64,000 bases of DNA from Halorussus salinus (lineage in GTDB: Archaea > Halobacteriota > Halobacteria > Halobacteriales > Haladaptataceae). The notes under the pieces were generated by a model. The model did not search any database, had not been told where the DNA came from, and saw only the letters and a program-made list of their open reading frames with translations. A program made the position numbers and the translations under genes. This document shows positions 1 through 64,000 of the stretch, one piece after another. Every line of letters begins with the position of its first letter. The stretch's first letter is position 1. The stretch spans positions 443,310-507,309 of the forward strand of contig NZ_ML974127.1 in the NCBI RefSeq assembly GCF_004765815.2, written 5' to 3'.

Positions 1-1
1 C

Positions 2-115
2 CTCGACATCACCGCGAAGGTCGTGTTCGGCTACGCCTTGCTGAGTAGCGTCGCCAGCCTCGCTCCTCGCCGAACCGAGGCCGAGGCGGGCGCTGGCGTC
101 ACGGCGGACGACTGA
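2..115 (+). CDS. Microbial rhodopsin, C-terminal fragment
   Basis: Only the last 37 residues are in the window; the rest lies upstream. The fragment begins LDITAKVVFGYALL, which matches helix G of archaeal rhodopsins, where the Lys in the (D/L)xxAK motif carries retinal as a Schiff base. An acidic hydrophilic tail follows and ends at TGA 113-115. The protein is a seven-helix membrane protein, and its chromophore would be supplied by the crtY and blh products encoded directly downstream on the same strand. Whether it is a proton pump, chloride pump or sensor cannot be decided from helix G alone; pump is favoured because it sits next to the retinal biosynthesis genes, as bop often does. Confidence 0.85.
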   Translation, partial: LDITAKVVFGYALLSSVASLAPRRTEAEAGAGVTADD

Positions 116-156
116 ACTCACCGCGGACGACTGAACTCACCGCGGACGACCGAACT
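104..156. repeat. 19-bp tandem repeat at the rhodopsin stop
   Basis: A 19-bp unit (GCGGACGACTGAACTCACC) is present at 104-122 and 123-141, with a diverged third copy from 142. The first copy contains the last codons and the TGA of the rhodopsin gene, so the stop codon itself has been duplicated downstream. The rest of the gap to crtY (157-356) shows no convincing gene. Confidence 0.85.
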
Positions 157-356
157 GGGTGGTCACCCGACGAGTCGCGTCTCGCCGCCCGAGTCGTCTT
201 CTGTCGAGCGAGTCGCCGATGGCCCGCCGCCCGTCGGTCGTCGGACCGCCGACCGATAGCTCGCCGCGACCGAACGGCCTTTGAACACCTATTACCAACT
301 CCCGGAAACGAACACGGAACGGACAAGTCGAACTCCGGACCACCCCACCGACATCT

Positions 357-1304
357 ATGCCCGATTCGCTCACGTACGTCGAGTTCCTGTCGGTCTTCCT
401 CGCGGTGCCAGTCGCGGCGTTGGCGGTCGCGGTAGCCCGGAAAACCGACGACCCCCGGCGCGTCCTCGCGGGTCTCGCCGCGCTGGTCTGTATCGCGGTC
501 GGCTACACCGCGCCGTGGGACAGTTACCTCGTCGGCCGAGGAGTCTGGACGTACGGCGAGGGCGTCGTCGCGGTCCGGTTCGCCCGCGTCCCCCTCGGCG
601 AGTGGCTCTTCTTCGTCCTCCAGACGACCGCGACCGGCCTGTGGTATCACTTACTCTCGTCGGGCATCGACCCCGCGCTCCCCGGTCGGGACGCGCTCGG
701 CGACTCCGACGGGCAACCCGTGCGAGTGAACGCGACGGAAGTGAACGCGACGGGAGCGACCACCGCGGCGACGCGAACTGCGAGTGCGCGGACCGCGGGT
801 GCGACCGCGTGGCTCGCGCTCGCCGCAGTCGGCGCGCTCCTCGTCGTCGGCCCGCCCCGGACCTACTACCTCGGGATGATTCTGGCGTGGGCCGCGCCGG
901 TCCTCGCCTTTCTCTGGGCGGTCGGCGGGCCGGTCCTCTGGCGGGAGCGCCGCCTCGTCGCCGCCGCGGTCGCGGCCCCCTCGCTGTACCTCTGGGTCGC
1001 CGACTGGTACGCCATCCGGACCGGCCTGTGGGCCATCGCGCCGGAGTACAGCACGGGACTGCTCGCGTTCGGGTTGCCGATAGAGGAGGCCGCCTTCTTC
1101 CTGCTGACGAACCTCCTCGTCGTGCAGGGACTCGTCCTGTTCGACTGGGTGGTCGCCCGCGCGACAGAGCGCGACCCCCGCTACGCCGTCGCGGGACTCG
1201 TGCCGGGCGGCGTCTCCCGGCGCGTGCCCGATTCGGTCGTGCGAGTCGCGGGGTCGCTCGCGGGCAGACTGCCCGGTGTCGCGGAGGTACGCCGCCGATG
1301 GTAG
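357..1304 (+). CDS. crtY: Lycopene beta-cyclase, fused CrtYc/CrtYd type
   Basis: A membrane protein of 315 residues that cyclises lycopene to beta-carotene, the precursor of retinal. It has the internal two-fold repeat of the heterodimeric CrtYc/CrtYd family in one chain: PWDSYLVGRGVW plus LGEWLFF in the first half, DWYAIRTGLW plus LPIEEAAFF in the second. These acidic motifs between hydrophobic helices are the family's catalytic signature. Length fits archaeal fused cyclases. It follows the rhodopsin gene and its stop overlaps the blh start by 7 nt, so cyclase and dioxygenase are probably translated from one message. The ATG at 357 is the first in-frame ATG and opens directly into a hydrophobic helix. 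Confidence 0.93.
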   Translation: MPDSLTYVEFLSVFLAVPVAALAVAVARKTDDPRRVLAGLAALVCIAVGYTAPWDSYLVGRGVWTYGEGVVAVRFARVPLGEWLFFVLQTTATGLWYHLLSSGIDPALPGRDALGDSDGQPVRVNATEVNATGATTAATRTASARTAGATAWLALAAVGALLVVGPPRTYYLGMILAWAAPVLAFLWAVGGPVLWRERRLVAAAVAAPSLYLWVADWYAIRTGLWAIAPEYSTGLLAFGLPIEEAAFFLLTNLLVVQGLVLFDWVVARATERDPRYAVAGLVPGGVSRRVPDSVVRVAGSLAGRLPGVAEVRRRW

Positions 1305-2449
1305 TGACCGACGACGGCGAGGCGGCCGGGTCCGAGTCTGCGAGTCCCGAGGCGATGGACTCCGAATCGGCGGATTCGCCCGTGACCGAATCCGCCTCGC
1401 CCGAGACGGAGGGAGGCGATACCGAGTTCGCCCGCGCGCTCGTGCGCGTCGCGGGCGCGCCAGCGTGGGCCGCGCTCGCGCTCGTCGCCGCGGTCTTCGG
1501 CGTCGGATTAGGGGCCGACCTCCCGGCGAGCGTGCGCTACCTCCCGTTTCTGGCCAGCCTCGTCGTCTTCGGCCTGCCCCACGGCGCGGCCGACCACCTC
1601 GCGGTCGCGCGACTGGGCGGGAACCGCCCGCTCGTCGCGGTCGGGGCGACCTACCTCGTCGGCGGCGCGCTCTATCTCGCGGTCTGGTTAGTCGCGCCCC
1701 TCCTCGGGTTCGCCTCCTTCGTCCTACTGACGTGGTACCACTGGGGACAGGGCGACTGCTACGTCCTGTTGGCGGTCGGCGACCACCTCCGGACGCGCGG
1801 TCAGCGCGCGCTGGCGATAGCGGTCCGCGGCGGGATTCCGATGGTGGTCCCGCTGGTCGCGTTCCCCGAGGTCTACCGGGCGGTCGCGGACGCGACGATT
1901 CGGCTGTTCGAGCCCGGTTTCGGACCGTCTCTCGGCATCTTTCGTCCGGAGGTTCGGCTCGCGGCCGGGGCCGGACTCGCGGCGCTCTCGCTCGCGGCGC
2001 TCTCGCTCGGAGCGATTCGCGGCGACTGGACCGCTCGCGGCTGGCGCGTGGACGCGCTCGAAACGACCCTGTTGTGGGCGTACTTTTGGGTCGTGCCGCC
2101 GATTCTCGCGGTCGGGCTGTACTTCTGTCTCTGGCACTCGGTGCGCCACGTCGTCCGGTTGCTCGCGGTCGAGGAGCGCGCGAGAACTGGCGGCGCGGCG
2201 CTCGCGCGCGGCCGACTCGGGAGGGAACTCGCCGGGTTCGCTCGCGACGCGCTCCCGAACACGGTCGGCGCGCTGGTCGTCCTCGGCGGTCTCGCGCTGG
2301 TCGCGCCTCCCGACGGGGAACTACTGTCGCTCCTCGGGTTGTATCTGGTGCTGTTGGCGGTGCTGACGCTCCCCCACACCGCCGTCGTGACGTGGATGGA
2401 CTACCGCGAGGGCGTCTGGTCGGTTCGACCGGCCGCGACCCGCGACTAG
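1298..2449 (+). CDS. blh: Beta-carotene 15,15'-dioxygenase, Brp/Blh family
   Basis: An integral membrane oxygenase of 383 residues that cleaves beta-carotene symmetrically into two retinals for the rhodopsin. After an acidic low-complexity N-terminus of about 45 residues come hydrophobic helices with the conserved histidine motifs of the family: GLPHGAADH, TWYHWGQGD, WHSVRH and PHTAVVTWMD. These His residues are thought to bind the non-haem iron. The ATG at 1298 overlaps the end of crtY. The open frame continues far upstream, but that part is arginine-rich shadow of crtY and is not included. The acidic N-terminal tail is longer than usual and may be species-specific. Its stop overlaps the stop of the convergent small gene at 2446. 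Confidence 0.93.
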   Translation: MVVTDDGEAAGSESASPEAMDSESADSPVTESASPETEGGDTEFARALVRVAGAPAWAALALVAAVFGVGLGADLPASVRYLPFLASLVVFGLPHGAADHLAVARLGGNRPLVAVGATYLVGGALYLAVWLVAPLLGFASFVLLTWYHWGQGDCYVLLAVGDHLRTRGQRALAIAVRGGIPMVVPLVAFPEVYRAVADATIRLFEPGFGPSLGIFRPEVRLAAGAGLAALSLAALSLGAIRGDWTARGWRVDALETTLLWAYFWVVPPILAVGLYFCLWHSVRHVVRLLAVEERARTGGAALARGRLGRELAGFARDALPNTVGALVVLGGLALVAPPDGELLSLLGLYLVLLAVLTLPHTAVVTWMDYREGVWSVRPAATRD

Positions 2450-2661
2450 CTCGCGGCCTCCTCGTCGCCGACTCCCTCGTCGTCTTTCTGGAGCAACTCG
2501 TGGATGTCCTCCTCGTCCAAGAGGTCAACCAGACTCTCGCCGGATTCCCACTGGGCTAGCTCCTCGGCGGTCAGCCAGTTCGACGGTTCGCGGCCCTTCG
2601 CGTCCATCAGTTGCGATAGCTTCTCGTCTAAGTCGTCGGGGTCGTACCCTCCCACAGGCAT
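2446..2661 (-). CDS. Small acidic haloarchaeal protein, unknown function
   Basis: A 71-residue acidic protein starting MPVGGYDPDD. It contains LDEKLSQLMDAKGREPSNW, an AEELAQWESGESLVDLL stretch and an acidic tail, so it is probably helical and soluble. I know no function for it. I chose the ATG at 2661 over one four codons upstream because the protein then begins with the ordered part. It is convergent with blh; the two stop codons share the sequence CTAG. Confidence 0.6.
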   Translation of the reverse strand: MPVGGYDPDDLDEKLSQLMDAKGREPSNWLTAEELAQWESGESLVDLLDEEDIHELLQKDDEGVGDEEAAS

Positions 2662-2918
2662 ACGTCCACACACGGGGCGCGGTTCCTTGGCTGTTCGGGC
2701 GCGGGCGGTCTCGTCGGTACGCCGCCGAGAGCGCCTCTAGGGGCCAAAACCGGCGATTCGGCCGTTTCAAGTCGAGTTTCGGCGACACGCCGCGCGCTCC
2801 CTCGACCGTCCGGAGTCGGCCCGCGAATTCTCGCGCTGAGGAGAATTTACTATAGCGATAGGAGATTTATCAGCCCGAGGCGAAACCGACAAACGCCCGG
2901 ACTCGAAAACGATAGGCG

Positions 2919-3890
2919 ATGGACTGCGACAAATGCGGCCGCGAGTCGGTCATGCACGCGGCGTACTCGGGGTTGCACCTCTGCGAGGAGCACTTCGTCG
3001 CCTCCGTGGACAAGCGCGTCCGGCGGCGCATCCGCGAGGACGACCTCGTCCCGAGCGACGCCACGCCGGAGAACCCCCAGACGTGGGTTATCGGTCTCTC
3101 GGGCGGGAAAGACAGCGTCGTCCTGACCGACATCCTCCACCGGACCTTCGAGAAGGACCCGCGCATCGAGTTGGTCGCGCTGACGATTCACGAGGGCATC
3201 GAGGGCTACCGCGACGAGAGCGTGGACGCCTGCGAGGAGTTGACCGACGAGTTGGGCATCCGCCACGAACTGGTGACCTACGAGGACGAGTTCGACGTGC
3301 GGATGGACGACGTGGTGGAGAAAGACCCCGAGGGGATGGCCGCCTGCGCGTACTGCGGCGTGTTCCGCCGGGACCTGCTGTCGAAGTACGCCGAGAAGTT
3401 CGAGGCCGACAAACTCCTGACCGGCCACAATCTGGACGACGAGGCCGAGACCGCGCTGATGAACTTCTTGGAGGGCGACGTGTCCCAAATCGCCAAGCAC
3501 TTCGACGCGAGTCTGGGTAACTTCGAAGAACGCGGCGAACAGGACGACTTCGTACCCCGCGCCAAACCGCTCCGGGACGTGCCCGAGAAGGAGGTCGCGC
3601 TCTACGCGCACGTCGAGGACCTCCCGGCTCACATCACGGAGTGTCCCCACGCCGACGAGGCCTACCGCGGCGAGATTCAGGAACTCCTCTATCAACTCGA
3701 AGAGAATCATCCGGGCACGCGCCACTCCATCATGTCCGGCTACGAGGAGTTGGCGGCACTCGCGGCCGACGAGTTCGGCGCGCGCGAGGGCGGTTCGACC
3801 GACCTCGGCGAGTGCGAGCAGTGCGGTGCCTCGACGACGCGAGATATCTGTCGGAAGTGTTCCCTGCTGGAATCTATCCACGCGGTTTGA
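2919..3890 (+). CDS. ncsA: tRNA 2-thiouridine synthesis protein NcsA (PP-loop ATPase)
   Basis: A 323-residue enzyme of the TtuA/Ncs6/CTU1 family. It adenylates U34 of tRNAs so that a sulfur can be inserted, with sulfur carried by a ubiquitin-like SAMP protein in haloarchaea. An N-terminal zinc ribbon (CDKCG, then LCEEH) is followed by the PP-loop SGGKDS at residues 61-66, the catalytic CAYC pair at 143-146, the GHNLDDEAET motif, and a C-terminal zinc ribbon (CEQCG, CRKC). All key residues are present. Start is the ATG at 2919, shortly after an AT-rich stretch (TTTACTATAG) that can serve as promoter. It converges on ftsZ2; the same ncsA-ftsZ2 neighbourhood is found in other haloarchaea. Confidence 0.93.
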   Translation: MDCDKCGRESVMHAAYSGLHLCEEHFVASVDKRVRRRIREDDLVPSDATPENPQTWVIGLSGGKDSVVLTDILHRTFEKDPRIELVALTIHEGIEGYRDESVDACEELTDELGIRHELVTYEDEFDVRMDDVVEKDPEGMAACAYCGVFRRDLLSKYAEKFEADKLLTGHNLDDEAETALMNFLEGDVSQIAKHFDASLGNFEERGEQDDFVPRAKPLRDVPEKEVALYAHVEDLPAHITECPHADEAYRGEIQELLYQLEENHPGTRHSIMSGYEELAALAADEFGAREGGSTDLGECEQCGASTTRDICRKCSLLESIHAV

Positions 3891-3984
3891 TTCCCGGCCT
3901 CCGACGCCGAAGACCGCGCAGTCGAGACACGAAATAGAACGTCGAAAAACGCGATTCAGTCCCGATTCGGCGGGCGAAACGCCG

Positions 3985-5223
3985 CTATCGGATTACGTCG
4001 AGACCGTTGCTCTTCTCTACCGGGTCCTGTCCGCCGTCGCTCTGGGCACCCCACGAATCCGACGACTGGCCGGTCGCTTCGTGAGACGAGCCGCCGGAGT
4101 CGCCGAGGCCGTCGAGACCCTCGACGTTCTGGCTGGCGTCGAACGACTGGGCGTCCACGTCCCGCATCTCTTGGCGGGACTTGTCGGCCTGCTTCTGGGT
4201 CGAGGGACCGAGGACCTGCGCGCTCTGGACGCCGGTCATGATGGCCATGACTCGGACCTTGCCCTTGTAGTTGTCCTGAATCCGCGCGCCCCAGATGACG
4301 TTCGCGCTGGCTTCGAGGCGTTCGGTGATGTTGCTCGCGATGGACTCGGCCTCCTTGAGCGTGAGGTCCGGGCCGCCCGTGATGTGGACCAGTCCGCCCG
4401 ACGCGCCCCTGTAGTCCACGTCGAGTAGCGGGTGGTTCATCGCGTCGCGAACGACCTCCTCGGTCTTGTTCTTGTCTTGGGTCTCGCCGACGAGCATCAC
4501 CGCGACGCCGCCCTGATTCATGATGGATGTCATGTCGGCGTAGTCGAGGTTGATGAGCGACGGCTGGGTGATGGTCTCGCTGATGCCCTTGACCGTCTCG
4601 GCGATGATCTGGTCCATCACCGAGAACGCCTTGCCGATGGGCAGGTTCGGGACGTAGTCGAGCAGTCGGTTGTTGTCCAACACGATGATGGAGTCCGCTT
4701 CGTTGCGGAGCTTTTCGAGGCCCTCCTCGGCTTTCACCGTGCGGGCGCGCTCGACGTTGAACGGCGTCGAGACCATCCCGACGACGATTGCGCCTTGCTC
4801 TTTGGCGATTTTCGAGACGACGGGTGCCGCGCCGGTCCCGGTCCCGCCGCCCATGCCTGCGGTGACGAACACGAGGTCGGCGTCGCCCAGCACCTCCTTG
4901 ATGGTTCCCTGCGCCATCTCGGTGGCGCGCTCGCCCATCGAGGGGTCGCCGCCAGCGCCGAGACCGTTGGTCAGGCTCTTGCCGACCAGAATCTTCGTGT
5001 CGGCCTCGATCATCTTGAGGTGCTGTTTGTCGGTGTTGATGGCCACGGTGTCCGCGCCCTCGACGCCGATGTTGTACAGGCGGTTGACCGTGTTGTTCCC
5101 GGCACCGCCACAGCCGACGATGACGATTCGGGGGTCGCCGAACTCGTCGCCCTCGACCGAGGCGTCCATCTCGCGGCTCTCCTCTTCGGCGTTCTCCAAC
5201 GCGTCCTGAACGATGTCCTGCAT
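3985..5223 (-). CDS. ftsZ2: Cell division GTPase FtsZ2
   Basis: A tubulin-superfamily GTPase of 412 residues that polymerises at mid-cell. Haloarchaea have two FtsZ proteins; FtsZ2 drives constriction of the FtsZ1-FtsZ2 ring. It has an N-terminal extension starting [15 protein letters not shown], the nucleotide loop GCGGAGNN, the signature [12 protein letters not shown], the T7-loop region INLDYADM, and a disordered Ser/Gln/Asp-rich C-terminus ending in a conserved short tail, NGLDVIR. The genome neighbourhood (cdrS only 3 nt upstream, ncsA convergent) identifies the FtsZ2 paralogue. Transcription probably starts upstream of cdrS. Confidence 0.96.
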
Positions 5224-5226
5224 TGT

Positions 5227-5409
5227 CTACACCTTAGCCCACGAGCGTTTGTTGGTCGTCTGCTCGGTCTGGCCGTCTTCGTGTTCGTTCAACATGTCTC
5301 GAACCGCGGCCCGAATCGCCTCGCTCCGGTTCGGGAACTCCCCGGTCTCGACCATCTGTTCGACCTCCTCGATCTGCTGTTTCGGAATGCGAAGTGTCAC
5401 ACGCTCCAT
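5227..5409 (-). CDS. cdrS: CdrS, short ribbon-helix-helix cell-division regulator
   Basis: A 60-residue ribbon-helix-helix protein: beta-strand [10 protein letters not shown], then helices around [13 protein letters not shown] and [13 protein letters not shown], a typical CopG/Arc-type DNA-binding dimer. Its place 3 nt upstream of ftsZ2 and downstream of the RHH/zinc-ribbon gene matches the haloarchaeal cdrL-cdrS-ftsZ2 locus, where CdrS controls cell-division genes. The tail after residue 45 is hydrophilic and probably disordered. The start is the ATG at 5409; no good Shine-Dalgarno is visible. The upstream gap carries several GTAAGACG half-sites, one about 26 nt before the start, so autoregulation or control by CdrL is likely but inferred. 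Confidence 0.92.
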
Positions 5410-5432
5410 ATTTTGTGATCCCCTGTTGTAGA

Positions 5433-5598
5433 GTAAGACGGCGCGCAGTTTCTTGCACGTCTTGTCTTACACCGTGTAACCGGTTAACGCGGGCGAGACG
5501 CCCGCTTTGCGGTAGAGTGTAAGACGACCGTCTTACGCGGCCATACCCACAAAGTCAAAAGTTAAATAGTTAACGGCCAGTGTAAAACGGCGTCTTAC
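5433..5598. promoter_or_regulatory. Cluster of GTAAGACG palindromic operator-like sites
   Basis: The gap between cdrL and cdrS holds repeated half-sites: GTAAGACG at 5433-5440; an imperfect inverted pair at 5464-5480 (GTCTTAC, then GTGTAAC); a perfect palindrome GTAAGACGACCGTCTTAC at 5519-5536; and GTAAAACG-G-CGTCTTAC at 5582-5598, overlapping the cdrL stop. The same gap also contains GTTAA-ATAG-TTAAC at 5561-5574. Ribbon-helix-helix dimers bind short paired repeats of this kind, so these are probable binding sites for CdrS and/or CdrL. The first half-site lies where a TATA box for cdrS would be expected. Confidence 0.65.
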
Positions 5599-6260
5599 GA
5601 CCGGTCGAGTACGTCGGCCGCGGGCGTTCGGCGGCCACAGCCGGGGCAAAAGCCCCAGTCCGACCGCACTTCGTCGCCACATTCGCAGAAGACGCGTCGG
5701 GACGCCTTCTCGCCGCAGTTGGGACAGTACACGTGGTCGTCCGACAGGTCCTCGCCGCACTGCCCGCAGGCGTTTTCGCGGTCGTCCGCTGGCAGGTCGG
5801 CGCGTCCGTCTGACGGTCGAGCGGCGTCGGCCGCGGTCTCATCGGACGTGGGACGAGACTCCTCTCCGTCGGACACGCCGTCGGACGGACCCGCGGACCG
5901 TTTCACGTTCGCCCGTCCGGCGTCCGCGTCTGTCCGCGCGGGCGCGTCGCCTTCGAGCGTCACGTTGACGTTCACGTCCTGTGCGCGCTCGGTGGCACGG
6001 TTGCGGGCCTCCCACGCGGCGAGTCGCTCGGCGACGAGTTCGTCCACGCGCTCGGCGAGGAGGGCGTCGAGACTGTCGTCGCGGCGGGCGTCGGGTCGGC
6101 CGGTGTCGGGCCGAGGTGCGCGCTCCTCGTGAGAGTCGCGCCGGTCGCTCGCGTCGAGGTACTCCCGAAGCGCCTCGCGCATGATCTCGCTCTTGGAGGC
6201 GTCGCGGGCCTCGATGCGCTCGACCAACTCCTCGTCCGCGCGGAAGGTTATCTTGCTCAT
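5595..6260 (-). CDS. cdrL: CdrL, long ribbon-helix-helix / double zinc-ribbon protein
   Basis: A 221-residue protein with three parts. Residues 1-38 are a ribbon-helix-helix domain (SKITFRADEELVERIEARD, then SKSEIMREALREYL). The middle is long, charged and low-complexity. The C-terminus has two zinc ribbons: CGQCGEDL with YCPNCGEK, and CECGDE with FCPGCGRR. This architecture matches CdrL, the partner of CdrS at the haloarchaeal division locus; both are thought to act in transcriptional control of division. An AT-rich element at about 6292-6302 (minus-strand ATTAAAATAC) would place the transcript start roughly 11 nt before the ATG. Gene order is cdrL-cdrS-ftsZ2 on the minus strand. Confidence 0.9.
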   Translation of the reverse strand: MSKITFRADEELVERIEARDASKSEIMREALREYLDASDRRDSHEERAPRPDTGRPDARRDDSLDALLAERVDELVAERLAAWEARNRATERAQDVNVNVTLEGDAPARTDADAGRANVKRSAGPSDGVSDGEESRPTSDETAADAARPSDGRADLPADDRENACGQCGEDLSDDHVYCPNCGEKASRRVFCECGDEVRSDWGFCPGCGRRTPAADVLDRS

Positions 6261-6744
6261 CTGCCGGTTCGGCTCTGACTATCACAGCCATCGTATTTTA
6301 ATGTTCGGCCACCCGTCTGACATAGAGAAGACAGGTATCGTGGCTGTCTCGTATTACGGCTTATTCGTCGTATTGGGTCCCGAAACGGCGTTTCGTCGGA
6401 CGGGGTTCGCTCGGCCGACGGCCGCCGCTCGACCAGCGACCCCTGCGGCGTGTCGGACACGTCAACGACACCCTCGCGTTCGAGGAGATACGCGACGACG
6501 AACGCGGCGGCTTGGTCAGACCGCGCGCGCTCCTCGCCGCGGTCGGCTTTTCACTCGTCGTAGAGGTCTCGACTGCTTCGCGGTCGGCCCGGAGGTGTCG
6601 GTCGTCGACTTCGCGACGTACTCCTCGGGTTCGGTCGCGGTCGGCGTGGCTCTCAGAGAGGACTCCTCGTTCGCCGGTCGGTGTCACGGCCTCGCCGAAT
6701 AATAACCCTTAAGTCCGGCAGGGCTCCTACGTGAAACTGCGTGC
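6261..6744. other. Intergenic region: cdrL promoter and possible gene remnant
   Basis: The first 60 nt hold the likely cdrL promoter. The rest has coding-like composition but no intact gene: the minus strand over about 6370-6530 reads as a plausible peptide (for instance FVVAYLLEREGVVDV) with no start codon and a stop just before it. This may be debris of a gene lost near the tRNA integration site. A TTAAG-containing AT-rich stretch at about 6703-6715 is the probable tRNA-Tyr promoter. Confidence 0.4.
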
Positions 6745-6818
6745 CCGCCCTTAGCTCAGACTGGTAGAGCAGTCGACTGTAGATCGACTTGCCCCCCGTT
6801 CAAATCGGGGAGGGCGGA
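6745..6818 (+). tRNA. tRNA-Tyr (anticodon GUA)
   Basis: A 74-nt cloverleaf folds cleanly. The acceptor stem is CCGCCCT/AGGGCGG with the C1:G72 pair typical of archaeal tRNA-Tyr, and the discriminator is A. The D-arm is GCTC...GAGC, the anticodon stem GTCGA/TCGAC holds loop CTGTAGA (anticodon GTA), and the T-arm is CCCCG-TTCAAAT-CGGGG. CCA is not encoded. No intron is seen. The 3' end is duplicated downstream at 6957-6979. Confidence 0.97.
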
Positions 6819-6979
6819 CTACTTCTTTCGACGCAACACGAGGGAGCGGAGCGACCGAACTGCGTCGAAAGAATAGCAATCCCCGAGCCGATTTGAGCAG
6901 ACGAGTCGCAGGCCCGGAACGGGGCGGAGCCCCGCACGCCCGGAACGCCTCGGCGAGTTCAAATCGGGGAGGGCGGACT
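6798..6979 (+). repeat. Duplicated tRNA-Tyr 3' end (att-like direct repeat)
   Basis: The last 21 nt of tRNA-Tyr plus the next two (6798-6820) recur exactly at 6957-6979, 159 bp downstream in the same direction. The second copy lacks the 5' T-stem strand and the rest of the tRNA, so it is not a tRNA. Tyrosine-recombinase elements integrating into tRNA genes leave exactly this duplication. The 136 bp between the copies encode nothing recognisable, suggesting an element that was later deleted. Confidence 0.7.
6823..6873 (+). terminator. Inverted repeat just after tRNA-Tyr
   Basis: Perfect 13-bp arms TTCTTTCGACGCA (6823-6835) and TGCGTCGAAAGAA (6861-6873) enclose a 25-nt loop, 4 nt after the tRNA end. 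It could act in 3' processing or termination of the tRNA transcript, or be part of an integrated-element scar. A second short hairpin (GGGGC-GGA-GCCCC) lies at about 6921-6933. Confidence 0.45.
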
Positions 6980-7341
6980 TCTTCCTCGGTCGTTTCGTAG
7001 CTGATAGTTCTTTCTTTGTTCATGGCCTTCTTAGCGGCCAGCGCGCCGTTTTCCGGGTTCGCCGAACACCCCCGAAATTCTGAGTACAACTGGAGTCCAG
7101 CCGCGGGTCCGCGCCGTCTCCCGAATTTCATAGCTGAGGTGGTCCACTGATGTCGGTGGACCTCACCGGCTATCGAAGTTACCGGTGCCATCGTCTCGAC
7201 TGTCGTCACCAATGTCTCCGTCCCGCTGACTCCGAGGAAGTTCTCCGCAAATCTGTGTCAACTGTCTACGAGGGCCCGACGATTCGGAGTCAGGCGTCTT
7301 CGACCCGGAGCTATTTACCGAACCTGTCCGTAGCGTGTCGT
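6980..7341. other. Intergenic region without a supported gene
   Basis: No start, ribosome binding site or domain supports a gene here. The minus strand is open across part of it and runs into the tRNA duplication, but that frame reads through the tRNA itself and is not credible. The sequence is less GC-rich than the flanks (stretches such as AGTTCTTTCTTTG), consistent with a scar of foreign DNA beside the tRNA. Confidence 0.5.
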
Positions 7342-7566
7342 ATGGACTACCAGCAGAACGTCGGCGGCATCGACCGCATCGTCCGGGGCGTCCTCGGCAT
7401 CTGGCTCGTCGCCGTCGCCATCAGCGCACTCTTCGACGAGAAGCGCGTGACCGCGGCGACTGCGGCCATCGCGGGCGCGGGACTCCTCCGGAACGCCCAA
7501 GCACAGCACTGCGGCGGCAACGCGCTGTTGGGCATCGACACGACTTCCGACGAATCGGCGAAGTGA
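7342..7566 (+). CDS. DUF2892-family small membrane protein
   Basis: A 74-residue protein starting MDYQQNVGGIDRIVRGVLG, then two hydrophobic segments (LVAVAISALF and TAATAAIAGAGLL) and a Cys in QHCGGN. The N-terminal NVGxxDRxxR motif and two short helices are the hallmark of DUF2892 (YgaP-like membrane domain), often found with rhodanese or sulfur-handling proteins. No such partner is adjacent here, so its role is unknown. The ATG at 7342 is chosen because the motif begins directly after it. The gene stands alone between the tRNA scar and a convergent small pseudogene. Confidence 0.8.
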   Translation: MDYQQNVGGIDRIVRGVLGIWLVAVAISALFDEKRVTAATAAIAGAGLLRNAQAQHCGGNALLGIDTTSDESAK

Positions 7567-7604
7567 ACCGCCGCGGGCGGGTAGTCGAGCGACCCGCCCG
7601 TCGG

Positions 7605-7804
7605 TCAGGGATTTCGGTCCTGAACTTCGACAATCTCGGCGTTGTCCACGTACTCCTCGCCGCCGCCCTTCCGGACCTGAATCGTCTTGCCCGGCAGGTC
7701 CTCGTGGCTCTGCTCTCGGGGTCGCGGTCCGGGGACACGTCGCCCTCCGACCGCACCTCGTCGGTGGCCTCGTCGTGCGGGTACTGCTCGAAGTGGACAA
7801 GCAT
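7605..7804 (-). pseudogene. Small conserved-looking gene with a 1-nt frameshift
   Basis: Reading from the ATG at 7804, the first 32 codons (MLVHFEQYPHDEATDEV...) look like real acidic coding sequence. In the next frame the remainder reads HEDLPGKTIQVRKGGGEEY and ends ...VEVQDRNP at a TGA. Neither half alone makes sense: the first frame degenerates into Arg-rich shadow after codon 32, and the second has no start codon. The span is 200 nt, not a multiple of three, so one base is missing near 7705-7715, either a true mutation or a sequencing error. Intact, it would encode about 66 residues of unknown function. Confidence 0.6.
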
Positions 7805-7877
7805 GGTCCGGGTTCGGGACGAGTGTGGTTAACTGGCACGGCCGGGGGATTCGATTTTTCCAGTCCGACCCGGCGTC

Positions 7878-9707
7878 TCACACGCCCCAAATCGCCGCGA
7901 TGCCGAGCGTCGTGACAACCGTCAACAGGAGTTGCAGGGGCGCGCCGACCCGCACGTAGTCGGTGAACCGGTAGCCGCCGGGGCTGTAGACCATCAGGTT
8001 CGTCTGGTAGCCCATCGGCGTCATGAACGCCGTCGAGGCCGCGAACGTCACCCCGAGGGCAAACGCGAAGGCGCTTGCGCCGATGTCGCCCGCCGTGCTG
8101 ACCGCGATGGGCAGGACCAGCGCCACGCTGGCGACCGGCGTGATGAGGTTCGCGAGGAGTCCCGTCAGCAGGTAGAACAGCGCGAGCGTCGCAATCGGCG
8201 GGAGCGCCGTCGAGAGTCCGGTCACGTACGACGCCAGCAGGGCGGCGGCCCCGGTCTGCTCCATCGCGAGTCCGAGCGGGATGACCCCCGCCAGCAGGAA
8301 GATGACCTCCCAGTTCACCGCGTCGTAGGCGTCGGCGGGCCGGACGACGTTCCCGACGACCATCGCCACGACGCCGCCGAGCGCCGCGATGGCGATGGGC
8401 AGGAGGTCGGCGGCCGCGACGGCGACCACCGAGACGACGATGCCGACCGCGAGACCGACCTCCCGGCGGTCCACGGGGTCGGGTTCGAGGTCGAACTCCC
8501 CGCCGACGCGCTCGGTGACCAGCAGGTCGCCGGTGTCTTCGAGGTGGTCGAGACCGGTCTGGGTCGCGTGGACCAGCAGGCCGTCGCCCTCGCTCAGCAC
8601 CTCGTCGGCCACGTCCTCGACGACGAGTTCGCTCCCGCGCCGGACCGCCAGCACGGTCGCGTCGAAGCGCTCGCCCATCCGCGTCTCGGCGATGGCCTGC
8701 CCGAGGAGTCCCGACCCCTCGGGGACGACGACCTCCGCGAGCGTCCCCCGGCCGCTCCCGAGCGCGAGTTCGGCCTCCGTCACCTCCGCGCGGGGGAGTC
8801 GGCGCAGTCCCGTCGCGTCCACGAATCGGCGGACCGCCTCGTCGTCGGCCCGGACCGTCAGCACGTCGCCCGCCTCGACCTCGCGGTCGGTCCGGGAGGC
8901 GACCAGCGTCTCGTCGCCGCGGACGATTTGCAGAACTTTCACGCCGTTCGTGCGCGCCTCGGCTATCGTCTGGCCCACGAGCGGCGAGGCTGGCGGGACG
9001 TAGACTCTGGCGAGCCGTCCCTTCAGGCCGAACTCCTCGGTCAGGTCGTGGGGCGCGATGCGGGCGGGCAGGAGCCACTGGCCGACCGTCAGCAGGTACG
9101 CCGACCCGACGAGAAGCACTAGCACGCCGAGGGGCGTGAACTGGAACATCGAGAAGGGCGCGCCCTCGACGTTCAGGTTCGCGGCGACCGAACTCGCCAC
9201 CAGATTCGTCGCGGTGCCGACCAGCGTCAGCGTCCCGCCGAGCATCGCGGCGTACGAGAGGGGCAACAGTAACTTCGACGGCGAGGTGTGGGTCCGGTCG
9301 GCGAGGTCGGTCACCATCGGGATGAACAGCGCGACGACCGGCGTGTTGTTGACGACGCCCGCCAGCGGGCCGGTGATGCCCACCGTCGCGGTCAGGAGTC
9401 GCCGGGGGTCCCCGCGAGTCAACCGCGCGACGACGGCCTCCAACTGCCCGACAGCGCCGGTCTCCTCGACGCCCGCGCTCAGGATGTACATCGCCAGAAT
9501 CGTCACGGTCGCGGGACTGGCGAACCCCGAGATGGCCTCGTCGGCCGAGACGTGGGTGAACTGCTGGAAGACGACCAGCGAGACCAGCACCGCGATAGCG
9601 GTCGTGTCGGTCGGAATCGCCTCGGTGACGAACAGCGCCACCGCGGCCGCGACGATGGCGAAGACGACGAGAACGTCGGGCGTCAGCGCCGCGCCTGTCT
9701 GAATCAT
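7878..9707 (-). CDS. SLC13/DASS-type transporter with two TrkA-C domains
   Basis: A 609-residue inner-membrane permease. An N-terminal block of helices (residues 1-190) carries the family's NNTPVVALFIP and GTATNLV motifs. A soluble insert at about 205-385 contains two TrkA_C (RCK_C) domains, seen as ASPLVGQTIAEA and GSGLLGQAIAET repeats. A second membrane block follows, with PLGLAMEQTGAA and ITPVASVALVLPIA motifs. Relatives move sulfate, dicarboxylates or citrate with Na+; the TrkA_C domains usually bind a small regulatory ligand. The exact substrate cannot be told from sequence. The gene is monocistronic, with the redoxin gene 66 nt upstream on the same strand. Confidence 0.88.
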   Translation of the reverse strand: MIQTGAALTPDVLVVFAIVAAAVALFVTEAIPTDTTAIAVLVSLVVFQQFTHVSADEAISGFASPATVTILAMYILSAGVEETGAVGQLEAVVARLTRGDPRRLLTATVGITGPLAGVVNNTPVVALFIPMVTDLADRTHTSPSKLLLPLSYAAMLGGTLTLVGTATNLVASSVAANLNVEGAPFSMFQFTPLGVLVLLVGSAYLLTVGQWLLPARIAPHDLTEEFGLKGRLARVYVPPASPLVGQTIAEARTNGVKVLQIVRGDETLVASRTDREVEAGDVLTVRADDEAVRRFVDATGLRRLPRAEVTEAELALGSGRGTLAEVVVPEGSGLLGQAIAETRMGERFDATVLAVRRGSELVVEDVADEVLSEGDGLLVHATQTGLDHLEDTGDLLVTERVGGEFDLEPDPVDRREVGLAVGIVVSVVAVAAADLLPIAIAALGGVVAMVVGNVVRPADAYDAVNWEVIFLLAGVIPLGLAMEQTGAAALLASYVTGLSTALPPIATLALFYLLTGLLANLITPVASVALVLPIAVSTAGDIGASAFAFALGVTFAASTAFMTPMGYQTNLMVYSPGGYRFTDYVRVGAPLQLLLTVVTTLGIAAIWGV

Positions 9708-9773
9708 TACGGTGGCTATCGGAGAACAGTCACGTTAGCGTTGCGGTGGTCCGAATTCGCGGGCGAAGTGTCC

Positions 9774-10307
9774 CTACGCGAAGCCGAAACTCTCGGTCTC
9801 GGGGCGACCCAGCACGTCCATCACGGTCTCGTAGAGGTCCCGGACCTGCGGGCGGACCCGGCCGGTCCGGTTCCGGTCGCCGACCCAGCGGTACCGAACC
9901 GTCCCGTCGGTGTCCACGAAGAAGCAGGCCGGACGCGCGCGCCGGGCGAAGCCGAACGCCCGGTAGGTGACGCCGTACGACTCGGCGATAGCGAGGTCCC
10001 GGTCCGAACAGAAGGGGTAGGTCACGTCGAGATAGTCGGCGAACTCCCGGTTGGTCCGCGGTCTGGCGCGGTTCACGCCGACGACGCGGAGTCGGTCGTC
10101 GGCGGTGAACCAGTCGTACTTGCCGAGGGCGTATCGCTCGACGAACGACTCGGGGTCGAAGTCGGTCGGTTGGAAGACGAGCAACACCGCGCCCTCGGCG
10201 CGAAGCGACGACAGCGACACCTCCGACACCGACCCGTCGGGGGCCGCCAACGGCGCGGTAAACGCCGGGGCCTGCGAACCGACGGTCGGACCGTCCGAAT
10301 CTCCCAT
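9774..10307 (-). CDS. Peroxiredoxin-like (redoxin) protein lacking the usual peroxidatic Cys
   Basis: A 177-residue thioredoxin-fold protein. It keeps the AhpC/TSA outline: VGSQAPAFTAP near residue 10, then VLLVFQPTDFDPES, DRLRVVGVNRARP, YPFCSDRDLAIAESYGV, and ACFFVDTDGTVRYRWVG. In the loop where peroxiredoxins have the catalytic Cys (P-x-x-F-x-P-x-C), the sequence is PTDFDPESFVERYA with no Cys. Cys remains only in YPFCSD and ACFF. It may be a thioredoxin-fold protein that is not a peroxidase, or it may use YPFCSD. The ATG at 10307 is selected because upstream sequence in frame is Arg-rich shadow. Confidence 0.75.
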   Translation of the reverse strand: MGDSDGPTVGSQAPAFTAPLAAPDGSVSEVSLSSLRAEGAVLLVFQPTDFDPESFVERYALGKYDWFTADDRLRVVGVNRARPRTNREFADYLDVTYPFCSDRDLAIAESYGVTYRAFGFARRARPACFFVDTDGTVRYRWVGDRNRTGRVRPQVRDLYETVMDVLGRPETESFGFA

Positions 10308-10423
10308 CGTTCCGAACGATTCGATGAACCGATTTAAATTTTCTTCCGCGCCGCGGGTCGGCGGCGACCGTCCGACTCGCGGACCGCTCTCCGACCCACT
10401 TATGTCGTCGGAATCGAAAGGGG

Positions 10424-10771
10424 GTGGCCGTGAGTTCTCCGCTCGTCGCCGACGCGCTCGTCGTCGTGGCGCTGGTCGGCTTCTACGCAGGTCTGGCGCG
10501 GGACCTCGGCGCGACCGCCGATATCGTGGACCCGCGTCTCGGACTGGGCCTGTCGCTCGGCGGCTACGTCGCGGGCGGCGTCGGCGTCCTGTTGGCGGTC
10601 GCGACCGTCGCGGTCGAGGCCTCGACCGCGGGGGCGGGCCTCCTCGGCGCGGCCGCGACCGCGGTCGGTCTCGGCCTGCTGTTCGCCGTCGTGTTGGCCC
10701 TCTGCGTTCGCTTCGGTGTCGCCGTCTACGCGGTTCTCCTCCGGGCCGGATTCGTGCTGTCGCGGGGGTAG
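10424..10771 (+). CDS. Small membrane protein, unknown function
   Basis: A 115-residue protein of about four hydrophobic helices (starting near residues 7, 42, 62 and 84) with almost no hydrophilic domain. It starts at GTG 10424 or GTG 10430; no ATG is available. I do not recognise a family. It is divergent from the redoxin gene (116-nt gap with AT-rich TTTAAATTTTC at about 10333) and tandem with the M24 gene. Confidence 0.6.
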   Translation: MAVSSPLVADALVVVALVGFYAGLARDLGATADIVDPRLGLGLSLGGYVAGGVGVLLAVATVAVEASTAGAGLLGAAATAVGLGLLFAVVLALCVRFGVAVYAVLLRAGFVLSRG

Positions 10772-10890
10772 GTCGGCGTCTCCGAACCGCGAGCGCAGCG
10801 ACGACCGCACCGACGACCACACCAACGACGGCGTGGACGGGTTGCCCCCACGTCAACGTTTAACCCGGCGGATTGCGTGGGTCGGGACAT

Positions 10891-12093
10891 ATGCCGACGC
10901 GAGTACCCGACAGCGAGTTTCGAGACCGACTCGCCGCCGTGCGCGAGCGAATCGCCGACGCAGACGCCGACGCGGGAGTCTGGTTCGGCGCGACGAGCAT
11001 CGAGTACCTGACTGGCTTCGGCCACATCCAGACCGAGCGCCCGGTCGTGCTGGCGGTGACCGACGACGGCGTGGCCCTGACGGTGCCGCGCCTCGAAGTC
11101 GAGCGGGTCGAGACCAACCCGCGCATCGACGCGGTGCATCACTACTTCGACTACCCCGGCGGGGAGCCAATCGAGACCGCCGCCGGGATGCTCTCGGAGT
11201 TGGGCGTCGAGTCGGTCGCGGCCGACGCCGACGGCGCGCCGGGCGTGATGGGCTACGAGGGGCCGAAGCTCTCGAACTTCGTGGACGTGGAGACCCAGAG
11301 CTGGGTCGATAGGATGCGGTGGGCCAAGTCCGACGCGGAGGTCGAGTTGGTCCGCGAGTCCGCGCGGTGGGGCAACCTCGCCCACCGCTATCTGGCCGAC
11401 TACACGGAGGTCGGCGAGCATCCGGCGACCGTGAGCCAGCGCGCCTCGCTGGAGGCCTCGCGCGCGATGCTCGACACCTTGGGCGACGAGTACGTCCCGC
11501 GGACCCGCGGCGACGGTCCCGCGATGGCGGGGTTCATCACCGGCGAGCAGACCGCCCTGCCCCACGGCCACACCGCCAACCGGCGCTTGCGGGAGGGCGA
11601 CGTGCTGGTCACGGGCGCGAGCGCGAACGTGGACGGCTATCGCTCGGAGTTGGAGCGCACGATGCTCCTCGGCGAACCGACCGACGAGCAGGCCCACTAC
11701 TTCGAACTCATGCTGGAAGCCCAGACCATCGCCATCGACGCGCTCGGGCCGGGCGTCGAGTTGTCCTACGTGGACCAGCAGGTGTGGGACTACTTCGAGG
11801 AGCAAGGCGTGACCGACCTCGCCCAACACCACGTCGGGCACAACATCGGGCTGGGCGCGCACGAACCGCCGTACATCGACCGCGGGTGGACGACCCACTG
11901 CGCCGAGCAGGACGGCCGCGAGGAGGCCGACGCCGAGATGGAACCGGGCCACATCTACACCATCGAACCGGGCATCTACACCGACGAGTACGGCTATCGC
12001 CACTCCGACACCATCGCGGTCACCGAGGAGGGCGTGGACTGGCTGACCTACTTCCCGCGGGACTTGGAGTCGAACACGATTCGCGTGGAGTAG
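10891..12093 (+). CDS. M24-family (Xaa-Pro aminopeptidase-like) protein with altered metal site
   Basis: A 400-residue creatinase/prolidase-fold protein: N-terminal domain (1-145) and pita-bread domain (150-400). Retained motifs are VGHNIGLGAHEPP, YTIEPGIY and VTEEG. Compared with the canonical five-ligand dimetal site (D, D, H, E, E), the first Asp region reads VTGASANVDGYRSELERT, so the first Asp is absent and the second is Glu; the last Glu, normally in RxED, is Ser (YRHSD). The His and one Glu remain. It may be metal-free like creatinase, or a divergent peptidase. Start is the ATG at 10891, right after an AT-poor but TATA-free leader; an in-frame start six codons upstream is less likely. 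Confidence 0.8.
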   Translation: MPTRVPDSEFRDRLAAVRERIADADADAGVWFGATSIEYLTGFGHIQTERPVVLAVTDDGVALTVPRLEVERVETNPRIDAVHHYFDYPGGEPIETAAGMLSELGVESVAADADGAPGVMGYEGPKLSNFVDVETQSWVDRMRWAKSDAEVELVRESARWGNLAHRYLADYTEVGEHPATVSQRASLEASRAMLDTLGDEYVPRTRGDGPAMAGFITGEQTALPHGHTANRRLREGDVLVTGASANVDGYRSELERTMLLGEPTDEQAHYFELMLEAQTIAIDALGPGVELSYVDQQVWDYFEEQGVTDLAQHHVGHNIGLGAHEPPYIDRGWTTHCAEQDGREEADAEMEPGHIYTIEPGIYTDEYGYRHSDTIAVTEEGVDWLTYFPRDLESNTIRVE

Positions 12094-12656
12094 GGTTCTG
12101 ATTGCTGGTGGATGGGCGTTCTCTGGTTCGCGTGTGCTTCTCTCGACGTTCTTCCCGGCGCGTGCGGGCGCGGCCTCCGGGCCGCGCCCACCGCGCGAGG
12201 GATGAGTAGCGCAACGCAGTGAGGCTTGCGAGACGCGAAGCGCCTCGCTGATCTGCGAACGTTGTTCGCAGACAACGCAATCGGATGGGGAGGCGTGTGG
12301 CCCGCGGTCGCGGTGCGGGGCGGTGCTGTGCGGAGACTCCGTTTTGTCGCCAACAGTTCGCTGTGCGGTTGCGGTGCGGTTCGCAGTCACGATTGCGGGG
12401 CGATTCGCGGTCGCAGTGCGCTTCGCGGTCCGCTTTGTAGCATCGAGAACCGCTCGTCTCGCCGAGTCGCCGGTCGCTCGCCGTCACCGTCACGCCTGCG
12501 GTACACCGACGCAGAGATAATTACACATTTCTAAAAAGGATGTCTACATTTTCAAAAGACGTACAGGGGCACTTCACCTCACCTCATCTCACCTCACCCC
12601 GAGACCTTCCTTCCACGAACGCAAGCTACGTAAGACATCCCTCCTAATCCGGACAC
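12094..12656. repeat. Intergenic region with dispersed repeat, copy A
   Basis: No gene is supported in this gap. From about 12130 to 12480 it holds a copy of a repetitive element: a perfect hairpin GGGCGCGGCC-TCCG-GGCCGCGCCC at 12166-12189, then the block GGGGAGGCGTGTGGC at about 12287-12301, GCGGTGCGGGGCGGTG, and runs of degenerate (T)GCGGTT(C)GC words to about 12440. An inverted copy lies on the other side of the halocyanin gene (13303-13590). After 12500 there is an AT-rich stretch and a CACCTCACCTCATCTCACCTCA microrepeat near 12574-12597. Confidence 0.7.
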
Positions 12657-13223
12657 ATGACCGACTCGACGCGCCGTCGCTTCCTCCGCCGGGCGACGAC
12701 GGCCGCCGCGACCGCCTCGCTCGCCAGCCTCGCTGGCTGTTCGGGCCTCCTCGCCGAGGAGTCCGCCCAAACCACGCCGGTAGACTACACGCTCCCCGAG
12801 GCGACCCCGAGCGCCGAGGTCCGGATGGGACCGGAGGGCTCGAACCGCTTCGACCCCCTCATCGTCCGCGTCGAGGAGGGCGGCACGGTCACGTGGACCA
12901 ACGTCTCGCGGAACCACTCGGCGACGGCCTACGCCCCGGCGAACGACTACCCGCGCCGCATTCCCGAGGAGGCCGAGGCGTGGGACACCGGCGTTCTCCT
13001 CGGGAGCGACAAATCGGCCTCCCACACCTTCGAGACGCCGGGGGTCTACGACTACTACTGTACGCCTCACGAACCGCTCGGGATGGTCGCCACCGTGGTC
13101 GTCGGCGACCCCGACCCGGCGGACCAACCCGGCCTGCGACCGCCGAGCGACGAGCGGTCCGGCAGGGCGGCGTCGGAACTCGAAACGCTGAACGCGAAGG
13201 TTCGCTCCGGACTCGAAAAGTAG
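12657..13223 (+). CDS. Halocyanin-like blue copper lipoprotein (Tat-exported)
   Basis: A 188-residue periplasm-facing electron carrier. It has a Tat signal (TRRRFLRRAT, then a short hydrophobic run) ending in the lipobox SLAGC, so it is predicted to be lipid-anchored at Cys28. The cupredoxin domain follows with type-1 copper ligands: His in NVSRNHSATA, then Cys, His and Met in YYCTPHEPLGM. The C-terminal 40 residues are hydrophilic. It would shuttle electrons near the membrane. No respiratory genes are adjacent; it lies between two inverted copies of a dispersed repeat, so it may be a movable or recombined segment. Confidence 0.92.
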   Translation: MTDSTRRRFLRRATTAAATASLASLAGCSGLLAEESAQTTPVDYTLPEATPSAEVRMGPEGSNRFDPLIVRVEEGGTVTWTNVSRNHSATAYAPANDYPRRIPEEAEAWDTGVLLGSDKSASHTFETPGVYDYYCTPHEPLGMVATVVVGDPDPADQPGLRPPSDERSGRAASELETLNAKVRSGLEK

Positions 13224-13302
13224 TGTTTCGGAAGCGCGGTCGGAGACGGGGCGGAGCTATCTTCCGATTCGAGCGATGAAGTCAACCGCACCGCCTCGGC
13301 CC

Positions 13303-13394
13303 GCACCGCGAACTTCCCCGCAACTGCACCGCGAACTTCCCCGCAACTGCACCGCGAACTTCCCCGCAACTGCACCGCGAACTTCCCCGCAACT
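13303..13394. repeat. Four perfect 23-bp tandem repeats
   Basis: Exact units at 13303-13325, 13326-13348, 13349-13371 and 13372-13394, each containing ACCGCGAACTTCCCCGCAA, followed by a partial unit. There are no spacers, so this is not a CRISPR array. A 23-bp period is not a multiple of three, so it is unlikely to be coding. It forms the inner end of dispersed repeat copy B. Confidence 0.95.
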
Positions 13395-13590
13395 GCACAG
13401 CGGACTATCGCCGACGCCTATCAGACCGCACGGCACCGCCCCGCACCGCGACGGCCACACGCCTCCCCAACCGACTGTGCGTCTCGGTCGTTACTCCCTC
13501 CGGTCGTTCTTCCCTGCGATGCTCGTCCCTCGCACGCCACGGCGCGACCACAAGGGTCGCGCCAGCGCGCGCCGAGCGGAAAGCGTATTC
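13303..13590 (-). repeat. Dispersed repeat, copy B (inverted relative to copy A)
   Basis: Read on the minus strand, this region has the same blocks in the same order as copy A: a G/C hairpin (GGCGCGACC/GGTCGCGCC at 13541-13563), a GCGAGGGA-GAGCA-type stretch, then GGGGAGGCGTGTGGC, GCGGTGCGGGGCGGTG, then TTGCGGGGAAGTTCGCGGT repeats. The gap from 13224 to 13659 otherwise shows no gene. Confidence 0.7.
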
Positions 13591-13659
13591 TGCTATCGCT
13601 TCCACAGCGTATCGACCCACTTCGACCGATTCAAGCCAGTTCGCACGAATCCGGATGCA

Positions 13660-14280
13660 GTGGCAGTCTCCTTCGACCTCTTCGGGACGCTCGTGGACGC
13701 CGACCTCCCCGCCGACCCGGCCAGCGCAATCGCCGAGGAGTTGCGAGCGCGCGACGTGGCGGTCCCCGACGACTGGGCCGCGGCGTATCACGAGACCCAC
13801 GTCGATGCGCCCGAGGGCGCGGCGGTCCCGCTGATGGCTCACGTCAGCGCCGCCTTGGCGAGTCGCGGCGTCGCGGCACCGGGCAACGCCCCGCGCCGGG
13901 CGGTCGTCGCCGCCTTCGACCCCGCGGTCGAGACCCGCGAGGGCGCGGCCGAAGCCGTCGCGGCGGCCAGCGAGCGCGGCCCGGTCGGAATCCTCTCGAA
14001 CTGCGCGGTGCCCCAACTCGCCCGCAAGACCCTGATTCGCTCGGAACTGGACCGCGAGGAGTTCGACGCTATCGTCACCGGCGTCGCCTGCGGCTGGGAA
14101 AAGCCCGACCCGCGGGCGTTCGAGACCTGCGCCGACCGCCTCGGCGCGCCAGTCGCGGACCTCGTTCACGTCGGCGACGACCCGGCGACCGACGGCGGCA
14201 TCGAGGACTGTGGCGGCGAGGCGGTTCTCCTCGGCGACGTGTCGCTCGCCGAGTTTCCCGCGTGGACCGAGCGTCGCTGA
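13660..14280 (+). CDS. HAD-superfamily hydrolase
   Basis: A 206-residue haloacid dehalogenase-type phosphatase. Motif I is FDLFGTLVD (nucleophile and acid/base region, the second Asp replaced by Gly as in many subfamily I enzymes), motif II is GILSNCA, motif III Lys is in WEKPDPRAF, and motif IV is VGDDPATDGG. A helical cap sits between motifs I and II (about residues 20-95). Substrate is unknown; relatives dephosphorylate small phosphoesters. The only start in a sensible place is GTG 13660, giving MAVSFDLFGT. In-frame sequence upstream is repeat DNA, so an earlier start is unlikely. Confidence 0.85.
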   Translation: MAVSFDLFGTLVDADLPADPASAIAEELRARDVAVPDDWAAAYHETHVDAPEGAAVPLMAHVSAALASRGVAAPGNAPRRAVVAAFDPAVETREGAAEAVAAASERGPVGILSNCAVPQLARKTLIRSELDREEFDAIVTGVACGWEKPDPRAFETCADRLGAPVADLVHVGDDPATDGGIEDCGGEAVLLGDVSLAEFPAWTERR

Positions 14281-14362
14281 GACCGAGACGGCGACCGCCG
14301 ACCCCGCGCCGCCCACCGAGCGATTTACGTAGGAGGGCCGAGCGGTAGTAGCCAACCCAACG

Positions 14363-14704
14363 ATGGCTGACGACGAGACCGGCGCGGACCTGCGCTTCGG
14401 CGGCAGGCGGATTCGGGCACAGACCGCGGACACGTTCCTCCAGAAGCTGAAGGGCTTGCGGTTCGCCGACTCGGGCCAGATGTTCTTCCGGTTCGGTTCG
14501 CCGACCCGGACCACCGTCGATACCATCTTCGTCCGGGACGTGCAGTACCTCTACTTCTTCGACGCCGACCGGACGCTGGTCGAGCAGGCGGAGCTGTCGC
14601 CCAACCGGTTCTACCGGCCGGACCACTCGTATCGGTACCTGCTGGAGACGTTCGAGGACCTCGGCGTCGAGACGGGCGACCGACTCGAAATCGTGGACGG
14701 GTAG
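14363..14704 (+). CDS. DUF192 family protein
   Basis: A 113-residue soluble protein of the DUF192 fold. It shows the family pattern: a short lead, TFLQKLKGLRFADSGQMFFRF (the usual 'rxxGLM' region), TTVDTIFVRDVQYLYFFDAD in place of the sihtffM motif, and YRYLLETFEDLG...GDRLEI at the end. Function is unknown; bacterial members are often secreted small beta-barrels, but this one lacks a signal peptide. The HAD gene lies 82 nt upstream on the same strand, and ATTTACGT at about 14323 may be its own promoter. Confidence 0.75.
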   Translation: MADDETGADLRFGGRRIRAQTADTFLQKLKGLRFADSGQMFFRFGSPTRTTVDTIFVRDVQYLYFFDADRTLVEQAELSPNRFYRPDHSYRYLLETFEDLGVETGDRLEIVDG

Positions 14705-14751
14705 TCCGAAACGGGAGCGAAACAGAAGCGAGAAAAGAGAGAACCGCAAGC

Positions 14752-14865
14752 GGTGGAGGGCCGAGCGTCGGCGGGGTGGAGAGCCGAGCGTCGGCAGGGT
14801 GGAGGGCCGAACGCCAGCGGGGTGGAGGGCCGAGCGTCGGCGGAGAGGAGGGCCGAAGCGTGCGG
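14752..14865. repeat. 23-bp tandem repeats between convergent genes
   Basis: Units with core GGTGGAGGGCCGAGCGTCGG at 14752-14774, 14775-14797, 14798-14820 and 14821-14843, the middle two with two to four changes, then a diverged fifth. They fill the gap between the DUF192 gene and the stop of the convergent RND gene and may act as a terminator or be a simple replication-slippage array. Confidence 0.9.
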
Positions 14866-14887
14866 AGGAAACGGCGGAGACGCCCGC

Positions 14888-17440
14888 TCAGTCCTGCTGT
14901 CCGGCCGGAGCGCCGGTCGGCGACGCGGTCTCCTCGGGCGTCGAGTGGACGTAGCGCGACCAGACCGACAGCAGACTCGGCAGGACGAAGATGCTCACGA
15001 CGAACGACAGCGACAGCGCGAGGACGACCAGCGCGCCGAAGCTCCGGAGTTGCGGCGAGGGAGCCAACAGGAGCGCGCTGAACGCGCCGGTCGAGGTCAG
15101 CGTGCTTCCGAAGAGCGCGCCGCCGGTCCCCGTCACCGCCTCGCGGAGCGCGCGGTAGGCGTCCTTCCCGCGGGACAGTTCGTGGGCGAACCGGTCGCTG
15201 ACGTGGATGTTGTAGTCGATGCCCAGTCCGATGACCAAGCTCATCAACAGCGACGTGAACAGCGTCAGCGGGATGTCGAGCAGGTACATTCCGCCGACGA
15301 CGAACGCGGTGACGAGCGCGATGGGGACGACCGTCACCGCGCCGAGCGTGGCGCTCCCCTCCGCGATGCGGTAGACGACCATCAGCATGGCGAACACCGC
15401 CAGTAGCGCGACGACCAGCGTCGTCAGGATGCTGTCGGCGGTCTGGGCCGACTCGGCCTCGTTGATGGTCGCGAGGCCGACCGCGGTCGCGGTCAGCGCG
15501 TCGCCGTCGCCGCCGTCGCCGCCGACTGCGGCCGCGATGGCGTGCATCTCGTCGGCTTGGGTCTCCAACTTCGCGTCGGGTTGGATGGGGACTATCATCC
15601 GGAGCGACCGGAACTCGCCGTCGGTTCGCTCGATAACCCGACTCGCCTGCTGGGGCGCGGCGTCGTAGAGCGCGGCGTACACCGCGTCGAGGTTCCGGTC
15701 GGGCACGCCGTCACCGTCGGTGTCGGCCTCGCGGAACGTCTCGGCAAACGCGTCGTTTTGGGCGGCGACCGACTCCATGACTGTCACCGGCGAGACGAAC
15801 GGCACCGACCCCGACCGCTCGAAGACGGCTCCGCTCTCGGCGGCGCGTTCGCGCCCCGACCGGAGGCGTTCGAGCGTCCGCGGGTCGGTCACGTCGCCCT
15901 CCACGAGAACTTGGGAGGTGCGTCGGTCGCTCTCGTCAGGCGACCGATAGCGTTCGTTCACGAACGCGCTGTTGCGGTCGTAGTCGGTGGTCTCCCACGC
16001 GAGCGGACCGGGCAAGTCCTGTTTCCACTCGGCGATCTCGTCGTCGCCCTCTTGGAACGCCTTGCGGTCGAGTTCGGTCCACGCGAGACCGCTGGCCGCG
16101 CCCGCCACGAGCGCGAGGACGATGACGACCGGCGCGGCCTTGCGCGCGAGGTCGGCACCGCTGGCCAGCAGGGGTTCGAGGAGTCGCGTCTTCCCGAGCG
16201 ACTGCTTGCGCCGGTCGAACCCGAACCGTTCGAGGAGGCCGTCGGCGCTCACCTTGAGCGCGGGCACGACCGTCACGAAGATGACGAACGCCGAGACGAC
16301 GCCGAGCGTGATGCCGACCGCGAGGTCCTTGATGAGGTCGAACTCGTTGGTGACGTTCGAGAGGAACCCGACCCCGGTCGTCACCGTGACGAGGCCGACC
16401 GCGACCGCCACCGACGACAGCGCGCGGGTCATCGGTTCGCGGATGCCCTCGCCCTCGCCGCGCTCCTCGCGGTAGCGCATGAAGACGTGGAGACCGTAGT
16501 CCACGCTCAGGCCGATGATGAGGACCGGGCCGATGACGAGCGTGATTCCGGCCGGAATCTGGAGCCAGCCGAGGATGCCGAACATCCAGACGACCGAGAG
16601 GACGACGCCGACGAAGCCGACGATAACGTCCACGAGGTCCCGATAGGAGAACGCGAGGACGGCCAAGATGGCCGCCAGCGCGGCGGGCAGTATCAGCTCG
16701 AAGGTGTCCTGCTGGAACTGCTCGTTCGAGACGGTCCGAGCGTGGGGACCGATGGTGAAGTGGGTCCCGTCGTCGGTGGCCTGCTCGTAGAGCGCCCGCG
16801 TCGCGGGCGTGCCGTCGAATCGGCGACTGCTCGCGCCGTCACCGTCCTCGCCCGCGGACTGGGGCTGGAACTGGAACACCATCCGGCGACTGGTCGCGCT
16901 CGCGGTGCCGGGTTCGTACTCCTTGGGCAGAAGGTCGAGGAGGGCCGACCCCTCCGAGAGCGTCCGGGTCACGGTCGCCTCGACCTCGCTCTCGCTGGCC
17001 GATTCGAGCGCCGAAATCTGGTCGTTCAACGACGCCTCGCGGCTCCCGGCCAACTGCGTGCCGACGAGGGTCGAGACGCCGACGACGCCTCCTCGGTCGG
17101 GGAGCGCGGCGGCGACCGACTCGTTCTCTCGGACCGCCCGCTGGTAGCGAAGCGAGTCGAGCAGCGACTGCTTCGAGAGGACGTTCCCGTCCGGGTCCCT
17201 GACGTAGACCGCCGCTGGCCGCCCGCCGCTGTCGTTCTGCTCGGCGTAGTGGCTCTGGATGTAGCTCTGCTTCTGTGCGACGGTGGTGTCGCCCACGGCG
17301 TCGCCGCCGCCCGCCGTACTCCCCATCTGGAGTTGGGTCACGCCCGACCCGACTCCGGCGGTCAGTAGGAGCATGACGAGGACGACGATTCGGTTGTGGT
17401 CGGTGACGAACCGGGCCGACTTCTCGAAGAGGTCCTTCAT
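14888..17440 (-). CDS. RND/MMPL-family membrane transporter
   Basis: An 850-residue transporter with the two-fold RND architecture. Each half has one helix, a large extracytoplasmic domain, and a bundle of five helices. The N-terminal half has LVIGPVLIIGLSVDYGLHVFMRYREE, cut here as GLSVDYGLHVFMRY, and the second half GLGIDYNIHVSDRFAHE; both are the SVDY/GIDY motifs of MMPL/HpnN-type proteins, whose Asp takes part in proton coupling. The loop domains are about 200 residues each. Substrates may be lipids or hydrophobic compounds. Start is the ATG at 17440, which overlaps the stop of a 47-residue upstream open frame as ATGA. The Arg-rich in-frame extension further upstream is not credible. Confidence 0.88.
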   Translation of the reverse strand: MKDLFEKSARFVTDHNRIVVLVMLLLTAGVGSGVTQLQMGSTAGGGDAVGDTTVAQKQSYIQSHYAEQNDSGGRPAAVYVRDPDGNVLSKQSLLDSLRYQRAVRENESVAAALPDRGGVVGVSTLVGTQLAGSREASLNDQISALESASESEVEATVTRTLSEGSALLDLLPKEYEPGTASATSRRMVFQFQPQSAGEDGDGASSRRFDGTPATRALYEQATDDGTHFTIGPHARTVSNEQFQQDTFELILPAALAAILAVLAFSYRDLVDVIVGFVGVVLSVVWMFGILGWLQIPAGITLVIGPVLIIGLSVDYGLHVFMRYREERGEGEGIREPMTRALSSVAVAVGLVTVTTGVGFLSNVTNEFDLIKDLAVGITLGVVSAFVIFVTVVPALKVSADGLLERFGFDRRKQSLGKTRLLEPLLASGADLARKAAPVVIVLALVAGAASGLAWTELDRKAFQEGDDEIAEWKQDLPGPLAWETTDYDRNSAFVNERYRSPDESDRRTSQVLVEGDVTDPRTLERLRSGRERAAESGAVFERSGSVPFVSPVTVMESVAAQNDAFAETFREADTDGDGVPDRNLDAVYAALYDAAPQQASRVIERTDGEFRSLRMIVPIQPDAKLETQADEMHAIAAAVGGDGGDGDALTATAVGLATINEAESAQTADSILTTLVVALLAVFAMLMVVYRIAEGSATLGAVTVVPIALVTAFVVGGMYLLDIPLTLFTSLLMSLVIGLGIDYNIHVSDRFAHELSRGKDAYRALREAVTGTGGALFGSTLTSTGAFSALLLAPSPQLRSFGALVVLALSLSFVVSIFVLPSLLSVWSRYVHSTPEETASPTGAPAGQQD

Positions 17441-17580
17441 CGTCCTCCTCGCTCGCTCCCGTCGGTCGCGGGTCGATACTCGTCGGTCGCAGGTCGATGT
17501 TCGCCGGTCGCGGGTCGATGCGCGTTCCGCCCGCCGTCTCCGCGGGGCGGGTCGGTCTCGCGTCGTTCGCAGTGTCTCAT
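17437..17580 (-). CDS. 47-residue leader open frame with heptad repeats, coupled to the RND gene
   Basis: An open frame from ATG 17580 to TGA 17437-17439, whose stop overlaps the RND start as ATGA. It encodes MRHCERRETD followed later by three near-identical 7-residue units HRPATGE, HRPATDE, YRPATDG. The underlying DNA repeats have a 21-bp period, which keeps the frame. A TATA-like box (minus-strand TTTTTATACG at 17611-17620) lies about 35 nt before the ATG, which fits a transcript starting about 10 nt before it. Together these suggest real translation, either as a small protein or as a leader that controls RND translation. No homologue is known to me. Confidence 0.5.
   Translation of the reverse strand: MRHCERRETDPPRGDGGRNAHRPATGEHRPATDEYRPATDGSERGGR
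17461..17523. repeat. Three 21-bp tandem repeats
   Basis: Units at 17461-17481, 17482-17502 and 17503-17523 share GTCGGTCGCGGGTCGAT with a few changes. They encode the three heptads of the small open frame on the minus strand and lie just upstream of the RND start, so a regulatory role is equally possible. Confidence 0.9.
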
Positions 17581-17610
17581 CGGTACACCGAACACTGGAG
17601 CCCCACACAC

Positions 17611-17620
17611 CGTATAAAAA
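17611..17620 (-). promoter_or_regulatory. TATA-like box upstream of the RND transcript
   Basis: Minus-strand TTTTTATACG is the only AT-rich box in this GC-rich gap. At the usual 25-27 nt spacing it would start transcription near 17590, shortly before the ATG at 17580. Confidence 0.55.
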
Positions 17621-17664
17621 CACCCACAGTTGCCAGCGGCGCAACTGCGGCGAAGATTTATATA

Positions 17665-18882
17665 CTACGACGAGTCGAACTGCGTCAGATGCTCGACCTC
17701 GCTCGGGTCGGTCTCGTCGAAGGCGTCTCTGGCGATGACTCGCTTGTGAACCTCATCCGCGCCGTCGATGATGCGGAACTGCCGGACGTTCTCGTAGAAG
17801 TCCGCGAGCGGCAGGTCCTTGCCGATGCCGTTGCCGCCGCAGATCTGGACGGCGGTGTCGATGGCCTCCTGCGTGACGTTCGCGGTGAACGTCTTACTCA
17901 TCGCCACTTCGACGCGGGCCTCCTCGCCCGCGGCTATCTGCCGGGCGGCGTGTCGCACCATCGACCGCGCGGCGTGCAGGCGAGTCTCGGTCTCGGCGAT
18001 TTCGAATCGGAGCGCCTGCTTGTCCGCGAGTCGCCCGTCGAACGCTCGGCGCTCGGCGGCGTAGGCCTTCGCCACGTCGAGGGCACGCTCGGCCATCCCC
18101 GAGAAGCGCATGCAGTGGGTCAGGCGCGCGGGACCGAGGCGCTGTTGGGCGACGGCGAACCCGGCGTTCTCCTCGCCCAGCAGGTTCTCCTCGGGGACGC
18201 GAACGCCGTCGTAGCGAATCTCGGCGTGACTCGTCCCGGCGAGACCGCCGCCGAGGTGCGGGATGTCGCGCACGATTTCGACGCCGGGCGCGTCGGCGGG
18301 CACGAGGAGGATGGAACAGCCTCGATACGGGTGGGCCTCGTCGTCGGTCCGGGCCATCACCAGTAGCACGTCGGCCTCGCTCCCCTGCGTGGTCCACCAC
18401 TTGTGGCCGTCGATGACCCACTCGTCGCCGTCCTTCTCCGCGGTCGTCCGTATCATCTTGGGGTCCGAGCCAGCGCCCGGATTGGGTTCGGTCATCGAGA
18501 ACCCCGACTTGGCGTCGCCCGCCGCGAGCGGGCGGAGCCACCGCTCTTTCTGCTCGTCGGTGCCCACCAGTTCGAGCGTGTGCATGTTGCCCTCGTCGGG
18601 CGCGCCGACGCGGAGGGCCGCCGGACCGAGGAGGCTCCGACCGGCCGCCTCGAAGACCGGAAGCATCTCCCGAAAGTCCAGCCCGAGTCCGCCGTACTCC
18701 TCGGAGAGCTGGGGCGCGTACACGTCCCGCTCGCGGGCCAGCTCCTGTAGTTCCCGGACGGTTTCGTCGGGCACCGGTCCCTCGCCGAGGTGGTCGCGTT
18801 CGACCGGGACGACCTCCTCGCGAACGAAGGTCTCGACCCGGTCGGCTACCTCCCGGCCCCGCTGGGGGTCGTCGTAGTTCAT
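17665..18882 (-). CDS. Acyl-CoA dehydrogenase, ACAD10/11-like
   Basis: A 405-residue FAD enzyme with the full acyl-CoA dehydrogenase fold: N-terminal helices, the FSMTEPNPGAGSDP flavin/substrate loop, HKWWTTQGSEADV, and C-terminal helices with QICGGNGIG. The end reads FRIIDGADEVHKRVIARDAF, the D-G-x-D-E-V-H signature of ACAD10/ACAD11-type enzymes rather than of ordinary fatty-acid dehydrogenases. In those pathways the dehydrogenase acts on 4-phosphoacyl-CoA made by an APH-like kinase, and a kinase of that type is encoded divergently next door. Start is the ATG at 18882, with GGAGG eight nt upstream; a TTG six codons earlier is weaker. Confidence 0.9.
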   Translation of the reverse strand: MNYDDPQRGREVADRVETFVREEVVPVERDHLGEGPVPDETVRELQELARERDVYAPQLSEEYGGLGLDFREMLPVFEAAGRSLLGPAALRVGAPDEGNMHTLELVGTDEQKERWLRPLAAGDAKSGFSMTEPNPGAGSDPKMIRTTAEKDGDEWVIDGHKWWTTQGSEADVLLVMARTDDEAHPYRGCSILLVPADAPGVEIVRDIPHLGGGLAGTSHAEIRYDGVRVPEENLLGEENAGFAVAQQRLGPARLTHCMRFSGMAERALDVAKAYAAERRAFDGRLADKQALRFEIAETETRLHAARSMVRHAARQIAAGEEARVEVAMSKTFTANVTQEAIDTAVQICGGNGIGKDLPLADFYENVRQFRIIDGADEVHKRVIARDAFDETDPSEVEHLTQFDSS

Positions 18883-19071
18883 ATCCAAACCTCCGTGCAA
18901 CGATGTAAAAGTATTTCCCCGATTTTGTTTCGCTCGTAAGTTCTATACGGCAGCTATCCGTACAATCGACGCAGAAGGCGAACGATGCGGCGAACGTGAC
19001 GGTCTCGCGGCGGTCGAACCACGGTCGCGCGCCGGACCGCCGGTGGCGGACGAATGTGCGAGGACGAACAC

Positions 19072-20139
19072 ATGACAGACGACCGAGACTACTTCGAACG
19101 ACTGGTGGACCGGAACGCGCTCGAAACGTACCTCGCGGACCGACTCGGCGCGGTCGAGGAGTACGCCGTCCGACACCACGCGGCGGGCCACTCGAACGAG
19201 ACGCTGTTCGTGACGTGGGGAGACCGGGAACTGGTCGTCCGGCGGCCGCCGCCCGGCGAGACGGCCGACACCGCCCACGACGTACTCCGGGAGTACCGGG
19301 TGATGGACGCGCTTCAGGACACCGCGGTCCCGCTTCCGGGGACCGTGCTGGCCTGCGAGGACCGCGGCGTCCTCGGGAGCGACTTCTACGTGATGGAGCG
19401 GGTCGAAGGCGACGTACTCCGCGAGAGCGAACCCGACCGATTCGGAACCGCCGACGCCCGCCGCTGCGTCGGCGAACAGTTGGTCGATACGCTCGCGGCG
19501 ATTCACGCCGTCGATTACGAGGCGGTGGGACTCGGGGAGTTCGGCCGCCCGGCGGGGTACACCGAGCGGCAGGTCGAGCGGTGGACCAAGCAACTCGACT
19601 GGGCGTTCGGGCGGACCGCCGACGAGCGAGCGGTGCCGGAGCTACGGGAGGTCGGCGACTGGCTCGCCGACGAGTGCCCGAGCGACCACGAACGCGCGCT
19701 GGTCCACGGCGACTACAAACTCGACAACGTGTTGTTCGCGCCGGGGACGCCCCCGGAACTGGCCGCGGTGTTCGACTGGGAGATGGCGACGCTCGGCGAC
19801 CCGCTGGCTGACCTCGGGTGGATGCTGTCGTACTGGCGCGACCCCGACGACCCCGACCCCGCGACGCCCGACCTAACCGCGACGTTCATGGAGGCGGAGG
19901 GCTACCCCACCCGGCGGGAACTGGTCGCGCGCTACGAGCGCGCGACCGGCATCGAGTACGAGAACGACCGGTTCTACCGGGCGCTCGCGGTGTACAAACT
20001 CGCCGCGCTGGGCGAGATGTTCTACCGCCGGTACCTCGAAGGCAACAGCGACGACCCGCTGTACCCGAAGATGGAGCAACGAGTCCCGGACCTCGCCGAG
20101 CGCGCGAAGCGAATCATCGACGGCGACGAACCGCTCTGA
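19072..20139 (+). CDS. APH-like phosphotransferase, probable acyl-CoA kinase
   Basis: A 355-residue protein-kinase-like phosphotransferase. It has the ATP-lid and Lys region (VRRPPPGE), the catalytic loop VHGDYKLDNVLF (Brenner-type HGDxxxxN) and the metal-binding DWEMATLGDPLADLGW. This PPPG-containing subgroup is the one fused to acyl-CoA dehydrogenases in ACAD10/11 and found as separate LvaA-type kinases that phosphorylate the 4-hydroxyl of acyl-CoAs. Its divergent partner at 17665 is such a dehydrogenase. Aminoglycoside resistance is therefore unlikely. I chose ATG 19072 (MTDDRDYFERL) over an in-frame start six codons upstream. Confidence 0.88.
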   Translation: MTDDRDYFERLVDRNALETYLADRLGAVEEYAVRHHAAGHSNETLFVTWGDRELVVRRPPPGETADTAHDVLREYRVMDALQDTAVPLPGTVLACEDRGVLGSDFYVMERVEGDVLRESEPDRFGTADARRCVGEQLVDTLAAIHAVDYEAVGLGEFGRPAGYTERQVERWTKQLDWAFGRTADERAVPELREVGDWLADECPSDHERALVHGDYKLDNVLFAPGTPPELAAVFDWEMATLGDPLADLGWMLSYWRDPDDPDPATPDLTATFMEAEGYPTRRELVARYERATGIEYENDRFYRALAVYKLAALGEMFYRRYLEGNSDDPLYPKMEQRVPDLAERAKRIIDGDEPL

Positions 20140-20184
20140 GACGCCTCCGTTCGTCGTCTTCCTCTGTCGGGAGTCCGAGGAGAG

Positions 20185-20946
20185 CTACCCGCTCTCGTAC
20201 CCGCCGTCCACGACCAGTCCGTGGCCGGTCACGTACGACGCGTGGTCCGACAGGAGGAACGCCACGCAGTCGGCGACCTCCTCGGGGTCGCCCAGTCGCT
20301 TGAGGGGGTACTGGTCGGCCATCTCCTCGCGGGCGCGCTCGGGGTCGTCCCGGCCGCCGAAGTACGTCTCGGTCATCGGCGTATCCACGAAGCCCGGACA
20401 GACCGCGTTCACCCGGACGCCGTGGGGTCCGGCCTCCTGTGCGGCCGCGCGCGTGAAGTTCAGTACGGCACCCTTCGTCAGCGAGTAGACCGACTGACCG
20501 GGGAGTCCGAGTTTGCCCGCGACCGAGGACATGTTCACTATCGAGCCGTGACCCTGCTCTTTCAGGAGCGGCAGGGCGGCGTGACAGCAGTTCCAGACGC
20601 CGTTGACGTTCACGTCCATCACGAAGTCCCGGACGCTCTCGTCTACCTCCTCGATGGACTGGCCGGGGTGGCCCACGCCAGCGTTGTTGAACAGTCCGTC
20701 CAGCCCGTACTCCTCGTGGGCGGCGTCGACGACGCTGGTCACCTGTGCCGGTTCGGTCACGTCGAGTTCGTGGGCCTCCGCCTCGCCTCCGCCCTCGCGG
20801 ATTGCTTCGGCGACCTCCTCCGCGCCCGGCTCGTTCACGTCCGTGACGAGTACTCGCGCCCCGTACTCGGCACACCGTTTCGCGGTCGATTCGCCGATTC
20901 CCGACGCGGCACCCGTGACGAGGAGCGTCTTGTCATCGAGTCGCAT
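20185..20946 (-). CDS. Short-chain dehydrogenase/reductase
   Basis: A 253-residue classical SDR with NAD(P) Rossmann fold: TGAASGIG near residue 11, LDVTEPA, NNAGVGHPG, catalytic Ser in VNMSSVAG, and the YSLTK catalytic Tyr-Lys pair, then VCPGFVDTPM. An Asp at the end of beta-2 (LVTDVNE) suggests NAD(H) preference. It probably oxidises a hydroxyacyl or alcohol group in the pathway formed with the neighbouring dehydrogenase, kinase and ligase. Start is ATG 20946; a GTG-like start five codons upstream is less likely. An ATAAATTT box at about 20970 is a good promoter. Confidence 0.9.
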   Translation of the reverse strand: MRLDDKTLLVTGAASGIGESTAKRCAEYGARVLVTDVNEPGAEEVAEAIREGGGEAEAHELDVTEPAQVTSVVDAAHEEYGLDGLFNNAGVGHPGQSIEEVDESVRDFVMDVNVNGVWNCCHAALPLLKEQGHGSIVNMSSVAGKLGLPGQSVYSLTKGAVLNFTRAAAQEAGPHGVRVNAVCPGFVDTPMTETYFGGRDDPERAREEMADQYPLKRLGDPEEVADCVAFLLSDHASYVTGHGLVVDGGYESG

Positions 20947-21070
20947 ATCTTGCCTACGCACCTCTGCGGTATAAATTTGGAACCCGTCGGCGTCGGCGCT
21001 CGGTCGGGCGTCGAGGAGCGAGCTACTCCGAGCGTCGTAAACCGCCCACTCCGAGTCGTCGTGAGTCGGC

Positions 21071-21598
21071 CTACTCCGGGCCGTCGCCGTTCAATCCCTC
21101 GAAAATCTCGGGGTCGGTGCCGAACTTCAACACGTTGTGGACGACCGAGTTGCGGATGTTCGCTATCACGTCGCCGTGTTCCTTGTAACACTCGTGAATC
21201 CAGCGCGACTCGGCCTCTCGGGTGGGAAACATCATCACCGTCTTCCACTGGTACTCGCCGTCCGAGAGGAAATAAAAGAGGGTGTGGGGGTCGTCGCGGA
21301 TGTACTCCATCGCCTCGCGCCACCCCTCCGCGAAGTTCTCGGCGTCGAACTTGAACTCGAACAGCCCGAAGATATAGTACTCCTCGTTGGGGATGATGGC
21401 CTCCCGGAAGACGCCCTCCTCGCGCATCTCGCGGACGGACTCGCTCACGGTGACGTGAGAGACCTCGATGTCGTACTCGTCGGCGAGAATGGTCGTGAGG
21501 TCCCGCGACGAGAGTTGCGGGTCGCGGGTCAGTTCCCGCAGAATCGCGATGTCGCGGTCCTTGAACTCCCACGTCGGCGAGTCCGTTCGGTCGGTCAT
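21071..21598 (-). CDS. Winged-helix transcriptional regulator, Lrp/AsnC-like DNA-binding domain
   Basis: A 175-residue regulator. Residues 12-65 form an AsnC-type helix-turn-helix (DRDIAILRELTRDPQLSSRD, HVTVSESVREMREEGVFRE). The C-terminal half is an alpha/beta domain with YYIFGLFEFKF and a regular strand pattern that differs from the classical RAM domain; it may bind an acyl-CoA or related ligand. It lies between the SDR and acyl-CoA ligase genes on the same strand and is probably the local regulator of this locus. Confidence 0.8.
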   Translation of the reverse strand: MTDRTDSPTWEFKDRDIAILRELTRDPQLSSRDLTTILADEYDIEVSHVTVSESVREMREEGVFREAIIPNEEYYIFGLFEFKFDAENFAEGWREAMEYIRDDPHTLFYFLSDGEYQWKTVMMFPTREAESRWIHECYKEHGDVIANIRNSVVHNVLKFGTDPEIFEGLNGDGPE

Positions 21599-21692
21599 GG
21601 TGGTGGCTTTCAGCGACCGGGTTATGAGGATTCCCCTTCGGCGAGGAGCGAATCGGGTCGGTCGCCCTCACTCGCGTCGGCGGCCGGGCCGG

Positions 21693-23300
21693 TCACTCGG
21701 CCGCCTCCGTCGTCTCGCGCTCCCGGAGTTCGAACTTCTGGACCTTGCCCGTGGTCGTCCGCGGTAGCTCCTCGACGAACGCGACCTCGCGGGGGTGTTT
21801 GTACTCCGCGAGGTTGTCCAGACAGAACTGCCGTAGCTCGTCGGGGGTCACGTCGGCGTCCGGCACCGGCACGACGAACGCCTTCACGGTCTCGCCCCGG
21901 CGGTCGTCCGGAATCCCGACCACGGCCACGTCCGCTACGGCCTCGTGTTCGAAGAGGAGTTCCTCGACCTCGCGGGGATAGACGTTGTACCCGGCCGTGT
22001 TTATCATGTGTTTCTTGCGGTCCACGACGTAGAAGAAGCCCTCGTCGTCCCAGTAGCCGATGTCGCCGGTGTGGAACCACCGCGTCCCCTCGCGCTCGGT
22101 GAACGCCTCCTCGTTGGCCGCGGACAGTCCGGCGTACCCCTTCATCACGTTCGGCCCGGCGACGACCAACTCGCCCGTTATCTCGTCCAAGTCGGTTTCC
22201 TCCTCGTCCACCGGTCCCTCCTCGACCGGCGGGCGCTCCTCGAACTCCCCGTCCACGATTTTCGCCTCGACGCCGGGGAGCGTCTTCCCGATACTGCCGA
22301 CCCGGCGACCCTGTTCGGGGTTGTTGAAGTGGGTCACGGGACTGGTCTCGGTCAGCCCGTACCCCTCGTACACCGTCACCTCGTATAGCTCCTCGAACCG
22401 CCGGAGGACTTCGACGGGGATGCCCGACCCGCCCACGCCCGCGAGGCGGAGCGACGAGAGGTCGAACTCCTCGGCGTTCGGTTGGTTGATAACGTCGTTG
22501 TACATCGCCGGAACGCCGTGCATCAGCGTGAGCTGTTCGTCTTCTACGAGCGAGACGGCCTCTTGGGCGTCCCACTCCGGGAGCGGGTAGTACGCCCCGC
22601 CGTTGAACAGCGTCGAGTTCATCACCACCGTCATACCGTAGATGTGGAACAGCGGGAGGACGCCCAGTTGCTTGTCTTCGGTTCGGATGCCGTCGGGCAC
22701 GAGGTCCGCCGCCATTTCGGCGTTCGACGCGAGGTTTCGGTGGGTCAACTGCACGCCCTTCGGTCGCCCCGTCGTCCCGCTGGTGTAGGGTTGGACCGCC
22801 ACGTCGTCGTCCGCGCGGTCCACGACCGCGGAATCGTCGGCGCGGTCAACGAGGGGGAACTCGGGGTCGTCGGCGAGGAACGCCTCGAAGTCGGTTCCGG
22901 CGTCGGTCTCGTCGCCGACGGTGACGACGCGTTCGAGGTCGGTGTCCTCGCGGACCTCTTCGACGAACGGCACGAGGTCCGAGAGCGTCACGACGACGCG
23001 CGCGCCGCTGTCGGACAGCAGGTGGCTTATCTCCCGCGATTTGTACTGGGGGTTCATCGGAACCACGACGCCGCCCGCCCGGAGCGTCCCGTGGAACGCG
23101 GTCACGAACTGGGGCACGTTCGGCAGGTAGACCGCCACGCGGTCGCCCTCGCCGATACCCCGGTCGGCCAGTCCCGCCGCGAACTGACCGGTTCGCGCCC
23201 AGAACTCGCCGTACGTTACGTCCCGTCCCCGGAAGGAGAGCGCAACCGCGTCCGGTTGCTCCGCCGCGACCGAGCCAATATTCGTGGCAAGGTTTGCCAT
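21693..23300 (-). CDS. Acyl-CoA synthetase (AMP-forming)
   Basis: A 535-residue adenylate-forming ligase that activates a carboxylic acid with ATP and CoA. It contains the P-loop-like YTSGTTGRPKGVQLTHRN, the GYGLTETSPVTHFN motif, FHTGDIGYWDDEGF, the hinge VVDRKKHMI and a C-terminal catalytic Lys in TTGKVQKF. An acidic insertion (EERPPVEEGPVDEEET) between the large-domain strands is a halophilic feature. Substrate could be a medium- or long-chain fatty acid or a 4-hydroxy acid that the neighbouring kinase and dehydrogenase process. Start is the ATG at 23300; the gap upstream is an AT-rich divergent promoter region shared with the MinD-like gene. Confidence 0.92.
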   Translation of the reverse strand: MANLATNIGSVAAEQPDAVALSFRGRDVTYGEFWARTGQFAAGLADRGIGEGDRVAVYLPNVPQFVTAFHGTLRAGGVVVPMNPQYKSREISHLLSDSGARVVVTLSDLVPFVEEVREDTDLERVVTVGDETDAGTDFEAFLADDPEFPLVDRADDSAVVDRADDDVAVQPYTSGTTGRPKGVQLTHRNLASNAEMAADLVPDGIRTEDKQLGVLPLFHIYGMTVVMNSTLFNGGAYYPLPEWDAQEAVSLVEDEQLTLMHGVPAMYNDVINQPNAEEFDLSSLRLAGVGGSGIPVEVLRRFEELYEVTVYEGYGLTETSPVTHFNNPEQGRRVGSIGKTLPGVEAKIVDGEFEERPPVEEGPVDEEETDLDEITGELVVAGPNVMKGYAGLSAANEEAFTEREGTRWFHTGDIGYWDDEGFFYVVDRKKHMINTAGYNVYPREVEELLFEHEAVADVAVVGIPDDRRGETVKAFVVPVPDADVTPDELRQFCLDNLAEYKHPREVAFVEELPRTTTGKVQKFELRERETTEAAE

Positions 23301-23511
23301 GTACTTGGGTATCGTATTTCATCCTCTAAAGAGTTACCCTCGACAAAACCAATGTTTCCATTAGTCGCGGTATTATCTAACAGTCGTTGGCATATCTACC
23401 GGAATCCTTACGGTGGAAGGGGAACCGCGCTACCCGCCGACGGACGCGCCGCGGAACGCCGTTTGTTTCGCACGTACAGCTTTTTCACACATCGGGCACA
23501 ACCCCGATTCG

Positions 23512-24291
23512 ATGGTCGAGGCGTTCGCAGTCGCGAGTGGCAAAGGCGGGACCGGCAAGACCACGACCACGGTGGCGCTCGGGATGGCGCTTGCCGACGA
23601 GTACGACGTGACCGTCGTGGACGCCGACACCGGGATGGCGAACCTCCTCTTTCACACCGGCCTGACCGACGCCGACACCACGCTCCACGACCTGCTGGTC
23701 GCCGACCGCGACCCGGACGTGAGCGTCGCGGACGCCGTGTACGACCGCTTCGGCATGTCGGTAGTCCCCTGTGGCACCAGCCTCGCCGCGTTCGAGGAGG
23801 CCGACCCCGACCGACTCCGGGAGGTCGTCGCCGAACTCGCGGCCGACACCGACGTTCTCCTGTTGGACTCGCCCGCCGCGCTCGGCTCGAAGAGCGCGGT
23901 CCTGCCCGTCGTGCTGGCCGACCGCGTGGTCGTCGTCCTCCAACCGACGATTCCCGCGCTCAGCGACGGTCTCAAAGTACAGGAGTACGCCCACTCCTAC
24001 GGCACCGACACCGCGGGTGTCGTCTTCAACAAGGTCCACGACCCCGACGAGGCCGCCGGGGTCGCCGAGAAGACCGACCGCTACTTCGACGGGCCGACGC
24101 TGGCGAGCGTCCCCGACTCGGACGCCGCCCGCGCGGCCCGCCGCGAGGGGGTGCCCCTCCTCGCGCACGCCCCCGACAGCGACGCGGCGCGCGCCTACCG
24201 CGAGGCCGCCCGAAAACTGGACGTGCGGTCGGGCGAATCGGACGCCGTGGCCGACCGCTTCCGGAGTGCGGTGATTCCTGACTCGCCATGA
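23512..24291 (+). CDS. MinD/ParA-family ATPase
   Basis: A 259-residue deviant-Walker ATPase: P-loop GKGGTGKTTTTVA near residue 10 with the signature second Lys, VVDADTGMANLLF (Walker A'), VLLLDSPAALGS (Walker B) and VVLQPTIPALSDGLK. Haloarchaeal MinD homologues do not position FtsZ but can affect localisation of archaella and chemosensory arrays. No C-terminal amphipathic helix is obvious; the tail is hydrophilic. Start is ATG 23512 because the P-loop must be near the N-terminus; the open frame upstream is not credible. It overlaps the next gene by 4 nt (ATGA), so the two are co-translated. Confidence 0.88.
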   Translation: MVEAFAVASGKGGTGKTTTTVALGMALADEYDVTVVDADTGMANLLFHTGLTDADTTLHDLLVADRDPDVSVADAVYDRFGMSVVPCGTSLAAFEEADPDRLREVVAELAADTDVLLLDSPAALGSKSAVLPVVLADRVVVVLQPTIPALSDGLKVQEYAHSYGTDTAGVVFNKVHDPDEAAGVAEKTDRYFDGPTLASVPDSDAARAARREGVPLLAHAPDSDAARAYREAARKLDVRSGESDAVADRFRSAVIPDSP

Positions 24292-24935
24292 CGACCGACA
24301 GCTCTCTCGATTCGGGCCGGTCCGACCCGCTCGACCGCTCGGATTTGCCGGACGGGACGCTCGTCCGCTCGCGGGTCGAATCGAACCCGGCCGCGCCGCT
24401 CGCCGCGGCGCTCGACCGCGAGTTGACGGGCTACGCCGTCTTCGAGCCGCAAGACGCGCTCTTGCTGGACGCCGAGGGGTCGGGCGTGGTCGCCTTCGAG
24501 GAGGGCGTGCCGCGCTTCGCGTACCACACCGGCACGGGCCGGGGCGGCCCCGCGGCGCTGGCCGACCTCGCGGTGCCCGGTCCCTACGACGTTGCGCTCC
24601 GGGAGACCGAGGAGGTCCCCGTGGCCTTCGCGTCGGCCGACCGGGCGGACGTGCGGGTCCCGCCGGGGCAGGTGGCCGAACGACTCGCTGGCGACCCGGA
24701 CCTCGCCGAGCGAACGCGAGAGGTCGCGCCGCCGACGCGGGACGCCCCCGACGGCGATAGTGGCGAAGCGGGCGACCGGTCCGATGAGGGCTCGGCGGAC
24801 GCGGGCGACGCGTCGCCGAGCGCCGTCGAGGAGTTCCTCGAAGACGAGGAGAAGATCGACGCCATCCAGCGGCGCGCCCGCGAGGAGGCCCGAGAGCGGG
24901 CCAGCGAGTGGGGGCTGGACGGGGAACTGGAGTGA
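24288..24935 (+). CDS. Haloarchaeal protein of unknown function co-transcribed with the MinD-like gene
   Basis: A 215-residue acidic soluble protein. Residues 20-125 look folded (LTGYAVFEPQDALLLDAEG, VVAFEEGVPRFAYHTGTG, GPYDVALRETEEV), then comes a disordered Asp/Ser/Gly linker and a C-terminal helix with AVEEFLEDEEKIDAIQ and AREEARERASEWGL. I do not recognise a family. Its start overlaps the MinD stop as ATGA, so it is probably a partner or effector of that ATPase. Confidence 0.7.
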   Translation: MTTDSSLDSGRSDPLDRSDLPDGTLVRSRVESNPAAPLAAALDRELTGYAVFEPQDALLLDAEGSGVVAFEEGVPRFAYHTGTGRGGPAALADLAVPGPYDVALRETEEVPVAFASADRADVRVPPGQVAERLAGDPDLAERTREVAPPTRDAPDGDSGEAGDRSDEGSADAGDASPSAVEEFLEDEEKIDAIQRRAREEARERASEWGLDGELE

Positions 24936-25152
24936 GAGCGGACGGCCCGCCGGGGACGCTTCTCGTCGAGGCTCCCCGACGACCGGCGACGCCCCGCCAG
25001 CACTTCCCTCATCGAATTCGGACGGTCGGCGTGACGAACGACGCGCTAGGCGGGAGAGCCGAACCTCGAACGTCCGAGTGGTAGTTTGGCAGTCTTTCCG
25101 GATTGGTCGCCCCGCCGCTTCGTTCGTCGCTCCGTTCAGGACCGTCAAACTA

Positions 25153-26169
25153 TCAGCGAGGAGTCCCGCAACGCGGACACACCGGCGGTCCGTCGTCCGA
25201 GAGCGCCAGCCCGCAGGTCGGGCACTCCTCGTCGCCGTCGGGCGCTGTCATCTCCTCGACGACAGCTTCCGTGCCGTCCCGAACCGAGGAGATAGTCCCG
25301 ACGCCGTCGGGAACCCCCACGGATTGCCCGTCGCCCGCCAGTACGCGTCGCGCGAAGCGTACCCGGTCGGTCGCGAACGACGGGAGTTCGTCGTCCTCCG
25401 CGTCGATTTCGGCGAGTTCGGGGATCGCCTCGACGTGAGCGTCCGACTCCCCGACGAGGGCCAGCGCCTCCGCCGCCCGGCCCCTAACGTACGGACTGTC
25501 GTCCGCCAGTCGCTCCCGGAGAGCGTCGTCCGCGTCGGCCAGCTTCCGGGGATGCTCACAGCCGACGACGACCAGCGACGTACAGAGGTGATAGCGGACG
25601 AGTTCCCGCTCGTCGTCGAGGTGGTCGGCCAGCGACGAGACCTGATGTCGGAGGCGACCGGGGTTCCCGAGTGCGACGAACGCCAGCGCCTTCGCTAACT
25701 TCTCTCTGACCTCGGGTTCGTCGAACGAGAGTCCGACGCGGAAGTCCGCCAGAATATCGGGGTCGCCGACCGTCTCGGGGGATTCGAGCGCGACGTAGCC
25801 CAGCGCCTCGGCGCACCGCGCCCGGACGTAGTAGAACTCGTCGTCGTCGGCCAGCCTATCGGCGAGGGACGCGACGACCGGGCGGACGACGCCCGGTTCC
25901 GCTCGGGCTACCGTGAGCAACAGTTTGGCGGTCGTCAGCCTGACCGCGCGGTCGTCGTCGGCGAGGAACGCCGCGAGCGGGCCAGCGAGTCCGTCGAGGA
26001 CATTCGGGCGCTCGTCGGCGACGCTCCGGACCGACTGGAGGGCACGCTTACGCGTGGCAGTCTCGGCCGCGCCGAGTCGGTCGAGACACGACGCCGCCTC
26101 CTCGTAGCTCGCCGCTTCGAGGAGGTCGGGCAAGCGGTCGGGGGATGGCGACTGGTCGGGGTCCGTCAT
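25153..26169 (-). CDS. HEAT-repeat protein with C-terminal zinc ribbon
   Basis: A 338-residue alpha-solenoid. Residues 15-270 are HEAT-like repeats of about 38 residues, for example LTTAKLLLTVARAEPGVV, VRARCAEALGYVALESPE, VREKLAKALAFVALGNP and VRGRAAEALALVGE. After a short linker, a zinc ribbon CPTCGLALSDD...CPRCG ends the protein. Such proteins act as binding scaffolds; no partner can be named. ATG 26169 (MTDPDQSPSP) is chosen; upstream in-frame sequence is not solenoid-like. It is divergent from the TrmB-type regulator. The 217 nt downstream to 24936 hold nothing recognisable. Confidence 0.8.
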   Translation of the reverse strand: MTDPDQSPSPDRLPDLLEAASYEEAASCLDRLGAAETATRKRALQSVRSVADERPNVLDGLAGPLAAFLADDDRAVRLTTAKLLLTVARAEPGVVRPVVASLADRLADDDEFYYVRARCAEALGYVALESPETVGDPDILADFRVGLSFDEPEVREKLAKALAFVALGNPGRLRHQVSSLADHLDDERELVRYHLCTSLVVVGCEHPRKLADADDALRERLADDSPYVRGRAAEALALVGESDAHVEAIPELAEIDAEDDELPSFATDRVRFARRVLAGDGQSVGVPDGVGTISSVRDGTEAVVEEMTAPDGDEECPTCGLALSDDGPPVCPRCGTPR

Positions 26170-26335
26170 CGGGGCGTTCGCTACGTGGCTGTCTCTCACT
26201 ACCAATAGTTCAATCCCGCGGTTCGGTACCGGCGACCGGACCGACACGAAGCCTTCGTACGCTCGTTCGGTATCGAGACGACGGGAAACCCGCGACGACG
26301 GAAAATTATTTGGGTTACCGAAGGAAGCAAGCGGT

Positions 26336-27406
26336 ATGGACGCCCCCGAACTCGTCGAGACGCTGGAACGCTACGGGCTATCGCCGTATCAGGCCGCGGC
26401 GTACGTCACCGTGGTCGAGCGCGGGACGATGGCCGCCCAAGAGGTCGCCGACGCCAGTTCCGTCCCGCAACCCCGCGTGTACGACATCCTCCGAGACTTG
26501 GAGTCGGAGGGGTTCGTCACGACGTTCGAGCAGGACAAACTCTACGTGCAGGCGGTGGACCCCGAGGAGGCCCTCGACAGCCTCCGGGAGCGCGCCGCGG
26601 AACTCGAAGCCGCGGCCGACGAAATCACCGACCGGTGGCAACAGCCAGCGGTCAAAGAACACACGGTCAGTCTGGTCCAGCGCGGCCGGACCGTCTTCGA
26701 GAAGGCCCGCGACGAACTCGACCGCGCGGCCGACCACGCCCAACTGGTCTGCAAGACCGACCACCTCGAATCGCTCTGGCCGACGCTCGCGGCCGCCCAC
26801 GAGCGCGGCGTGTTCGTGGACGTGACGCTGTACGACGTGGCCGACGACGAATCGCTGGACGAGTTCGACTTCTCGGAGATCTGCACGCACGCTCGCGTCC
26901 TCCGGCGGCCGCTCCGGTCGGAACCGTTCGGCGCGGTCGTGGACCGCCAGCGGGCCTGCTACTCGTGGCACCCCTCGACCGACGACGGCTACGGCATCTA
27001 CGTCGACGACAGCGCCCACGAGAACATGGTGTGGAACTACATAATGAACCTCCGCCACGCCGCCGACGTTCACTACGTCGCCACGCCCTACGACCCGCCG
27101 TTGCGGTTCGGCGCGCTCCGGGACTGTCTCCACGTCGTGGAACCGCTCGTACGGGAGGGACGAACGCTCACCGCCGAAATCGAGGGCACGTGGGTCGAGA
27201 GCGGTCGGCGCTGTGAGATTTCGGGTACCGTCCTCTCCATCGACTATCCGGGCTTCGAGGAGGGCGAGTCGGCCACGCCCCTCCAGATGTTCACCGACGC
27301 CCGCCTCACCATCGACACCGGCGACGAGACCTACAGCGTCGGCGGGTTCGACGCCATCATCGAGGACGTGGAGGCGACGCGGGTCGTGATTACGGGCATC
27401 GAGTGA
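26336..27406 (+). CDS. TrmB-family transcriptional regulator
   Basis: A 356-residue regulator. Residues 5-75 are a TrmB winged helix (LERYGLSPYQAAAYVTVVER, QEVADASSVPQPRVYDILRDL). A short coiled coil (residues 80-105) is followed by a PLD-like sensor core and a C-terminal domain with ESGRRCEISG and DTGDETYSVGGFDA, the part that in TrmB binds sugars or other small ligands. Ligand and targets cannot be told. The ATG at 26336 follows TTATTTGGG at about 26306, which can serve as TATA box for a short leader. Confidence 0.9.
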   Translation: MDAPELVETLERYGLSPYQAAAYVTVVERGTMAAQEVADASSVPQPRVYDILRDLESEGFVTTFEQDKLYVQAVDPEEALDSLRERAAELEAAADEITDRWQQPAVKEHTVSLVQRGRTVFEKARDELDRAADHAQLVCKTDHLESLWPTLAAAHERGVFVDVTLYDVADDESLDEFDFSEICTHARVLRRPLRSEPFGAVVDRQRACYSWHPSTDDGYGIYVDDSAHENMVWNYIMNLRHAADVHYVATPYDPPLRFGALRDCLHVVEPLVREGRTLTAEIEGTWVESGRRCEISGTVLSIDYPGFEEGESATPLQMFTDARLTIDTGDETYSVGGFDAIIEDVEATRVVITGIE

Positions 27407-27533
27407 ACAGGTGTCGCCGCTCACCGAACCGTTCGCTCGCTTTTCCGACGGCGGTTTCTCACAGTCGGCGAGCGGAAAGAGCGTCAGAACCAGTCCGGAC
27501 ACGGCCACTCCGACATCCCGAGCCGGGGCCGTC

Positions 27534-28088
27534 TCACCCGATTTGCCTGACGACCAACGTCAGCGCCATCTCCGCGTCGTCGGTCGTCACGCGCACGTCG
27601 AACGCGACCGCCAGCACATGCGTCTCGCCCGCGCGCTCCTGCACGACGACCCCCTGCTTCGCCTCACACGCGCCGAACTGCCGGTTCGGCCCGACGGGAC
27701 AGTTCGCGTCGCTCCACGACGCCGCGGCCGATTGGTTGTACCCCACCTGATAGACGGTGCCCGACTCGACGCGCGAGGAGCGGAGCGCCGCTACCCTCGG
27801 CTCTAACTCGTCGCGCACTGCGGCCGCGGCCGCAGTGCGCTCGTCCCACGCGAACGCGCCGGTCGTCTCGCCCGCGGCGTCGTGGACCGCCCGCGAGAGG
27901 AGTCGCTCGGCGTTCCGGTCTGGCGCGTCGAACTCCTCGCTGGCGCTCACGTCCGCGTGGTAGCCCAGTTGCAGGTACGCGACCACGACCGGGGCGAGCG
28001 CCACCGCGACCAGCGCGGCGGCCGCGAGGACCAACTGGGCGCGCTCGCGGGGCACGGAATCGCTAGTATCCCGACCAGCGCCCGTCAC
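27534..28088 (-). CDS. Pilus-cluster accessory protein (pilin-like N-terminus)
   Basis: A 184-residue protein, last gene of the pilus operon. It has an N-terminal hydrophobic helix (RAQLVLAAAALVAVALAPVV at about residues 15-40) preceded by RERAQ, resembling the class III signal region of haloarchaeal pilin-like proteins, and an extracytoplasmic domain with Cys in NCPVG and FGACE. Function is structural or accessory to the pilus. I chose GTG 28088, which overlaps the preceding stop as GTGA like the other junctions in the operon. Confidence 0.7.
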   Translation of the reverse strand: MTGAGRDTSDSVPRERAQLVLAAAALVAVALAPVVVAYLQLGYHADVSASEEFDAPDRNAERLLSRAVHDAAGETTGAFAWDERTAAAAAVRDELEPRVAALRSSRVESGTVYQVGYNQSAAASWSDANCPVGPNRQFGACEAKQGVVVQERAGETHVLAVAFDVRVTTDDAEMALTLVVRQIG

Positions 28089-28510
28089 GCGTACCACACC
28101 CAAATCGCCACGTCGCCGTGGCGGGTCGTCACGCTCGCGGCCCCGACGGCCACGCTGGCGGGTTTCCGGAACCCGACCGCGCCGTGGGGCGTCCGAACCC
28201 GGAACATGAGGTTGTCCGGGAGGATGCGCTCGACGCGCCGACGCAGGGCGTCGCGCTCGCGGTCGAACGCGTCGGGCGAGCGGACGACCTCCGAGAGCCG
28301 CGTCGCGCCGCCGTGGCGCGGCGGTTCACCGGCGAGGACCGTCGCGGCGTCCTCGGCGTAGAGGTCCAACTGCGCGGCCCGCTCGTCCGGCGGGGCGACC
28401 CCGAGCGCGAACCCCATCGCGACCGCGAGAATCAACACGACGCCGACGCCCGCCTCGACGACCGACAGCGAGAGTTGTGCCCTCCCGATTTGGTGATTGC
28501 TGTTACTCAT
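28085..28510 (-). CDS. Pilus-cluster accessory protein (pilin-like)
   Basis: A 141-residue protein with a pilin-like start (IGRAQLSLSVVEAGVGVVLI at residues 8-27): a charged lead, then one hydrophobic helix beginning at the putative cleavage region and carrying Glu where pilins have Glu5. The remaining 100 residues form a small extracytoplasmic domain ending AIWVWYA. It overlaps both neighbours by 4-8 nt. It belongs to the set of low-abundance pilin-like proteins encoded with haloarchaeal pilB-pilC. Confidence 0.72.
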   Translation of the reverse strand: MSNSNHQIGRAQLSLSVVEAGVGVVLILAVAMGFALGVAPPDERAAQLDLYAEDAATVLAGEPPRHGGATRLSEVVRSPDAFDRERDALRRRVERILPDNLMFRVRTPHGAVGFRKPASVAVGAASVTTRHGDVAIWVWYA

Positions 28511-29195
28511 CGACCGTCACCGCCAGCACCGCCTTGCTCGTCTCGGCGGGGTAGTAGGTCAGTTCGACGCTCCCGGTCGGGAGCGGCCCGTCGGTCTCGA
28601 AGGTCAGCGTCGTCGTCTCGAACCGCGAGAGGCGGACCTCGAAGCGCCCTCTCAGTCCGGACTCGTTCCGTAGAACAACCTTTTCATTTGCTTTCACAAC
28701 CTCTACCTTGCTGTCTGTTGGCGGCGAGAGGTCGATTTCGACCCGCGACGAGCGACGGGGAATCGTCACGGCCGGGTCGTTCGCCGAGAGGTCCGGCATC
28801 AGCGTCGCCGCGGTCCGGCTCTCGACCAGCACGATGCGCCGAATCGTCGTCCCGCCGGTCGGGTCGCCCGCGCTCGCAAGCGTCCGGTCGCCGAGTCGGA
28901 CCGTCACGTCGTAGCCGTCGGTGACGGGGAACAGCGTCCGGAGTCGAGAGGAGTTCAGACTCTCAATCGCGTCGTCGTCGAGGACGTTCGCCCGCGTCGT
29001 GACCGGCGACTCGGCCGCGACGAGTCGCTCCGAGAGCGCGACCGCGACCCGGCGCTGGTCGGCGTCGCGGTCGGCGCTCAGGTACGCGCGGTCGGCGAGG
29101 CCCAGACTCACGACCGTCACCGAGGTCACGACGAGGAGCGCCACCGCCAGCGCGGGCAGGTTCATCTGGCCGCGGGTCCGCTCGGCGCGGGTCAT
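28503..29195 (-). CDS. Pilus-cluster accessory protein with one N-terminal helix
   Basis: A 230-residue protein starting MTRAERTRGQMNLPALAVAL. The RGQ before the hydrophobic helix resembles a prepilin-peptidase site. The rest is a beta-rich extracytoplasmic domain (DVTVRLGDRTLA, RFEVRLSRFETTTLTFE). Start ATG 29195 overlaps the upstream stop as ATGA, which fixes it; the longer in-frame extension is Arg-rich shadow. A stretch of lower GC around 28670-28720 (KVEVVKANEKVVL) is unlike its surroundings and may mark local recombination. Confidence 0.72.
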   Translation of the reverse strand: MTRAERTRGQMNLPALAVALLVVTSVTVVSLGLADRAYLSADRDADQRRVAVALSERLVAAESPVTTRANVLDDDAIESLNSSRLRTLFPVTDGYDVTVRLGDRTLASAGDPTGGTTIRRIVLVESRTAATLMPDLSANDPAVTIPRRSSRVEIDLSPPTDSKVEVVKANEKVVLRNESGLRGRFEVRLSRFETTTLTFETDGPLPTGSVELTYYPAETSKAVLAVTVDE

Positions 29196-29701
29196 CGGGT
29201 CGGTCCCTCCTCGGCGGACTCCAATCTGACCGCGAGGCCGCCGGTCTCGTCGGTCCCGCGGACGACGACGACCGCTCGCTCGCCGCTCGACCACTCGCCC
29301 GACACCGATTCGACCGTCTCGGGGAGCGCGAGCGCGACCCGGCCCCCGACGCGCTCGTCGGGGTGGGCCAACACGAGCGACCGATTGTCGGTCCGGACCG
29401 CGTAGCGCGCTCCTTTGATGGTTCTGGGGAGCGACACCTCGGCGCGGACGCGGACCGCCCGAGCGTCGGTCGGCACCGCCTGCTGGACCCGCTCGGCCGA
29501 CTGGGCCAGCACGCGCTCGCCGACTTCCGCCCCCGCCGCGGTCCGGTACTCCGGGACGACGCCGCCGTAGAGCGTCGCCGACAGGAGACCGACGTAGAGG
29601 ACGACGATGCTCGCCTCCAGCGCCTTGCCGACGACGGGCGAGACGGCGCGGTCAGAACGACCGCGCCGCCCGCCTTTCGGCGGACGGCGCTCGCTATCCA
29701 T
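29192..29701 (-). CDS. Pilus-cluster accessory protein (DRAVSPVVG pilin-like motif)
   Basis: A 169-residue protein. The N-terminus is basic, then RAVSPVVGKALEASIVVLY, close to the DRAVSPVVG motif of archaeal pilins, followed by a hydrophobic helix and an extracytoplasmic beta-rich domain. It overlaps the upstream gene by 8 nt and the downstream start by 4 nt. It is probably processed by the prepilin peptidase and assembled with or primes the pilus. Confidence 0.75.
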   Translation of the reverse strand: MDSERRPPKGGRRGRSDRAVSPVVGKALEASIVVLYVGLLSATLYGGVVPEYRTAAGAEVGERVLAQSAERVQQAVPTDARAVRVRAEVSLPRTIKGARYAVRTDNRSLVLAHPDERVGGRVALALPETVESVSGEWSSGERAVVVVRGTDETGGLAVRLESAEEGPTR

Positions 29702-30488
29702 TCCGCACCTCCACGTCCATCTCGTGGACGACCAGATAGGCCACGCGCTCGCCGGGGTAGGCCGCGACCACGCTCGTCACGCCGTCGCCGTCGAAGTCCC
29801 GCGTCGTCACGCTGGCGTTCCGGCGCTCGAAGTGTCGCCGCCACGCCTCGGGCGTCGCGGTCTCGATTGCGACCCGGTAAGTGCCGTTGCCGAGGAGACT
29901 CCGGCGGTGGGAGACCTCGGTCCGGAGCGCGACCGACGCGCCCCCCGACCCCGAGACGGCGACCGACCCGTTCAGCGCGGGCGCGCCGACGACGAGGACG
30001 CCCGGCGGGTCGGCGTCGTCCGCGTTGCTCGCGTCCGTCGCAGGAGCGTTCCGCGAGAGCGTAATCGGCGGTGGCGTCCGGACCTTGGCGTTGTCCGGCG
30101 GCCCGCGGACGATAGCGCCCGCGAGGAACGCGACCCGGCGGTCGCCCGCGGTGAAGACGAGCGCGTCGGTGCGCACCGTCCGGAGCGTGCCGGACTCGTT
30201 CAGCACCCGGAGGTCGCGCTCTTTGGTCTGCAACTCGCCGTCGGTAAAGGAGACCCGACCGCGGTGGACGCCGGTCGCCTCCACGGGGTCGAGCGCCGCG
30301 TCGAAGTCGGCGGCGACGCGCGCCGAGTCGGCCGCCGCGGCGTTCTCCTCGACTATCACGCCGATGCCCGCGGTCAGCGACCCGAGCGCGACGACGACCA
30401 CGCCGAGGAGGATGGCGACGCCGACGACGTTCGACTGTGCATAATTAATAAAAATATAATATAATTCAATACACACAAAAGAAAACAA
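29694..30488 (-). CDS. Pilin-like protein with N-terminus replaced by inserted DNA
   Basis: From residue 17 the protein reads AQSNVVGVAILLGVVVVAL, a standard haloarchaeal pilin-like N-terminal helix, then a 220-residue extracytoplasmic domain. The first 16 codons (MFSFVCIELYYIFINY) are encoded by AT-rich DNA of the neighbouring island and replace the normal Arg-containing lead, so the (R/K)(G/A) site before AQS is lost. The composition changes sharply at about 30437. Without that site, processing by prepilin peptidase is doubtful, so the gene may be defective. A start inside the native part is not evident. Confidence 0.7.
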   Translation of the reverse strand: MFSFVCIELYYIFINYAQSNVVGVAILLGVVVVALGSLTAGIGVIVEENAAAADSARVAADFDAALDPVEATGVHRGRVSFTDGELQTKERDLRVLNESGTLRTVRTDALVFTAGDRRVAFLAGAIVRGPPDNAKVRTPPPITLSRNAPATDASNADDADPPGVLVVGAPALNGSVAVSGSGGASVALRTEVSHRRSLLGNGTYRVAIETATPEAWRRHFERRNASVTTRDFDGDGVTSVVAAYPGERVAYLVVHEMDVEVRNG

Positions 30489-30521
30489 AAAAGTTATGCG
30501 CTATTAGCGAGTTTTGGATAT

Positions 30522-30845
30522 ATGGATAAATATAGAACCAATATAATAGCCGGAACTGTCATTTCAATTGCCTTGTTCCCTTTTTCGGGTCACGCTTTGA
30601 TTGCTGCCGCTATATCTGGATATTTGCAAGACGAGAGTCATTCCAAGAGTTTTATTCAAGGATTTATAGTTGGAATAAATACAATAGTTTTTCTTCTCAT
30701 ATCTTCGATAATTGTGGAGTACCTTCAAGGGAGCATTTCTGATTTTTGGCTGATAATACATCCAATATTAAACACTTCTGGGCCAATTCTCGTATTTGGC
30801 GGCCTAGGCGGTTCCATTGGAAAATATATTAAAGATAATAAATAA
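30522..30845 (+). CDS. Small membrane protein of the island, DUF5518-like
   Basis: A 107-residue protein with four hydrophobic segments (about residues 8-24, 27-36, 46-65, 85-100) and a short Lys-rich tail. The start NIIAGTVISIALFPFSG and AAAISGYLQ resemble DUF5518-type small archaeal membrane proteins. It has no acidic bias and uses AT-rich codons, so it is not a native housekeeping gene. It lies 53 nt upstream of the Tat-exported protein and is probably co-transcribed with it. A role protecting the host from that secreted protein is possible but is only inference. Confidence 0.65.
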   Translation: MDKYRTNIIAGTVISIALFPFSGHALIAAAISGYLQDESHSKSFIQGFIVGINTIVFLLISSIIVEYLQGSISDFWLIIHPILNTSGPILVFGGLGGSIGKYIKDNK

Positions 30846-30898
30846 TTCCACAAAATAAAACAAAAGATATAAATTTACACAATATAACTTTTTGGTGG

Positions 30899-31672
30899 AT
30901 GAGTAAAAATAACTCTACCCAGAGGCGGAAAGTACTCAAATCAATCGGTAGTGGCCTTGCTGTTGCCGGATTTGGTGCGTCAGGAACTGTAACAGCAGAA
31001 GAAAAAAGCCTTGAAGAGATATATAAACAGGCAAGAAAAATTCGTCAGAAAACTGGTGAACAGGAACAATTTGTTGAACATCTTCAAAAACATTGCACCG
31101 GAGTAGAAGTGACAACAAGCGAATTTACAACGAAGGCCCGTACGTCAGACGATGGGTCGGATGTTTCAACAGATAGAGTAAAAAAGCGACATATGGAAGG
31201 CCAATTGGTCTTAGGGGGAGACTATACCCATACAGTTGCTGACTACAGAGTAGACCTTGATGGTGGGTATGGAACAGGAGAAGGAAATGAAGATGCAGTG
31301 AGCATTTCGTGGAAGCCGAAAGATTACGACATGAATAACAGTGGAACACACACGGATAATGCATCCAATGTCTTGTTAAAACAATCTGGATTTAACGGAG
31401 CACTCTGGACTTTTGACGATTGGAACGCTTGTCACTACGGATGTGACGGTCTTTGGTTCTCTGTCGGTACAAGAATGAAACGACTTACAACGGACACGCC
31501 ACGAAAGGTTCAGGCAACATATCAATCTGTATGGAGTGATACCACTGCTGTCACTGGAATGTCTGTTAGTGGAGACGGCACTGTCACAATGAGTGTTAGC
31601 ACTACTTCAGAAGCCGATTACGAGCAAATACACCGAGAGGTAGATAGAGAATCATTCGAGACCAATCTATAA
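30899..31672 (+). CDS. Tat-exported protein of the island, unknown function
   Basis: A 257-residue secreted protein. Residues 5-33 form a Tat signal (STQRRKVLKSIGSG, hydrophobic run, TVTAEE with an AxA-type cleavage site). The next part (residues 35-65) is a helical, charged segment with EEIYKQARKIRQKTGEQEQ. The rest is beta-rich with repeated aromatic strands, and two Cys lie close together in NACHYGCDG. It is only mildly acidic, unusual for a secreted haloarchaeal protein. I do not recognise a family. TTTTTGGTGGATG at the start gives a GGTGG ribosome-binding match. It ends 8 nt before the pilC-like stop and converges on it. Confidence 0.7.
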   Translation: MSKNNSTQRRKVLKSIGSGLAVAGFGASGTVTAEEKSLEEIYKQARKIRQKTGEQEQFVEHLQKHCTGVEVTTSEFTTKARTSDDGSDVSTDRVKKRHMEGQLVLGGDYTHTVADYRVDLDGGYGTGEGNEDAVSISWKPKDYDMNNSGTHTDNASNVLLKQSGFNGALWTFDDWNACHYGCDGLWFSVGTRMKRLTTDTPRKVQATYQSVWSDTTAVTGMSVSGDGTVTMSVSTTSEADYEQIHREVDRESFETNL

Positions 31673-31680
31673 AATCTCGA

Positions 31681-33243
31681 CTAATTCTCGTTCTTTGACG
31701 GTGTCCCGACGCGCCCGACGAACCGCGAGAGGGCGGCCGCTTGCAGGTCGCCGCCCCGCGTGGTCAGGTTGGCGTTGAACGCCAAGTCCGCCACGTCGTC
31801 GTCCAGCGCACCGAGGTCCACGTCGCTGGCGACGCGCTCTACCGCCTCCGGGAACGGGCGACCGAGGCTGACGTGGCCCGAGACGGCGTGAACGAAGTCC
31901 GTTATCTCGCGGTCCTTCGCGTCGTCCAGATTCGCCCGCCGGAGCGCGACGAGACCGACCGGCAAGGCACCCGCGACGTAGCCCAACAGTACGACGTTGA
32001 CCGGCCGATAGCCGAACGTCCAGAGCGCGGCGGCGAACGCGACCGCCAGCGGCGCGAACACGACCAGCGCGCTCGCGGGATTCCGGAGCGCGCCGGTCAG
32101 GACCGCGAGCGCGCCGTCCGGTCGCTCGTAGGTCCGTCCCGACTGGTCGGGCGGCCGGAGCGTCGCCACAACCGCGGCCGCGAGGCCCCCGACGACGAGG
32201 ATGAACGCCGCGCTCCCGTAGACCAACAGCCCCCGGACCGAAATCGAGCCGAGTGGCGTCCCAATCGTCCGGCTCAGGCCGGGCGCGAGGACGCTCATCA
32301 CGGTCACGACGATGACCAACAGCGCCGGAAGCACCAGCAGGACGACGAACAGTTCCGCCAGCAGTTCGAGGAAGTCGCTGGCCTGCTCGCGGTCTCTGGC
32401 CTGCCGGTTCGAGAGCATCCGACTCTCCATCTGGAGGTACTGGGCGAGCGCGTCCGGTCCCTGCTCGGCGTGTTCGCGGAACTTCACGAGGAAGGGAGCC
32501 AGCGCGTCCCGCGAGGGCGTGTCGCGGGCCACGACGCGCAGGCCCTCGCCCAGACTCCCGGTCAGCGTCGCCTTGTTGAGCGCCTTCCGGAACGCCACCG
32601 CGGTCTCGCCGTAGGCTTCCTCCCGGTCGGCGACCTTCCGGAGCATCGCCGCGCCCTCCTCGTTGCCCGACGAGAGCGCGTGGAGGTACCGGACCGCGCC
32701 CGGTAGGGTTCGCTCGATGTTCGACCGCCGGGCGCTCGCGGTCCACTTCAGGTAGCGCCCGCCCAAGGCGACGGTCCCCCGCTTGCCCGCGAGACCGACG
32801 CCGACCCCCGCGGCGGCCGCCGCGCCGGTCCGCGAGACGGCCGGGATTCCGACCGCTTCGAGACCGGGCACCCCGCGCTGGAGGAACTGGGCGGCGGCCG
32901 CCAGCGTGGCGTCGGGGAGCGCGACCACGACGACGAACGTCCAACTCGCCAACAACGCGAAGGCGAGCCACGACAGGCCGTAGGTCCGCGAGAGGAGAAC
33001 GTCGAAGCTCGCGGTCACGCCGGTCGCCCGGTAGTGTTTCCGGTCGGCGTCGTGGCGGGACCGGTCGGCGTGTCGGGAGAACAGCGCGTAGAGCGCCCGG
33101 TCGAACACCGAGAGCGTTCGGGTGCCGGTCGCGGTCCCTTTAGCGTCGGTAGTCTCGACGGTCACGCCGGTCGAATCGACTGATTTCGCTCCTTCGGGGT
33201 CGATGCCTCCGACCTGCTCGCCCCCGTCAGCGGCTCTCGTCAC
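31681..33243 (-). CDS. pilC: Type IV pilus assembly membrane platform, PilC/GspF family
   Basis: A 520-residue polytopic protein of the T2SF family that anchors the assembly ATPase. Two T2SF domains are visible: one around residues 150-260 (RYLHALSSGNEEGAAMLRKV, EGLRVVARDTPSRDALAPFL), the other near the C-terminus (GHVSLGRPFPEAVERVASDV). Helical segments lie around 85-130, 280-350 and 380-440. The start is GTG 33243 because GGAGGA lies 8-13 nt upstream; no ATG in frame competes. It follows pilB by 139 nt. In an uninterrupted operon the pilin-like genes would follow directly; here the AT-rich island intervenes. Confidence 0.88.
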   Translation of the reverse strand: MTRAADGGEQVGGIDPEGAKSVDSTGVTVETTDAKGTATGTRTLSVFDRALYALFSRHADRSRHDADRKHYRATGVTASFDVLLSRTYGLSWLAFALLASWTFVVVVALPDATLAAAAQFLQRGVPGLEAVGIPAVSRTGAAAAAGVGVGLAGKRGTVALGGRYLKWTASARRSNIERTLPGAVRYLHALSSGNEEGAAMLRKVADREEAYGETAVAFRKALNKATLTGSLGEGLRVVARDTPSRDALAPFLVKFREHAEQGPDALAQYLQMESRMLSNRQARDREQASDFLELLAELFVVLLVLPALLVIVVTVMSVLAPGLSRTIGTPLGSISVRGLLVYGSAAFILVVGGLAAAVVATLRPPDQSGRTYERPDGALAVLTGALRNPASALVVFAPLAVAFAAALWTFGYRPVNVVLLGYVAGALPVGLVALRRANLDDAKDREITDFVHAVSGHVSLGRPFPEAVERVASDVDLGALDDDVADLAFNANLTTRGGDLQAAALSRFVGRVGTPSKNEN

Positions 33244-33382
33244 CGAAGCGTCCTCCTCGAAGCGCGTTCATGGGCGCTCCTCTATTCGTTCTGGTATTTA
33301 AACTCTAGTAATACAGTTACTCTCAGCGTGAATCAAACGGACTCGACTGGGGTACTCGTCGGCGGTGTCACCGTTCGTCCCG

Positions 33383-35674
33383 TCAGGCCTCCCGTTTCAC
33401 GCGCTCGACAGTCGCGGCCTCGTCGTTGCGCAGGTCTGCGAGGAACGCGAACAGTTCTTGGAAGTCGTCCATCTCCTCGCGGGCCATGTACTGGACGTAC
33501 CGGTGCTTGCGCTGGAACTCGGCCTCGACCTCCTCGACAGGCCGGTCGGTCCGCTCCGCGAGTCTGTCGAGGAACCGGAAGCGGCGGGCGTCCCCTGCCG
33601 CATCTCCGTTCTCCCCCGCATCGTTCGTCCCGCCCGCGAGGTGGAACTCGCCCTCGGTGTCGCGCCACGCGACCGTGTTCCAGTAGACCGTCGTCTCGTC
33701 TTTCTCGATTGCACCACACCGCGCTCGTTCGGTGTCGAGGTCGGCGAACTCCGGCTCGGTGAGGAGTTCCACGACTTCGCCCACGTAGCGTTCGCCGTCC
33801 ACGTTCCGGGGGAAGACCACGAGGTCCAACTCCCGCAGGAGGTAGGGCGGGAGTCCCTGCTCGATGACGCGGTTCACCAACTTCTCCACGTCCTCTGCGT
33901 GGGTGGTCCCGATGATGCCGTGACCGGTGTTCAGACTCTCCGCGAAGGTCTGGAAGCTCGCTGGCGTGTTGATTTCGGCGATGACCTCCACGTCCGGATT
34001 GAGATAGTTGCACTCGGTCATCAGGTCGGCCATCGTCACGCGCTTGTAGTCGCTCTCGTGGTCCCGCGTCGTCAGCGAGACGCCGGTCTCGTGCGGAAGT
34101 CTGACCTCCCGCGACCCCTCGTCGATAGAAATCGGCCTGTCTCGGTACGGAATAAATGGCATATGCGAGTTCATGAGCGTCGTCTTGCCCGTACCGGTCG
34201 GCCCGGAGAACAGGACGACGCCGTGATGCTCGTAGGCCTGCCACAGCAACGTCACGATTTCGGTCGAGAGGCTGTCCGAGTCGAGCAAATCGACGGGCGT
34301 CATCGCCTCGGGGGCCTGCTTCCGGATGGAGATGTGCGGGCCGTCCTCGCTGATGACCCCGAGCGCGACCGCGGCGCGAATCGTCACCTCGTCGGGGACG
34401 CCCTCTGGCTGGAGATTCACCTTCGCGCTCGGGTTCGAGGCGTTCAGTTCCGTGCCGTCGCTGGCGGCCATCTGCGTGACGACGTTGGCGAAGGTCTCCT
34501 CGTCCTCGAAGGTGAGATTCGTGGGCGCGCGCTCGCCGTGGCCGATTTCCCGGCCTCTCGGCACCACCTTGATGCGCTCGCCGACCCGATTCGCTTCGAT
34601 GTCCTCCAGCAGGTCGTCGCGGATGGGAACGGTCAGCTTTCCGTGGCCGACGAAATCCCGCATCACGTAGTACACCAAGTCCGAGAGGCGGTCGGTCGAA
34701 AAGCGGTGGTCCACGGGCGGCACCGCCAAGTCGTACTCCGCCAAGGCGGTCCGGACGCGATAAGTGGCGGCGTCGAACCACGCCCGCGTGTTCCGCGCCG
34801 TGAGTCGCCGCGAGAGGAACGTTCGGGCGCGCTCGCGGACGAATCCCGCGCGGTCCTCGACCACGCCCTCGACGTTGGTCTCCCAGATGCGGTCCTTGCA
34901 CTCCTGAATTAGCTCCTCGTCGCCCGGCAGGAGGTCCGGTTCCAGCACGGCGTACTTCGTCGTAAAGGAGTCGTTGGCCAGCAGATGCTCGCGGTAGACG
35001 ACGACCGGGACCTGAAACTCCCGGAAATCGACGGTGTGGGTCTCGACGCGCTCGCTGGCGAACCGCTCCAGAAACCGGGCGTCGGCCGGGCAGTCGGTGT
35101 CGGCGGGCGCGTAGTCGTCGGTGTGGACGACCAGATACTCGCCCGCGGTGTCGGCCACGTCGATGCCCTCGTCCAACGCCAGTGGCGTCAACTCGCCGAG
35201 ACACCGCAGGTCCCGGAGCGCGTGGTACTCGACGCGCCGCCGGGCCTCGGGCGGCAGGTCGGTCAGGCGGTCCACGATGCGGCGGTACTTCGGGTCGAAG
35301 CCCGCGGCCATCCGCTCTTGGGCGGCCTCGCGGGTCAGCGGCCGCGCGAGGTTCGCGTCGGCGAAGTGGTCGAAGATGGCGTCGAGAGCGTCCCCGCCCG
35401 CGGGCGAGAGGTCGGGTTCCCGGACGCGGTAGTAGAATCCGGTGTCGGTCTCCTCGATGGTGGCGACGACGCCGGGGTGGAGTTCGTACTGCGAGCGGAC
35501 CTCGGGCGCGTACCACGCGTCGGAGTCGTCGGGCGGTTTCGGCGACGGGACGCGACCCGACGGAGGGTCGTCGGTCGGCGAGTCGTCGGTCGGCGACTCG
35601 GCAGTCAGCGAGTCGTCGGTTGGCGGGTCGCCGGTCCCGTCGCCGTCGGCGGTTCGGCCCTGCGAGTCGGTCAT
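33383..35674 (-). CDS. pilB: Type II/IV secretion-type pilus assembly ATPase, PilB/GspE family
   Basis: A 763-residue hexameric ATPase that powers pilus assembly. An acidic disordered N-terminus of about 60 residues (repeats of ESPTDDSPTDD type) precedes the haloarchaeal N-terminal domains. The core has Walker A FSGPTGTGKTTLMNS, an Asp box ISIDEGSREVRLP, Walker B region VEVIAEINTP and the His box GHGIIGTTHAEDVE. It is first in the operon with pilC and the pilin-like genes. Archaellum ATPase (ArlI) is unlikely because of length and gene context. Upstream (35675-35833) is an AT-rich promoter region. Confidence 0.9.
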   Translation of the reverse strand: MTDSQGRTADGDGTGDPPTDDSLTAESPTDDSPTDDPPSGRVPSPKPPDDSDAWYAPEVRSQYELHPGVVATIEETDTGFYYRVREPDLSPAGGDALDAIFDHFADANLARPLTREAAQERMAAGFDPKYRRIVDRLTDLPPEARRRVEYHALRDLRCLGELTPLALDEGIDVADTAGEYLVVHTDDYAPADTDCPADARFLERFASERVETHTVDFREFQVPVVVYREHLLANDSFTTKYAVLEPDLLPGDEELIQECKDRIWETNVEGVVEDRAGFVRERARTFLSRRLTARNTRAWFDAATYRVRTALAEYDLAVPPVDHRFSTDRLSDLVYYVMRDFVGHGKLTVPIRDDLLEDIEANRVGERIKVVPRGREIGHGERAPTNLTFEDEETFANVVTQMAASDGTELNASNPSAKVNLQPEGVPDEVTIRAAVALGVISEDGPHISIRKQAPEAMTPVDLLDSDSLSTEIVTLLWQAYEHHGVVLFSGPTGTGKTTLMNSHMPFIPYRDRPISIDEGSREVRLPHETGVSLTTRDHESDYKRVTMADLMTECNYLNPDVEVIAEINTPASFQTFAESLNTGHGIIGTTHAEDVEKLVNRVIEQGLPPYLLRELDLVVFPRNVDGERYVGEVVELLTEPEFADLDTERARCGAIEKDETTVYWNTVAWRDTEGEFHLAGGTNDAGENGDAAGDARRFRFLDRLAERTDRPVEEVEAEFQRKHRYVQYMAREEMDDFQELFAFLADLRNDEAATVERVKREA

Positions 35675-35833
35675 ACGACTGCTTCGTCACGCGATATAAT
35701 TTAAAACTTAGTAATCGGAATACGGAATTTGTTGCGTGGACGACGCATAGGGACTGTGCGCTCCACACCGTAGAACCGTGCAGTCGGTTTCCTCCCAAAA
35801 TTATCGTATTCCGGCACTTCGACCGTGAAATAG

Positions 35834-36061
35834 ATGGACGAGTCGCTACTCGCCGACTGGGTGCGCCGGTCGCCGTCCCTCGACGCGATTCTCGATTCGA
35901 GCGCCCGGACCGCGATTTCCGACGACTTCGTACCCGACGACCTCCTCGCGGAGTGGCGCGACGTATTCGACGCCGACGCCGACTTCCGGGACCGACTCCG
36001 ATTCGCGGACTGGACTCCCGAGGAGACTTGCGACCGGCCGAACCCTTCCGAAATAATATAA
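35834..36061 (+). CDS. LanM N-terminus-like protein, probably a remnant
   Basis: A 75-residue open frame. Residues 3-60 align with residues 4-58 of the lanthipeptide synthetase encoded at 42294: SLLADWVRRSPSLDAILD against TLLADCAARSRPLTATLD, then PDDLLAEWRDVFDADADFR against PDDLLATWRDIFDGDDEFR. After that the frame ends in unrelated AT-rich sequence (stop 36059-36061). An AT-rich box (AAAATTATC at 35797-35805) is about 30 nt upstream, as in front of lanM, so it may be expressed. It lacks all catalytic parts. It is either the stub of a second lanM or a small protein that shares this domain. Confidence 0.65.
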   Translation: MDESLLADWVRRSPSLDAILDSSARTAISDDFVPDDLLAEWRDVFDADADFRDRLRFADWTPEETCDRPNPSEII

Positions 36062-36141
36062 ATACTATGGTTCAAAAACTTAAATTCGTTTAAGATATTT
36101 CAACAGATATACGTCTCGCGGCGAGCCGAAATACGTTCACA

Positions 36142-37365
36142 ATGCCACGGCAATCCCGCCGTCGATTCGTACGGACCGCGAGCGTATCGCTACTGAGTGC
36201 CGCGGGACTCGGCGCGGCGACCGGCGCGAGCGTCGCCCAGTCGGCCAACGGTGAGTTCACCGCCGTCGAGGAGTCCCCGACCGAAAAGACGTTGTTCGGC
36301 GCGGTCACGACCGAGGGCGGTCCCGTCGCCGTCGGCGCGGGCGGCGATGTCCTCCTCCGAGGAGAGAACGGGTGGTCGAAAATAGTCGAGTACGGCCCTC
36401 AAGCCCGGAGTCGGCCGCTTCGCGGGGTCGCCGTCACCACCGACGGGAAGGGCGTCTGGTTCGTCGGCGGGTCGGGGGTCATCGGCGAGTACCGAATCGA
36501 TACGCGGACGCTGACGAACTACTCGGCACCGAACGGGAAGACGAGTACGTGGGAGGACGTGGCGGTCGTCGGCGAGGCCGGGTCGAGCGAACGGCTCTAC
36601 TTCGTCAACGGGTCGGGCGAACTCCTCGTCGGCGTCCGACAGGAGTCGGGCGCGATACAGTACGAGGAGGTGACCAAACCCGGCGGCGGCTCGACCATCC
36701 CCGGTATCGACTTCTACGGTCGAACGTCCGGCCACGTCGCCAGCACCAGCCAACTCGTCGCCGAGACGGGAGACGGCGGCACGAACTGGTCTCGAATCGG
36801 CATCGACTTCGCGGGCGGCGCGTTCTACGACGTGGCGAGCGTCGCGCCCGACGACGTGAACGTCGCTGGCGGCGACGGCATCGTCTACCGGTACGACGGC
36901 GCGCGCTGGACGCCGCACGTCGTGGACGACGACCGGCAGGCGATTCGCGCGCTCGACCGCGACGGCGAGGGCGGCGTCGCGGCCGGAGCCGACGGGAAGG
37001 TCTACGAACGCCAGTCCGCCGGAGAGTGGACGCGCTACCAGACGCCGACCGACGCCAAACTCAACGGCGTCGCCAGCGGTCCGAACTACGATGTCGCGGT
37101 CGGCAACACCGGTGCCATCGTGGAGCGCGTCGACGGCACCGACGACGGCGGCGACGGTGGCGACGGTGGCGACGGTGGCGACGGTGACGACGGACTGTTC
37201 CCCATCCTGACGAGTTCGACGACCGGTTCGCTGGTGACCTCGACGTTCGACACCACGACGACCGACTCGCTTCTGGACGGGGACCTCGACTCCGAGTTCC
37301 CCGTCGCCTACGACCCCGAGGCGGTCGAACACGTCGAGGAGGGCGAGTGGCTCGTCGGCGAGTAG
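36142..37365 (+). CDS. Tat-exported YCF48/BNR-like beta-propeller protein
   Basis: A 407-residue secreted protein. The Tat signal is SRRRFVRTASVSLLSAAGLG with AQSA-type cleavage near residue 34. Then six or so blades of about 45 residues follow, each with a GGxV/AVGxGGxVL or DVASVAPDDVNVAGG pattern, as in YCF48-like (photosystem II assembly factor) and BNR repeats. At about 335 there is a GDGGDGGDG linker and a Thr/Ser/Asp-rich tail with no obvious membrane anchor. It may be a surface scaffold. It starts 80 nt after the LanM remnant on the same strand, with AT-rich sequence between; a functional link is unproven. Confidence 0.8.
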   Translation: MPRQSRRRFVRTASVSLLSAAGLGAATGASVAQSANGEFTAVEESPTEKTLFGAVTTEGGPVAVGAGGDVLLRGENGWSKIVEYGPQARSRPLRGVAVTTDGKGVWFVGGSGVIGEYRIDTRTLTNYSAPNGKTSTWEDVAVVGEAGSSERLYFVNGSGELLVGVRQESGAIQYEEVTKPGGGSTIPGIDFYGRTSGHVASTSQLVAETGDGGTNWSRIGIDFAGGAFYDVASVAPDDVNVAGGDGIVYRYDGARWTPHVVDDDRQAIRALDRDGEGGVAAGADGKVYERQSAGEWTRYQTPTDAKLNGVASGPNYDVAVGNTGAIVERVDGTDDGGDGGDGGDGGDGDDGLFPILTSSTTGSLVTSTFDTTTTDSLLDGDLDSEFPVAYDPEAVEHVEEGEWLVGE

Positions 37366-37377
37366 TCGGTCCCCGTC

Positions 37378-37683
37378 TCAGTCCAGCGTCACCCACGCCA
37401 GAAAGCCGATGGCCAGCGTCTCCAAGACGTGGAACAGCAACATCGCTTGCCACGCGGGGTCGGGGACCTTCGTGCCGAACCAGACCGACAGGACCGGGTC
37501 GAGTTGGTAGAAGTAGAGCGCGAACCCGTTCTCGGCGAACAGGAGCGCGGCGAACACGACCATCCCGAGGGTGTGTTTCGACCGGACGCGCCGGTAGTTT
37601 CGAACCCAGACGCTGGCCAGCAGCGCGAGCAACAGCAGATTGAGTCCCGTGGCGACCCGCGCGAGGTCGATCCAGATGCTCAT
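37378..37683 (-). CDS. Small membrane protein (DUF7521-like), paired with an HTH gene
   Basis: A 101-residue protein with three to four helices (LLLLALLASVWV, LGMVVFAALLFAENGFALYF, MLLFHVLETLAIGFLAWV). Small proteins of this kind are commonly encoded next to ArsR-like winged-helix genes in haloarchaea, as here (37745). Start ATG 37683. Its role is unknown; it could be a sensor or stress membrane protein under control of its neighbour. Confidence 0.72.
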   Translation of the reverse strand: MSIWIDLARVATGLNLLLLALLASVWVRNYRRVRSKHTLGMVVFAALLFAENGFALYFYQLDPVLSVWFGTKVPDPAWQAMLLFHVLETLAIGFLAWVTLD

Positions 37684-37744
37684 CGGTTCGACCTCCGGGT
37701 CGGTCGGGCGGGGCTGTCGTGGTCGCTCGGGTGTCGGGTCATGG

Positions 37745-38020
37745 TCATTCGAGTTGGGTGATGATGTCCTCGACGGTGTCCCAGTGGTCGCGGGTCGCCT
37801 CCGAGGGGAGGTAGACCGCGCCGTAGTCGTCGCCGCTGGACTCCACGAGGTCGTTCTCGACCAGCACGTCGAGGTGGTGTCGAATCGTGTCGTAGTTGAG
37901 GTCCAGTTCCTCTGCGAGCTGGTTGGGGTTCCGGGGACGCTCGTCTATCGCCCGGAGGAGCCGCGCGCGGTTGACGCCCCCGCGAGTCCCCGCCAGCACG
38001 TACCAGAGGACCTTCTCCAT
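37745..38020 (-). CDS. ArsR-like winged-helix transcriptional regulator
   Basis: A 91-residue protein that is almost entirely a winged helix: RARLLRAIDERPRNPNQLAE, then the recognition helix NYDTIRHHLDVLVENDLVE and a wing with YGAVYLPS. No ligand domain or cysteine pair is present, so it is not a metal-binding ArsR. It sits 61 nt upstream of the small membrane gene and likely controls that operon. ATG 38020 is preferred over GTG 38023. Confidence 0.85.
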   Translation of the reverse strand: MEKVLWYVLAGTRGGVNRARLLRAIDERPRNPNQLAEELDLNYDTIRHHLDVLVENDLVESSGDDYGAVYLPSEATRDHWDTVEDIITQLE

Positions 38021-38129
38021 CACGCCTCACAACTCAAACCCGGTACGTAAGGCCACCGAAGCGGACCGACGCTCCTCGGCGGACCCGGCAGACTGACACT
38101 CCCGGCGGACCGACGAGACGACCGGCGGG

Positions 38130-39476
38130 CTACTGTTGGACGATGAACTGTCCGGCGATTTCCTTCACTTCGGCCATCGTCTTCGGTTCGTCCACGGCCT
38201 TCGGGAACGGCGACGAGAGGTTCAACTCGTTCAGGAAGCTGGCGTGGCGGGCCTCGACGCTGTGGATGCCGATGGCGGCCGAGAACACCTCGTCGTTCGA
38301 GACGGTCGGCGCGGCACCCTTGTACGCGGCGACGCCGGTGTTTTCGAGGGCCTTGGCGACCCCGAGGAATTCGGAGGGCGTCTCGTAGCCGAAGTCGTAC
38401 TCGGCCTCCTCGACCGGGGTGCCGCCCAACTTCTCGACGGTCGCGGCGAGCGCGTCGACGTGGGCCGCTTCGTGGTCGCCGACGGTCTGCAAGTGACCGG
38501 GCACCTTCATCCGCACGTCGTCGGCGAACGACGAGAGGGCGTCGGCACCCATCAGTTCGTCGTCGCTGAACTCCTCCATCCCCTCGCGGTAGAAGGCGTT
38601 TTCGAGGTGTTCGAGCGTCAGCGCGTAGTTCAGCACGTCCACGTCGCTGGTGTCGTCGTCGGCCTTCCGGTCGGGCGTCGCGCGCTCCTCGGGCGGGTTC
38701 GTCTCGTAGACGCTCGGGTCCACCTCGCTGGTGACGAACTGGCCCGCGATTTCGAGGACCTTCTCGACCGACTTGGCCTCGTCCACCGCGTTCGGGTACG
38801 GGGAGTCCGAGTTCACGAAGTTCAGGAAACTGGCGTGGCGGGCCTCGACGCTGTGGATGCCCGCGGCCGCCGCCAGCACGTCGTTGCTCACGACTTTCGG
38901 GGCCGCGCCAGCGTACGCCGCGACGCCGGTGTTTTCGAGGGCCTTCGCGGTCGCGAGGAACTCGGAGGGCGTCTCGTAGCCGAAGTCGTACTCGCCTTCC
39001 GGCACGGGGTCGCCGCCCAACTCCTCGACGGTGGCGGTGATGGCCTCGACGTGGGCGGCCTCGTGGTCGCCGACCGTCTGCAGGTACGCGGGCACGTCCA
39101 TCCGGACCTCCTCGCCGAACGACGAGAGGGCGTCGGCACCCATCAGTTCGTCGTCGGCGAACTCGTTCAGGCCCTCGCGGTAGAAGGCGTTTTCGAGGTG
39201 TTCGAGCGTCAGCGCGTAGTTCAGGACGGGCACGTCGGGGTCGGTCGGTGCCTCGGTGGTGGTCTCGTCGGTCGTCGTCTCCTCGGCGGTGGTCGTCATC
39301 ATTTCGGTCATCGTCTCGGTTGCGGTCGTCTCGCTTCCGGTGTCGTCGCCGCCGCCGGTACAGCCAGCGAGCGCGACTGCGCCGAGCGCGGAGGCTCCTC
39401 CGAGGAACGCGCGCCGCGAGCGAGTCGAGTCGGTGTCGGACGAGTCGTCGGCCGAGGTCGGGTCGTTTCGGGTCAT
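38130..39476 (-). CDS. Tat lipoprotein with two ferritin-like domains
   Basis: A 448-residue exported protein. The Tat signal RSRRAFLGGASALGAVALAGC carries a lipobox; here the key parts are SRRAFLGG and LAGC, predicting lipid anchoring. A Thr/Glu-rich linker is followed by two tandem ferritin-like domains (about 95-265 and 285-448) that are roughly 70% alike: each has LNYALTLEHLENAFYREG, TVGDHEAAHVEA/DA and IHSVEARHASFLN. The Glu and His residues in these motifs would bind a di-iron centre. Domains of this kind (Ferritin_2, DUF4439-like) may detoxify peroxide or bind iron outside the membrane. The duplication is internal and recent-looking. Confidence 0.88.
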   Translation of the reverse strand: MTRNDPTSADDSSDTDSTRSRRAFLGGASALGAVALAGCTGGGDDTGSETTATETMTEMMTTTAEETTTDETTTEAPTDPDVPVLNYALTLEHLENAFYREGLNEFADDELMGADALSSFGEEVRMDVPAYLQTVGDHEAAHVEAITATVEELGGDPVPEGEYDFGYETPSEFLATAKALENTGVAAYAGAAPKVVSNDVLAAAAGIHSVEARHASFLNFVNSDSPYPNAVDEAKSVEKVLEIAGQFVTSEVDPSVYETNPPEERATPDRKADDDTSDVDVLNYALTLEHLENAFYREGMEEFSDDELMGADALSSFADDVRMKVPGHLQTVGDHEAAHVDALAATVEKLGGTPVEEAEYDFGYETPSEFLGVAKALENTGVAAYKGAAPTVSNDEVFSAAIGIHSVEARHASFLNELNLSSPFPKAVDEPKTMAEVKEIAGQFIVQQ

Positions 39477-39695
39477 TGCTTCGCTTACGTCTACCCGCGA
39501 CACGCTCATGAGTATTTTCGCAACTTTGACATAATTCCGTCCGAGGAGTCCCGGAGGTCCGTCCGAACTCTCTCCCAATTTCGTCCGAAATCGAACGCCG
39601 GGAGTCGATTCGGCGGTCGGGACGAGCGCGACGAGTTCGGTTCGACCGATTGCGACGAGGGAAATGTTTGAATAGGGGGAGGGTGAGAGAGGGGT

Positions 39696-39845
39696 ATGCC
39701 GGACGAAGCGGCCGCGATAGAACGCTGTGCCTACTGTCGAGGGTACGTCCCCGTGACGCACGTCGATATCCCCGACCGACCGACGGACGCGCCGCTCCGG
39801 GCGCGAGTCGCAATCTGCGAAAAATGCCTCGGAGACGGTCTGTAG
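39696..39845 (+). CDS. 49-residue zinc-finger microprotein
   Basis: An open frame from ATG 39696 to TAG 39843-39845. It has two CxxC pairs, CAYC at residues 11-14 and CEKC at 41-44, spaced to bind one zinc, between which runs GYVPVTHVDIPDRP. A TTTGAATA box at about 39667-39674 gives a short leader. Small zinc-finger proteins with this layout are frequent and often important regulators in haloarchaea. Its target is unknown. Confidence 0.7.
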   Translation: MPDEAAAIERCAYCRGYVPVTHVDIPDRPTDAPLRARVAICEKCLGDGL

Positions 39846-39951
39846 CGATGGTTCCGACGACCGAGGAGTCCCGGTCGCGGTCCGTCGGAAAATCGGTCCG
39901 TCGAAACGTCGCTCCCTCGGGACGCCCGGCCGTGCGGTGGCCGTCCTTCCG

Positions 39952-40245
39952 CTACTGAACCGCTTCCAACTCGTCGGTCAGGTACTTGCCTTCCCACTCG
40001 CGGCGGGCGTCGAGTTCTCGCTCGCCGCGGTTGTTCAGCGCGTAGAAGTTCGTTCGGCGGTCGCGCTGGCCCTTCTCGACGAACCCCTTGTCCACGAGCG
40101 TATCGAGGTTCGGGTAGAGGCGGCCGTGATGTATCTCTTTCTCGTAGTACGATTCGAGTTCGTCCTTGATGGCGAGGCCGTGCGGTTCGTCCAATCCGGC
40201 GATGACGTACAGGAGGTCGCGCTGGAATCCGGTCAAATCGTGCAT
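39952..40245 (-). CDS. PadR-family transcriptional regulator
   Basis: A 97-residue PadR winged helix: GFQRDLLYVIAGLDEPHG, AIKDELESYYEKEIHHGRLY, PNLDTLVDKGFVEKG and YALNNRGERELDARREW. The C-terminal dimerisation helix is short, as in haloarchaeal members. It is divergent from the ABC transporter operon (231-nt gap rich in AT) and may control it; such pairing of PadR regulators and ABC-2 exporters is common. Confidence 0.9.
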   Translation of the reverse strand: MHDLTGFQRDLLYVIAGLDEPHGLAIKDELESYYEKEIHHGRLYPNLDTLVDKGFVEKGQRDRRTNFYALNNRGERELDARREWEGKYLTDELEAVQ

Positions 40246-40476
40246 AAATCTCTCCCCTCTCCTTCAAAGATATTCCGTAATCTAATAAGTGTTCGGGCGA
40301 TTATGAAATAATACCGCTCTATTCGGTCCGAAACAAGTGTCAGACAATCGTCTGTGAATCGTCATTTATAGCTTCGAACTGTCCATTCTCGGCGTACGCT
40401 CGCGCTCGTCGTCCGGTAATCTCCCCGATAGCGTCTTCTCAAAAATACTATACGGTGTCGTGTCGATGAGCCAACC

Positions 40477-41391
40477 ATGCCAGCAATCGAGACCGAAGGG
40501 CTGACCAAGCGCTTCGGGAGCGTCGTCGCGGTCGAGGAGTTGAACCTCACCGTCGAGGAGGGCGAGGTGTTCGGCTTCCTCGGCCCGAACGGTGCGGGCA
40601 AGTCCACGACCATCAACGTCCTCCTCGACTACATCAGGCCGACGGAGGGCACCGCGACCGTCTTGGGCCACGACGCCCAAGACGAGACCCGCCAGATTCA
40701 CGAGCGAATCGGCATCCTTCCGGAGGGGTTCGACCTCTACGACCGCCTCACGGGGCGCAAGCACATCGAGTTCGCGGTGGACTCGAAGGGGACCGACGAC
40801 GACCCCGCCGAGATTCTCGACCGCGTGGGACTCGAACCGGAGGCCGCCGACCGCAAGGCCGGAGGCTACTCGACCGGGATGAGCCAGCGACTCGCGCTGG
40901 GGATGGCGCTGGTCGGGGACCCCGACCTGCTGATTCTGGACGAACCGTCGTCGGGTCTGGACCCCAACGGCGCGCGCCAGATGCGCGAGTTGGTCCGCGA
41001 CGAGGCGTCGCGCGGGACGACCATCTTCTTCTCCAGCCACATCCTCGGGCAGGTCGAGGCGGTCTGTGACCGTGTGGGCATCATGAACGACGGTCGCCTC
41101 GTCGCTGAGGACACCATCGAGGGCCTGCGGGAGTCGGTCGGGTCGGGTTCGACGCTCGAACTCACGGTGGACCGCGTGCCCGACGACCTCGACCTCGGCG
41201 GCATCGAGGCGGTCAACGACGTGACCGCCAGCGGGACCTCGATTCGCGTGACGGTCTCGGATTCGAGCGCCAAGTCCGCAATCATCAACCGCGTCGAGGA
41301 GCAGGGCGCAACCGTCACCGACATCTCGACCGCGCAGGCCTCGCTAGAGGACCTGTTCGCGGCCTACACAACCGAGGAGGCGACGGCATGA
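40477..41391 (+). CDS. ABC-2 type transporter, ATP-binding subunit
   Basis: A 304-residue ABC ATPase of the CcmA/NosF/DrrA type: Walker A GPNGAGKSTT near 38, Q-loop region, signature YSTGMSQRLALGMALVGDPD (core STGMSQR), Walker B LLILDEPSSGLDPNG and the H-loop SSHIL. The C-terminal 80 residues form the accessory domain found in drug and peptide exporters. It overlaps the permease gene as ATGA. A TATA-like AAAAATACTATAC lies at 40440-40452. Since lanM follows 66 nt after the permease, export of or immunity to a modified peptide is possible but not shown. Confidence 0.92.
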   Translation: MPAIETEGLTKRFGSVVAVEELNLTVEEGEVFGFLGPNGAGKSTTINVLLDYIRPTEGTATVLGHDAQDETRQIHERIGILPEGFDLYDRLTGRKHIEFAVDSKGTDDDPAEILDRVGLEPEAADRKAGGYSTGMSQRLALGMALVGDPDLLILDEPSSGLDPNGARQMRELVRDEASRGTTIFFSSHILGQVEAVCDRVGIMNDGRLVAEDTIEGLRESVGSGSTLELTVDRVPDDLDLGGIEAVNDVTASGTSIRVTVSDSSAKSAIINRVEEQGATVTDISTAQASLEDLFAAYTTEEATA

Positions 41392-42227
41392 GTTGGCTCG
41401 TCGTCGCTCGGAAGGACTTCGAGGACGCGGTGCGCTCGCGGCTGCTGTGGGCCATCACCGCCATCTTCCTGCTGTTCACCGCGGGCGCGGTGTACGTCCG
41501 GAAGGCAGTCCTCCCGGACGCGCCCGGTCTCCCGAGCGCCACGCAGTTCCTGACCGCGCCGTCGTCGCTCGTCATCCCGCTGGCCGCGCTCGTCGTGGCC
41601 TACCTCGCCATCGCGGGCGAGCGCGAGTCGGGGAGCATCAAGATTCTGCTGGGCCTGCCCCACAGCCGCGCCGACGTGGTGTTGGGCAAGCTAATCGGCC
41701 GGACCGCGGTCGTCACCGCGGGCATCGTCGTCGCGTTCGCGGGCGCGGCCGTCACCCTGCTGGCGCTGTTCGGCGAGTTGCCGGTCGTGGACTTCGCGCT
41801 GTTGACCCTCGTCACCGTCCTGTTCGGACTCACCTACGTCGGCATCGCCATCGGAGCCTCGTCGTTCGCGGCCACTCGCTCGCGGGCGATGGCGCTTGCC
41901 ATCAGCGCGTTCTTCCTGTTTCAGGTCCTCTGGGACATCGTACCCTTCGGCGTCTACTATCTCGTCGAGGGGAGCCTCCCGAACCCGACGAGCGCGCTTC
42001 CCGCGTGGTACTACTTCGCCCAAATCGTCAACCCGAACACCGCCTACACTCGCGCGGCCGAAATCGTGTTCTCGGGCGTCGGGCCGTACGTCCCGGCGGA
42101 GACGCTGGCCGGGTCCGGAACCCCCTTCTACGTCCAGAACTGGTTCGGACTCGTGGTGTTGCTCGTCTGGCTGGTCGTCCCGGTCGCGCTCGGCTACTGG
42201 CAGTTCCAGCGAGCAGATATCGGATAG
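41388..42227 (+). CDS. ABC-2 type transporter, permease subunit (NosY-like)
   Basis: A 279-residue membrane protein with six hydrophobic segments (about 20-38, 65-80, 105-130, 138-160, 168-185, 255-275) and the cytoplasmic motif RESGSIKILLGLPHSRADVVLGK, of which ERESGSIKILLGLP is typical of NosY-like permeases. It pairs with the ATPase encoded just upstream. It has no peptidase C39 domain, so it would not process a lanthipeptide leader. Confidence 0.9.
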   Translation: MSWLVVARKDFEDAVRSRLLWAITAIFLLFTAGAVYVRKAVLPDAPGLPSATQFLTAPSSLVIPLAALVVAYLAIAGERESGSIKILLGLPHSRADVVLGKLIGRTAVVTAGIVVAFAGAAVTLLALFGELPVVDFALLTLVTVLFGLTYVGIAIGASSFAATRSRAMALAISAFFLFQVLWDIVPFGVYYLVEGSLPNPTSALPAWYYFAQIVNPNTAYTRAAEIVFSGVGPYVPAETLAGSGTPFYVQNWFGLVVLLVWLVVPVALGYWQFQRADIG

Positions 42228-42257
42228 TCGAATCTAAATTTTTCTCTTTCGTCAAAA

Positions 42258-42267
42258 TCATTAAACC
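42258..42267 (+). promoter_or_regulatory. TATA-like box upstream of lanM
   Basis: TCATTAAACC in an AT-rich run (42228-42265), centred about 31 nt before the lanM ATG, predicts a transcript starting close to 42289 with a leader of about 5 nt. It suggests lanM has its own promoter in addition to any read-through from the ABC genes. Confidence 0.5.
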
Positions 42268-42293
42268 GTGCCCCGACCACTGTCGAGTCATCC

Positions 42294-45200
42294 ATGCGCC
42301 CGACGCTCCTCGCCGACTGTGCGGCCCGGTCGCGGCCGCTGACCGCGACGCTCGACCCGACCACCGATGGCTCGCTCCCGCCGGAGTTCGACCCCGACGA
42401 CCTCCTCGCGACGTGGCGCGACATCTTCGACGGGGACGACGAGTTTCGGGAACGACTCGACCTCGCCGACGAGAGCGTCGAGAGCGTCGAGAGTGTCCGC
42501 GAGCATCTTCGTGACGCTGGCTCGGGTTCCGGGACGCCCGACTCCGACGACTCGATTCCCGCGGCGCTCCGGACCGCCGAGGAGGTCGCGGACCGTGCGG
42601 TCGAACTCGACGCCGAGGCGGTCCGACCGCTCCGCGAGCGCCACGCCGACGCGCCGTTCGTGGACCTCCTCGGGCCGCTGGCCGCCGCGGTGTGCGAGTC
42701 GGTGTCGCTCGACGCCGACCACGACCCCGCGGCCGTCGAGTCGCTGGAAGATTGGCTGTTCGAGCGACTGACGACCACGTTCCAGCATCCCCTGTTCATC
42801 CTGTTCAAAACTCACCAACAGCGCGAGTACCCCGACACCGACTTCTCGGCGGCGACCGATTTGACCGCGGTCTACGACGAGTTCGTCGCCGACGTTCGGA
42901 ACGCCGACTACGAACCCGTCTTCGAGGAGTACCCCGTCCTGCTGGAACTGCTCGGGGTCGTCGCCGACCAGTGGCGCGGGATGGTCCGCCGACTCGACGA
43001 CCGACTCGCGGCCGACCGGGACCTCCTCTCGCGGACGTTCGGCGAGGGCGACGACGATGGCGACGACAGCGACGGCGAACCACTCGGCCGACTGCGCGAC
43101 GTGGCGACCTTCTCGGACGACCCCCACGGCGAGGGCGAAATCGTCCTCCGACTCGACTTCGAGTCCCGCTCGGTCGTCTACAAGCCCCGGTCGGTCGGCG
43201 GCGAGGCGGCCTTCGGCGACCTCCTCGACTGGACGAACCGCCACGCCGACGTTCCGGACCTGTACGCGCCGACCGCGCTCGACCGGGGTGACTACGGCTG
43301 GATGGAACACGTCTCCCACCGCCCCTGCGACTCGGCGGCCGCGGTCGGCCGATACTACGAGCGGATGGGCGCGCTGACCGCGCTGGCGTTTCTCCTCGGT
43401 TCGACCGACCTGCACCACGACAACCTCGTGGCGATGGGCGAACACCCCGTCATCGTGGACCAAGAGACCGTCCTCTCCCCGCGAGTCGGCTCCTCGAACA
43501 AGCCGGTCTCGCCCGCGATGGACTCGCTGTTGGGCGAGTCGGTGCTGAACACCGTCCTCATTCCCTTCACCGGCGAGACTGGCGGCCCGGAGGACGACCA
43601 GACGACCGGCGGGCTGACCGACCTCGCCGACGAACAGCGCCGGGAGAAGCGGCCGAACTTCCATCACCCAAACACCGACGCGATGGAGTTGACTTTCGAC
43701 AAGCCCTACCGACCCGGCGGCCGGAACCTCCCGCGGTTCGACGGCGAGGTCAGAGGAGTCTCCTCGAATCTCGCCGAACTGAAGCGGGGGTTCCGGGCGG
43801 TGACCGACGCGATACTCGCCGACCGCGAACGGTTCCTCGCTCCGGACGGACCGCTCGCCGCCTTCGAGGAGTGCCCGATACGCTACCTGCCGCGGCCGAC
43901 CAGCCACTACGCCTCGAAGCTCTCGGAGAGCCTCTACTCGTCGCAGTTGCGCTCGGGGACCGCCCGGTCGCTCGCGCTGGAGTCGCTGTACGCGATATTC
44001 GTCCCGCGCGCCGACGACGAGGCCAATCTCTGGAAGCTCGTCTCGACCGAGAAAGACGCCGTCCGGCGGCTCACGATTCCGCGGTTCACGGTTCCGGCGA
44101 CCGGCCGCGAACTGCGCGACGGGCGCGGGAACCCGCAGGGCGTGACCGTCGCGGAGTCGCCGCTCGACCACGCTCGCCGCCGCGTCTCGGAGTTGGACGA
44201 CCACCGCGTCGAAACTCAGCTTCGACTCGTGGACCTCGCGTTCACCGGGGCGACGGTCTCGGACCCCGTGGCCGCGCCCGACGACGACGAGAACTCGATA
44301 GTCGCCGCGGACTCGCCCCGAGAGGTCGTCTCGAACGTCGTGGCCCGGATAGACGACGCGACCACGCGCTACCCCGACGGGAGCCTCCGGTGGGCGGAGC
44401 TGGCGCGGTCGTCGCCGACCGGTCAGTTCAGCGTCCGGGAACCGACGCTCGACCTCTATCGGGGCCACGTCGGCGTCGGTCTCTTTCTCGCGGCGGTCGC
44501 CGCGGTCCGCGACGACGACGACCTCGCCGACCGGAGTCGGCGAATCCTGCGACCGGTCCGGTCGGCGGTCGAGGAGAGCGGCGACGGGACGGACGGGAGC
44601 GACGACGATGCCGAGGAGGTCGCCCGGTTGGGCCTCGGCGGGATGGACGGCCGGGGGTCGGTCGCCTACGGTCTCCTCGTCGCGGGCGACCTGCTGGACG
44701 ACGACGACCTCGTGGCGAGCGCCCGGACTGCCGCGGGGCTGACGACCCGCGAGGAGATAGCCGACGACCGAACGCTCGACGTGATGGCCGGGTCCGCGGG
44801 CGAACTGCTGGCGCAGTTGGCGGTCCACGAGCGAACCGGCGACGAGGCCGCCCTCGACCGCGCGCGGTGGTGTGGCGACCACCTGCTGGACGCCGCCGTC
44901 GAGACCGACGCGGGCTACCGCGTGCCGACTGCCGGGGACGGCGACGACGCCGACCGTCGGTTCGCCTTCGCGCACGGCGTCGGCGGCGTCGGCTACGCGC
45001 TCGTGAAACTCGCAGAAGTCACCGGCGAGGAGACCTACGCCGAGGTCGGACGCGACGCGCTCGCACTCGACGCCGAGTTGTGGCGACGCGACGGGAATCG
45101 CGCCGGGAGCGACGAGAATGCGACGATTTGGGGCTGGTGCAACGGCGCGGTCGGCGTCGGTACCGGTCGCGTGGCAGTGGCCGACGCGATGGCCGACGAG

Positions 45201-45590
45201 GACGGTGCTGTCGGCGAGGAGGACGCGGTTGGCGAAGGGGGCGCGGTCGGCGACTTGGGAGACCTCTCGGTCGTCCGCGAGGACCTGCGACCCGACCCGA
45301 GCCGCGAGGACTCGCTGTGCTGTGGGTCGGCGGGTCGGGCGCTGTTCCTGCTGGACGCGGGCGAGGTAGTCGGCGACTCGTCGCTCGCGGCCCGCGGCGA
45401 AGCCCTGTTCCGGCGGACCTTGGACCGCGGCCAGCGCGAGGGTCGGCTCCGACTGTCGAACCACCTGCCGATGCTCCCCCGCCTCGGACTGTTCACGGGT
45501 ATCGCGGGCGTCGGCTACGTCGCGCTTCAGTTGGAAGCGCGCGAGGCGGACGTAGACGTGCGACTGCCGAACGTGACGCGACTGGAGTGA
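42294..45590 (+). CDS. lanM: Class II lanthipeptide synthetase LanM
   Basis: A 1098-residue bifunctional enzyme that dehydrates Ser/Thr in a precursor peptide and adds Cys thiols to form thioether rings. The dehydratase domain (about 150-600) has the kinase-like residues: Lys297 in VVYKPRS, D372-x-H374-x-x-N377 in STDLHHDN, Asp389 in VIVDQETV, and R530/R534/T536 in IRYLPRPTS for phosphate elimination. The LanC-like cyclase domain (about 715-1098) has LYRGHVGVGLF, H894 in AHGVGGVG, C949 in GWCNG and the CCG motif C1009-C1010, giving three Cys zinc ligands rather than Cys-Cys-His. Length and all catalytic residues are normal, so it should be active. The peptide gene at 45667 converges on it. 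Confidence 0.95.
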   Translation: MRPTLLADCAARSRPLTATLDPTTDGSLPPEFDPDDLLATWRDIFDGDDEFRERLDLADESVESVESVREHLRDAGSGSGTPDSDDSIPAALRTAEEVADRAVELDAEAVRPLRERHADAPFVDLLGPLAAAVCESVSLDADHDPAAVESLEDWLFERLTTTFQHPLFILFKTHQQREYPDTDFSAATDLTAVYDEFVADVRNADYEPVFEEYPVLLELLGVVADQWRGMVRRLDDRLAADRDLLSRTFGEGDDDGDDSDGEPLGRLRDVATFSDDPHGEGEIVLRLDFESRSVVYKPRSVGGEAAFGDLLDWTNRHADVPDLYAPTALDRGDYGWMEHVSHRPCDSAAAVGRYYERMGALTALAFLLGSTDLHHDNLVAMGEHPVIVDQETVLSPRVGSSNKPVSPAMDSLLGESVLNTVLIPFTGETGGPEDDQTTGGLTDLADEQRREKRPNFHHPNTDAMELTFDKPYRPGGRNLPRFDGEVRGVSSNLAELKRGFRAVTDAILADRERFLAPDGPLAAFEECPIRYLPRPTSHYASKLSESLYSSQLRSGTARSLALESLYAIFVPRADDEANLWKLVSTEKDAVRRLTIPRFTVPATGRELRDGRGNPQGVTVAESPLDHARRRVSELDDHRVETQLRLVDLAFTGATVSDPVAAPDDDENSIVAADSPREVVSNVVARIDDATTRYPDGSLRWAELARSSPTGQFSVREPTLDLYRGHVGVGLFLAAVAAVRDDDDLADRSRRILRPVRSAVEESGDGTDGSDDDAEEVARLGLGGMDGRGSVAYGLLVAGDLLDDDDLVASARTAAGLTTREEIADDRTLDVMAGSAGELLAQLAVHERTGDEAALDRARWCGDHLLDAAVETDAGYRVPTAGDGDDADRRFAFAHGVGGVGYALVKLAEVTGEETYAEVGRDALALDAELWRRDGNRAGSDENATIWGWCNGAVGVGTGRVAVADAMADEDGAVGEEDAVGEGGAVGDLGDLSVVREDLRPDPSREDSLCCGSAGRALFLLDAGEVVGDSSLAARGEALFRRTLDRGQREGRLRLSNHLPMLPRLGLFTGIAGVGYVALQLEAREADVDVRLPNVTRLE

Positions 45591-45633
45591 GAAACGGCTT
45601 CGTCGTGGTCTCGGCGAGTCGAGGGGGAGCGAA

Positions 45634-45651
45634 CCGAGGAGAACTCCTCGG
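45634..45651. terminator. Hairpin between lanM and the precursor gene
   Basis: Perfect arms CCGAGGAG (45634-45641) and CTCCTCGG (45644-45651) with a 2-nt spacer lie between two convergent genes, 44 nt past the lanM stop. No T-run follows. It could act as a two-way terminator or RNA end-protection structure. Confidence 0.4.
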
Positions 45652-45666
45652 CGGTTCGACCGCGGC

Positions 45667-45819
45667 TCAGAACTCCATCTCGTCGTCTTCGCCCGAACTG
45701 CCACAGATGGGGTCGGTCGAGAGGTAGCAGTTGGTCTCGCCGATGACGGCGCGGTCGTCGGTTTCGGTGTGGGACGGTTCGTACTGCGATTCGAGCGACT
45801 GGCTGATGTCTCGTGCCAT
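45667..45819 (-). CDS. lanA: Candidate lanthipeptide precursor peptide
   Basis: A 50-residue peptide from ATG 45819 to TGA 45667-45669. Residues 1-26 (starts MARDISQSLESQYEPSHTE) are acidic and Cys-free, like a class II leader. The C-terminal part, from about residue 27, contains GETNCYLSTDPICGSSG with T29, C31, S34, T35, C39, S41 and S42, then an acidic tail ending EMEF. Two Cys and five Ser/Thr in a short stretch could form two thioether rings. There is no clear GG leader cleavage site; the processing point is unknown. A minus-strand CTTTTATTG (45846-45854) about 31 nt upstream predicts a very short leader. Its only strong support is the adjacent intact lanM. Confidence 0.75.
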   Translation of the reverse strand: MARDISQSLESQYEPSHTETDDRAVIGETNCYLSTDPICGSSGEDDEMEF

Positions 45820-45845
45820 TGCGTCTCAATATTGAGGTATGTTAT

Positions 45846-45854
45846 CAATAAAAG
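45846..45854 (-). promoter_or_regulatory. TATA-like box upstream of the precursor gene
   Basis: Minus-strand CTTTTATTG within an AT-rich run (45836-45890), a composition shared with the lanM promoter region. Spacing predicts a transcript starting about 5 nt before the ATG at 45819. Confidence 0.55.
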
Positions 45855-46052
45855 TTTTTGCTAGCTATCTAGATTAAAATATCTTGTCGAGGGAGAGAAC
45901 CCATCCGCGTCGCTCGCACGGACTCCGATTTCCCCCGCGGCGTCGCCCCCGCCGATTCGGACTACCGCAAACACCAGTTATTACCGCGTGTAGCGCCACT
46001 CGAACCGCATGAACGACCGACGAGACTACCGTTCTCCGGGAGGCCACCGACC

Positions 46053-48104
46053 GTGACCGACCGAATCCGCGTCGGCGCGGACGTGGGCGGCACCTTCACC
46101 GACGTTGCGTTGTTGACCGCCGACGAGCGCCTCGTCACCGCGAAAGTCCCCTCGACCGACGACCAGAGCGAGGGCGTCCTCGACGGCATCCGGAAGGCCT
46201 GCGAGACGGCCGACCTCGACCCCGCCGCCATCGACGACTTCTCGCACGCGATGACGGTCTCGACCAACGCGCTGCTGGAGTCCGACGGCGCGCGGACCGC
46301 GCTCGTCACGACCGAGGGATTCCGCGATGTGCTGGAAATCGGCCGACAGGACCGCCCCGCCCTCTACGATTTGGACGCCGAGAAGCCCGACCCGCTGGTC
46401 CCGCGCCGCCGACGCTTCGAGGTCGAGGAGCGCGCGACGCCCGAGGGAATCGACCGCGTTCCCGACCCGCAGGACGTGCGCGACCTCGCGGACCGAATCC
46501 GCGAGACCGACGCCGAGAGCGTCGCGGTCTCCCTGCTCCACGCCTACGCCGACCCCGGCAACGAGGAGACCGTCGCCCGAATCCTGCGCGACGAGTTGGA
46601 CGCGCCGGTCTCGGCCTCCCACGAACTCCTCGCGGCGTTCCGGGAGTACGAGCGCACCGCGACGACCGTCGTGGACGCCTACGTGACGCCGAAAATCGAC
46701 GCCTACCTCGGTCGATTGGTCGAGCGCGCCGAGTCGGCGGGTCTCCCCGCACCGCTCGTGATGCAGTCGAACGGCGGCATCGCCGACGCCGCGACCGTCC
46801 GCGAACACGCCGTGACGACCTGTCTGTCGGGTCCCGCCGCGGGCGTGGTTGGCGCGGACGTAACCGCGAGGCGAGCGGCCGCGAGAGACGACAGTGCGGA
46901 CGCCACGTCAGAAGGAGCGGCGGACTCGTCGGGCCTCGTCACGTTCGACATGGGCGGGACCTCCAGCGACGTGAGCCTCGTCCGTGACGGCGAGGTTGAG
47001 CGCACGACCGAGGCGAAAATCGCCGACCGGCCGGTCGGCGTCCCGATGGTGGACGTGACGACCGTCGGCGCGGGCGGCGGGAGCGTCGCGTGGGTGGATG
47101 CGGGCGGCGCGCTCCGCGTGGGGCCACGGTCTGCGGGCGCGACCCCCGGTCCGGCCTGCTACGGGAAGGGCGGGACCGAACCGACCGTCACCGACGCGAA
47201 CGCGGTGTTGGGGTATCTCGGCGGCGACACCGCGCTCGGTGGCGAACTCTCCCTACACCTCGACGCGGCGCGCGAGGCGCTGGCGGACCTCGCCGACGAG
47301 GCCGACCTGTCGGGACCGGTCGAGGCGGCCCGCGGCGTCTACCGCGTGGCGAACGCCAACATGACCCGTGCGGTCCGGGCGGTCACGGTCGAGCGCGGCC
47401 ACGACCCGCGTAACTTCGCGCTGGCGGCGTTCGGCGGCGCGGGACCGATGCACGCCGCGGCGCTGGCCGACCGCCTCGACGTGGGCCGGGTCGTGGTGCC
47501 GCGGGCCTGCGGCGTCCTCTCGGCGTTCGGCCTGCTGGCGGCCGACGAGACCCGCGACGCGGTTCGAACCTACCGGACGCCGCTCGCCGACGCCGATTCC
47601 GAGAGCATCGAGGAGGTCCTCGGGGAACTCGCCGACGAGGCCCGCGCGGACCTGCGGAACCCCGACGCCGCCGCAATCGCCCGAGAGGCCGACCTCCGGT
47701 ACGCGGGCCAGAGCTTCGAGCTATCGGTGGCGGTCGGCGACGAGTTCGACCCGGCGGGGATGGCCGAGCGGTTCCACGACGTTCACGCGGCCTCCTCGGG
47801 CTACCGGATGGACGAGGAGGTCGAACTCGTCGGCCTCCGGGTGCAAGCCACCGTCGCGCGCGAGACGCCCGCGGTGGCCTACGAGAGCGCGGGCGAGGCG
47901 CGCGTCGGCGAGCGCGAGGCGACCTTCGGGGGAGAGGTCCGCGAGACGCCCGTCTTCCGCCGGGAGGCGCTCGCGGCCGGGCGCGAACTCGCGGGACCCG
48001 CAATCTGCGAACAGGACGACAGTACTGTGGTCGTGCCGCCGGAGTGGCGCGCCGAGGTACAGGCCGATGGGACGCTGGTGCTGGAACGGGAGGGCGAAAA
48101 ATGA
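46053..48104 (+). CDS. hyuA: Hydantoinase/oxoprolinase subunit A (HyuA)
   Basis: A 683-residue ASKHA-fold subunit of the ATP-dependent N-methylhydantoinase / 5-oxoprolinase family. The N-terminal phosphate motif is VGADVGGTFTDVALL, followed by THAMTVSTNALLE-type strand (here FSHAMTVSTNALLES), the second ATP motif LVTFDMGGTSSDVSLV, GAGGGSVAWVD and a C-terminal domain. It opens hydantoin or oxoproline rings with ATP in complex with HyuB. Start is GTG 46053 with GGGAGG about 10 nt upstream; no ATG is in frame. A CAGTTATTACC box at about 45972 is a plausible promoter. The substrate cannot be told from sequence. Confidence 0.93.
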   Translation: MTDRIRVGADVGGTFTDVALLTADERLVTAKVPSTDDQSEGVLDGIRKACETADLDPAAIDDFSHAMTVSTNALLESDGARTALVTTEGFRDVLEIGRQDRPALYDLDAEKPDPLVPRRRRFEVEERATPEGIDRVPDPQDVRDLADRIRETDAESVAVSLLHAYADPGNEETVARILRDELDAPVSASHELLAAFREYERTATTVVDAYVTPKIDAYLGRLVERAESAGLPAPLVMQSNGGIADAATVREHAVTTCLSGPAAGVVGADVTARRAAARDDSADATSEGAADSSGLVTFDMGGTSSDVSLVRDGEVERTTEAKIADRPVGVPMVDVTTVGAGGGSVAWVDAGGALRVGPRSAGATPGPACYGKGGTEPTVTDANAVLGYLGGDTALGGELSLHLDAAREALADLADEADLSGPVEAARGVYRVANANMTRAVRAVTVERGHDPRNFALAAFGGAGPMHAAALADRLDVGRVVVPRACGVLSAFGLLAADETRDAVRTYRTPLADADSESIEEVLGELADEARADLRNPDAAAIAREADLRYAGQSFELSVAVGDEFDPAGMAERFHDVHAASSGYRMDEEVELVGLRVQATVARETPAVAYESAGEARVGEREATFGGEVRETPVFRREALAAGRELAGPAICEQDDSTVVVPPEWRAEVQADGTLVLEREGEK

Positions 48105-49759
48105 CCGATACCGACGATACTGACACCACCGACGACGCCGACACCACCGACGACGCCGACATCGACTCCGTGGAACTCGAAATACTCCGGAATCAGTTGG
48201 AGAGCGTCGCCGAGGAGATGGGCCGCGTCCTGATTCGTGGCGCGTACTCGCCGAACATCAAGGAGCGCCGGGACTGCTCGACCGCGCTGTTCGACGCCGC
48301 GGGCCGGATGGTCGCGCAGGCCGAACACATCCCGGTCCATCTCGGCGCGATGCCCGAGGCGGTCGAAGCCGTGCTGGACCGCGACCCCGAACCCGGCGAC
48401 ACCTTCGTCGTCAACGACCCCTTCGCTGGCGGGACCCACCTGCCCGACGTGACGCTGGTGTCGCCGCTCGCGCCCGACGAATCCGACGGCGAAATCGTCG
48501 GCTACGCGGTCTCGCGCGCCCACCACGCCGACGTGGGCGGGATGAGTCCCGGAAGCATGCCCGCCGGTGCGCGAGAGATTTATCAGGAAGGTCTGCGCCT
48601 CCCGCCGGTCCGCCTCGTCGCGGGCGGCGAGGTCGTCGAGGACGTGCGCGACCTCCTGCTGGCGAACGTCCGGACGCCTGACGAGCGCCGCGCGGACCTG
48701 CGCGCCCAACTGGCGGCTAACGACCGCGCCGAGGAGCGCGTCGGCGAACTGCTGGCCGACCACGGCGACCGCCTGCTGGCGGCGTTCGACGCGGTGAGAG
48801 ACTACTCCCGCGAGCGCGTCGAGACCGAACTCCGAGCCCTGCCGGACGGCCGGTACTCGGCGACCGATTTCTTGGAGGGCGACGGCGTGAGCGACGAGGA
48901 CGTGCCCGTCGAGGTGACGGTCGAAATAGACGGAGCCTCACTATCTGTCGATTTCGCGGGCACTGCCGACCAAGTGGCGGGCAATCTCAACGCGCCGCTG
49001 GCGGTCGCCAAGAGCGCGGTCTACTTCGTCGTCCGGTCGGTCACGGACCCGGAGATTCCGCCGAATCACGGGTGCTACGCGCCGGTGTCGGTCAGCGCGC
49101 CGGAGGGGTGTCTGCTGAACCCGTCCGCGCCCGCCGCGGTGGTCGGCGGCAACGTCGAGACCAGCCAGCGCGTGACCGACGCGGTGTTCCGCGCGCTCGC
49201 CGAGGCGGTGCCCGACCGCGTGCCAGCGGAGGGACAGGGCACGATGAACAACCTCATCGTTGGTAGTCGGTCCGGCAACTTCACGTACTACGAGACCATC
49301 GGCGGCGGGTCCGGCGCGCGCCCGAGCAAGGACGGCATGGACGGCGTGCAGGTCGGGATGACCAACACGCTGAACACGCCGGTCGAGGCGCTGGAAGCGG
49401 AGTATCCGCTCCGAGTCGAACGCTACGCGCTCCGGTCCGACAGCGGCGGCGACGGCCGCCACCGCGGCGGACTGGGACTGGAACGCTCGGTCACGGTCGA
49501 GGAGGCCGCCACCGTCTCGCTCCTGACCGAACGCCGCCGTCACGCGCCCCAAGGTCGGGCGGGCGGCGAGGAGGGCGCGCTCGGGGCGAACCTCCTCGGC
49601 GGCGAGCGCGTCGGCGCGAAGACGACCCGCGAGGTCGAGGCCGGGACGACCGTGACGGTGCTGACGCCGGGCGGTGGCGGCTACGGCGACCCGAGCGAGC
49701 GCGATTCGGACGCGAGAAAGCGCGACCGCGAGGACGAGAAGGTCGGCGACCGCGAGTAG
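48101..49759 (+). CDS. hyuB: Hydantoinase/oxoprolinase subunit B (HyuB)
   Basis: A 552-residue subunit that partners HyuA. After a repetitive acidic N-terminus (TDDADTTDDAD) come the family motifs: RNQLESVAEEMGRVLIRGAY (shown in part: NQLESVAEEMG), HIPVHLGAMPEAV, GDTFVVNDPFAGGTHLPD, SRAHHADVGGMSPGSMP and, towards the end, TPGGGGYGDP. Conserved Asp and His in the NDPF and HHAD motifs are likely metal ligands. The ATG at 48101 overlaps the hyuA stop as ATGA, so the subunits are translated together. Confidence 0.93.
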   Translation: MTDTDDTDTTDDADTTDDADIDSVELEILRNQLESVAEEMGRVLIRGAYSPNIKERRDCSTALFDAAGRMVAQAEHIPVHLGAMPEAVEAVLDRDPEPGDTFVVNDPFAGGTHLPDVTLVSPLAPDESDGEIVGYAVSRAHHADVGGMSPGSMPAGAREIYQEGLRLPPVRLVAGGEVVEDVRDLLLANVRTPDERRADLRAQLAANDRAEERVGELLADHGDRLLAAFDAVRDYSRERVETELRALPDGRYSATDFLEGDGVSDEDVPVEVTVEIDGASLSVDFAGTADQVAGNLNAPLAVAKSAVYFVVRSVTDPEIPPNHGCYAPVSVSAPEGCLLNPSAPAAVVGGNVETSQRVTDAVFRALAEAVPDRVPAEGQGTMNNLIVGSRSGNFTYYETIGGGSGARPSKDGMDGVQVGMTNTLNTPVEALEAEYPLRVERYALRSDSGGDGRHRGGLGLERSVTVEEAATVSLLTERRRHAPQGRAGGEEGALGANLLGGERVGAKTTREVEAGTTVTVLTPGGGGYGDPSERDSDARKRDREDEKVGDRE

Positions 49760-50260
49760 TCGTTGAAGCTATCATTTTCGTTCACCAGCGAACGCTCGGC
49801 CAATCACCCGCCGTTTGGGTGGACTGAAAGGGGCCGCACGCTCGCGTGCAGTGTAGTCGTCTGACCGACCGCTATCCGGAGCGAGCGGTTGCGCGGCGCT
49901 TCGCGCCGGATTTGCGAGCGGTGGAACCGCGAGCAAGGGAGCGGAGGATATGTCGGTCAGCGACCGCGAGCGTGCGGGGGCTTTCTACGACCCCGACTCC
50001 GACTCCGACCTCGACTCCGACAGCACCGACAGCACAGACGACGATTCCGGAGGCTGAGAACGCAACAACGACAGCACAGCCACGGACTCCGACGACCGAG
50101 ACCGCAATTGTGACTTCGAGTCCGACGACCGAGACCGCATTGCGACTTCGAGTCCGACGACCGAGACCGCACCGCCGACGACGACGGAACCGACTCGGAG
50201 ACACCCGAATAGCCACCGGAAGGCAGAACCACTAAGTTATCAATCCTGCAACCTACCCTC
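49760..50260. repeat. Intergenic dispersed repeat, copy 1
   Basis: About 49788-49994 matches, in blocks, the minus strand of 59350-59515: GGGTGGACTGAAAGGGGCCGC, shown here as AAAGGGGCCGC, then GCGTGCAGTGTAGTCGTCTGA, shown as GTGCAGTGTAGTCGTCTGA, a variable stretch with a hairpin (CGGCGC/GCGCCG at 49894-49908), then GCGACCGCGAGCG and GCGGGGGCTTTC. The remainder to 50260 is low-complexity (repeats of GACTCCGAC and GACCGAGACC) without a convincing gene apart from the short frame at 49950. Confidence 0.65.
49950..50057 (+). CDS. 35-residue open frame in the repeat, doubtful
   Basis: ATG 49950 to TGA 50055-50057 encodes MSVSDRERAGAFYDPDSDSD and then Asp/Ser/Thr to the end. The first 12 codons belong to the dispersed repeat, whose other copy reads MSFSDRERAGAF. 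The rest is low-complexity acidic. It could be a translated repeat or chance. Confidence 0.25.
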   Translation: MSVSDRERAGAFYDPDSDSDLDSDSTDSTDDDSGG

Positions 50261-51271
50261 GTGGACCGTGATACCGTACGCCCCGTCGTACTCGCGCTGT
50301 TGGCAGTCGTCGCTATCGGCATCGCCGCCGCGACGCTGAACTCCGCGGTCGTCACCGACGGCTCGGGCGGGTTCGGCGTCGGCCAGCCGAGTTCCGACGC
50401 GGGCGCACCGAACGGCAGTCAGCCCAGTTTCGAGTTGGGCAACCAGTCGTCGAGCGGCGATGTCGGGCCGCCGCTGGACCTCCCGTGCTACCCGGTACTC
50501 GATACGTGGTGGGCCATCGGGCTTCTCCTCGCGGGGTTCGCGGGCGGCGCGTACGTCGCCTACCGGCGACTCGGGGGACTCGGCGTCGTCGCCTACGCCG
50601 GGCCGGTGGGCATCCCGCTCCTGTTCGCGCACGCCATCCTCACCGTCTGTAGCGACCCGGCACCGGAGGCGACGAGTGCGTTCTTCGACCGAGGGAACGT
50701 CTCGCTCGTCCCCGAGGGCGGGAGCGGCGTGCCCGGCGGTTCGACCGGGACGAGCGTCACCGACCCCTCCATCCTCCTGCTGGCCGGACTCGGGGTCGCG
50801 CTCGTGGCCGCCGTCGCGCTCCTGTTCGTCTCCTCAAGCGGCGAGGAGCCCGACGAAGACGACGAGTTCGCCGACCCCGGCGACGAGACCGACGTGCGCG
50901 CGGTCGGTCGGGCCGCGGGCGAGGCGGCCGACCGAATCGAGACGACGACCGACGTGGACAACGAGGTGTTCCGCGCGTGGCGGGAGATGACCGACCACCT
51001 CGACGTGCCCAACCCCCAGTCCAGCACGCCCTCGGAGTTCGCGGCCGCCGCGGCCGAGGCGGGCATGGCCCGCGAGGACGTGGACCGACTCACGACGCTG
51101 TTCGAGGAGGTCCGGTACGGCGGCGAGTCGCCGACCGAACAGCGCGAGGAGCAGGCGCTCGACGCCCTCCGACGTATCGAACGCGAGTACGCCGGACGGG
51201 CGGAGATGTTCCGCGACGACTCCGGCGATTCCGAGGAGAGCGACGCCGAGTCGGGAGGTGACGACGAATGA
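50261..51271 (+). CDS. DUF4129-domain membrane protein
   Basis: A 336-residue protein with an N-terminal hydrophobic helix (residues 8-28), a Ser/Gly-rich stretch outside, further helices at about 83-100, 110-135 and 168-190, and a cytoplasmic C-terminal DUF4129 domain (about 230-315: EVFRAWREMTDHLDVPNP, TPSEFAAAAAEAGM, VRYGGESPTEQ). DUF4129 proteins are encoded with MoxR ATPases, DUF58 and transglutaminase-like genes, as here, and are thought to work in envelope or peptide processing. Start is GTG 50261. It overlaps the next gene as ATGA. Confidence 0.82.
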   Translation: MDRDTVRPVVLALLAVVAIGIAAATLNSAVVTDGSGGFGVGQPSSDAGAPNGSQPSFELGNQSSSGDVGPPLDLPCYPVLDTWWAIGLLLAGFAGGAYVAYRRLGGLGVVAYAGPVGIPLLFAHAILTVCSDPAPEATSAFFDRGNVSLVPEGGSGVPGGSTGTSVTDPSILLLAGLGVALVAAVALLFVSSSGEEPDEDDEFADPGDETDVRAVGRAAGEAADRIETTTDVDNEVFRAWREMTDHLDVPNPQSSTPSEFAAAAAEAGMAREDVDRLTTLFEEVRYGGESPTEQREEQALDALRRIEREYAGRAEMFRDDSGDSEESDAESGGDDE

Positions 51272-52068
51272 GCGAGCAAAACAGCCACCCGATTCTGACG
51301 ACCATCGGCGTCGTCGCGGTCACGGTCGGCCTGCTGATGCTGTTCGTCCCCGGCTTCGCGGCCGCCATCGGCACCGGCTACGCCGCCGTCACCGTCGTCG
51401 GTCTGTTGGCGCTGATGCAGGCGTTGCGCGTCGGTCGCTCGCGGATGGCGACCGAACTGGACGCCGCCGAGACCGACGACGTGGAGACCGTCGAAGCGAT
51501 GCCCACGCCCGGCGACGAGTTCGACCGGGCGGTCGCCGAGTTGCGCTCGGGACCGCGCCGGAACCTCATCCGCGAGCGGGCCGACCTCCGCGAGACGCTC
51601 GAAACCGCGGCGCTGACCGCCGTCGCCGACCGGGAGAACTGCTCGCGCGAGGAGGCCCGCCAGCGCGTCGAGGCCGGGACGTGGACCGACGACCCCCACG
51701 CCGCGGCACTCCTCGGCGGGGACGACGCCCCGTCGCCGCCGCTGTTCGACCGGCTGAAGATAGCCGCCAGCACCGAGTCGCCGTTCCAGTACCGGATTCG
51801 CCGGACCGCCGACGCCGTCGCCCGGAAGGCGGGCGTCGAACCCGGCGACGTGACCACGGCAGACGACGCGGGTGGGGGAAGCGAATCGGACGGGAGCGAC
51901 AACCGATTCGGTGGCGGGACGACGGACGCCGCGTCGGGTGACCGCGATTCGGACGCCTCCGCGAACGAGAGCGCCGGTTCGACCGACGCGACCGCCCGGA
52001 GCGACGCGACTGCCGACCGAGGGAACGCGAGTCCCGACGACGCGGACCGAACGGAGGCCGGAGCGTGA
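51268..52068 (+). CDS. Membrane protein of the DUF4129-DUF58 cluster (DUF7269-like)
   Basis: A 266-residue protein. Two helices at residues 9-28 and 33-50 are followed by a soluble domain with ELRSGPRRNLIRERADLRET, cut here as RSGPRRNLIRERADL, and ENCSREEARQRVEAGTWTDD, then a disordered acidic Ser/Asp tail after 200. It is always found between the DUF4129 and DUF58 genes in such clusters and overlaps both (ATGA and GTGA). Its molecular role is not known. Confidence 0.78.
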   Translation: MSEQNSHPILTTIGVVAVTVGLLMLFVPGFAAAIGTGYAAVTVVGLLALMQALRVGRSRMATELDAAETDDVETVEAMPTPGDEFDRAVAELRSGPRRNLIRERADLRETLETAALTAVADRENCSREEARQRVEAGTWTDDPHAAALLGGDDAPSPPLFDRLKIAASTESPFQYRIRRTADAVARKAGVEPGDVTTADDAGGGSESDGSDNRFGGGTTDAASGDRDSDASANESAGSTDATARSDATADRGNASPDDADRTEAGA

Positions 52069-53342
52069 AGTCGATTCGTCGGACGAACCGCTGGCGGGGT
52101 ATCAGCGGCGTCGCTCTGCTGGCGGGCGCGCTCGGCGTCCTGTTCAGTCGGCCGCTCGTCCTGCTGTCGGGCGTCGTCGGCGTCGCGTTCGCGGCTTACG
52201 CCCGGACCGCGGGCACGCCCGACCCGTCACTTGACGTGACCCGAACCGTGAGCGACGACGAACCCCTGCCCGGCGACGAGGTGCAGGTGCGGCTCACCGT
52301 CGAGAACGTCGGCGACTCGATGCTCGCGGACGTGCGCGTCGTGGACGGGGTGCCCGAGGCCCTGCCGGTCGTTTCGGGGTCCGCTCGGCTCGGGACCGCG
52401 CTCCGACCCGGCAAGTCCGCGACGCTGACCTACGCGGTCGAGGCCGAGCGCGGCGACCACGAGTTCGACCCCGCGACGGCTATCGTTCGGGACTTTAGCG
52501 GTGCCATCGAGGTCGAACAGGAGGTCGGCGACGAGACCGCACTCCGGTGCGTCCCGAAGCTGGGGACGACCGTGGACGTGCCCCTGCGTACTCAGACCAC
52601 CCAGTACACCGGCCGAGTCACGACCGACGCGGGCGGGTCGGGCGTCGAGTTCCACGCGACCCGCGAGTACCGGCCGGGCGACCCCATCTCGCGAGTGGAC
52701 TGGAACCGCCTCGCGCGCACGGGCGAGGTCACCACCATCGACTTCCGCGAGGAGCGCGCCGCGAGCGTGGTCGTCCTCGTGGACACCCGCGAGAAGGCGT
52801 ATCTGGCTCGGGACGCCGAGTCGCGCAACGCGGTCCAGTACGGCGTGGACGCCGCGGGCAAGCTGGTGACGAAGCTACTGGACGCGGGCGACCGCGTGGG
52901 ACTGGCCGCGCTCGGTCCCAAGTCGTGCTGGCTCGCGCCCGGCGCTGGCCACGACCATCAGGCCCGCGCCCGGAGTCTGCTGGCGACCCACCCCGCGTTC
53001 GCGCCGACGCCCGGCGACGGGATGTTCTACCCGACGACGCGGCTCAAGCAGATTCGCAAGCGCCTGCCCGCCTCGACGCAGGTCGTGTTCGTCACGCCGC
53101 TCTGTGACGACTTCGGGCCGGAAGTCGCCCGGCGGCTCGACGCCGAGGGCCACCTCGTGACCGTCGTCAGCCCGGACCCGACCGCGACCGACACTGCGGG
53201 CCAGCGGTTCGCCCGGACCCAGCGCAAGCACCGCGTCTCGGAGCTTCGACAGGCCGGGGTTCACGTCGTGGACTGGGACGTAGACGACCAGCTGGGCGTC
53301 GCGTTGGCTCGGATGGCGAGAGTGACAGGAGGTGTCGCGTGA
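52065..53342 (+). CDS. DUF58 domain-containing protein
   Basis: A 425-residue protein. Two N-terminal helices (about 10-45) are followed by a beta-rich domain and the DUF58 core with HATREYRPGDPISRVDWNRL, shown as REYRPGDPISRVDW, and a von Willebrand-like part (SVVVLVDTREKAYL). DUF58 proteins act with MoxR AAA ATPases (one is encoded at 55364), possibly as chaperone-type complexes on membrane or metal-containing partners. Start GTG 52065 overlaps the upstream stop. Its last codons (RVTGGVA) are part of a duplicated 25-bp segment at 53318-53342. Confidence 0.88.
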   Translation: MKSIRRTNRWRGISGVALLAGALGVLFSRPLVLLSGVVGVAFAAYARTAGTPDPSLDVTRTVSDDEPLPGDEVQVRLTVENVGDSMLADVRVVDGVPEALPVVSGSARLGTALRPGKSATLTYAVEAERGDHEFDPATAIVRDFSGAIEVEQEVGDETALRCVPKLGTTVDVPLRTQTTQYTGRVTTDAGGSGVEFHATREYRPGDPISRVDWNRLARTGEVTTIDFREERAASVVVLVDTREKAYLARDAESRNAVQYGVDAAGKLVTKLLDAGDRVGLAALGPKSCWLAPGAGHDHQARARSLLATHPAFAPTPGDGMFYPTTRLKQIRKRLPASTQVVFVTPLCDDFGPEVARRLDAEGHLVTVVSPDPTATDTAGQRFARTQRKHRVSELRQAGVHVVDWDVDDQLGVALARMARVTGGVA

Positions 53343-53389
53343 TGAGCGACACCGACTGGTGGAAGAGAGTGACAGGAGGTGTCGCGTGA
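53318..53389 (+). repeat. 25-bp direct repeat spanning a stop/start junction, with a 15-codon micro-frame
   Basis: The 25 bp at 53318-53342 (ending in the DUF58 stop) recur exactly at 53365-53389. Between them lies an open frame ATG 53342 to TGA 53387-53389 (MSDTDWWKRVTGGVA), whose start overlaps the DUF58 stop as TGATG and whose stop overlaps GTG 53386 of the next gene. It repeats the end of DUF58 and may keep translation coupled across the gap. Confidence 0.6.
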
Positions 53390-53886
53390 CCCGCGAAATC
53401 GACCGCTCGCCCGCCCGTCTCTCGTCGGCGCTCGCGGTCAGCGCGGCCGCGCTCGCGGCGGGCACCAGCGCGCTCACGACCAGCACGGCGCTCGCGGTCG
53501 GCGTCGCCGGACTCGCCGTCGTCGCGCTCGGCGTCGTCCGCGGCTCTCGGCGGGCCATCACGCTCGGCGCGACGGCACTGCTCGTCGCCGCGTTAGTCGG
53601 CGGCCTGTTCTCGGGAGCGCCGTATCTCCTCTTGCCGGGCATCATCGCCACGGTACTCGCGTGGGATTTCGGCGAGCAGGCCATCAACGTCGGCGAACAG
53701 TTGGGCCGCGAGGCCGACACGACCCAACTGGAGATAACTCACGCCGCGGGGAGTACGGTCGTCGGCGTCGGTGCCGGGGCGCTGGGCTACGGCATCTATC
53801 TGGTCTCGTCGGGCGGCCAGCCGGTGCCCGCGCTCGTGTTCCTGCTGTTGGCCGCGGTAGTGCTGACCTCGGCGCTCCGGAACTGA
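53386..53886 (+). CDS. Membrane protein of the DUF58 cluster (DUF7519-like)
   Basis: A 166-residue protein with five or so hydrophobic helices (about 9-28, 30-45, 53-70, 74-92, 118-140, 148-162) and one amphipathic hydrophilic segment with GEQAINVGEQLGREADTTQ. Start GTG 53386 overlaps the micro-frame stop as GTGA; an in-frame GTG at 53332 within the DUF58 end is the alternative. It closes the four-gene operon. Function unknown. Confidence 0.75.
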   Translation: MTREIDRSPARLSSALAVSAAALAAGTSALTTSTALAVGVAGLAVVALGVVRGSRRAITLGATALLVAALVGGLFSGAPYLLLPGIIATVLAWDFGEQAINVGEQLGREADTTQLEITHAAGSTVVGVGAGALGYGIYLVSSGGQPVPALVFLLLAAVVLTSALRN

Positions 53887-53898
53887 GTGGGTCGCGGA

Positions 53899-54345
53899 CT
53901 ACTCCGCGACTCCTCGGGATGTTCCGACTGCTTCCCGGAGTCCGACGCCCGCGAGGAAGCCGACCGTCCCGACGACCGCACCGTACGTTCCCGCCGCGAA
54001 CAAGAGGAGTCCGAGCGCGAACGCGACCGACGGGTCCCCGACGGCGGTGCTCGTCGACGTGAACGCGAACCCGACCGGCACGAACTGGATGGCTGCGATG
54101 AGGCAACTCACGAGTAGACCGCTGTTGTAGTAGCCGTGTACCGCCGCGCCGACAAACGTACTCGCGCCGACCGATGCGAGATAGAGATTCGGTCGGTACC
54201 AGTCGGGGAGGGTTCCGAATCGGACCACGGCAAAGGGTATCGAATAGAAGACCGCGAGCGCCAGCGCGAGCGCGACTGCTCTCAGTGCGTGTGTCCTTCG
54301 TCTCCCGAGGAGGGAAGCACGTACGGGACGGGTCTTCGCCGACAT
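53899..54345 (-). CDS. Four-helix membrane protein, unknown function
   Basis: A 148-residue protein with helices at about 22-42, 55-72, 78-98 and 108-132, an Arg-rich lead (SLLGRRRTHALRAVA) and no large loops. No family recognised. It converges on the DUF58 operon (12 nt apart). The ATG at 54345 follows ATAGTTTAGG-type AT-rich sequence at about 54372. Confidence 0.62.
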   Translation of the reverse strand: MSAKTRPVRASLLGRRRTHALRAVALALALAVFYSIPFAVVRFGTLPDWYRPNLYLASVGASTFVGAAVHGYYNSGLLVSCLIAAIQFVPVGFAFTSTSTAVGDPSVAFALGLLLFAAGTYGAVVGTVGFLAGVGLREAVGTSRGVAE

Positions 54346-54414
54346 TTTCTCGGGCTATTCGGCCCCGAACCCTATAGTTTAGGACTCTGTAACGTACACC
54401 TGCGGCGTCCCCTG

Positions 54415-54573
54415 CTACCGCTGTAATCGAAGCCGTCGCAACTGGCGCTCGACCTTCCGGGCCTGCTCCTCGGCGTTCGGGTCGAGGTCCGAGAGTTCGG
54501 GTCGTTCGCCGTTCTCCTCGTCGGTCCCGGACTCCGACTTCTCGCCTGCCTCCCCCGCGGCGTCTTCGTCCAT
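54415..54573 (-). CDS. 52-residue acidic protein with a basic helical end
   Basis: From ATG 54573 to TAG 54415-54417. The first half is acidic and disordered (DEDAAGEAGEKSES), the second is a helix with NAEEQARKVERQLRRLRLQR at the end. Codon use is native and a TATA-like TTATATCAA (minus strand, around 54592-54600) lies about 24 nt upstream. Small charged proteins of this kind are common in haloarchaea; no function is known. Confidence 0.55.
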   Translation of the reverse strand: MDEDAAGEAGEKSESGTDEENGERPELSDLDPNAEEQARKVERQLRRLRLQR

Positions 54574-54636
54574 ACCTCGGGTTGGTCGCCGAGTTGATAT
54601 AAAAGCGAGCCAAGCGGAGTGAAAGTGAAATACGAG

Positions 54637-55239
54637 TCAGTTCCCGCCTGCCTCGTCCAAGGCTTGCCGGAGGTCCCGAAACAGGGCCTCGTACTCGCCG
54701 GGCGTCAGCTCGTCCTCGATTTCCGCGAGCTGGTTTCGAACGTCTCGCAACTCCGCCTCGATTCGGGCTCGGGTACCGACCTGCGCTTTCTCGCCGCCAC
54801 GTATCGTCGGGTCGTTCCGACAGGTCACGAGCCGGTAGTACCGCCGGAGGAGTCGGTTGTACGTCTGTCGCCTGACGAGTCTGCCCAGAATCGTCCGGAC
54901 CTTCCGCTCGGTGAGTGGCCGACGAACGCACTCGTCGAATCCGAGTTCGAGTACTTCGATGTCGGCGTCCGCCGAGAGAACCACTCCCGCGGGTGCCTCG
55001 ATACCGCGCTTGCGAAGCTTCGAGACTAGTTCTTCACCGGGCATGTCCGCGCAGTGTCGGGGAATCAGTATCGCGTCCACGTTCGCGTCGGCGAGGGCAA
55101 GCGCGGTCTCGCCGTCGTCGGCGGTCGTTACGTTCGCACTCGACAACCACCCGGTACACGCCTCCGTGACTTCGCCGACTAACAGCGCGCTTGAGTCGCG
55201 GGCGCAAGCGTCTGCCGTCGTCTGCGGTTCGGCACCCAT
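54637..55239 (-). CDS. HalX-domain protein with degenerate receiver domain
   Basis: A 200-residue protein. The N-terminal 120 residues resemble a response-regulator receiver, but the phosphorylated Asp is missing: the usual LLDRRMP is AILIPRHCADMPG here. The C-terminal 70 residues are a HalX domain, a haloarchaeal helical region with RLVRRQTYNRLLRRYYRLVT and a coiled coil (RNQLAEIEDELTPGEYEALF). Gene context gives no kinase. It may respond to something other than phosphorylation or act by protein binding. AT-rich sequence at 55263-55310 serves as promoter. Confidence 0.8.
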   Translation of the reverse strand: MGAEPQTTADACARDSSALLVGEVTEACTGWLSSANVTTADDGETALALADANVDAILIPRHCADMPGEELVSKLRKRGIEAPAGVVLSADADIEVLELGFDECVRRPLTERKVRTILGRLVRRQTYNRLLRRYYRLVTCRNDPTIRGGEKAQVGTRARIEAELRDVRNQLAEIEDELTPGEYEALFRDLRQALDEAGGN

Positions 55240-55363
55240 TTCGATTCAAAGTAGTAATTCACCCCGGCATATATTTTATTCATACTTTTTAATATCCGAA
55301 CCGTTGTTTACACTCTTCAGGAAAGTACCGATATGTGATGGTTTCGCCGCCCCGGTCGCGCTC

Positions 55364-56314
55364 CTACTCCACCGTCGGCACCGGCACGTCGTCCAGCACG
55401 CGGTCCACGACGGAGGACTTCGAGACGTTGTTGACCTGCGCGTCGGGCGTCAGGACCACGCGGTGCGCGAGGACGGGGTGGGCCACGCGCTTCACGTCGT
55501 CGGGAGTGACGAACTCCCGGCCGTTCATCGCGGCGTAGGCGCGGGTCGCCTCGAAGAGGCGTTGAGTCCCGCGCGGGGAGACGCCGACCTGCACGCGACG
55601 GTCCTCGCGGGTCTCGCGCGCGACGTTCGCCATGTACTCCAGCAGGTCGTCGTCCACGCGGACCTCCTCGGGGACCGCGCGGAGTTCGGTGACGAGTTGC
55701 TCGTCCAGCACGGTGCCGACCGACGGACTCTGCTCGCTCCGGCCCGCGCGTCGGCGCAGGAGTTCGTACTCGCCCTCGACCTCGGGGTAGCCGATGGAGG
55801 ACTTGACCGCGAAGCGGTCCACCTGCGCTTCGGGCAGGGGGAAGGTTCCCTCCTGCTCGACGGGGTTCTGCGTGGCGATGACGAAGAACGGCTGGGGGAG
55901 GTCATGTGTATCGCCGTCCACCGTCACTTGGCCCTCCTCCATCGCTTCCAGCAGGGCGGCTTGGGTCTTGGGCGGCGCGCGGTTGATCTCGTCGGCGAGG
56001 ACGACGTTCGCGAAGATGGGACCCTCGTTGAACTCGAACTCGCGGTCCTCCTCGTTGAACACGTGCGTTCCGGTCACGTCCGCGGGGAGGAGGTCCGGCG
56101 TGAACTGGACCCGCGAAAAGGAGAGGCCGAGCGCCGACGCGAAACTTCTGGCGGTCAGGGTCTTGCCGGTGCCGGGCACGTCCTCCAGCAGGGCGTGTCC
56201 GCCAGCCATCGCGCCCAAGAGTACGGTTTCGAGGAACTCGCGGTCGGCGATGACGGCGCTTCCGATGGTGTCGAGGACGGCTTCGCACTGCTCGTTCGCC
56301 TCGGTTACGTCCAT
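55364..56314 (-). CDS. MoxR-family AAA+ ATPase
   Basis: A 316-residue AAA+ ATPase: Walker A LLEDVPGTGKTLTARSFA (core GTGKT) near residue 45, Walker B VVLADEINRAPPKTQ, sensor 1 FFVIATQNPVEQEGTFPLPEAQ with the MoxR helix insertion, Arg finger region and sensor 2 VSPRGTQRLFEATRAYA. MoxR ATPases remodel partner proteins together with DUF58 proteins such as the one at 52065. ATG 56314 gives the normal N-terminus (MDVTEANEQCEAVLD). The in-frame extension upstream reaches towards tRNA-Ser and is not credible. Confidence 0.92.
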   Translation of the reverse strand: MDVTEANEQCEAVLDTIGSAVIADREFLETVLLGAMAGGHALLEDVPGTGKTLTARSFASALGLSFSRVQFTPDLLPADVTGTHVFNEEDREFEFNEGPIFANVVLADEINRAPPKTQAALLEAMEEGQVTVDGDTHDLPQPFFVIATQNPVEQEGTFPLPEAQVDRFAVKSSIGYPEVEGEYELLRRRAGRSEQSPSVGTVLDEQLVTELRAVPEEVRVDDDLLEYMANVARETREDRRVQVGVSPRGTQRLFEATRAYAAMNGREFVTPDDVKRVAHPVLAHRVVLTPDAQVNNVSKSSVVDRVLDDVPVPTVE

Positions 56315-56416
56315 ACGCTCCTCGGTGGCGGCCCGCCCGCTTGAAGGTGACGGTAAGCTGACTGAAGCGTTCGGAATCGAAATCACTAAGTCCGAGAGGG
56401 CAGTAGGGTGGAGTGA

Positions 56417-56502
56417 GCCGAGGTAGCCTAGCCTGGCCAAGGCGGTTGCTTCGAGAGCAACTGTCCTCTACGGACACAGGCGTTCAAATCGCCTCCTCGG
56501 CG
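56417..56502 (+). tRNA. tRNA-Ser (anticodon CGA)
   Basis: An 86-nt class II tRNA. Acceptor stem GCCGAGG/CCTCGGC with discriminator G, anticodon stem GTTGC/GCAAC around loop TTCGAGA (anticodon CGA), a long variable arm (TGTCC-TCTAC-GGACA) and T-arm AGGCG-TTCAAAT-CGCCT. The long variable arm and G discriminator fit serine. No CCA is encoded. It is divergent from the MoxR gene and 126 nt before a broken IS gene. Confidence 0.96.
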
Positions 56503-56628
56503 CTTTTCCAATATTCCACTCTATCAGTTGCTGTTATTGCTATTTTCGAGTGAAAATCTTCGTGGAGAGTCATTCAGCCCCGCACTGTAGTCGAAATAGT
56601 CAAGTAAGACTGGCTTCGAACACTTGCT

Positions 56629-57869
56629 GTGGCCGAGGAGTACGACCACCGAACTGCCGTCACGCGACTCGAAGTCGAGGAGCGCGACCGGCGACTCCTC
56701 GAAGAGACGATAGACCAGTGGCGTCAGGGATGCCAGATAGCGACGAATCTGGCGTGGGATTCGTGCGACGGCAAGCGAGCGATTCAATCGCTTGCCTACG
56801 ACGACATCCGCGAGCGGACCGGCCTGAGTAGCCAGCACGCGGTTCTGGCCACGCATCAAGTCGCAGAAGCGATTTCGACGTGTCTCGAACAGCGCGAGAA
56901 GGGAATCGGAACCTCGAAACCCCACTTTACGGCCCCAACAGTCCGATACGACGCCCGGACGATGACGCTGTTCGAAGACGGGTCAGTGTCGCTCACGACC
57001 GTCGAGAGTCGCGTTCGGTGTGACCTCGCACTTCCCGACGACTCGGACGGCTATCAGTTCGAATATCTGGACGACGAACGTGGGAACTGACCGAAAGTAC
57101 CCTAACAGTTCGGGACGGCGACTTCTTCCTCCATCTGGGCTTTCGCCGACCGTCGAAATGCGCCGACGACACCGCCGAGAACGGAGCGGTTCTCGGGGTT
57201 GACCTCGGCGTCGATAATCTCGCGGTCACGAGTACGGCCGCGTTCTTCTCCGGTCGAGAACTCGACCATCGGCGTCGCCAGTTCGAAAAGCGCCGTGGGC
57301 GACTCCAGCAAGTAGGGACCCGGAGTGCACGTCGAACACTGAAGCGGGTCGGCGAGCGCGAGCGTCGATACGTCCGAGATTATCTCCACTGCGTCGCCAA
57401 AGGAATCGTCGCCGAGGCCTGGAAGTACGACTGCGGGACCATCGCCTTCGAGGACCTGACCGACATTCGCGAAACGCTTCCCGAGGCGAACTGGTTTCAC
57501 CTGTGGGCGTTTCGACGACTCCACGAGTTCGTGGCCTACAAAGCGAGCGACTTCGGTATCGAGACGGTCGAGGTAGACCCCGAGTACACGTCTCGCCGAT
57601 GTTCGGAGTGCGGTCACACCTCGGAGCGAAATCGCCCTCGGCGAGACCATTTTCGTTGTCAGAACTGCAAGAACGAAGCCAACGCCGACTACAACGCGGC
57701 GAAGAACGTCGGATTGCGGTGTGTCCGTCGCGGCCTTCAGTCGTCACGGCGGACGGGCGTCGGTCGATGCGCCCTCAAGTCCGGAACGCTGACGCCGACC
57801 GGGGGATTCACCCCCTACCCCGACGGGTTCGAGGCCGAGTTCGCGGACGAGTCCCTCGCGGACAGTTGA
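56629..57869 (+). pseudogene. tnpB: Frameshifted IS200/IS605-type TnpB (RNA-guided nuclease family)
   Basis: Two frames together make one haloarchaeal TnpB. Frame 1 (56629-57090) encodes the N-terminal 153 residues (AVTRLEVEERDRRLLEETID, FTAPTVRYDARTMTLFEDG). It stops at 57088-57090. From 57084 the next frame continues with ELTESTLTVRDG and VLGVDLGVDNLAVTS and runs to 57869. One base has been lost in the Gly codon near 57082-57084. RuvC residues remain: Asp in GVDLGVD, Glu in IAFEDLTD, Asp in NADYNAAKN; the zinc ribbon CSECG/CQNCK is intact. No tnpA is present. GTG 56629 or an earlier start is possible. The damage may be recent or a sequencing error. Confidence 0.88.
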
Positions 57870-57906
57870 TATCTCCTTCTCGGCGTTTTCGATGCAGGAG
57901 CTTCAT

Positions 57907-58368
57907 TTAAAACAGGAACATGAAATTGTGGACTCCGAGGAATCCGTACCAGACCGCGGCCGAGGAGTACGTCACGACCCGGAACGCCGCCGGATACCCG
58001 TCGGGTGCCCACGAGTCGGGGACCAGTCGGGCGACGGCCTCCCCGCTCTCGGCCAGCAGAGCGACGCCGACGACGGCGAGAACGACGGTGACGAGGACGC
58101 CCTCGACCATCCCGAACTCGCCCATCAGCGTCCGCGTGAGCCACATCGACTCGTACACGTCGTCGCGGAGCGAGAGGACCGTCACGGTGCTGACCGCGTC
58201 GAGGAGTTTCCCGACGACGAGGAGTACGAGCAGGCCGAGTCGGTCCGCGCCGACCGCGAAGCGACCGCCGCCGACGGCGAAGGTCGAGGAGCTGTTCGAC
58301 ACGACGCCAGCGACGCCGCCGTCGGCCTTTGTTATGGACCGGAAATACGGCGGGTAATCGCGGGCCAA
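57907..58368 (-). CDS. Membrane protein with four hydrophobic segments, unknown function
   Basis: A 153-residue protein with helices at about 44-62, 88-107, 128-150 and a shorter one between. The N-terminus (MARDYPPYFRSITKADG) is polar, and the start could be later. No family recognised. It lies between the broken tnpB and tspO, 47 nt downstream of tspO on the same strand, so the two may be co-transcribed. Confidence 0.55.
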   Translation of the reverse strand: MARDYPPYFRSITKADGGVAGVVSNSSSTFAVGGGRFAVGADRLGLLVLLVVGKLLDAVSTVTVLSLRDDVYESMWLTRTLMGEFGMVEGVLVTVVLAVVGVALLAESGEAVARLVPDSWAPDGYPAAFRVVTYSSAAVWYGFLGVHNFMFLF

Positions 58369-58415
58369 TCGGAATCAGGCAGTGGTTGCGGAGAGTAACG
58401 ACTCGCTACGCTCGC

Positions 58416-58922
58416 TCAGTTGAGTCGCCAGAGTTCGTAGTTGAGCGCGGTGGCGAATCCGACCCACAGCAGGTAGGGGACCAGCAGGGCCGTCGCGCGC
58501 CGGTCGATGCGGGCGAACGCCGCCATCGTCGCCAGAATCGTCGCCAGCAGGACGAGGATGACGACCAGTCCGCCGAAGATGGCCTGCGCGCCGAAGAACG
58601 TCAGCGTCCACGCGGCGTTCAGGACCAACTGGACGCCGAAGACCCCGAGCGCGACGGTGCGGAGTCGGCCCTCGTCGCTTTGCCAGACGAGGTACAGCGC
58701 GACGCCCATCAGCAGGTAGAGCGTGGTCCAGACCGGGCCGAACAGCCAACTCGGCGGCGTAAACGCGGGCTTGGCCAGCGTCGGGTACCACGTCGCCACC
58801 TCGTCGGCCGTGAGGATGGAGGGGACGATTCCGGCGAGTTGGCAGACGAGGACGCTTCCGACGAGGAGTGTCCAATCGACCCCCTCGCCGTCGCCGCCGC
58901 GCAGGGTTTCGGTGACGTTCAT
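58416..58922 (-). CDS. tspO: TspO/MBR family tryptophan-rich sensory protein
   Basis: A 168-residue five-helix membrane protein. It keeps the family motifs: WYPTLAKPAFTPPSWLFGPV, shown as AKPAFTPPSWLFGPVW, then TTLYLLMGVALYLVW, LVLNAAWTLTFF and PYLLWVGFATALNYELW. TspO binds porphyrins and, in bacteria, tunes tetrapyrrole and stress responses to light and oxygen. With rhodopsin genes elsewhere in the window, this organism clearly lives in light. ATG 58922. Confidence 0.93.
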   Translation of the reverse strand: MNVTETLRGGDGEGVDWTLLVGSVLVCQLAGIVPSILTADEVATWYPTLAKPAFTPPSWLFGPVWTTLYLLMGVALYLVWQSDEGRLRTVALGVFGVQLVLNAAWTLTFFGAQAIFGGLVVILVLLATILATMAAFARIDRRATALLVPYLLWVGFATALNYELWRLN

Positions 58923-59021
58923 GAGTCCCTGTAGGACGCCGAGGAGGAAAGAGATGGAGGGTCCGGGAAATCGTGGTCGGGTATCGGAACTTTCAGCACC
59001 GGTCTCCTCGTTGCTGTCGGT

Positions 59022-59303
59022 ATGTCACCGACCGTGGACGACCTCCGAAACGAGATTCGGACCGCAGTGGGCCGGTACGAGCGCGTCGAATCGACCGGCT
59101 TCACCAAGGAGGCGCTCGCCGCGATTTGCGAGGCCGTGGACTACGAGGCGGAGACGAACCGCCGTCCGTCGAAGTCCCGGATGCGCGCCGGGATTCTGTG
59201 GAAAGTCGGCGAGTTGGAGAGCGACGACCCCGAGGAGGCCCCGAGTTCGTTCCGGAAGGCGGAGTTGGAGGCCATCGCCGAGGCGCTTCGAGACGAGGAG
59301 TGA
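59022..59303 (+). CDS. Conserved small helical haloarchaeal protein, unknown function
   Basis: A 93-residue mostly helical protein: VDDLRNEIRTAVGRYERVES, GFTKEALAAICEAVDYE, then KSRMRAGILWKVGELESDD and RKAELEAIAEALRDEE. Basic and acidic residues alternate as in small nucleic-acid- or protein-binding domains. I know no function. The ATG at 59022 is divergent from tspO. Confidence 0.7.
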   Translation: MSPTVDDLRNEIRTAVGRYERVESTGFTKEALAAICEAVDYEAETNRRPSKSRMRAGILWKVGELESDDPEEAPSSFRKAELEAIAEALRDEE

Positions 59304-59725
59304 CACGCGAGAATTGTAACGACGTATTGGATAACGAGACCGCCGAAAACGTCGCAGTGAACGCCTCGAAAGCCCCCGCCCGCTCGCGGTCGCTGAACGA
59401 CATCTCCGACGGACGTAGTTGCGTCGGAGAGAGGTCGCTCAGACGACTACACTGCACGCGAGCGGGCGGCCCCTTTATCCCACCCGACAGTGGTCTATTC
59501 GACCGAGCGTCTGCCGGTGGTTTGACCGGTCGAGCGTTCGCTGACCTGTCTGGTCGAGTGCGTCCCGTCGTCTGCGTCACCGAGCGTCCGCCGACCGGCG
59601 GGTCGTCGGCCCGCCGGTCGGCTCGCGCGTCCGGAACGGACCGCTATCGAAGTGTTCGAGGTTCCGCTACCGTGTTAGGGAAATGAAAAATATTGCTTTT
59701 GAAACGCTACGTCTGTGTCGGGGCG
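59304..59725. repeat. Intergenic dispersed repeat, copy 2
   Basis: On the minus strand, about 59515 down to 59350 matches the repeat at 49788-49994: GGGTGGGATAAAGGGGCCGC (in + orientation GCGGCCCCTTTATCCCACCC at 59466-59485), GTGCAGTGTAGTCGTCTGA, a hairpin TCTCCGACG/CGTCGGAGA at 59403-59430, and GCGACCGCGAGCGGGCGGG. No gene is supported. The end of the gap (59680-59700) is AT-rich. Confidence 0.65.
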
Positions 59726-61378
59726 TCAGTCGTCGGCGGGCGCGGGGTCGGCCTCGTCGTCCGCCACGAGGAGGCGGTCCAGCGCGTTCACCATCGCGGT
59801 GACGCTGGCGCGGGTGATGTCGCCGTCGCTGGCCCGGACCGTCACCGAGCGGTCTCCTCGGGACATCTCGACTTCGACCGTGACAACCGCGTCCGTGCCG
59901 CCGGTGATGGCGTCCACGTGGTAGGAGTCGAGGTCGGCCTCGGCCGCGACGGCCGCCGAGTCCCGCGAGTCCGAGACCGCTTCGCGGACCGCGCTGACCG
60001 CGGCGTCCACCGGGCCGTCGCCCGTGCCGCTGGCGATTTGCTCGTCGCCGTCCACGTCGAGGCGGACGCTGGCGGTCGGTTGCGGCCCGCCGCTGGTCGC
60101 GGTGAGTTCCAGTAGCGTGATGCGCCGGTCGCGCTCGCGGCCCCGCACGTCGTCGGCGATGGCGAGCAGGTCGGCGTCGGTCACGCGCTTTTCCTGCTCG
60201 GCGAGTCGCTGGACGCGCGCGACGACCGCCGCGAGTTCGTCGTCGCTGACCTCGACGCCGTGTTCGGCGAGGGCGGCCTTCGCGCCCGCCCGGCCGGTGT
60301 GCTTGCCGAGGACGAGGCGTCGCTCCCGACCGACCTTCTCGGGCGGGTAGGGTTCGTACATCCGCTCGTCCTTCAGCGTGCCGTCGGTGTGGATGCCCGA
60401 CTCGTGGGCGAAGGCGTTCTCGCCGACGACCGCCTTGTTCGGCGCGAGGGGCACGTCGGTCGCGTCGGCCACGACCCGCGCGAGGTCGTACAGTTCGGTC
60501 GTCTCCGCGGTCTCGACGCCGTAGCAGTGGTCGAGCGCGATGGCGACCTCTTCTAAGGCGACGTTGCCCGCGCGCTCGCCGACGCCGTTGACCGTGGCGT
60601 GGACGAGGTCCGCGCCCGCCGCCACGCTGGCGAGGGCGTTCGTCACCGCGAGGCCGAGGTCGTCGTGGGTGTGCGTGCTGGTCGGCCCCAACTCCGTGAG
60701 CCGCGAGACCGCCTCGTAGGCCCGCTGGGGACCGGTGTGGCCCACCGTGTCCGCGAAGCAGAACCTGTCGGCTCCGGCGTCGTGGGCGGCCTCGGCGAGT
60801 TCTTCGAGGAACTCGAAGTCGGCCCGCGAGCCGTCCTCGCCGATGACTTCGACCCAGAGGCCGTGGTCGCGGGCGTACGCGACCAACTCCTCGGTCGTTT
60901 CGACCACCTCGTCGCGCGAGGAGCCCACCTTCTCCTCGACGTGGCGGTCGCTGGCGGGGACGACGAGGTTCACGCCGTCCACGTCGCAGTCGAGCGCGAG
61001 GTCCACGTCGCGCTGGACGCCGCGCGCGAAGCTGGTGACGCAGGCGTCCAAGCCCAGTCCCGCCACGCGCTCGATGGTCTCGCGCTCGCCGTCGCCGGTG
61101 CAGGCGCTCCCGGCCTCGACGACCGAGACGCCCGCGCGGTCGAGCGCGGTCGCTATCTCGGCCTTCTCGGCGGGGGTGAGCGAGACGCCCGGCGCTTGCT
61201 CGCCGTCCCGGAGCGTCGTGTCGAGAAGTGCCACCTCGCGGTCCGCGAGTCGCCGGTCGCGTTCGCGCCGGTCGGTCCGCTCTCCGTCGCGGTCGCGTCG
61301 TTCCGCGCGTTCTCCGTCCTGTGCGTCGCCGTCTGCGGGAGGTGTGTTATTCGGGGAACCCCCGAATAAATCGTTCAC
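59726..61378 (-). CDS. LeuA/CimA-type synthase (2-isopropylmalate or citramalate synthase)
   Basis: A 550-residue enzyme of the HMGL-like/LeuA family that condenses acetyl-CoA with a 2-oxoacid in leucine or isoleucine synthesis. The TIM barrel (about 48-310) has LLDTTLRDGEQAPGVSL, FADTVGHTGPQ, HTHDDLGLAVTNALA (metal His) and NGVGERAGNVALEEV; GKHTGRAGAK follows. The C-terminal LeuA regulatory domain (about 415-530) binds the product amino acid. LeuA and CimA cannot be told apart here. The first 45 residues are low-complexity Arg/Asp. GTG 61378 is the only start, and a strong palindrome covers codons 4-11, so the true start may be later. Confidence 0.88.
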   Translation of the reverse strand: MNDLFGGSPNNTPPADGDAQDGERAERRDRDGERTDRRERDRRLADREVALLDTTLRDGEQAPGVSLTPAEKAEIATALDRAGVSVVEAGSACTGDGERETIERVAGLGLDACVTSFARGVQRDVDLALDCDVDGVNLVVPASDRHVEEKVGSSRDEVVETTEELVAYARDHGLWVEVIGEDGSRADFEFLEELAEAAHDAGADRFCFADTVGHTGPQRAYEAVSRLTELGPTSTHTHDDLGLAVTNALASVAAGADLVHATVNGVGERAGNVALEEVAIALDHCYGVETAETTELYDLARVVADATDVPLAPNKAVVGENAFAHESGIHTDGTLKDERMYEPYPPEKVGRERRLVLGKHTGRAGAKAALAEHGVEVSDDELAAVVARVQRLAEQEKRVTDADLLAIADDVRGRERDRRITLLELTATSGGPQPTASVRLDVDGDEQIASGTGDGPVDAAVSAVREAVSDSRDSAAVAAEADLDSYHVDAITGGTDAVVTVEVEMSRGDRSVTVRASDGDITRASVTAMVNALDRLLVADDEADPAPADD

Positions 61379-61385
61379 TGGCCAT
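61347..61385 (-). promoter_or_regulatory. Palindrome and 12-codon leader frame at the LeuA/CimA start
   Basis: Perfect 10-bp arms TTATTCGGGG (61347-61356) and CCCCGAATAA (61360-61369) with a 3-nt spacer lie at the very 5' end of the predicted transcript; a TATA-like CTTAACTACT (minus strand, about 61416-61425) is 30-40 nt further up. A short frame ATG 61385 to TAA 61347 (MASERFIRGFPE) ends exactly on the palindrome edge, in a different frame from the synthase. It may be an operator or a translated leader/attenuator. Confidence 0.5.
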
Positions 61386-61504
61386 GATTGACCACGCCGT
61401 CCCTTTCACGGGGGAGTAGTTAAGGGGGCCTTTGTGACAGGCCGGTCTGTCGGACCCGAATCCGTCTGTTCAAGTATATTACCTCCCATCGTGTTGTAAC
61501 GGGT

Positions 61505-61720
61505 ATGGAGAACGTCGTTTCTCGAAAGAGTGACGAGGAACTCGTTCGCTTCGCGCTGGCGAAGTACCGTCACGGTGAGGTCGGCATGCGCGGGGCCGCC
61601 GACATCGCGGGACTGAGTATCGCCGAGATGATGACGGAGGCCAACGAGCGCGATGTCCGCCAGAACTACGACGAAACGGACCTCGAATCCGACGTAGCGA
61701 ATCTCGGCAATCGGACGTAG
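61505..61720 (+). CDS. UPF0175-like small protein (antitoxin-type family)
   Basis: A 71-residue protein with LVRFALAKYRHGEVGMRGAA, then DIAGLSIAEMMTEANERDV, matching the UPF0175 pattern (Y-x-x-G-x-x-S/G-x-x-x-A-A-x-x-A-G-L). Such proteins are often antitoxins of PIN-domain toxins or regulators. No toxin gene is adjacent. AGTATATTA at about 61472-61480 is a clear TATA box that predicts a leaderless start at ATG 61505. Confidence 0.75.
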   Translation: MENVVSRKSDEELVRFALAKYRHGEVGMRGAADIAGLSIAEMMTEANERDVRQNYDETDLESDVANLGNRT

Positions 61721-61734
61721 AGTAAGGGCTGACC

Positions 61735-62979
61735 CTACTCGCTCGCGTCGGCCGTCGGCCGGTCCGCCGCCACCGGAACCTCCCACGCGAGGACGGCCAG
61801 CGAACCGGCTACCAGCACTCCTCCGGCTATCGCCAGCGCCAGCAACGGCGACGAGAAGTCCGAGACCGCGCCGCTGGCCAACTGGAACGGAATCACGGTC
61901 AGGCCGCTGACCATCGCCATCGCCGACAGGACCGTCGCCCGACCCAGCGACTCGGTGCGGTCGTTGACGTACTGGCTGGCCAGCGCGCGGGTGGTGTCCG
62001 CGATACCGCGCGCGAGCAGGAGAACTGGAAGCGCGAGGACTGGAACCAGATACATCCCCGCCAGCGCCGCGCCGACCGCGAACGGGAGAACGAGGAACCA
62101 CGTCCGGAGACCGATTCGCTTCTTGATGGCTCCGGCGTAGTAACTGACGGCCGCGCCGACGAGGCTTATCCCGGCGTAGTACCAGCCCAGTAGCGACTCG
62201 ACGCGGCCCGGCGCGACGCCGAGGTCTATCACGACGGTCTCGAAGATGGGCTGGACGAACATGAAGACGAGATAGAGGACCGCGGCGAACAGGACGTAGT
62301 AGTAGACCACGAACGCTCGAATCCGCCGGTTCGTCACGGTCTCGCGGACGATGCGGACGCTCCGGCCGAGCGAGAGGTCCTCGTCGTCGGTCTCCTCGTA
62401 GGTCTCCGAGTCCGACAGCGACAGCAGGACCGGAAGCCCGAGCGCGGTGACGCCCGCGGCGACGAAGAAGGGGTACGCGAGGTCCACGCTCCCGAGGTAG
62501 CCGCCGACGACGGCCGCGACGACGCCCGTCAACAGCGAGACCGACTCGCCGCGCCCGCGGACGTGCGAGAAGCGGTCCTCCGAGAGGTCGTCGGTCAGGG
62601 TGTCGTAGAGCCACGCGTCCTCGCTCCCCGACCGGAAGTTGTAGCCCATCGACCAGCAGACGTAGAGGCCGAGGAGCGCGGGGAACGACTCCGCGAACCC
62701 GATGGCGACGAGCGTCGCCGCGATGACGCCGGTCCCGACCAGCAGGCTGTCGCGCCGCCCGATGCGGTCGCCGACGTAGCCGGTCGGCACCTCGCCGAGG
62801 ACGGTCGTGACGTTGTAGGCCGCTTCCAGAAGGGCGATTTGCGTGAACGACAGCCCCTGCGCGAGGAAGTAGAGATACATCACGGGGCGGTAGAACTCCA
62901 CCGCCTTCGTCGCCTTGTAGAGGTAGTACTTGAACACGGCCGACTCGGGGAGTCGCCCGGAGCGCCCACGTTCGGTCAT
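61735..62979 (-). CDS. MFS transporter
   Basis: A 414-residue permease with 12 helices in two halves. The motif A-type loop between helices 2 and 3 is GYVGDRIGRRDSLLVG, and the N-terminal helix begins FKYYLYKATKAVEFYRPVMY. The acidic loop between halves is about 25 residues (SETYEETDDEDLS). Members of this subgroup export drugs or metabolites; the substrate is unknown. ATG 62979 (MTERGRSGRLPES) is chosen; upstream sequence in frame is not membrane-protein-like. Confidence 0.88.
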   Translation of the reverse strand: MTERGRSGRLPESAVFKYYLYKATKAVEFYRPVMYLYFLAQGLSFTQIALLEAAYNVTTVLGEVPTGYVGDRIGRRDSLLVGTGVIAATLVAIGFAESFPALLGLYVCWSMGYNFRSGSEDAWLYDTLTDDLSEDRFSHVRGRGESVSLLTGVVAAVVGGYLGSVDLAYPFFVAAGVTALGLPVLLSLSDSETYEETDDEDLSLGRSVRIVRETVTNRRIRAFVVYYYVLFAAVLYLVFMFVQPIFETVVIDLGVAPGRVESLLGWYYAGISLVGAAVSYYAGAIKKRIGLRTWFLVLPFAVGAALAGMYLVPVLALPVLLLARGIADTTRALASQYVNDRTESLGRATVLSAMAMVSGLTVIPFQLASGAVSDFSSPLLALAIAGGVLVAGSLAVLAWEVPVAADRPTADASE

Positions 62980-63106
62980 CTGCCGGAAGGACGTTCGTGG
63001 CTCCTGATATGTCCTGTTAAGACCGAATCGGGCGAGTCGTAATAATTCGGCCGAGTCGGCCGCTATCGCCGTACGCTTATATTCGACGCCGCACAACCCA
63101 CTGGCG

Positions 63107-63652
63107 ATGAAGGAGACGCCCACCGGAACCCCGGTCGGCGTGGACGACCCCTACGACCACGCAGGGGTCTGTGACCACCTCACCGACGAGGGCAAGTGTC
63201 GCTACGCCTTCGAGCATCCGGAGCAGGACCCCGAGTTCGCCCGCGAACGTCGCCGTGACGAGTTGCGGTGTCCGGCGGCGGACCCCGACGGGGATTGGGA
63301 CTGGGAGGAGTGCCCCCACTACCGATGCCGGAACCGTGAGCGCGAGTGCGTCCGGTGCGGACTCGGCGAGCGCCGGATGGCCCACTCGGACGAACGGCCA
63401 CTCCTCGAAGAACACCATCTCTCGTACGCCAGCGAGGGCGAGACGCTCGGCCACGAGATTACCGTCCTCCTCTGTCGGTGGTGCCACGCGAAGGTCCACA
63501 AGTCGTGGGCGCGCATCGACGACGACGCGAACCCAGACCCCGAGGCCATCGCCGAGAAGGAGGGCCGACGCTCGCGCGAACAGCGCGAGGCGGGGTTCGA
63601 GTCGGCCGCCGAGCGGTTCGACGTGGGCGACGCGGACGACGGCGACGAGTAA
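63107..63652 (+). CDS. HNH-like zinc protein (DUF7097-like)
   Basis: A 181-residue Cys/His-rich soluble protein. The first half has VCDHLTDEGKCRYAFEH and ELRCPAADPDGDWDWEECPHYRCRN, cut here as CPAADPDGDWDWEECPHY. The second half is an HNH-type zinc fold: ECVRCGLGERR, LLEEHHLSYASEG and LLCRWCHAKVHKSW, with the EHH and HAKVH histidines in nuclease-like positions. A disordered acidic tail ends it. It may be a nuclease or a DNA-binding relative. The ATG at 63107 follows GCTTATATTC (63075-63084), a good TATA box for a leaderless transcript. Confidence 0.8.
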   Translation: MKETPTGTPVGVDDPYDHAGVCDHLTDEGKCRYAFEHPEQDPEFARERRRDELRCPAADPDGDWDWEECPHYRCRNRERECVRCGLGERRMAHSDERPLLEEHHLSYASEGETLGHEITVLLCRWCHAKVHKSWARIDDDANPDPEAIAEKEGRRSREQREAGFESAAERFDVGDADDGDE

Positions 63653-63769
63653 CGAACCGACGACGAGTAGCGAACCGGTCGGCGACGAGATACCGGCCGC
63701 CGGAGAGCGGGCCACCCGCCGGACGGCGGTGGCAACAACCCTTATTCGCGTGCCTTCCCTTCCACGCAC

Positions 63770-64000
63770 GTGACCGACGACTCGACCTTCGACAGGCGTT
63801 CGTTCCTTCGGCGGGCGAGTGGCGCAGGACTGGCGGGATTCTCCGGATTGACCGGATTCGGGTTCCGCGCGCGAGGAGTGGACGAAAGCGAGACGACCGG
63901 CGGACTGGCCGACGCAGACCAGCGCCGTGACACCAGCGAGGACCGGGACCAAACGGGCGCTATCGACTACTTCGAGGCCGTGCTTCCGGTGGGAGACGTG
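63770..64000 (+). CDS. Tat-exported protein, N-terminal fragment
   Basis: Open to the window edge, 77 codons visible. GTG 63770 begins MTDDSTFDRRSFLRRASGAG and continues with LAGFSGLTGFGF, a Tat signal with RRSFLRR. The mature part is polar and acidic. CTTATTCGCG at about 63741 is at TATA distance, so a leaderless GTG start is likely. The fold cannot be seen from this fragment. Confidence 0.75.
   Translation, partial: MTDDSTFDRRSFLRRASGAGLAGFSGLTGFGFRARGVDESETTGGLADADQRRDTSEDRDQTGAIDYFEAVLPVGDV

Follow-up and report, generated by a model that had tools for sequence, protein, structure and literature searches.

Pellan is a lanthipeptide from the pel cluster of Halorussus pelagicus RC-68, which has been expressed in Haloferax volcanii (PMC12144867). 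The peptide, described in 2025 and classed as a classical lanthipeptide, carries two dehydrations within Thr2, Cys4, Ser7, and Cys12, and its rings were termed "intertwined" (PMC12144867). The leader of its precursor PelA is cut after a single Gly, and the acidic tail of the precursor is missing from the reported core (PMC12144867). In H. volcanii, the pel cluster raised motility, rod shape, and flgA1 expression and did not stimulate growth; pellan was not detected in extracts of the wild-type strain that carries the cluster (PMC12144867). Archalans alpha, beta, and gamma and sallan have been reported from Halorussus salinus YJ-37-H (PMC10105419, PMC12144867), for which six lanthipeptide BGCs were described (PMC10105419).

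We analyzed a 64,000-nucleotide stretch of haloarchaeal DNA, here called the window, in which a gene for a class II lanthipeptide synthetase (lanM) faces a short convergent gene (lanA). We consider it highly likely that these genes form a two-gene class II lanthipeptide system of the pellan (PelA/PelM) type, and a ring-shaped modified peptide is very probably made by this cassette. Gene structure, family, conservation, and genomic context can be read directly from the genomes compared (Table 1). A first-pass annotation had proposed a haloarchaeal class II lanthipeptide locus, which the LanM domains and the TIGR03897 match support. Its description of the genes was also exact: lanM is complete (ATG at 42294, stop ending at 45590 in the open reading frames of the window), a gap of 76 nt (45591-45666) separates the two stop codons, and the convergent 50-codon gene encodes T29, C31, S34, T35, C39, S41, and S42, with residues 1-30 (and hence the leader) free of Cys. 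The same annotation regarded the processing and the product as new, a claim that does not survive the earlier expression of PelA and publication of pellan (PMC12144867). The short precursor, the missing GG site, and the removed acidic tail are already features of PelA and pellan and are therefore not novelties.

Table 1. Positions of features of the lanM-lanA locus within the window
Feature	Positions	Strand	Basis
lanM, class II lanthipeptide synthetase, pel type, 1098 aa	42294..45590	+	TIGR03897; ortholog clade 100/100
LanM dehydratase domain DUF4135, residues 213-600	42930..44093	+	Pfam 327 bits; aligned to LicM2, 6st5
LanM cyclase domain LANC_like, residues 719-1085	44448..45548	+	Pfam 115.6 bits; zinc motifs WCNG, CCG
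Putative BRE/TATA of lanM, CAAAATCATTAAAC	42253..42266	+	Similar element at same distance in 5/5 orthologs
Perfect 18-nt palindrome between the convergent genes	45634..45651	.	Sequence and fold; presumptive terminator role
lanA, 50-residue precursor, PelA family, MARDISQSLESQYEPSHTETDDRAVIGETNCYLSTDPICGSSGEDDEMEF	45667..45819	-	In four genomes, homologs adjoin orthologous lanM
lanA leader, residues 1-27, ends AVIG	45739..45819	-	Blocks SLExEYEP, ETD, and VxG conserved in five equal-length copies; pellan core starts at next residue
Predicted core, residues 28-40, ETNCYLSTDPICG	45700..45738	-	Aligned with pellan core STGCYISDKPVCI; S/T29, C31, S34, P37, C39 conserved
Acidic C-terminal follower, residues 41-50, SSGEDDEMEF	45670..45699	-	Present in 6/7 copies, last residue Phe; outside published pellan core
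Putative archaeal TATA box of lanA	45847..45854	-	A/T box in same place in 7/7 copies; predicted start site

The product of lanM combines a DUF4135 domain and a LanC-like domain in a single chain, which is the LanM architecture, and it scores well above the cut-offs of Pfam and of TIGR03897 (586.9 bits for the latter, where the cut-off is 304). The motifs VVYKPRS, TDLHHDN, and VDQET of its DUF4135 domain align with the catalytic motifs of LicM2 (6st5), and comparison of motifs and alignments located both the dehydratase catalytic residues and the three cyclase zinc ligands. CCG takes the place of CHG as the second zinc motif, both here and in the majority of the haloarchaeal LanMs examined, and either form occurs in bacterial LanM relatives. 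The CCG form is the one present in the substrate-tolerant ProcM group, and a putative substrate tolerance of the window LanM may follow from it. About 6 kb upstream of lanM, a 75-codon open reading frame (35834-36061, + strand) resembles pel-type LanMs over their N-terminal 60-70 residues only and then ends. Its identity is 46-49% to the LanMs of genomes G010 and G005 and of the window and 38-39% to those of G013 and G001; judged from these alignments, it is likely the remnant of a second pel-type lanM.

The first-pass annotation had also assigned each gene an AT-rich promoter with a short leader. Comparison among relatives is consistent with this assignment, given that each of the seven lanA copies is preceded by an A/T-rich box, located around -34 to -28, and that a box resembling CAAAATxxTTAA lies equally far upstream of each of the five lanM genes (window and four orthologs). 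The 18-nt palindrome between the genes is possibly a two-way terminator for both. A 12-nt palindrome near the lanA start, CTCAATATTGAG, is not conserved among relatives.

The suggested search for homologous peptides beside other haloarchaeal lanM genes recovered convergent LanA genes in four other Halorussus genomes. Relatives with E values from 1e-19 to 1e-8 adjoin orthologous lanM genes in three of these, and a shorter, diverged copy does so in the fourth. Identities to the window LanA are 74 and 68% for the two copies of G010, 56 and 54% for the two copies of G005, and 54% for G013, all of them convergent to LanM orthologs; the LanMs of G010, G005, G013, and G001 are 77, 63, 61, and 59% identical to the window enzyme. 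The G001 peptide (39 aa) occupies the same place, begins similarly, and keeps a T-C...S..C core but has no acidic tail. Five equal-length copies share the leader pattern SLExxYEPxxxETD, V25, and G27, followed by C31, S34, P37, C39, G43, E47, and F50. Position 29 is Thr or Ser in all five, so the predicted ring residues are kept, contrary to the outcome that the annotation had named as refuting, and the remaining core positions vary freely. Codon-level selection tests on lanA, which are near saturation, likewise make the leader appear constrained and the core much less so. The gene thus belongs with PelA: its leader and core are homologous, the core has Thr/Ser2, Cys4, Ser7, and Cys12, and an orthologous LanM lies next to it.

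We also considered whether lanA is a chance open reading frame. This reading was ruled out because its relatives adjoin orthologous lanM genes, and the core pattern is rare: [ST]xCxxSxxPxC occurs seven times in 464,000 translated residues, and five of these places are the LanA-family precursors. Searches of the 50-residue peptide against Pfam, NCBIfam, and PHROGs matched no family, a search for the precursor on plasmids returned nothing significant, and sampling of 391 genomes across the class yielded no convincing LanA relative outside the genus.

Conservation identifies the convergent peptide as the substrate of LanM, as first proposed. It is very improbable that lanA is not the substrate and that this LanM modifies a peptide encoded elsewhere. 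The genome does encode six LanMs as well as further small peptides that contain Cys, and some LanMs elsewhere, such as ProcM, act on unlinked substrates, but the linkage of lanA relatives to orthologous LanMs extends over five genomes and more than one locus, and proof exists for PelA.

In the window, the pair lies between an ABC permease gene and hyuA, and the genes upstream encode an ABC ATPase and an ABC-2 permease. Among lanM-bearing relatives, this ABC pair upstream of lanM is common only to the window and G010. Six genomes that lack lanM have this permease directly before hyuA, with gaps of about 70-195 nt, and therefore the lanM-lanA site is empty elsewhere. The lanM-lanA pair of G005 lies beside hyuA, with the ABC genes absent; in G001 the pair and a hyuA homolog are on different contigs, and in G013 the pair is far from the nearest hyuA homolog. 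From this pattern of presence and absence, gain and loss of the cassette cannot be told apart. We considered whether the adjoining ABC transporter is an exporter or immunity system dedicated to the cassette and rejected it as a conserved part, because the ABC genes stand directly before hyuA in six genomes devoid of lanM and are absent beside lanM in three. Comparison of the orthologous loci revealed no LanT- or LanP-like gene conserved with lanM-lanA, nor any gene for a protease, exporter, or immunity function that consistently accompanies the pair. Nor is this a GG-type leader with a LanT partner, as the window leader ends in AVIG and the neighboring ABC genes lack a peptidase domain.

Two further observations concern this region. 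At the permease-hyuA site of another genome (locus L085 of G016), there is about 1.4 kb of other DNA, and the region upstream of hyuA is present in two copies; the permease-hyuA gap seems prone to insertions. Elsewhere in the window, the gene at 38130-39761 (- strand) encodes two Ferritin_2 stretches and, internal to the open reading frame, a Tat/lipobox-like start (RRAFLGG...AGC); its product is likely a duplicated ferritin-like lipoprotein.

Our LanM phylogeny joins the window and pel enzymes as sisters (100/100) and places the pel-type LanMs in a clade of five, whose long stem sets it apart from other haloarchaeal LanMs. The long stem hinted at a separate bacterial origin. This origin was unsupported once bacterial LanMs were added: with a modest sample of nine bacterial enzymes, the haloarchaeal LanMs form one group (100/99) in which the pel clade branches first. 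Scanning the genome_contigs set yielded only distant bacterial LanMs.

The host genome contains six LanC-domain loci. Beside four of them, precursors carry cores identical to those published for archalan alpha (GCGFTCSPFSSW), archalan beta (GLPSASMYSFEHCC), archalan gamma (CSCYTRICCDIDS), and sallan (CTRYSF), and these matches indicate that the genome is very probably that of the YJ-37-H strain or species. Given the six BGCs reported for that strain, the window cluster has probably been counted among them by antiSMASH. It is one of two loci in this genome for which we found no product described in the literature. The sixth LanM lies divergent from a 44-aa open reading frame (L012:11694-11828, + strand, contig C4), MSSDSLKDQIEAAYEQDERPVEAGTEQAGQMTVAFCGGHYTNLE, which has a single Cys and is a candidate precursor for that cluster. 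Near residues 9-20, leaders at L012, L013, L015, and the window share a stretch of the form [LIV]Ex[EA]Y (LESQYEP, VEAEYKH, IETEYAR, and IEAAYEQ) in precursors that are otherwise unrelated; by its recurrence, this stretch is possibly a common LanM recognition motif.

Because pellan was absent from wild-type extracts, the window locus may be silent or decaying, with intact genes whose product is normally not made. This would fit the metabolomics of H. salinus, which tied other clusters to products and not this one, as well as the lanM remnant 6 kb away and the patchy occurrence of the cassette in the genus. We regard such silence as rather unlikely, as both genes are intact and the promoter-like boxes and ring residues are conserved.

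For a functional cassette of the pellan type, the sites of modification and cleavage and the role of the product can be predicted from the pel system. The second precursor of G010 contains STGCYISDKPVCI, letter for letter the pellan core, a string that a full-text search found in one paper only; G010 was taken as H. pelagicus because of this identity. Thr2, Cys4, Ser7, and Cys12 of pellan align with T29, C31, S34, and C39 of the window precursor, and the pellan core starts after Gly27 and stops before the acidic tail. LanM would bind the conserved leader of the 50-residue precursor and would phosphorylate and then eliminate Thr29 and Ser34, and its LanC domain would add Cys39 and Cys31 to the dehydrated residues. 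The likeliest ring pattern would be nested, with T29-C39 around C31-S34, because by our own reasoning "intertwined" rings from two Ser/Thr and two Cys in T-C-S-C order allow only one overlapping pairing. Proteases encoded outside the cassette would cut after Gly27 and take off the acidic follower, and the ring peptide so released, ETNCYLSTDPIC(G), would be about 12-13 residues long. Further cuts within the rings could give a two-chain (diamino-dicarboxylic, DADC) product, as in larlan and archalan beta3. Archalan beta is matured in this way in H. salinus by proteases outside its cluster, but pellan was reported as a classical lanthipeptide, and we find a DADC product quite improbable here.

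By analogy with the pel cluster in H. volcanii, the released peptide may act on the motility and cell shape of its producer more than on killing neighbors; the pel role in motility was measured for cores other than that of the window and in a foreign host (PMC12144867). The product could instead be a lantibiotic that targets related haloarchaea. The same organism makes archalan alpha, which inhibits haloarchaea, and variable cores and duplicated precursors fit competition. We nevertheless rate a lantibiotic as rather unlikely: anti-haloarchaeal activity was reported for medb, cib2, and aln extracts, with pel not named (PMC12144867), pel raised motility without growth stimulation, and no conserved immunity gene lies alongside lanM-lanA.

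The experimentally founded pellan family, known since 2025, thereby gains an uncharacterized member. The new details are the presence or absence of the cassette between the ABC permease gene and hyuA, the deep isolated LanM clade, the conserved follower, and the lanM remnant. The minimal unit of the pel family comprises two genes, with which no protease, exporter, or immunity gene is consistently associated, and this unit and the follower kept in most copies bear on how archaeal peptides are processed and used. Since the host is very probably a strain with public LC-MS/MS data (MassIVE MSV000088831, PMC10105419), the predicted product can be checked directly. Computed [M+2H]2+ values after loss of two waters are 661.773 for ETNCYLSTDPIC and 690.284 for ETNCYLSTDPICG; loss of three waters gives 652.768 and 681.279. 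More speculatively, and with little confidence, pel-type cassettes might be a self-acting signal system confined to Halorussus, in which the Phe-ending follower is needed for modification or release and diverging duplicate cores provide different signals through one LanM.

Compared with known systems, the window LanM shares its two-domain architecture and motifs with bacterial class II enzymes (LicM2, 6st5; CylM, 5dzt; relatives from Nostoc and Acidobacteriota), and one Nostoc LanM has the same CCG. In contrast to those systems, the haloarchaeal LanMs are a separate group (100/99 with the sampled bacteria), and the pel cassette is without a LanT-type peptidase transporter. The archalan and sallan systems are likewise class II, and their leaders are short and acidic and also contain an ExEY-like stretch, but their LanMs are only about 30-37% identical to the window enzyme, their cores and ring patterns differ, and archalan cores run to the C-terminus, whereas the window LanA has a follower. 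Relative to PelA, the core is ETNCYLSTDPICG instead of STGCYISDKPVCI, begins with Glu rather than Ser, and is accompanied by the additional Ser/Thr residues T35, S41, and S42; therefore, the number of dehydrations and the cleavage may differ from those of pellan. There is also one precursor here and two in G010. The precursor is 68% identical to PelA over 50 residues (74% to the sister copy) and the LanM is 77% identical to that of pel, and the convergent arrangement, the flanking ABC pair and hyuAB, the ring residues, the leader end VIG, and the DDEMEF tail are shared.
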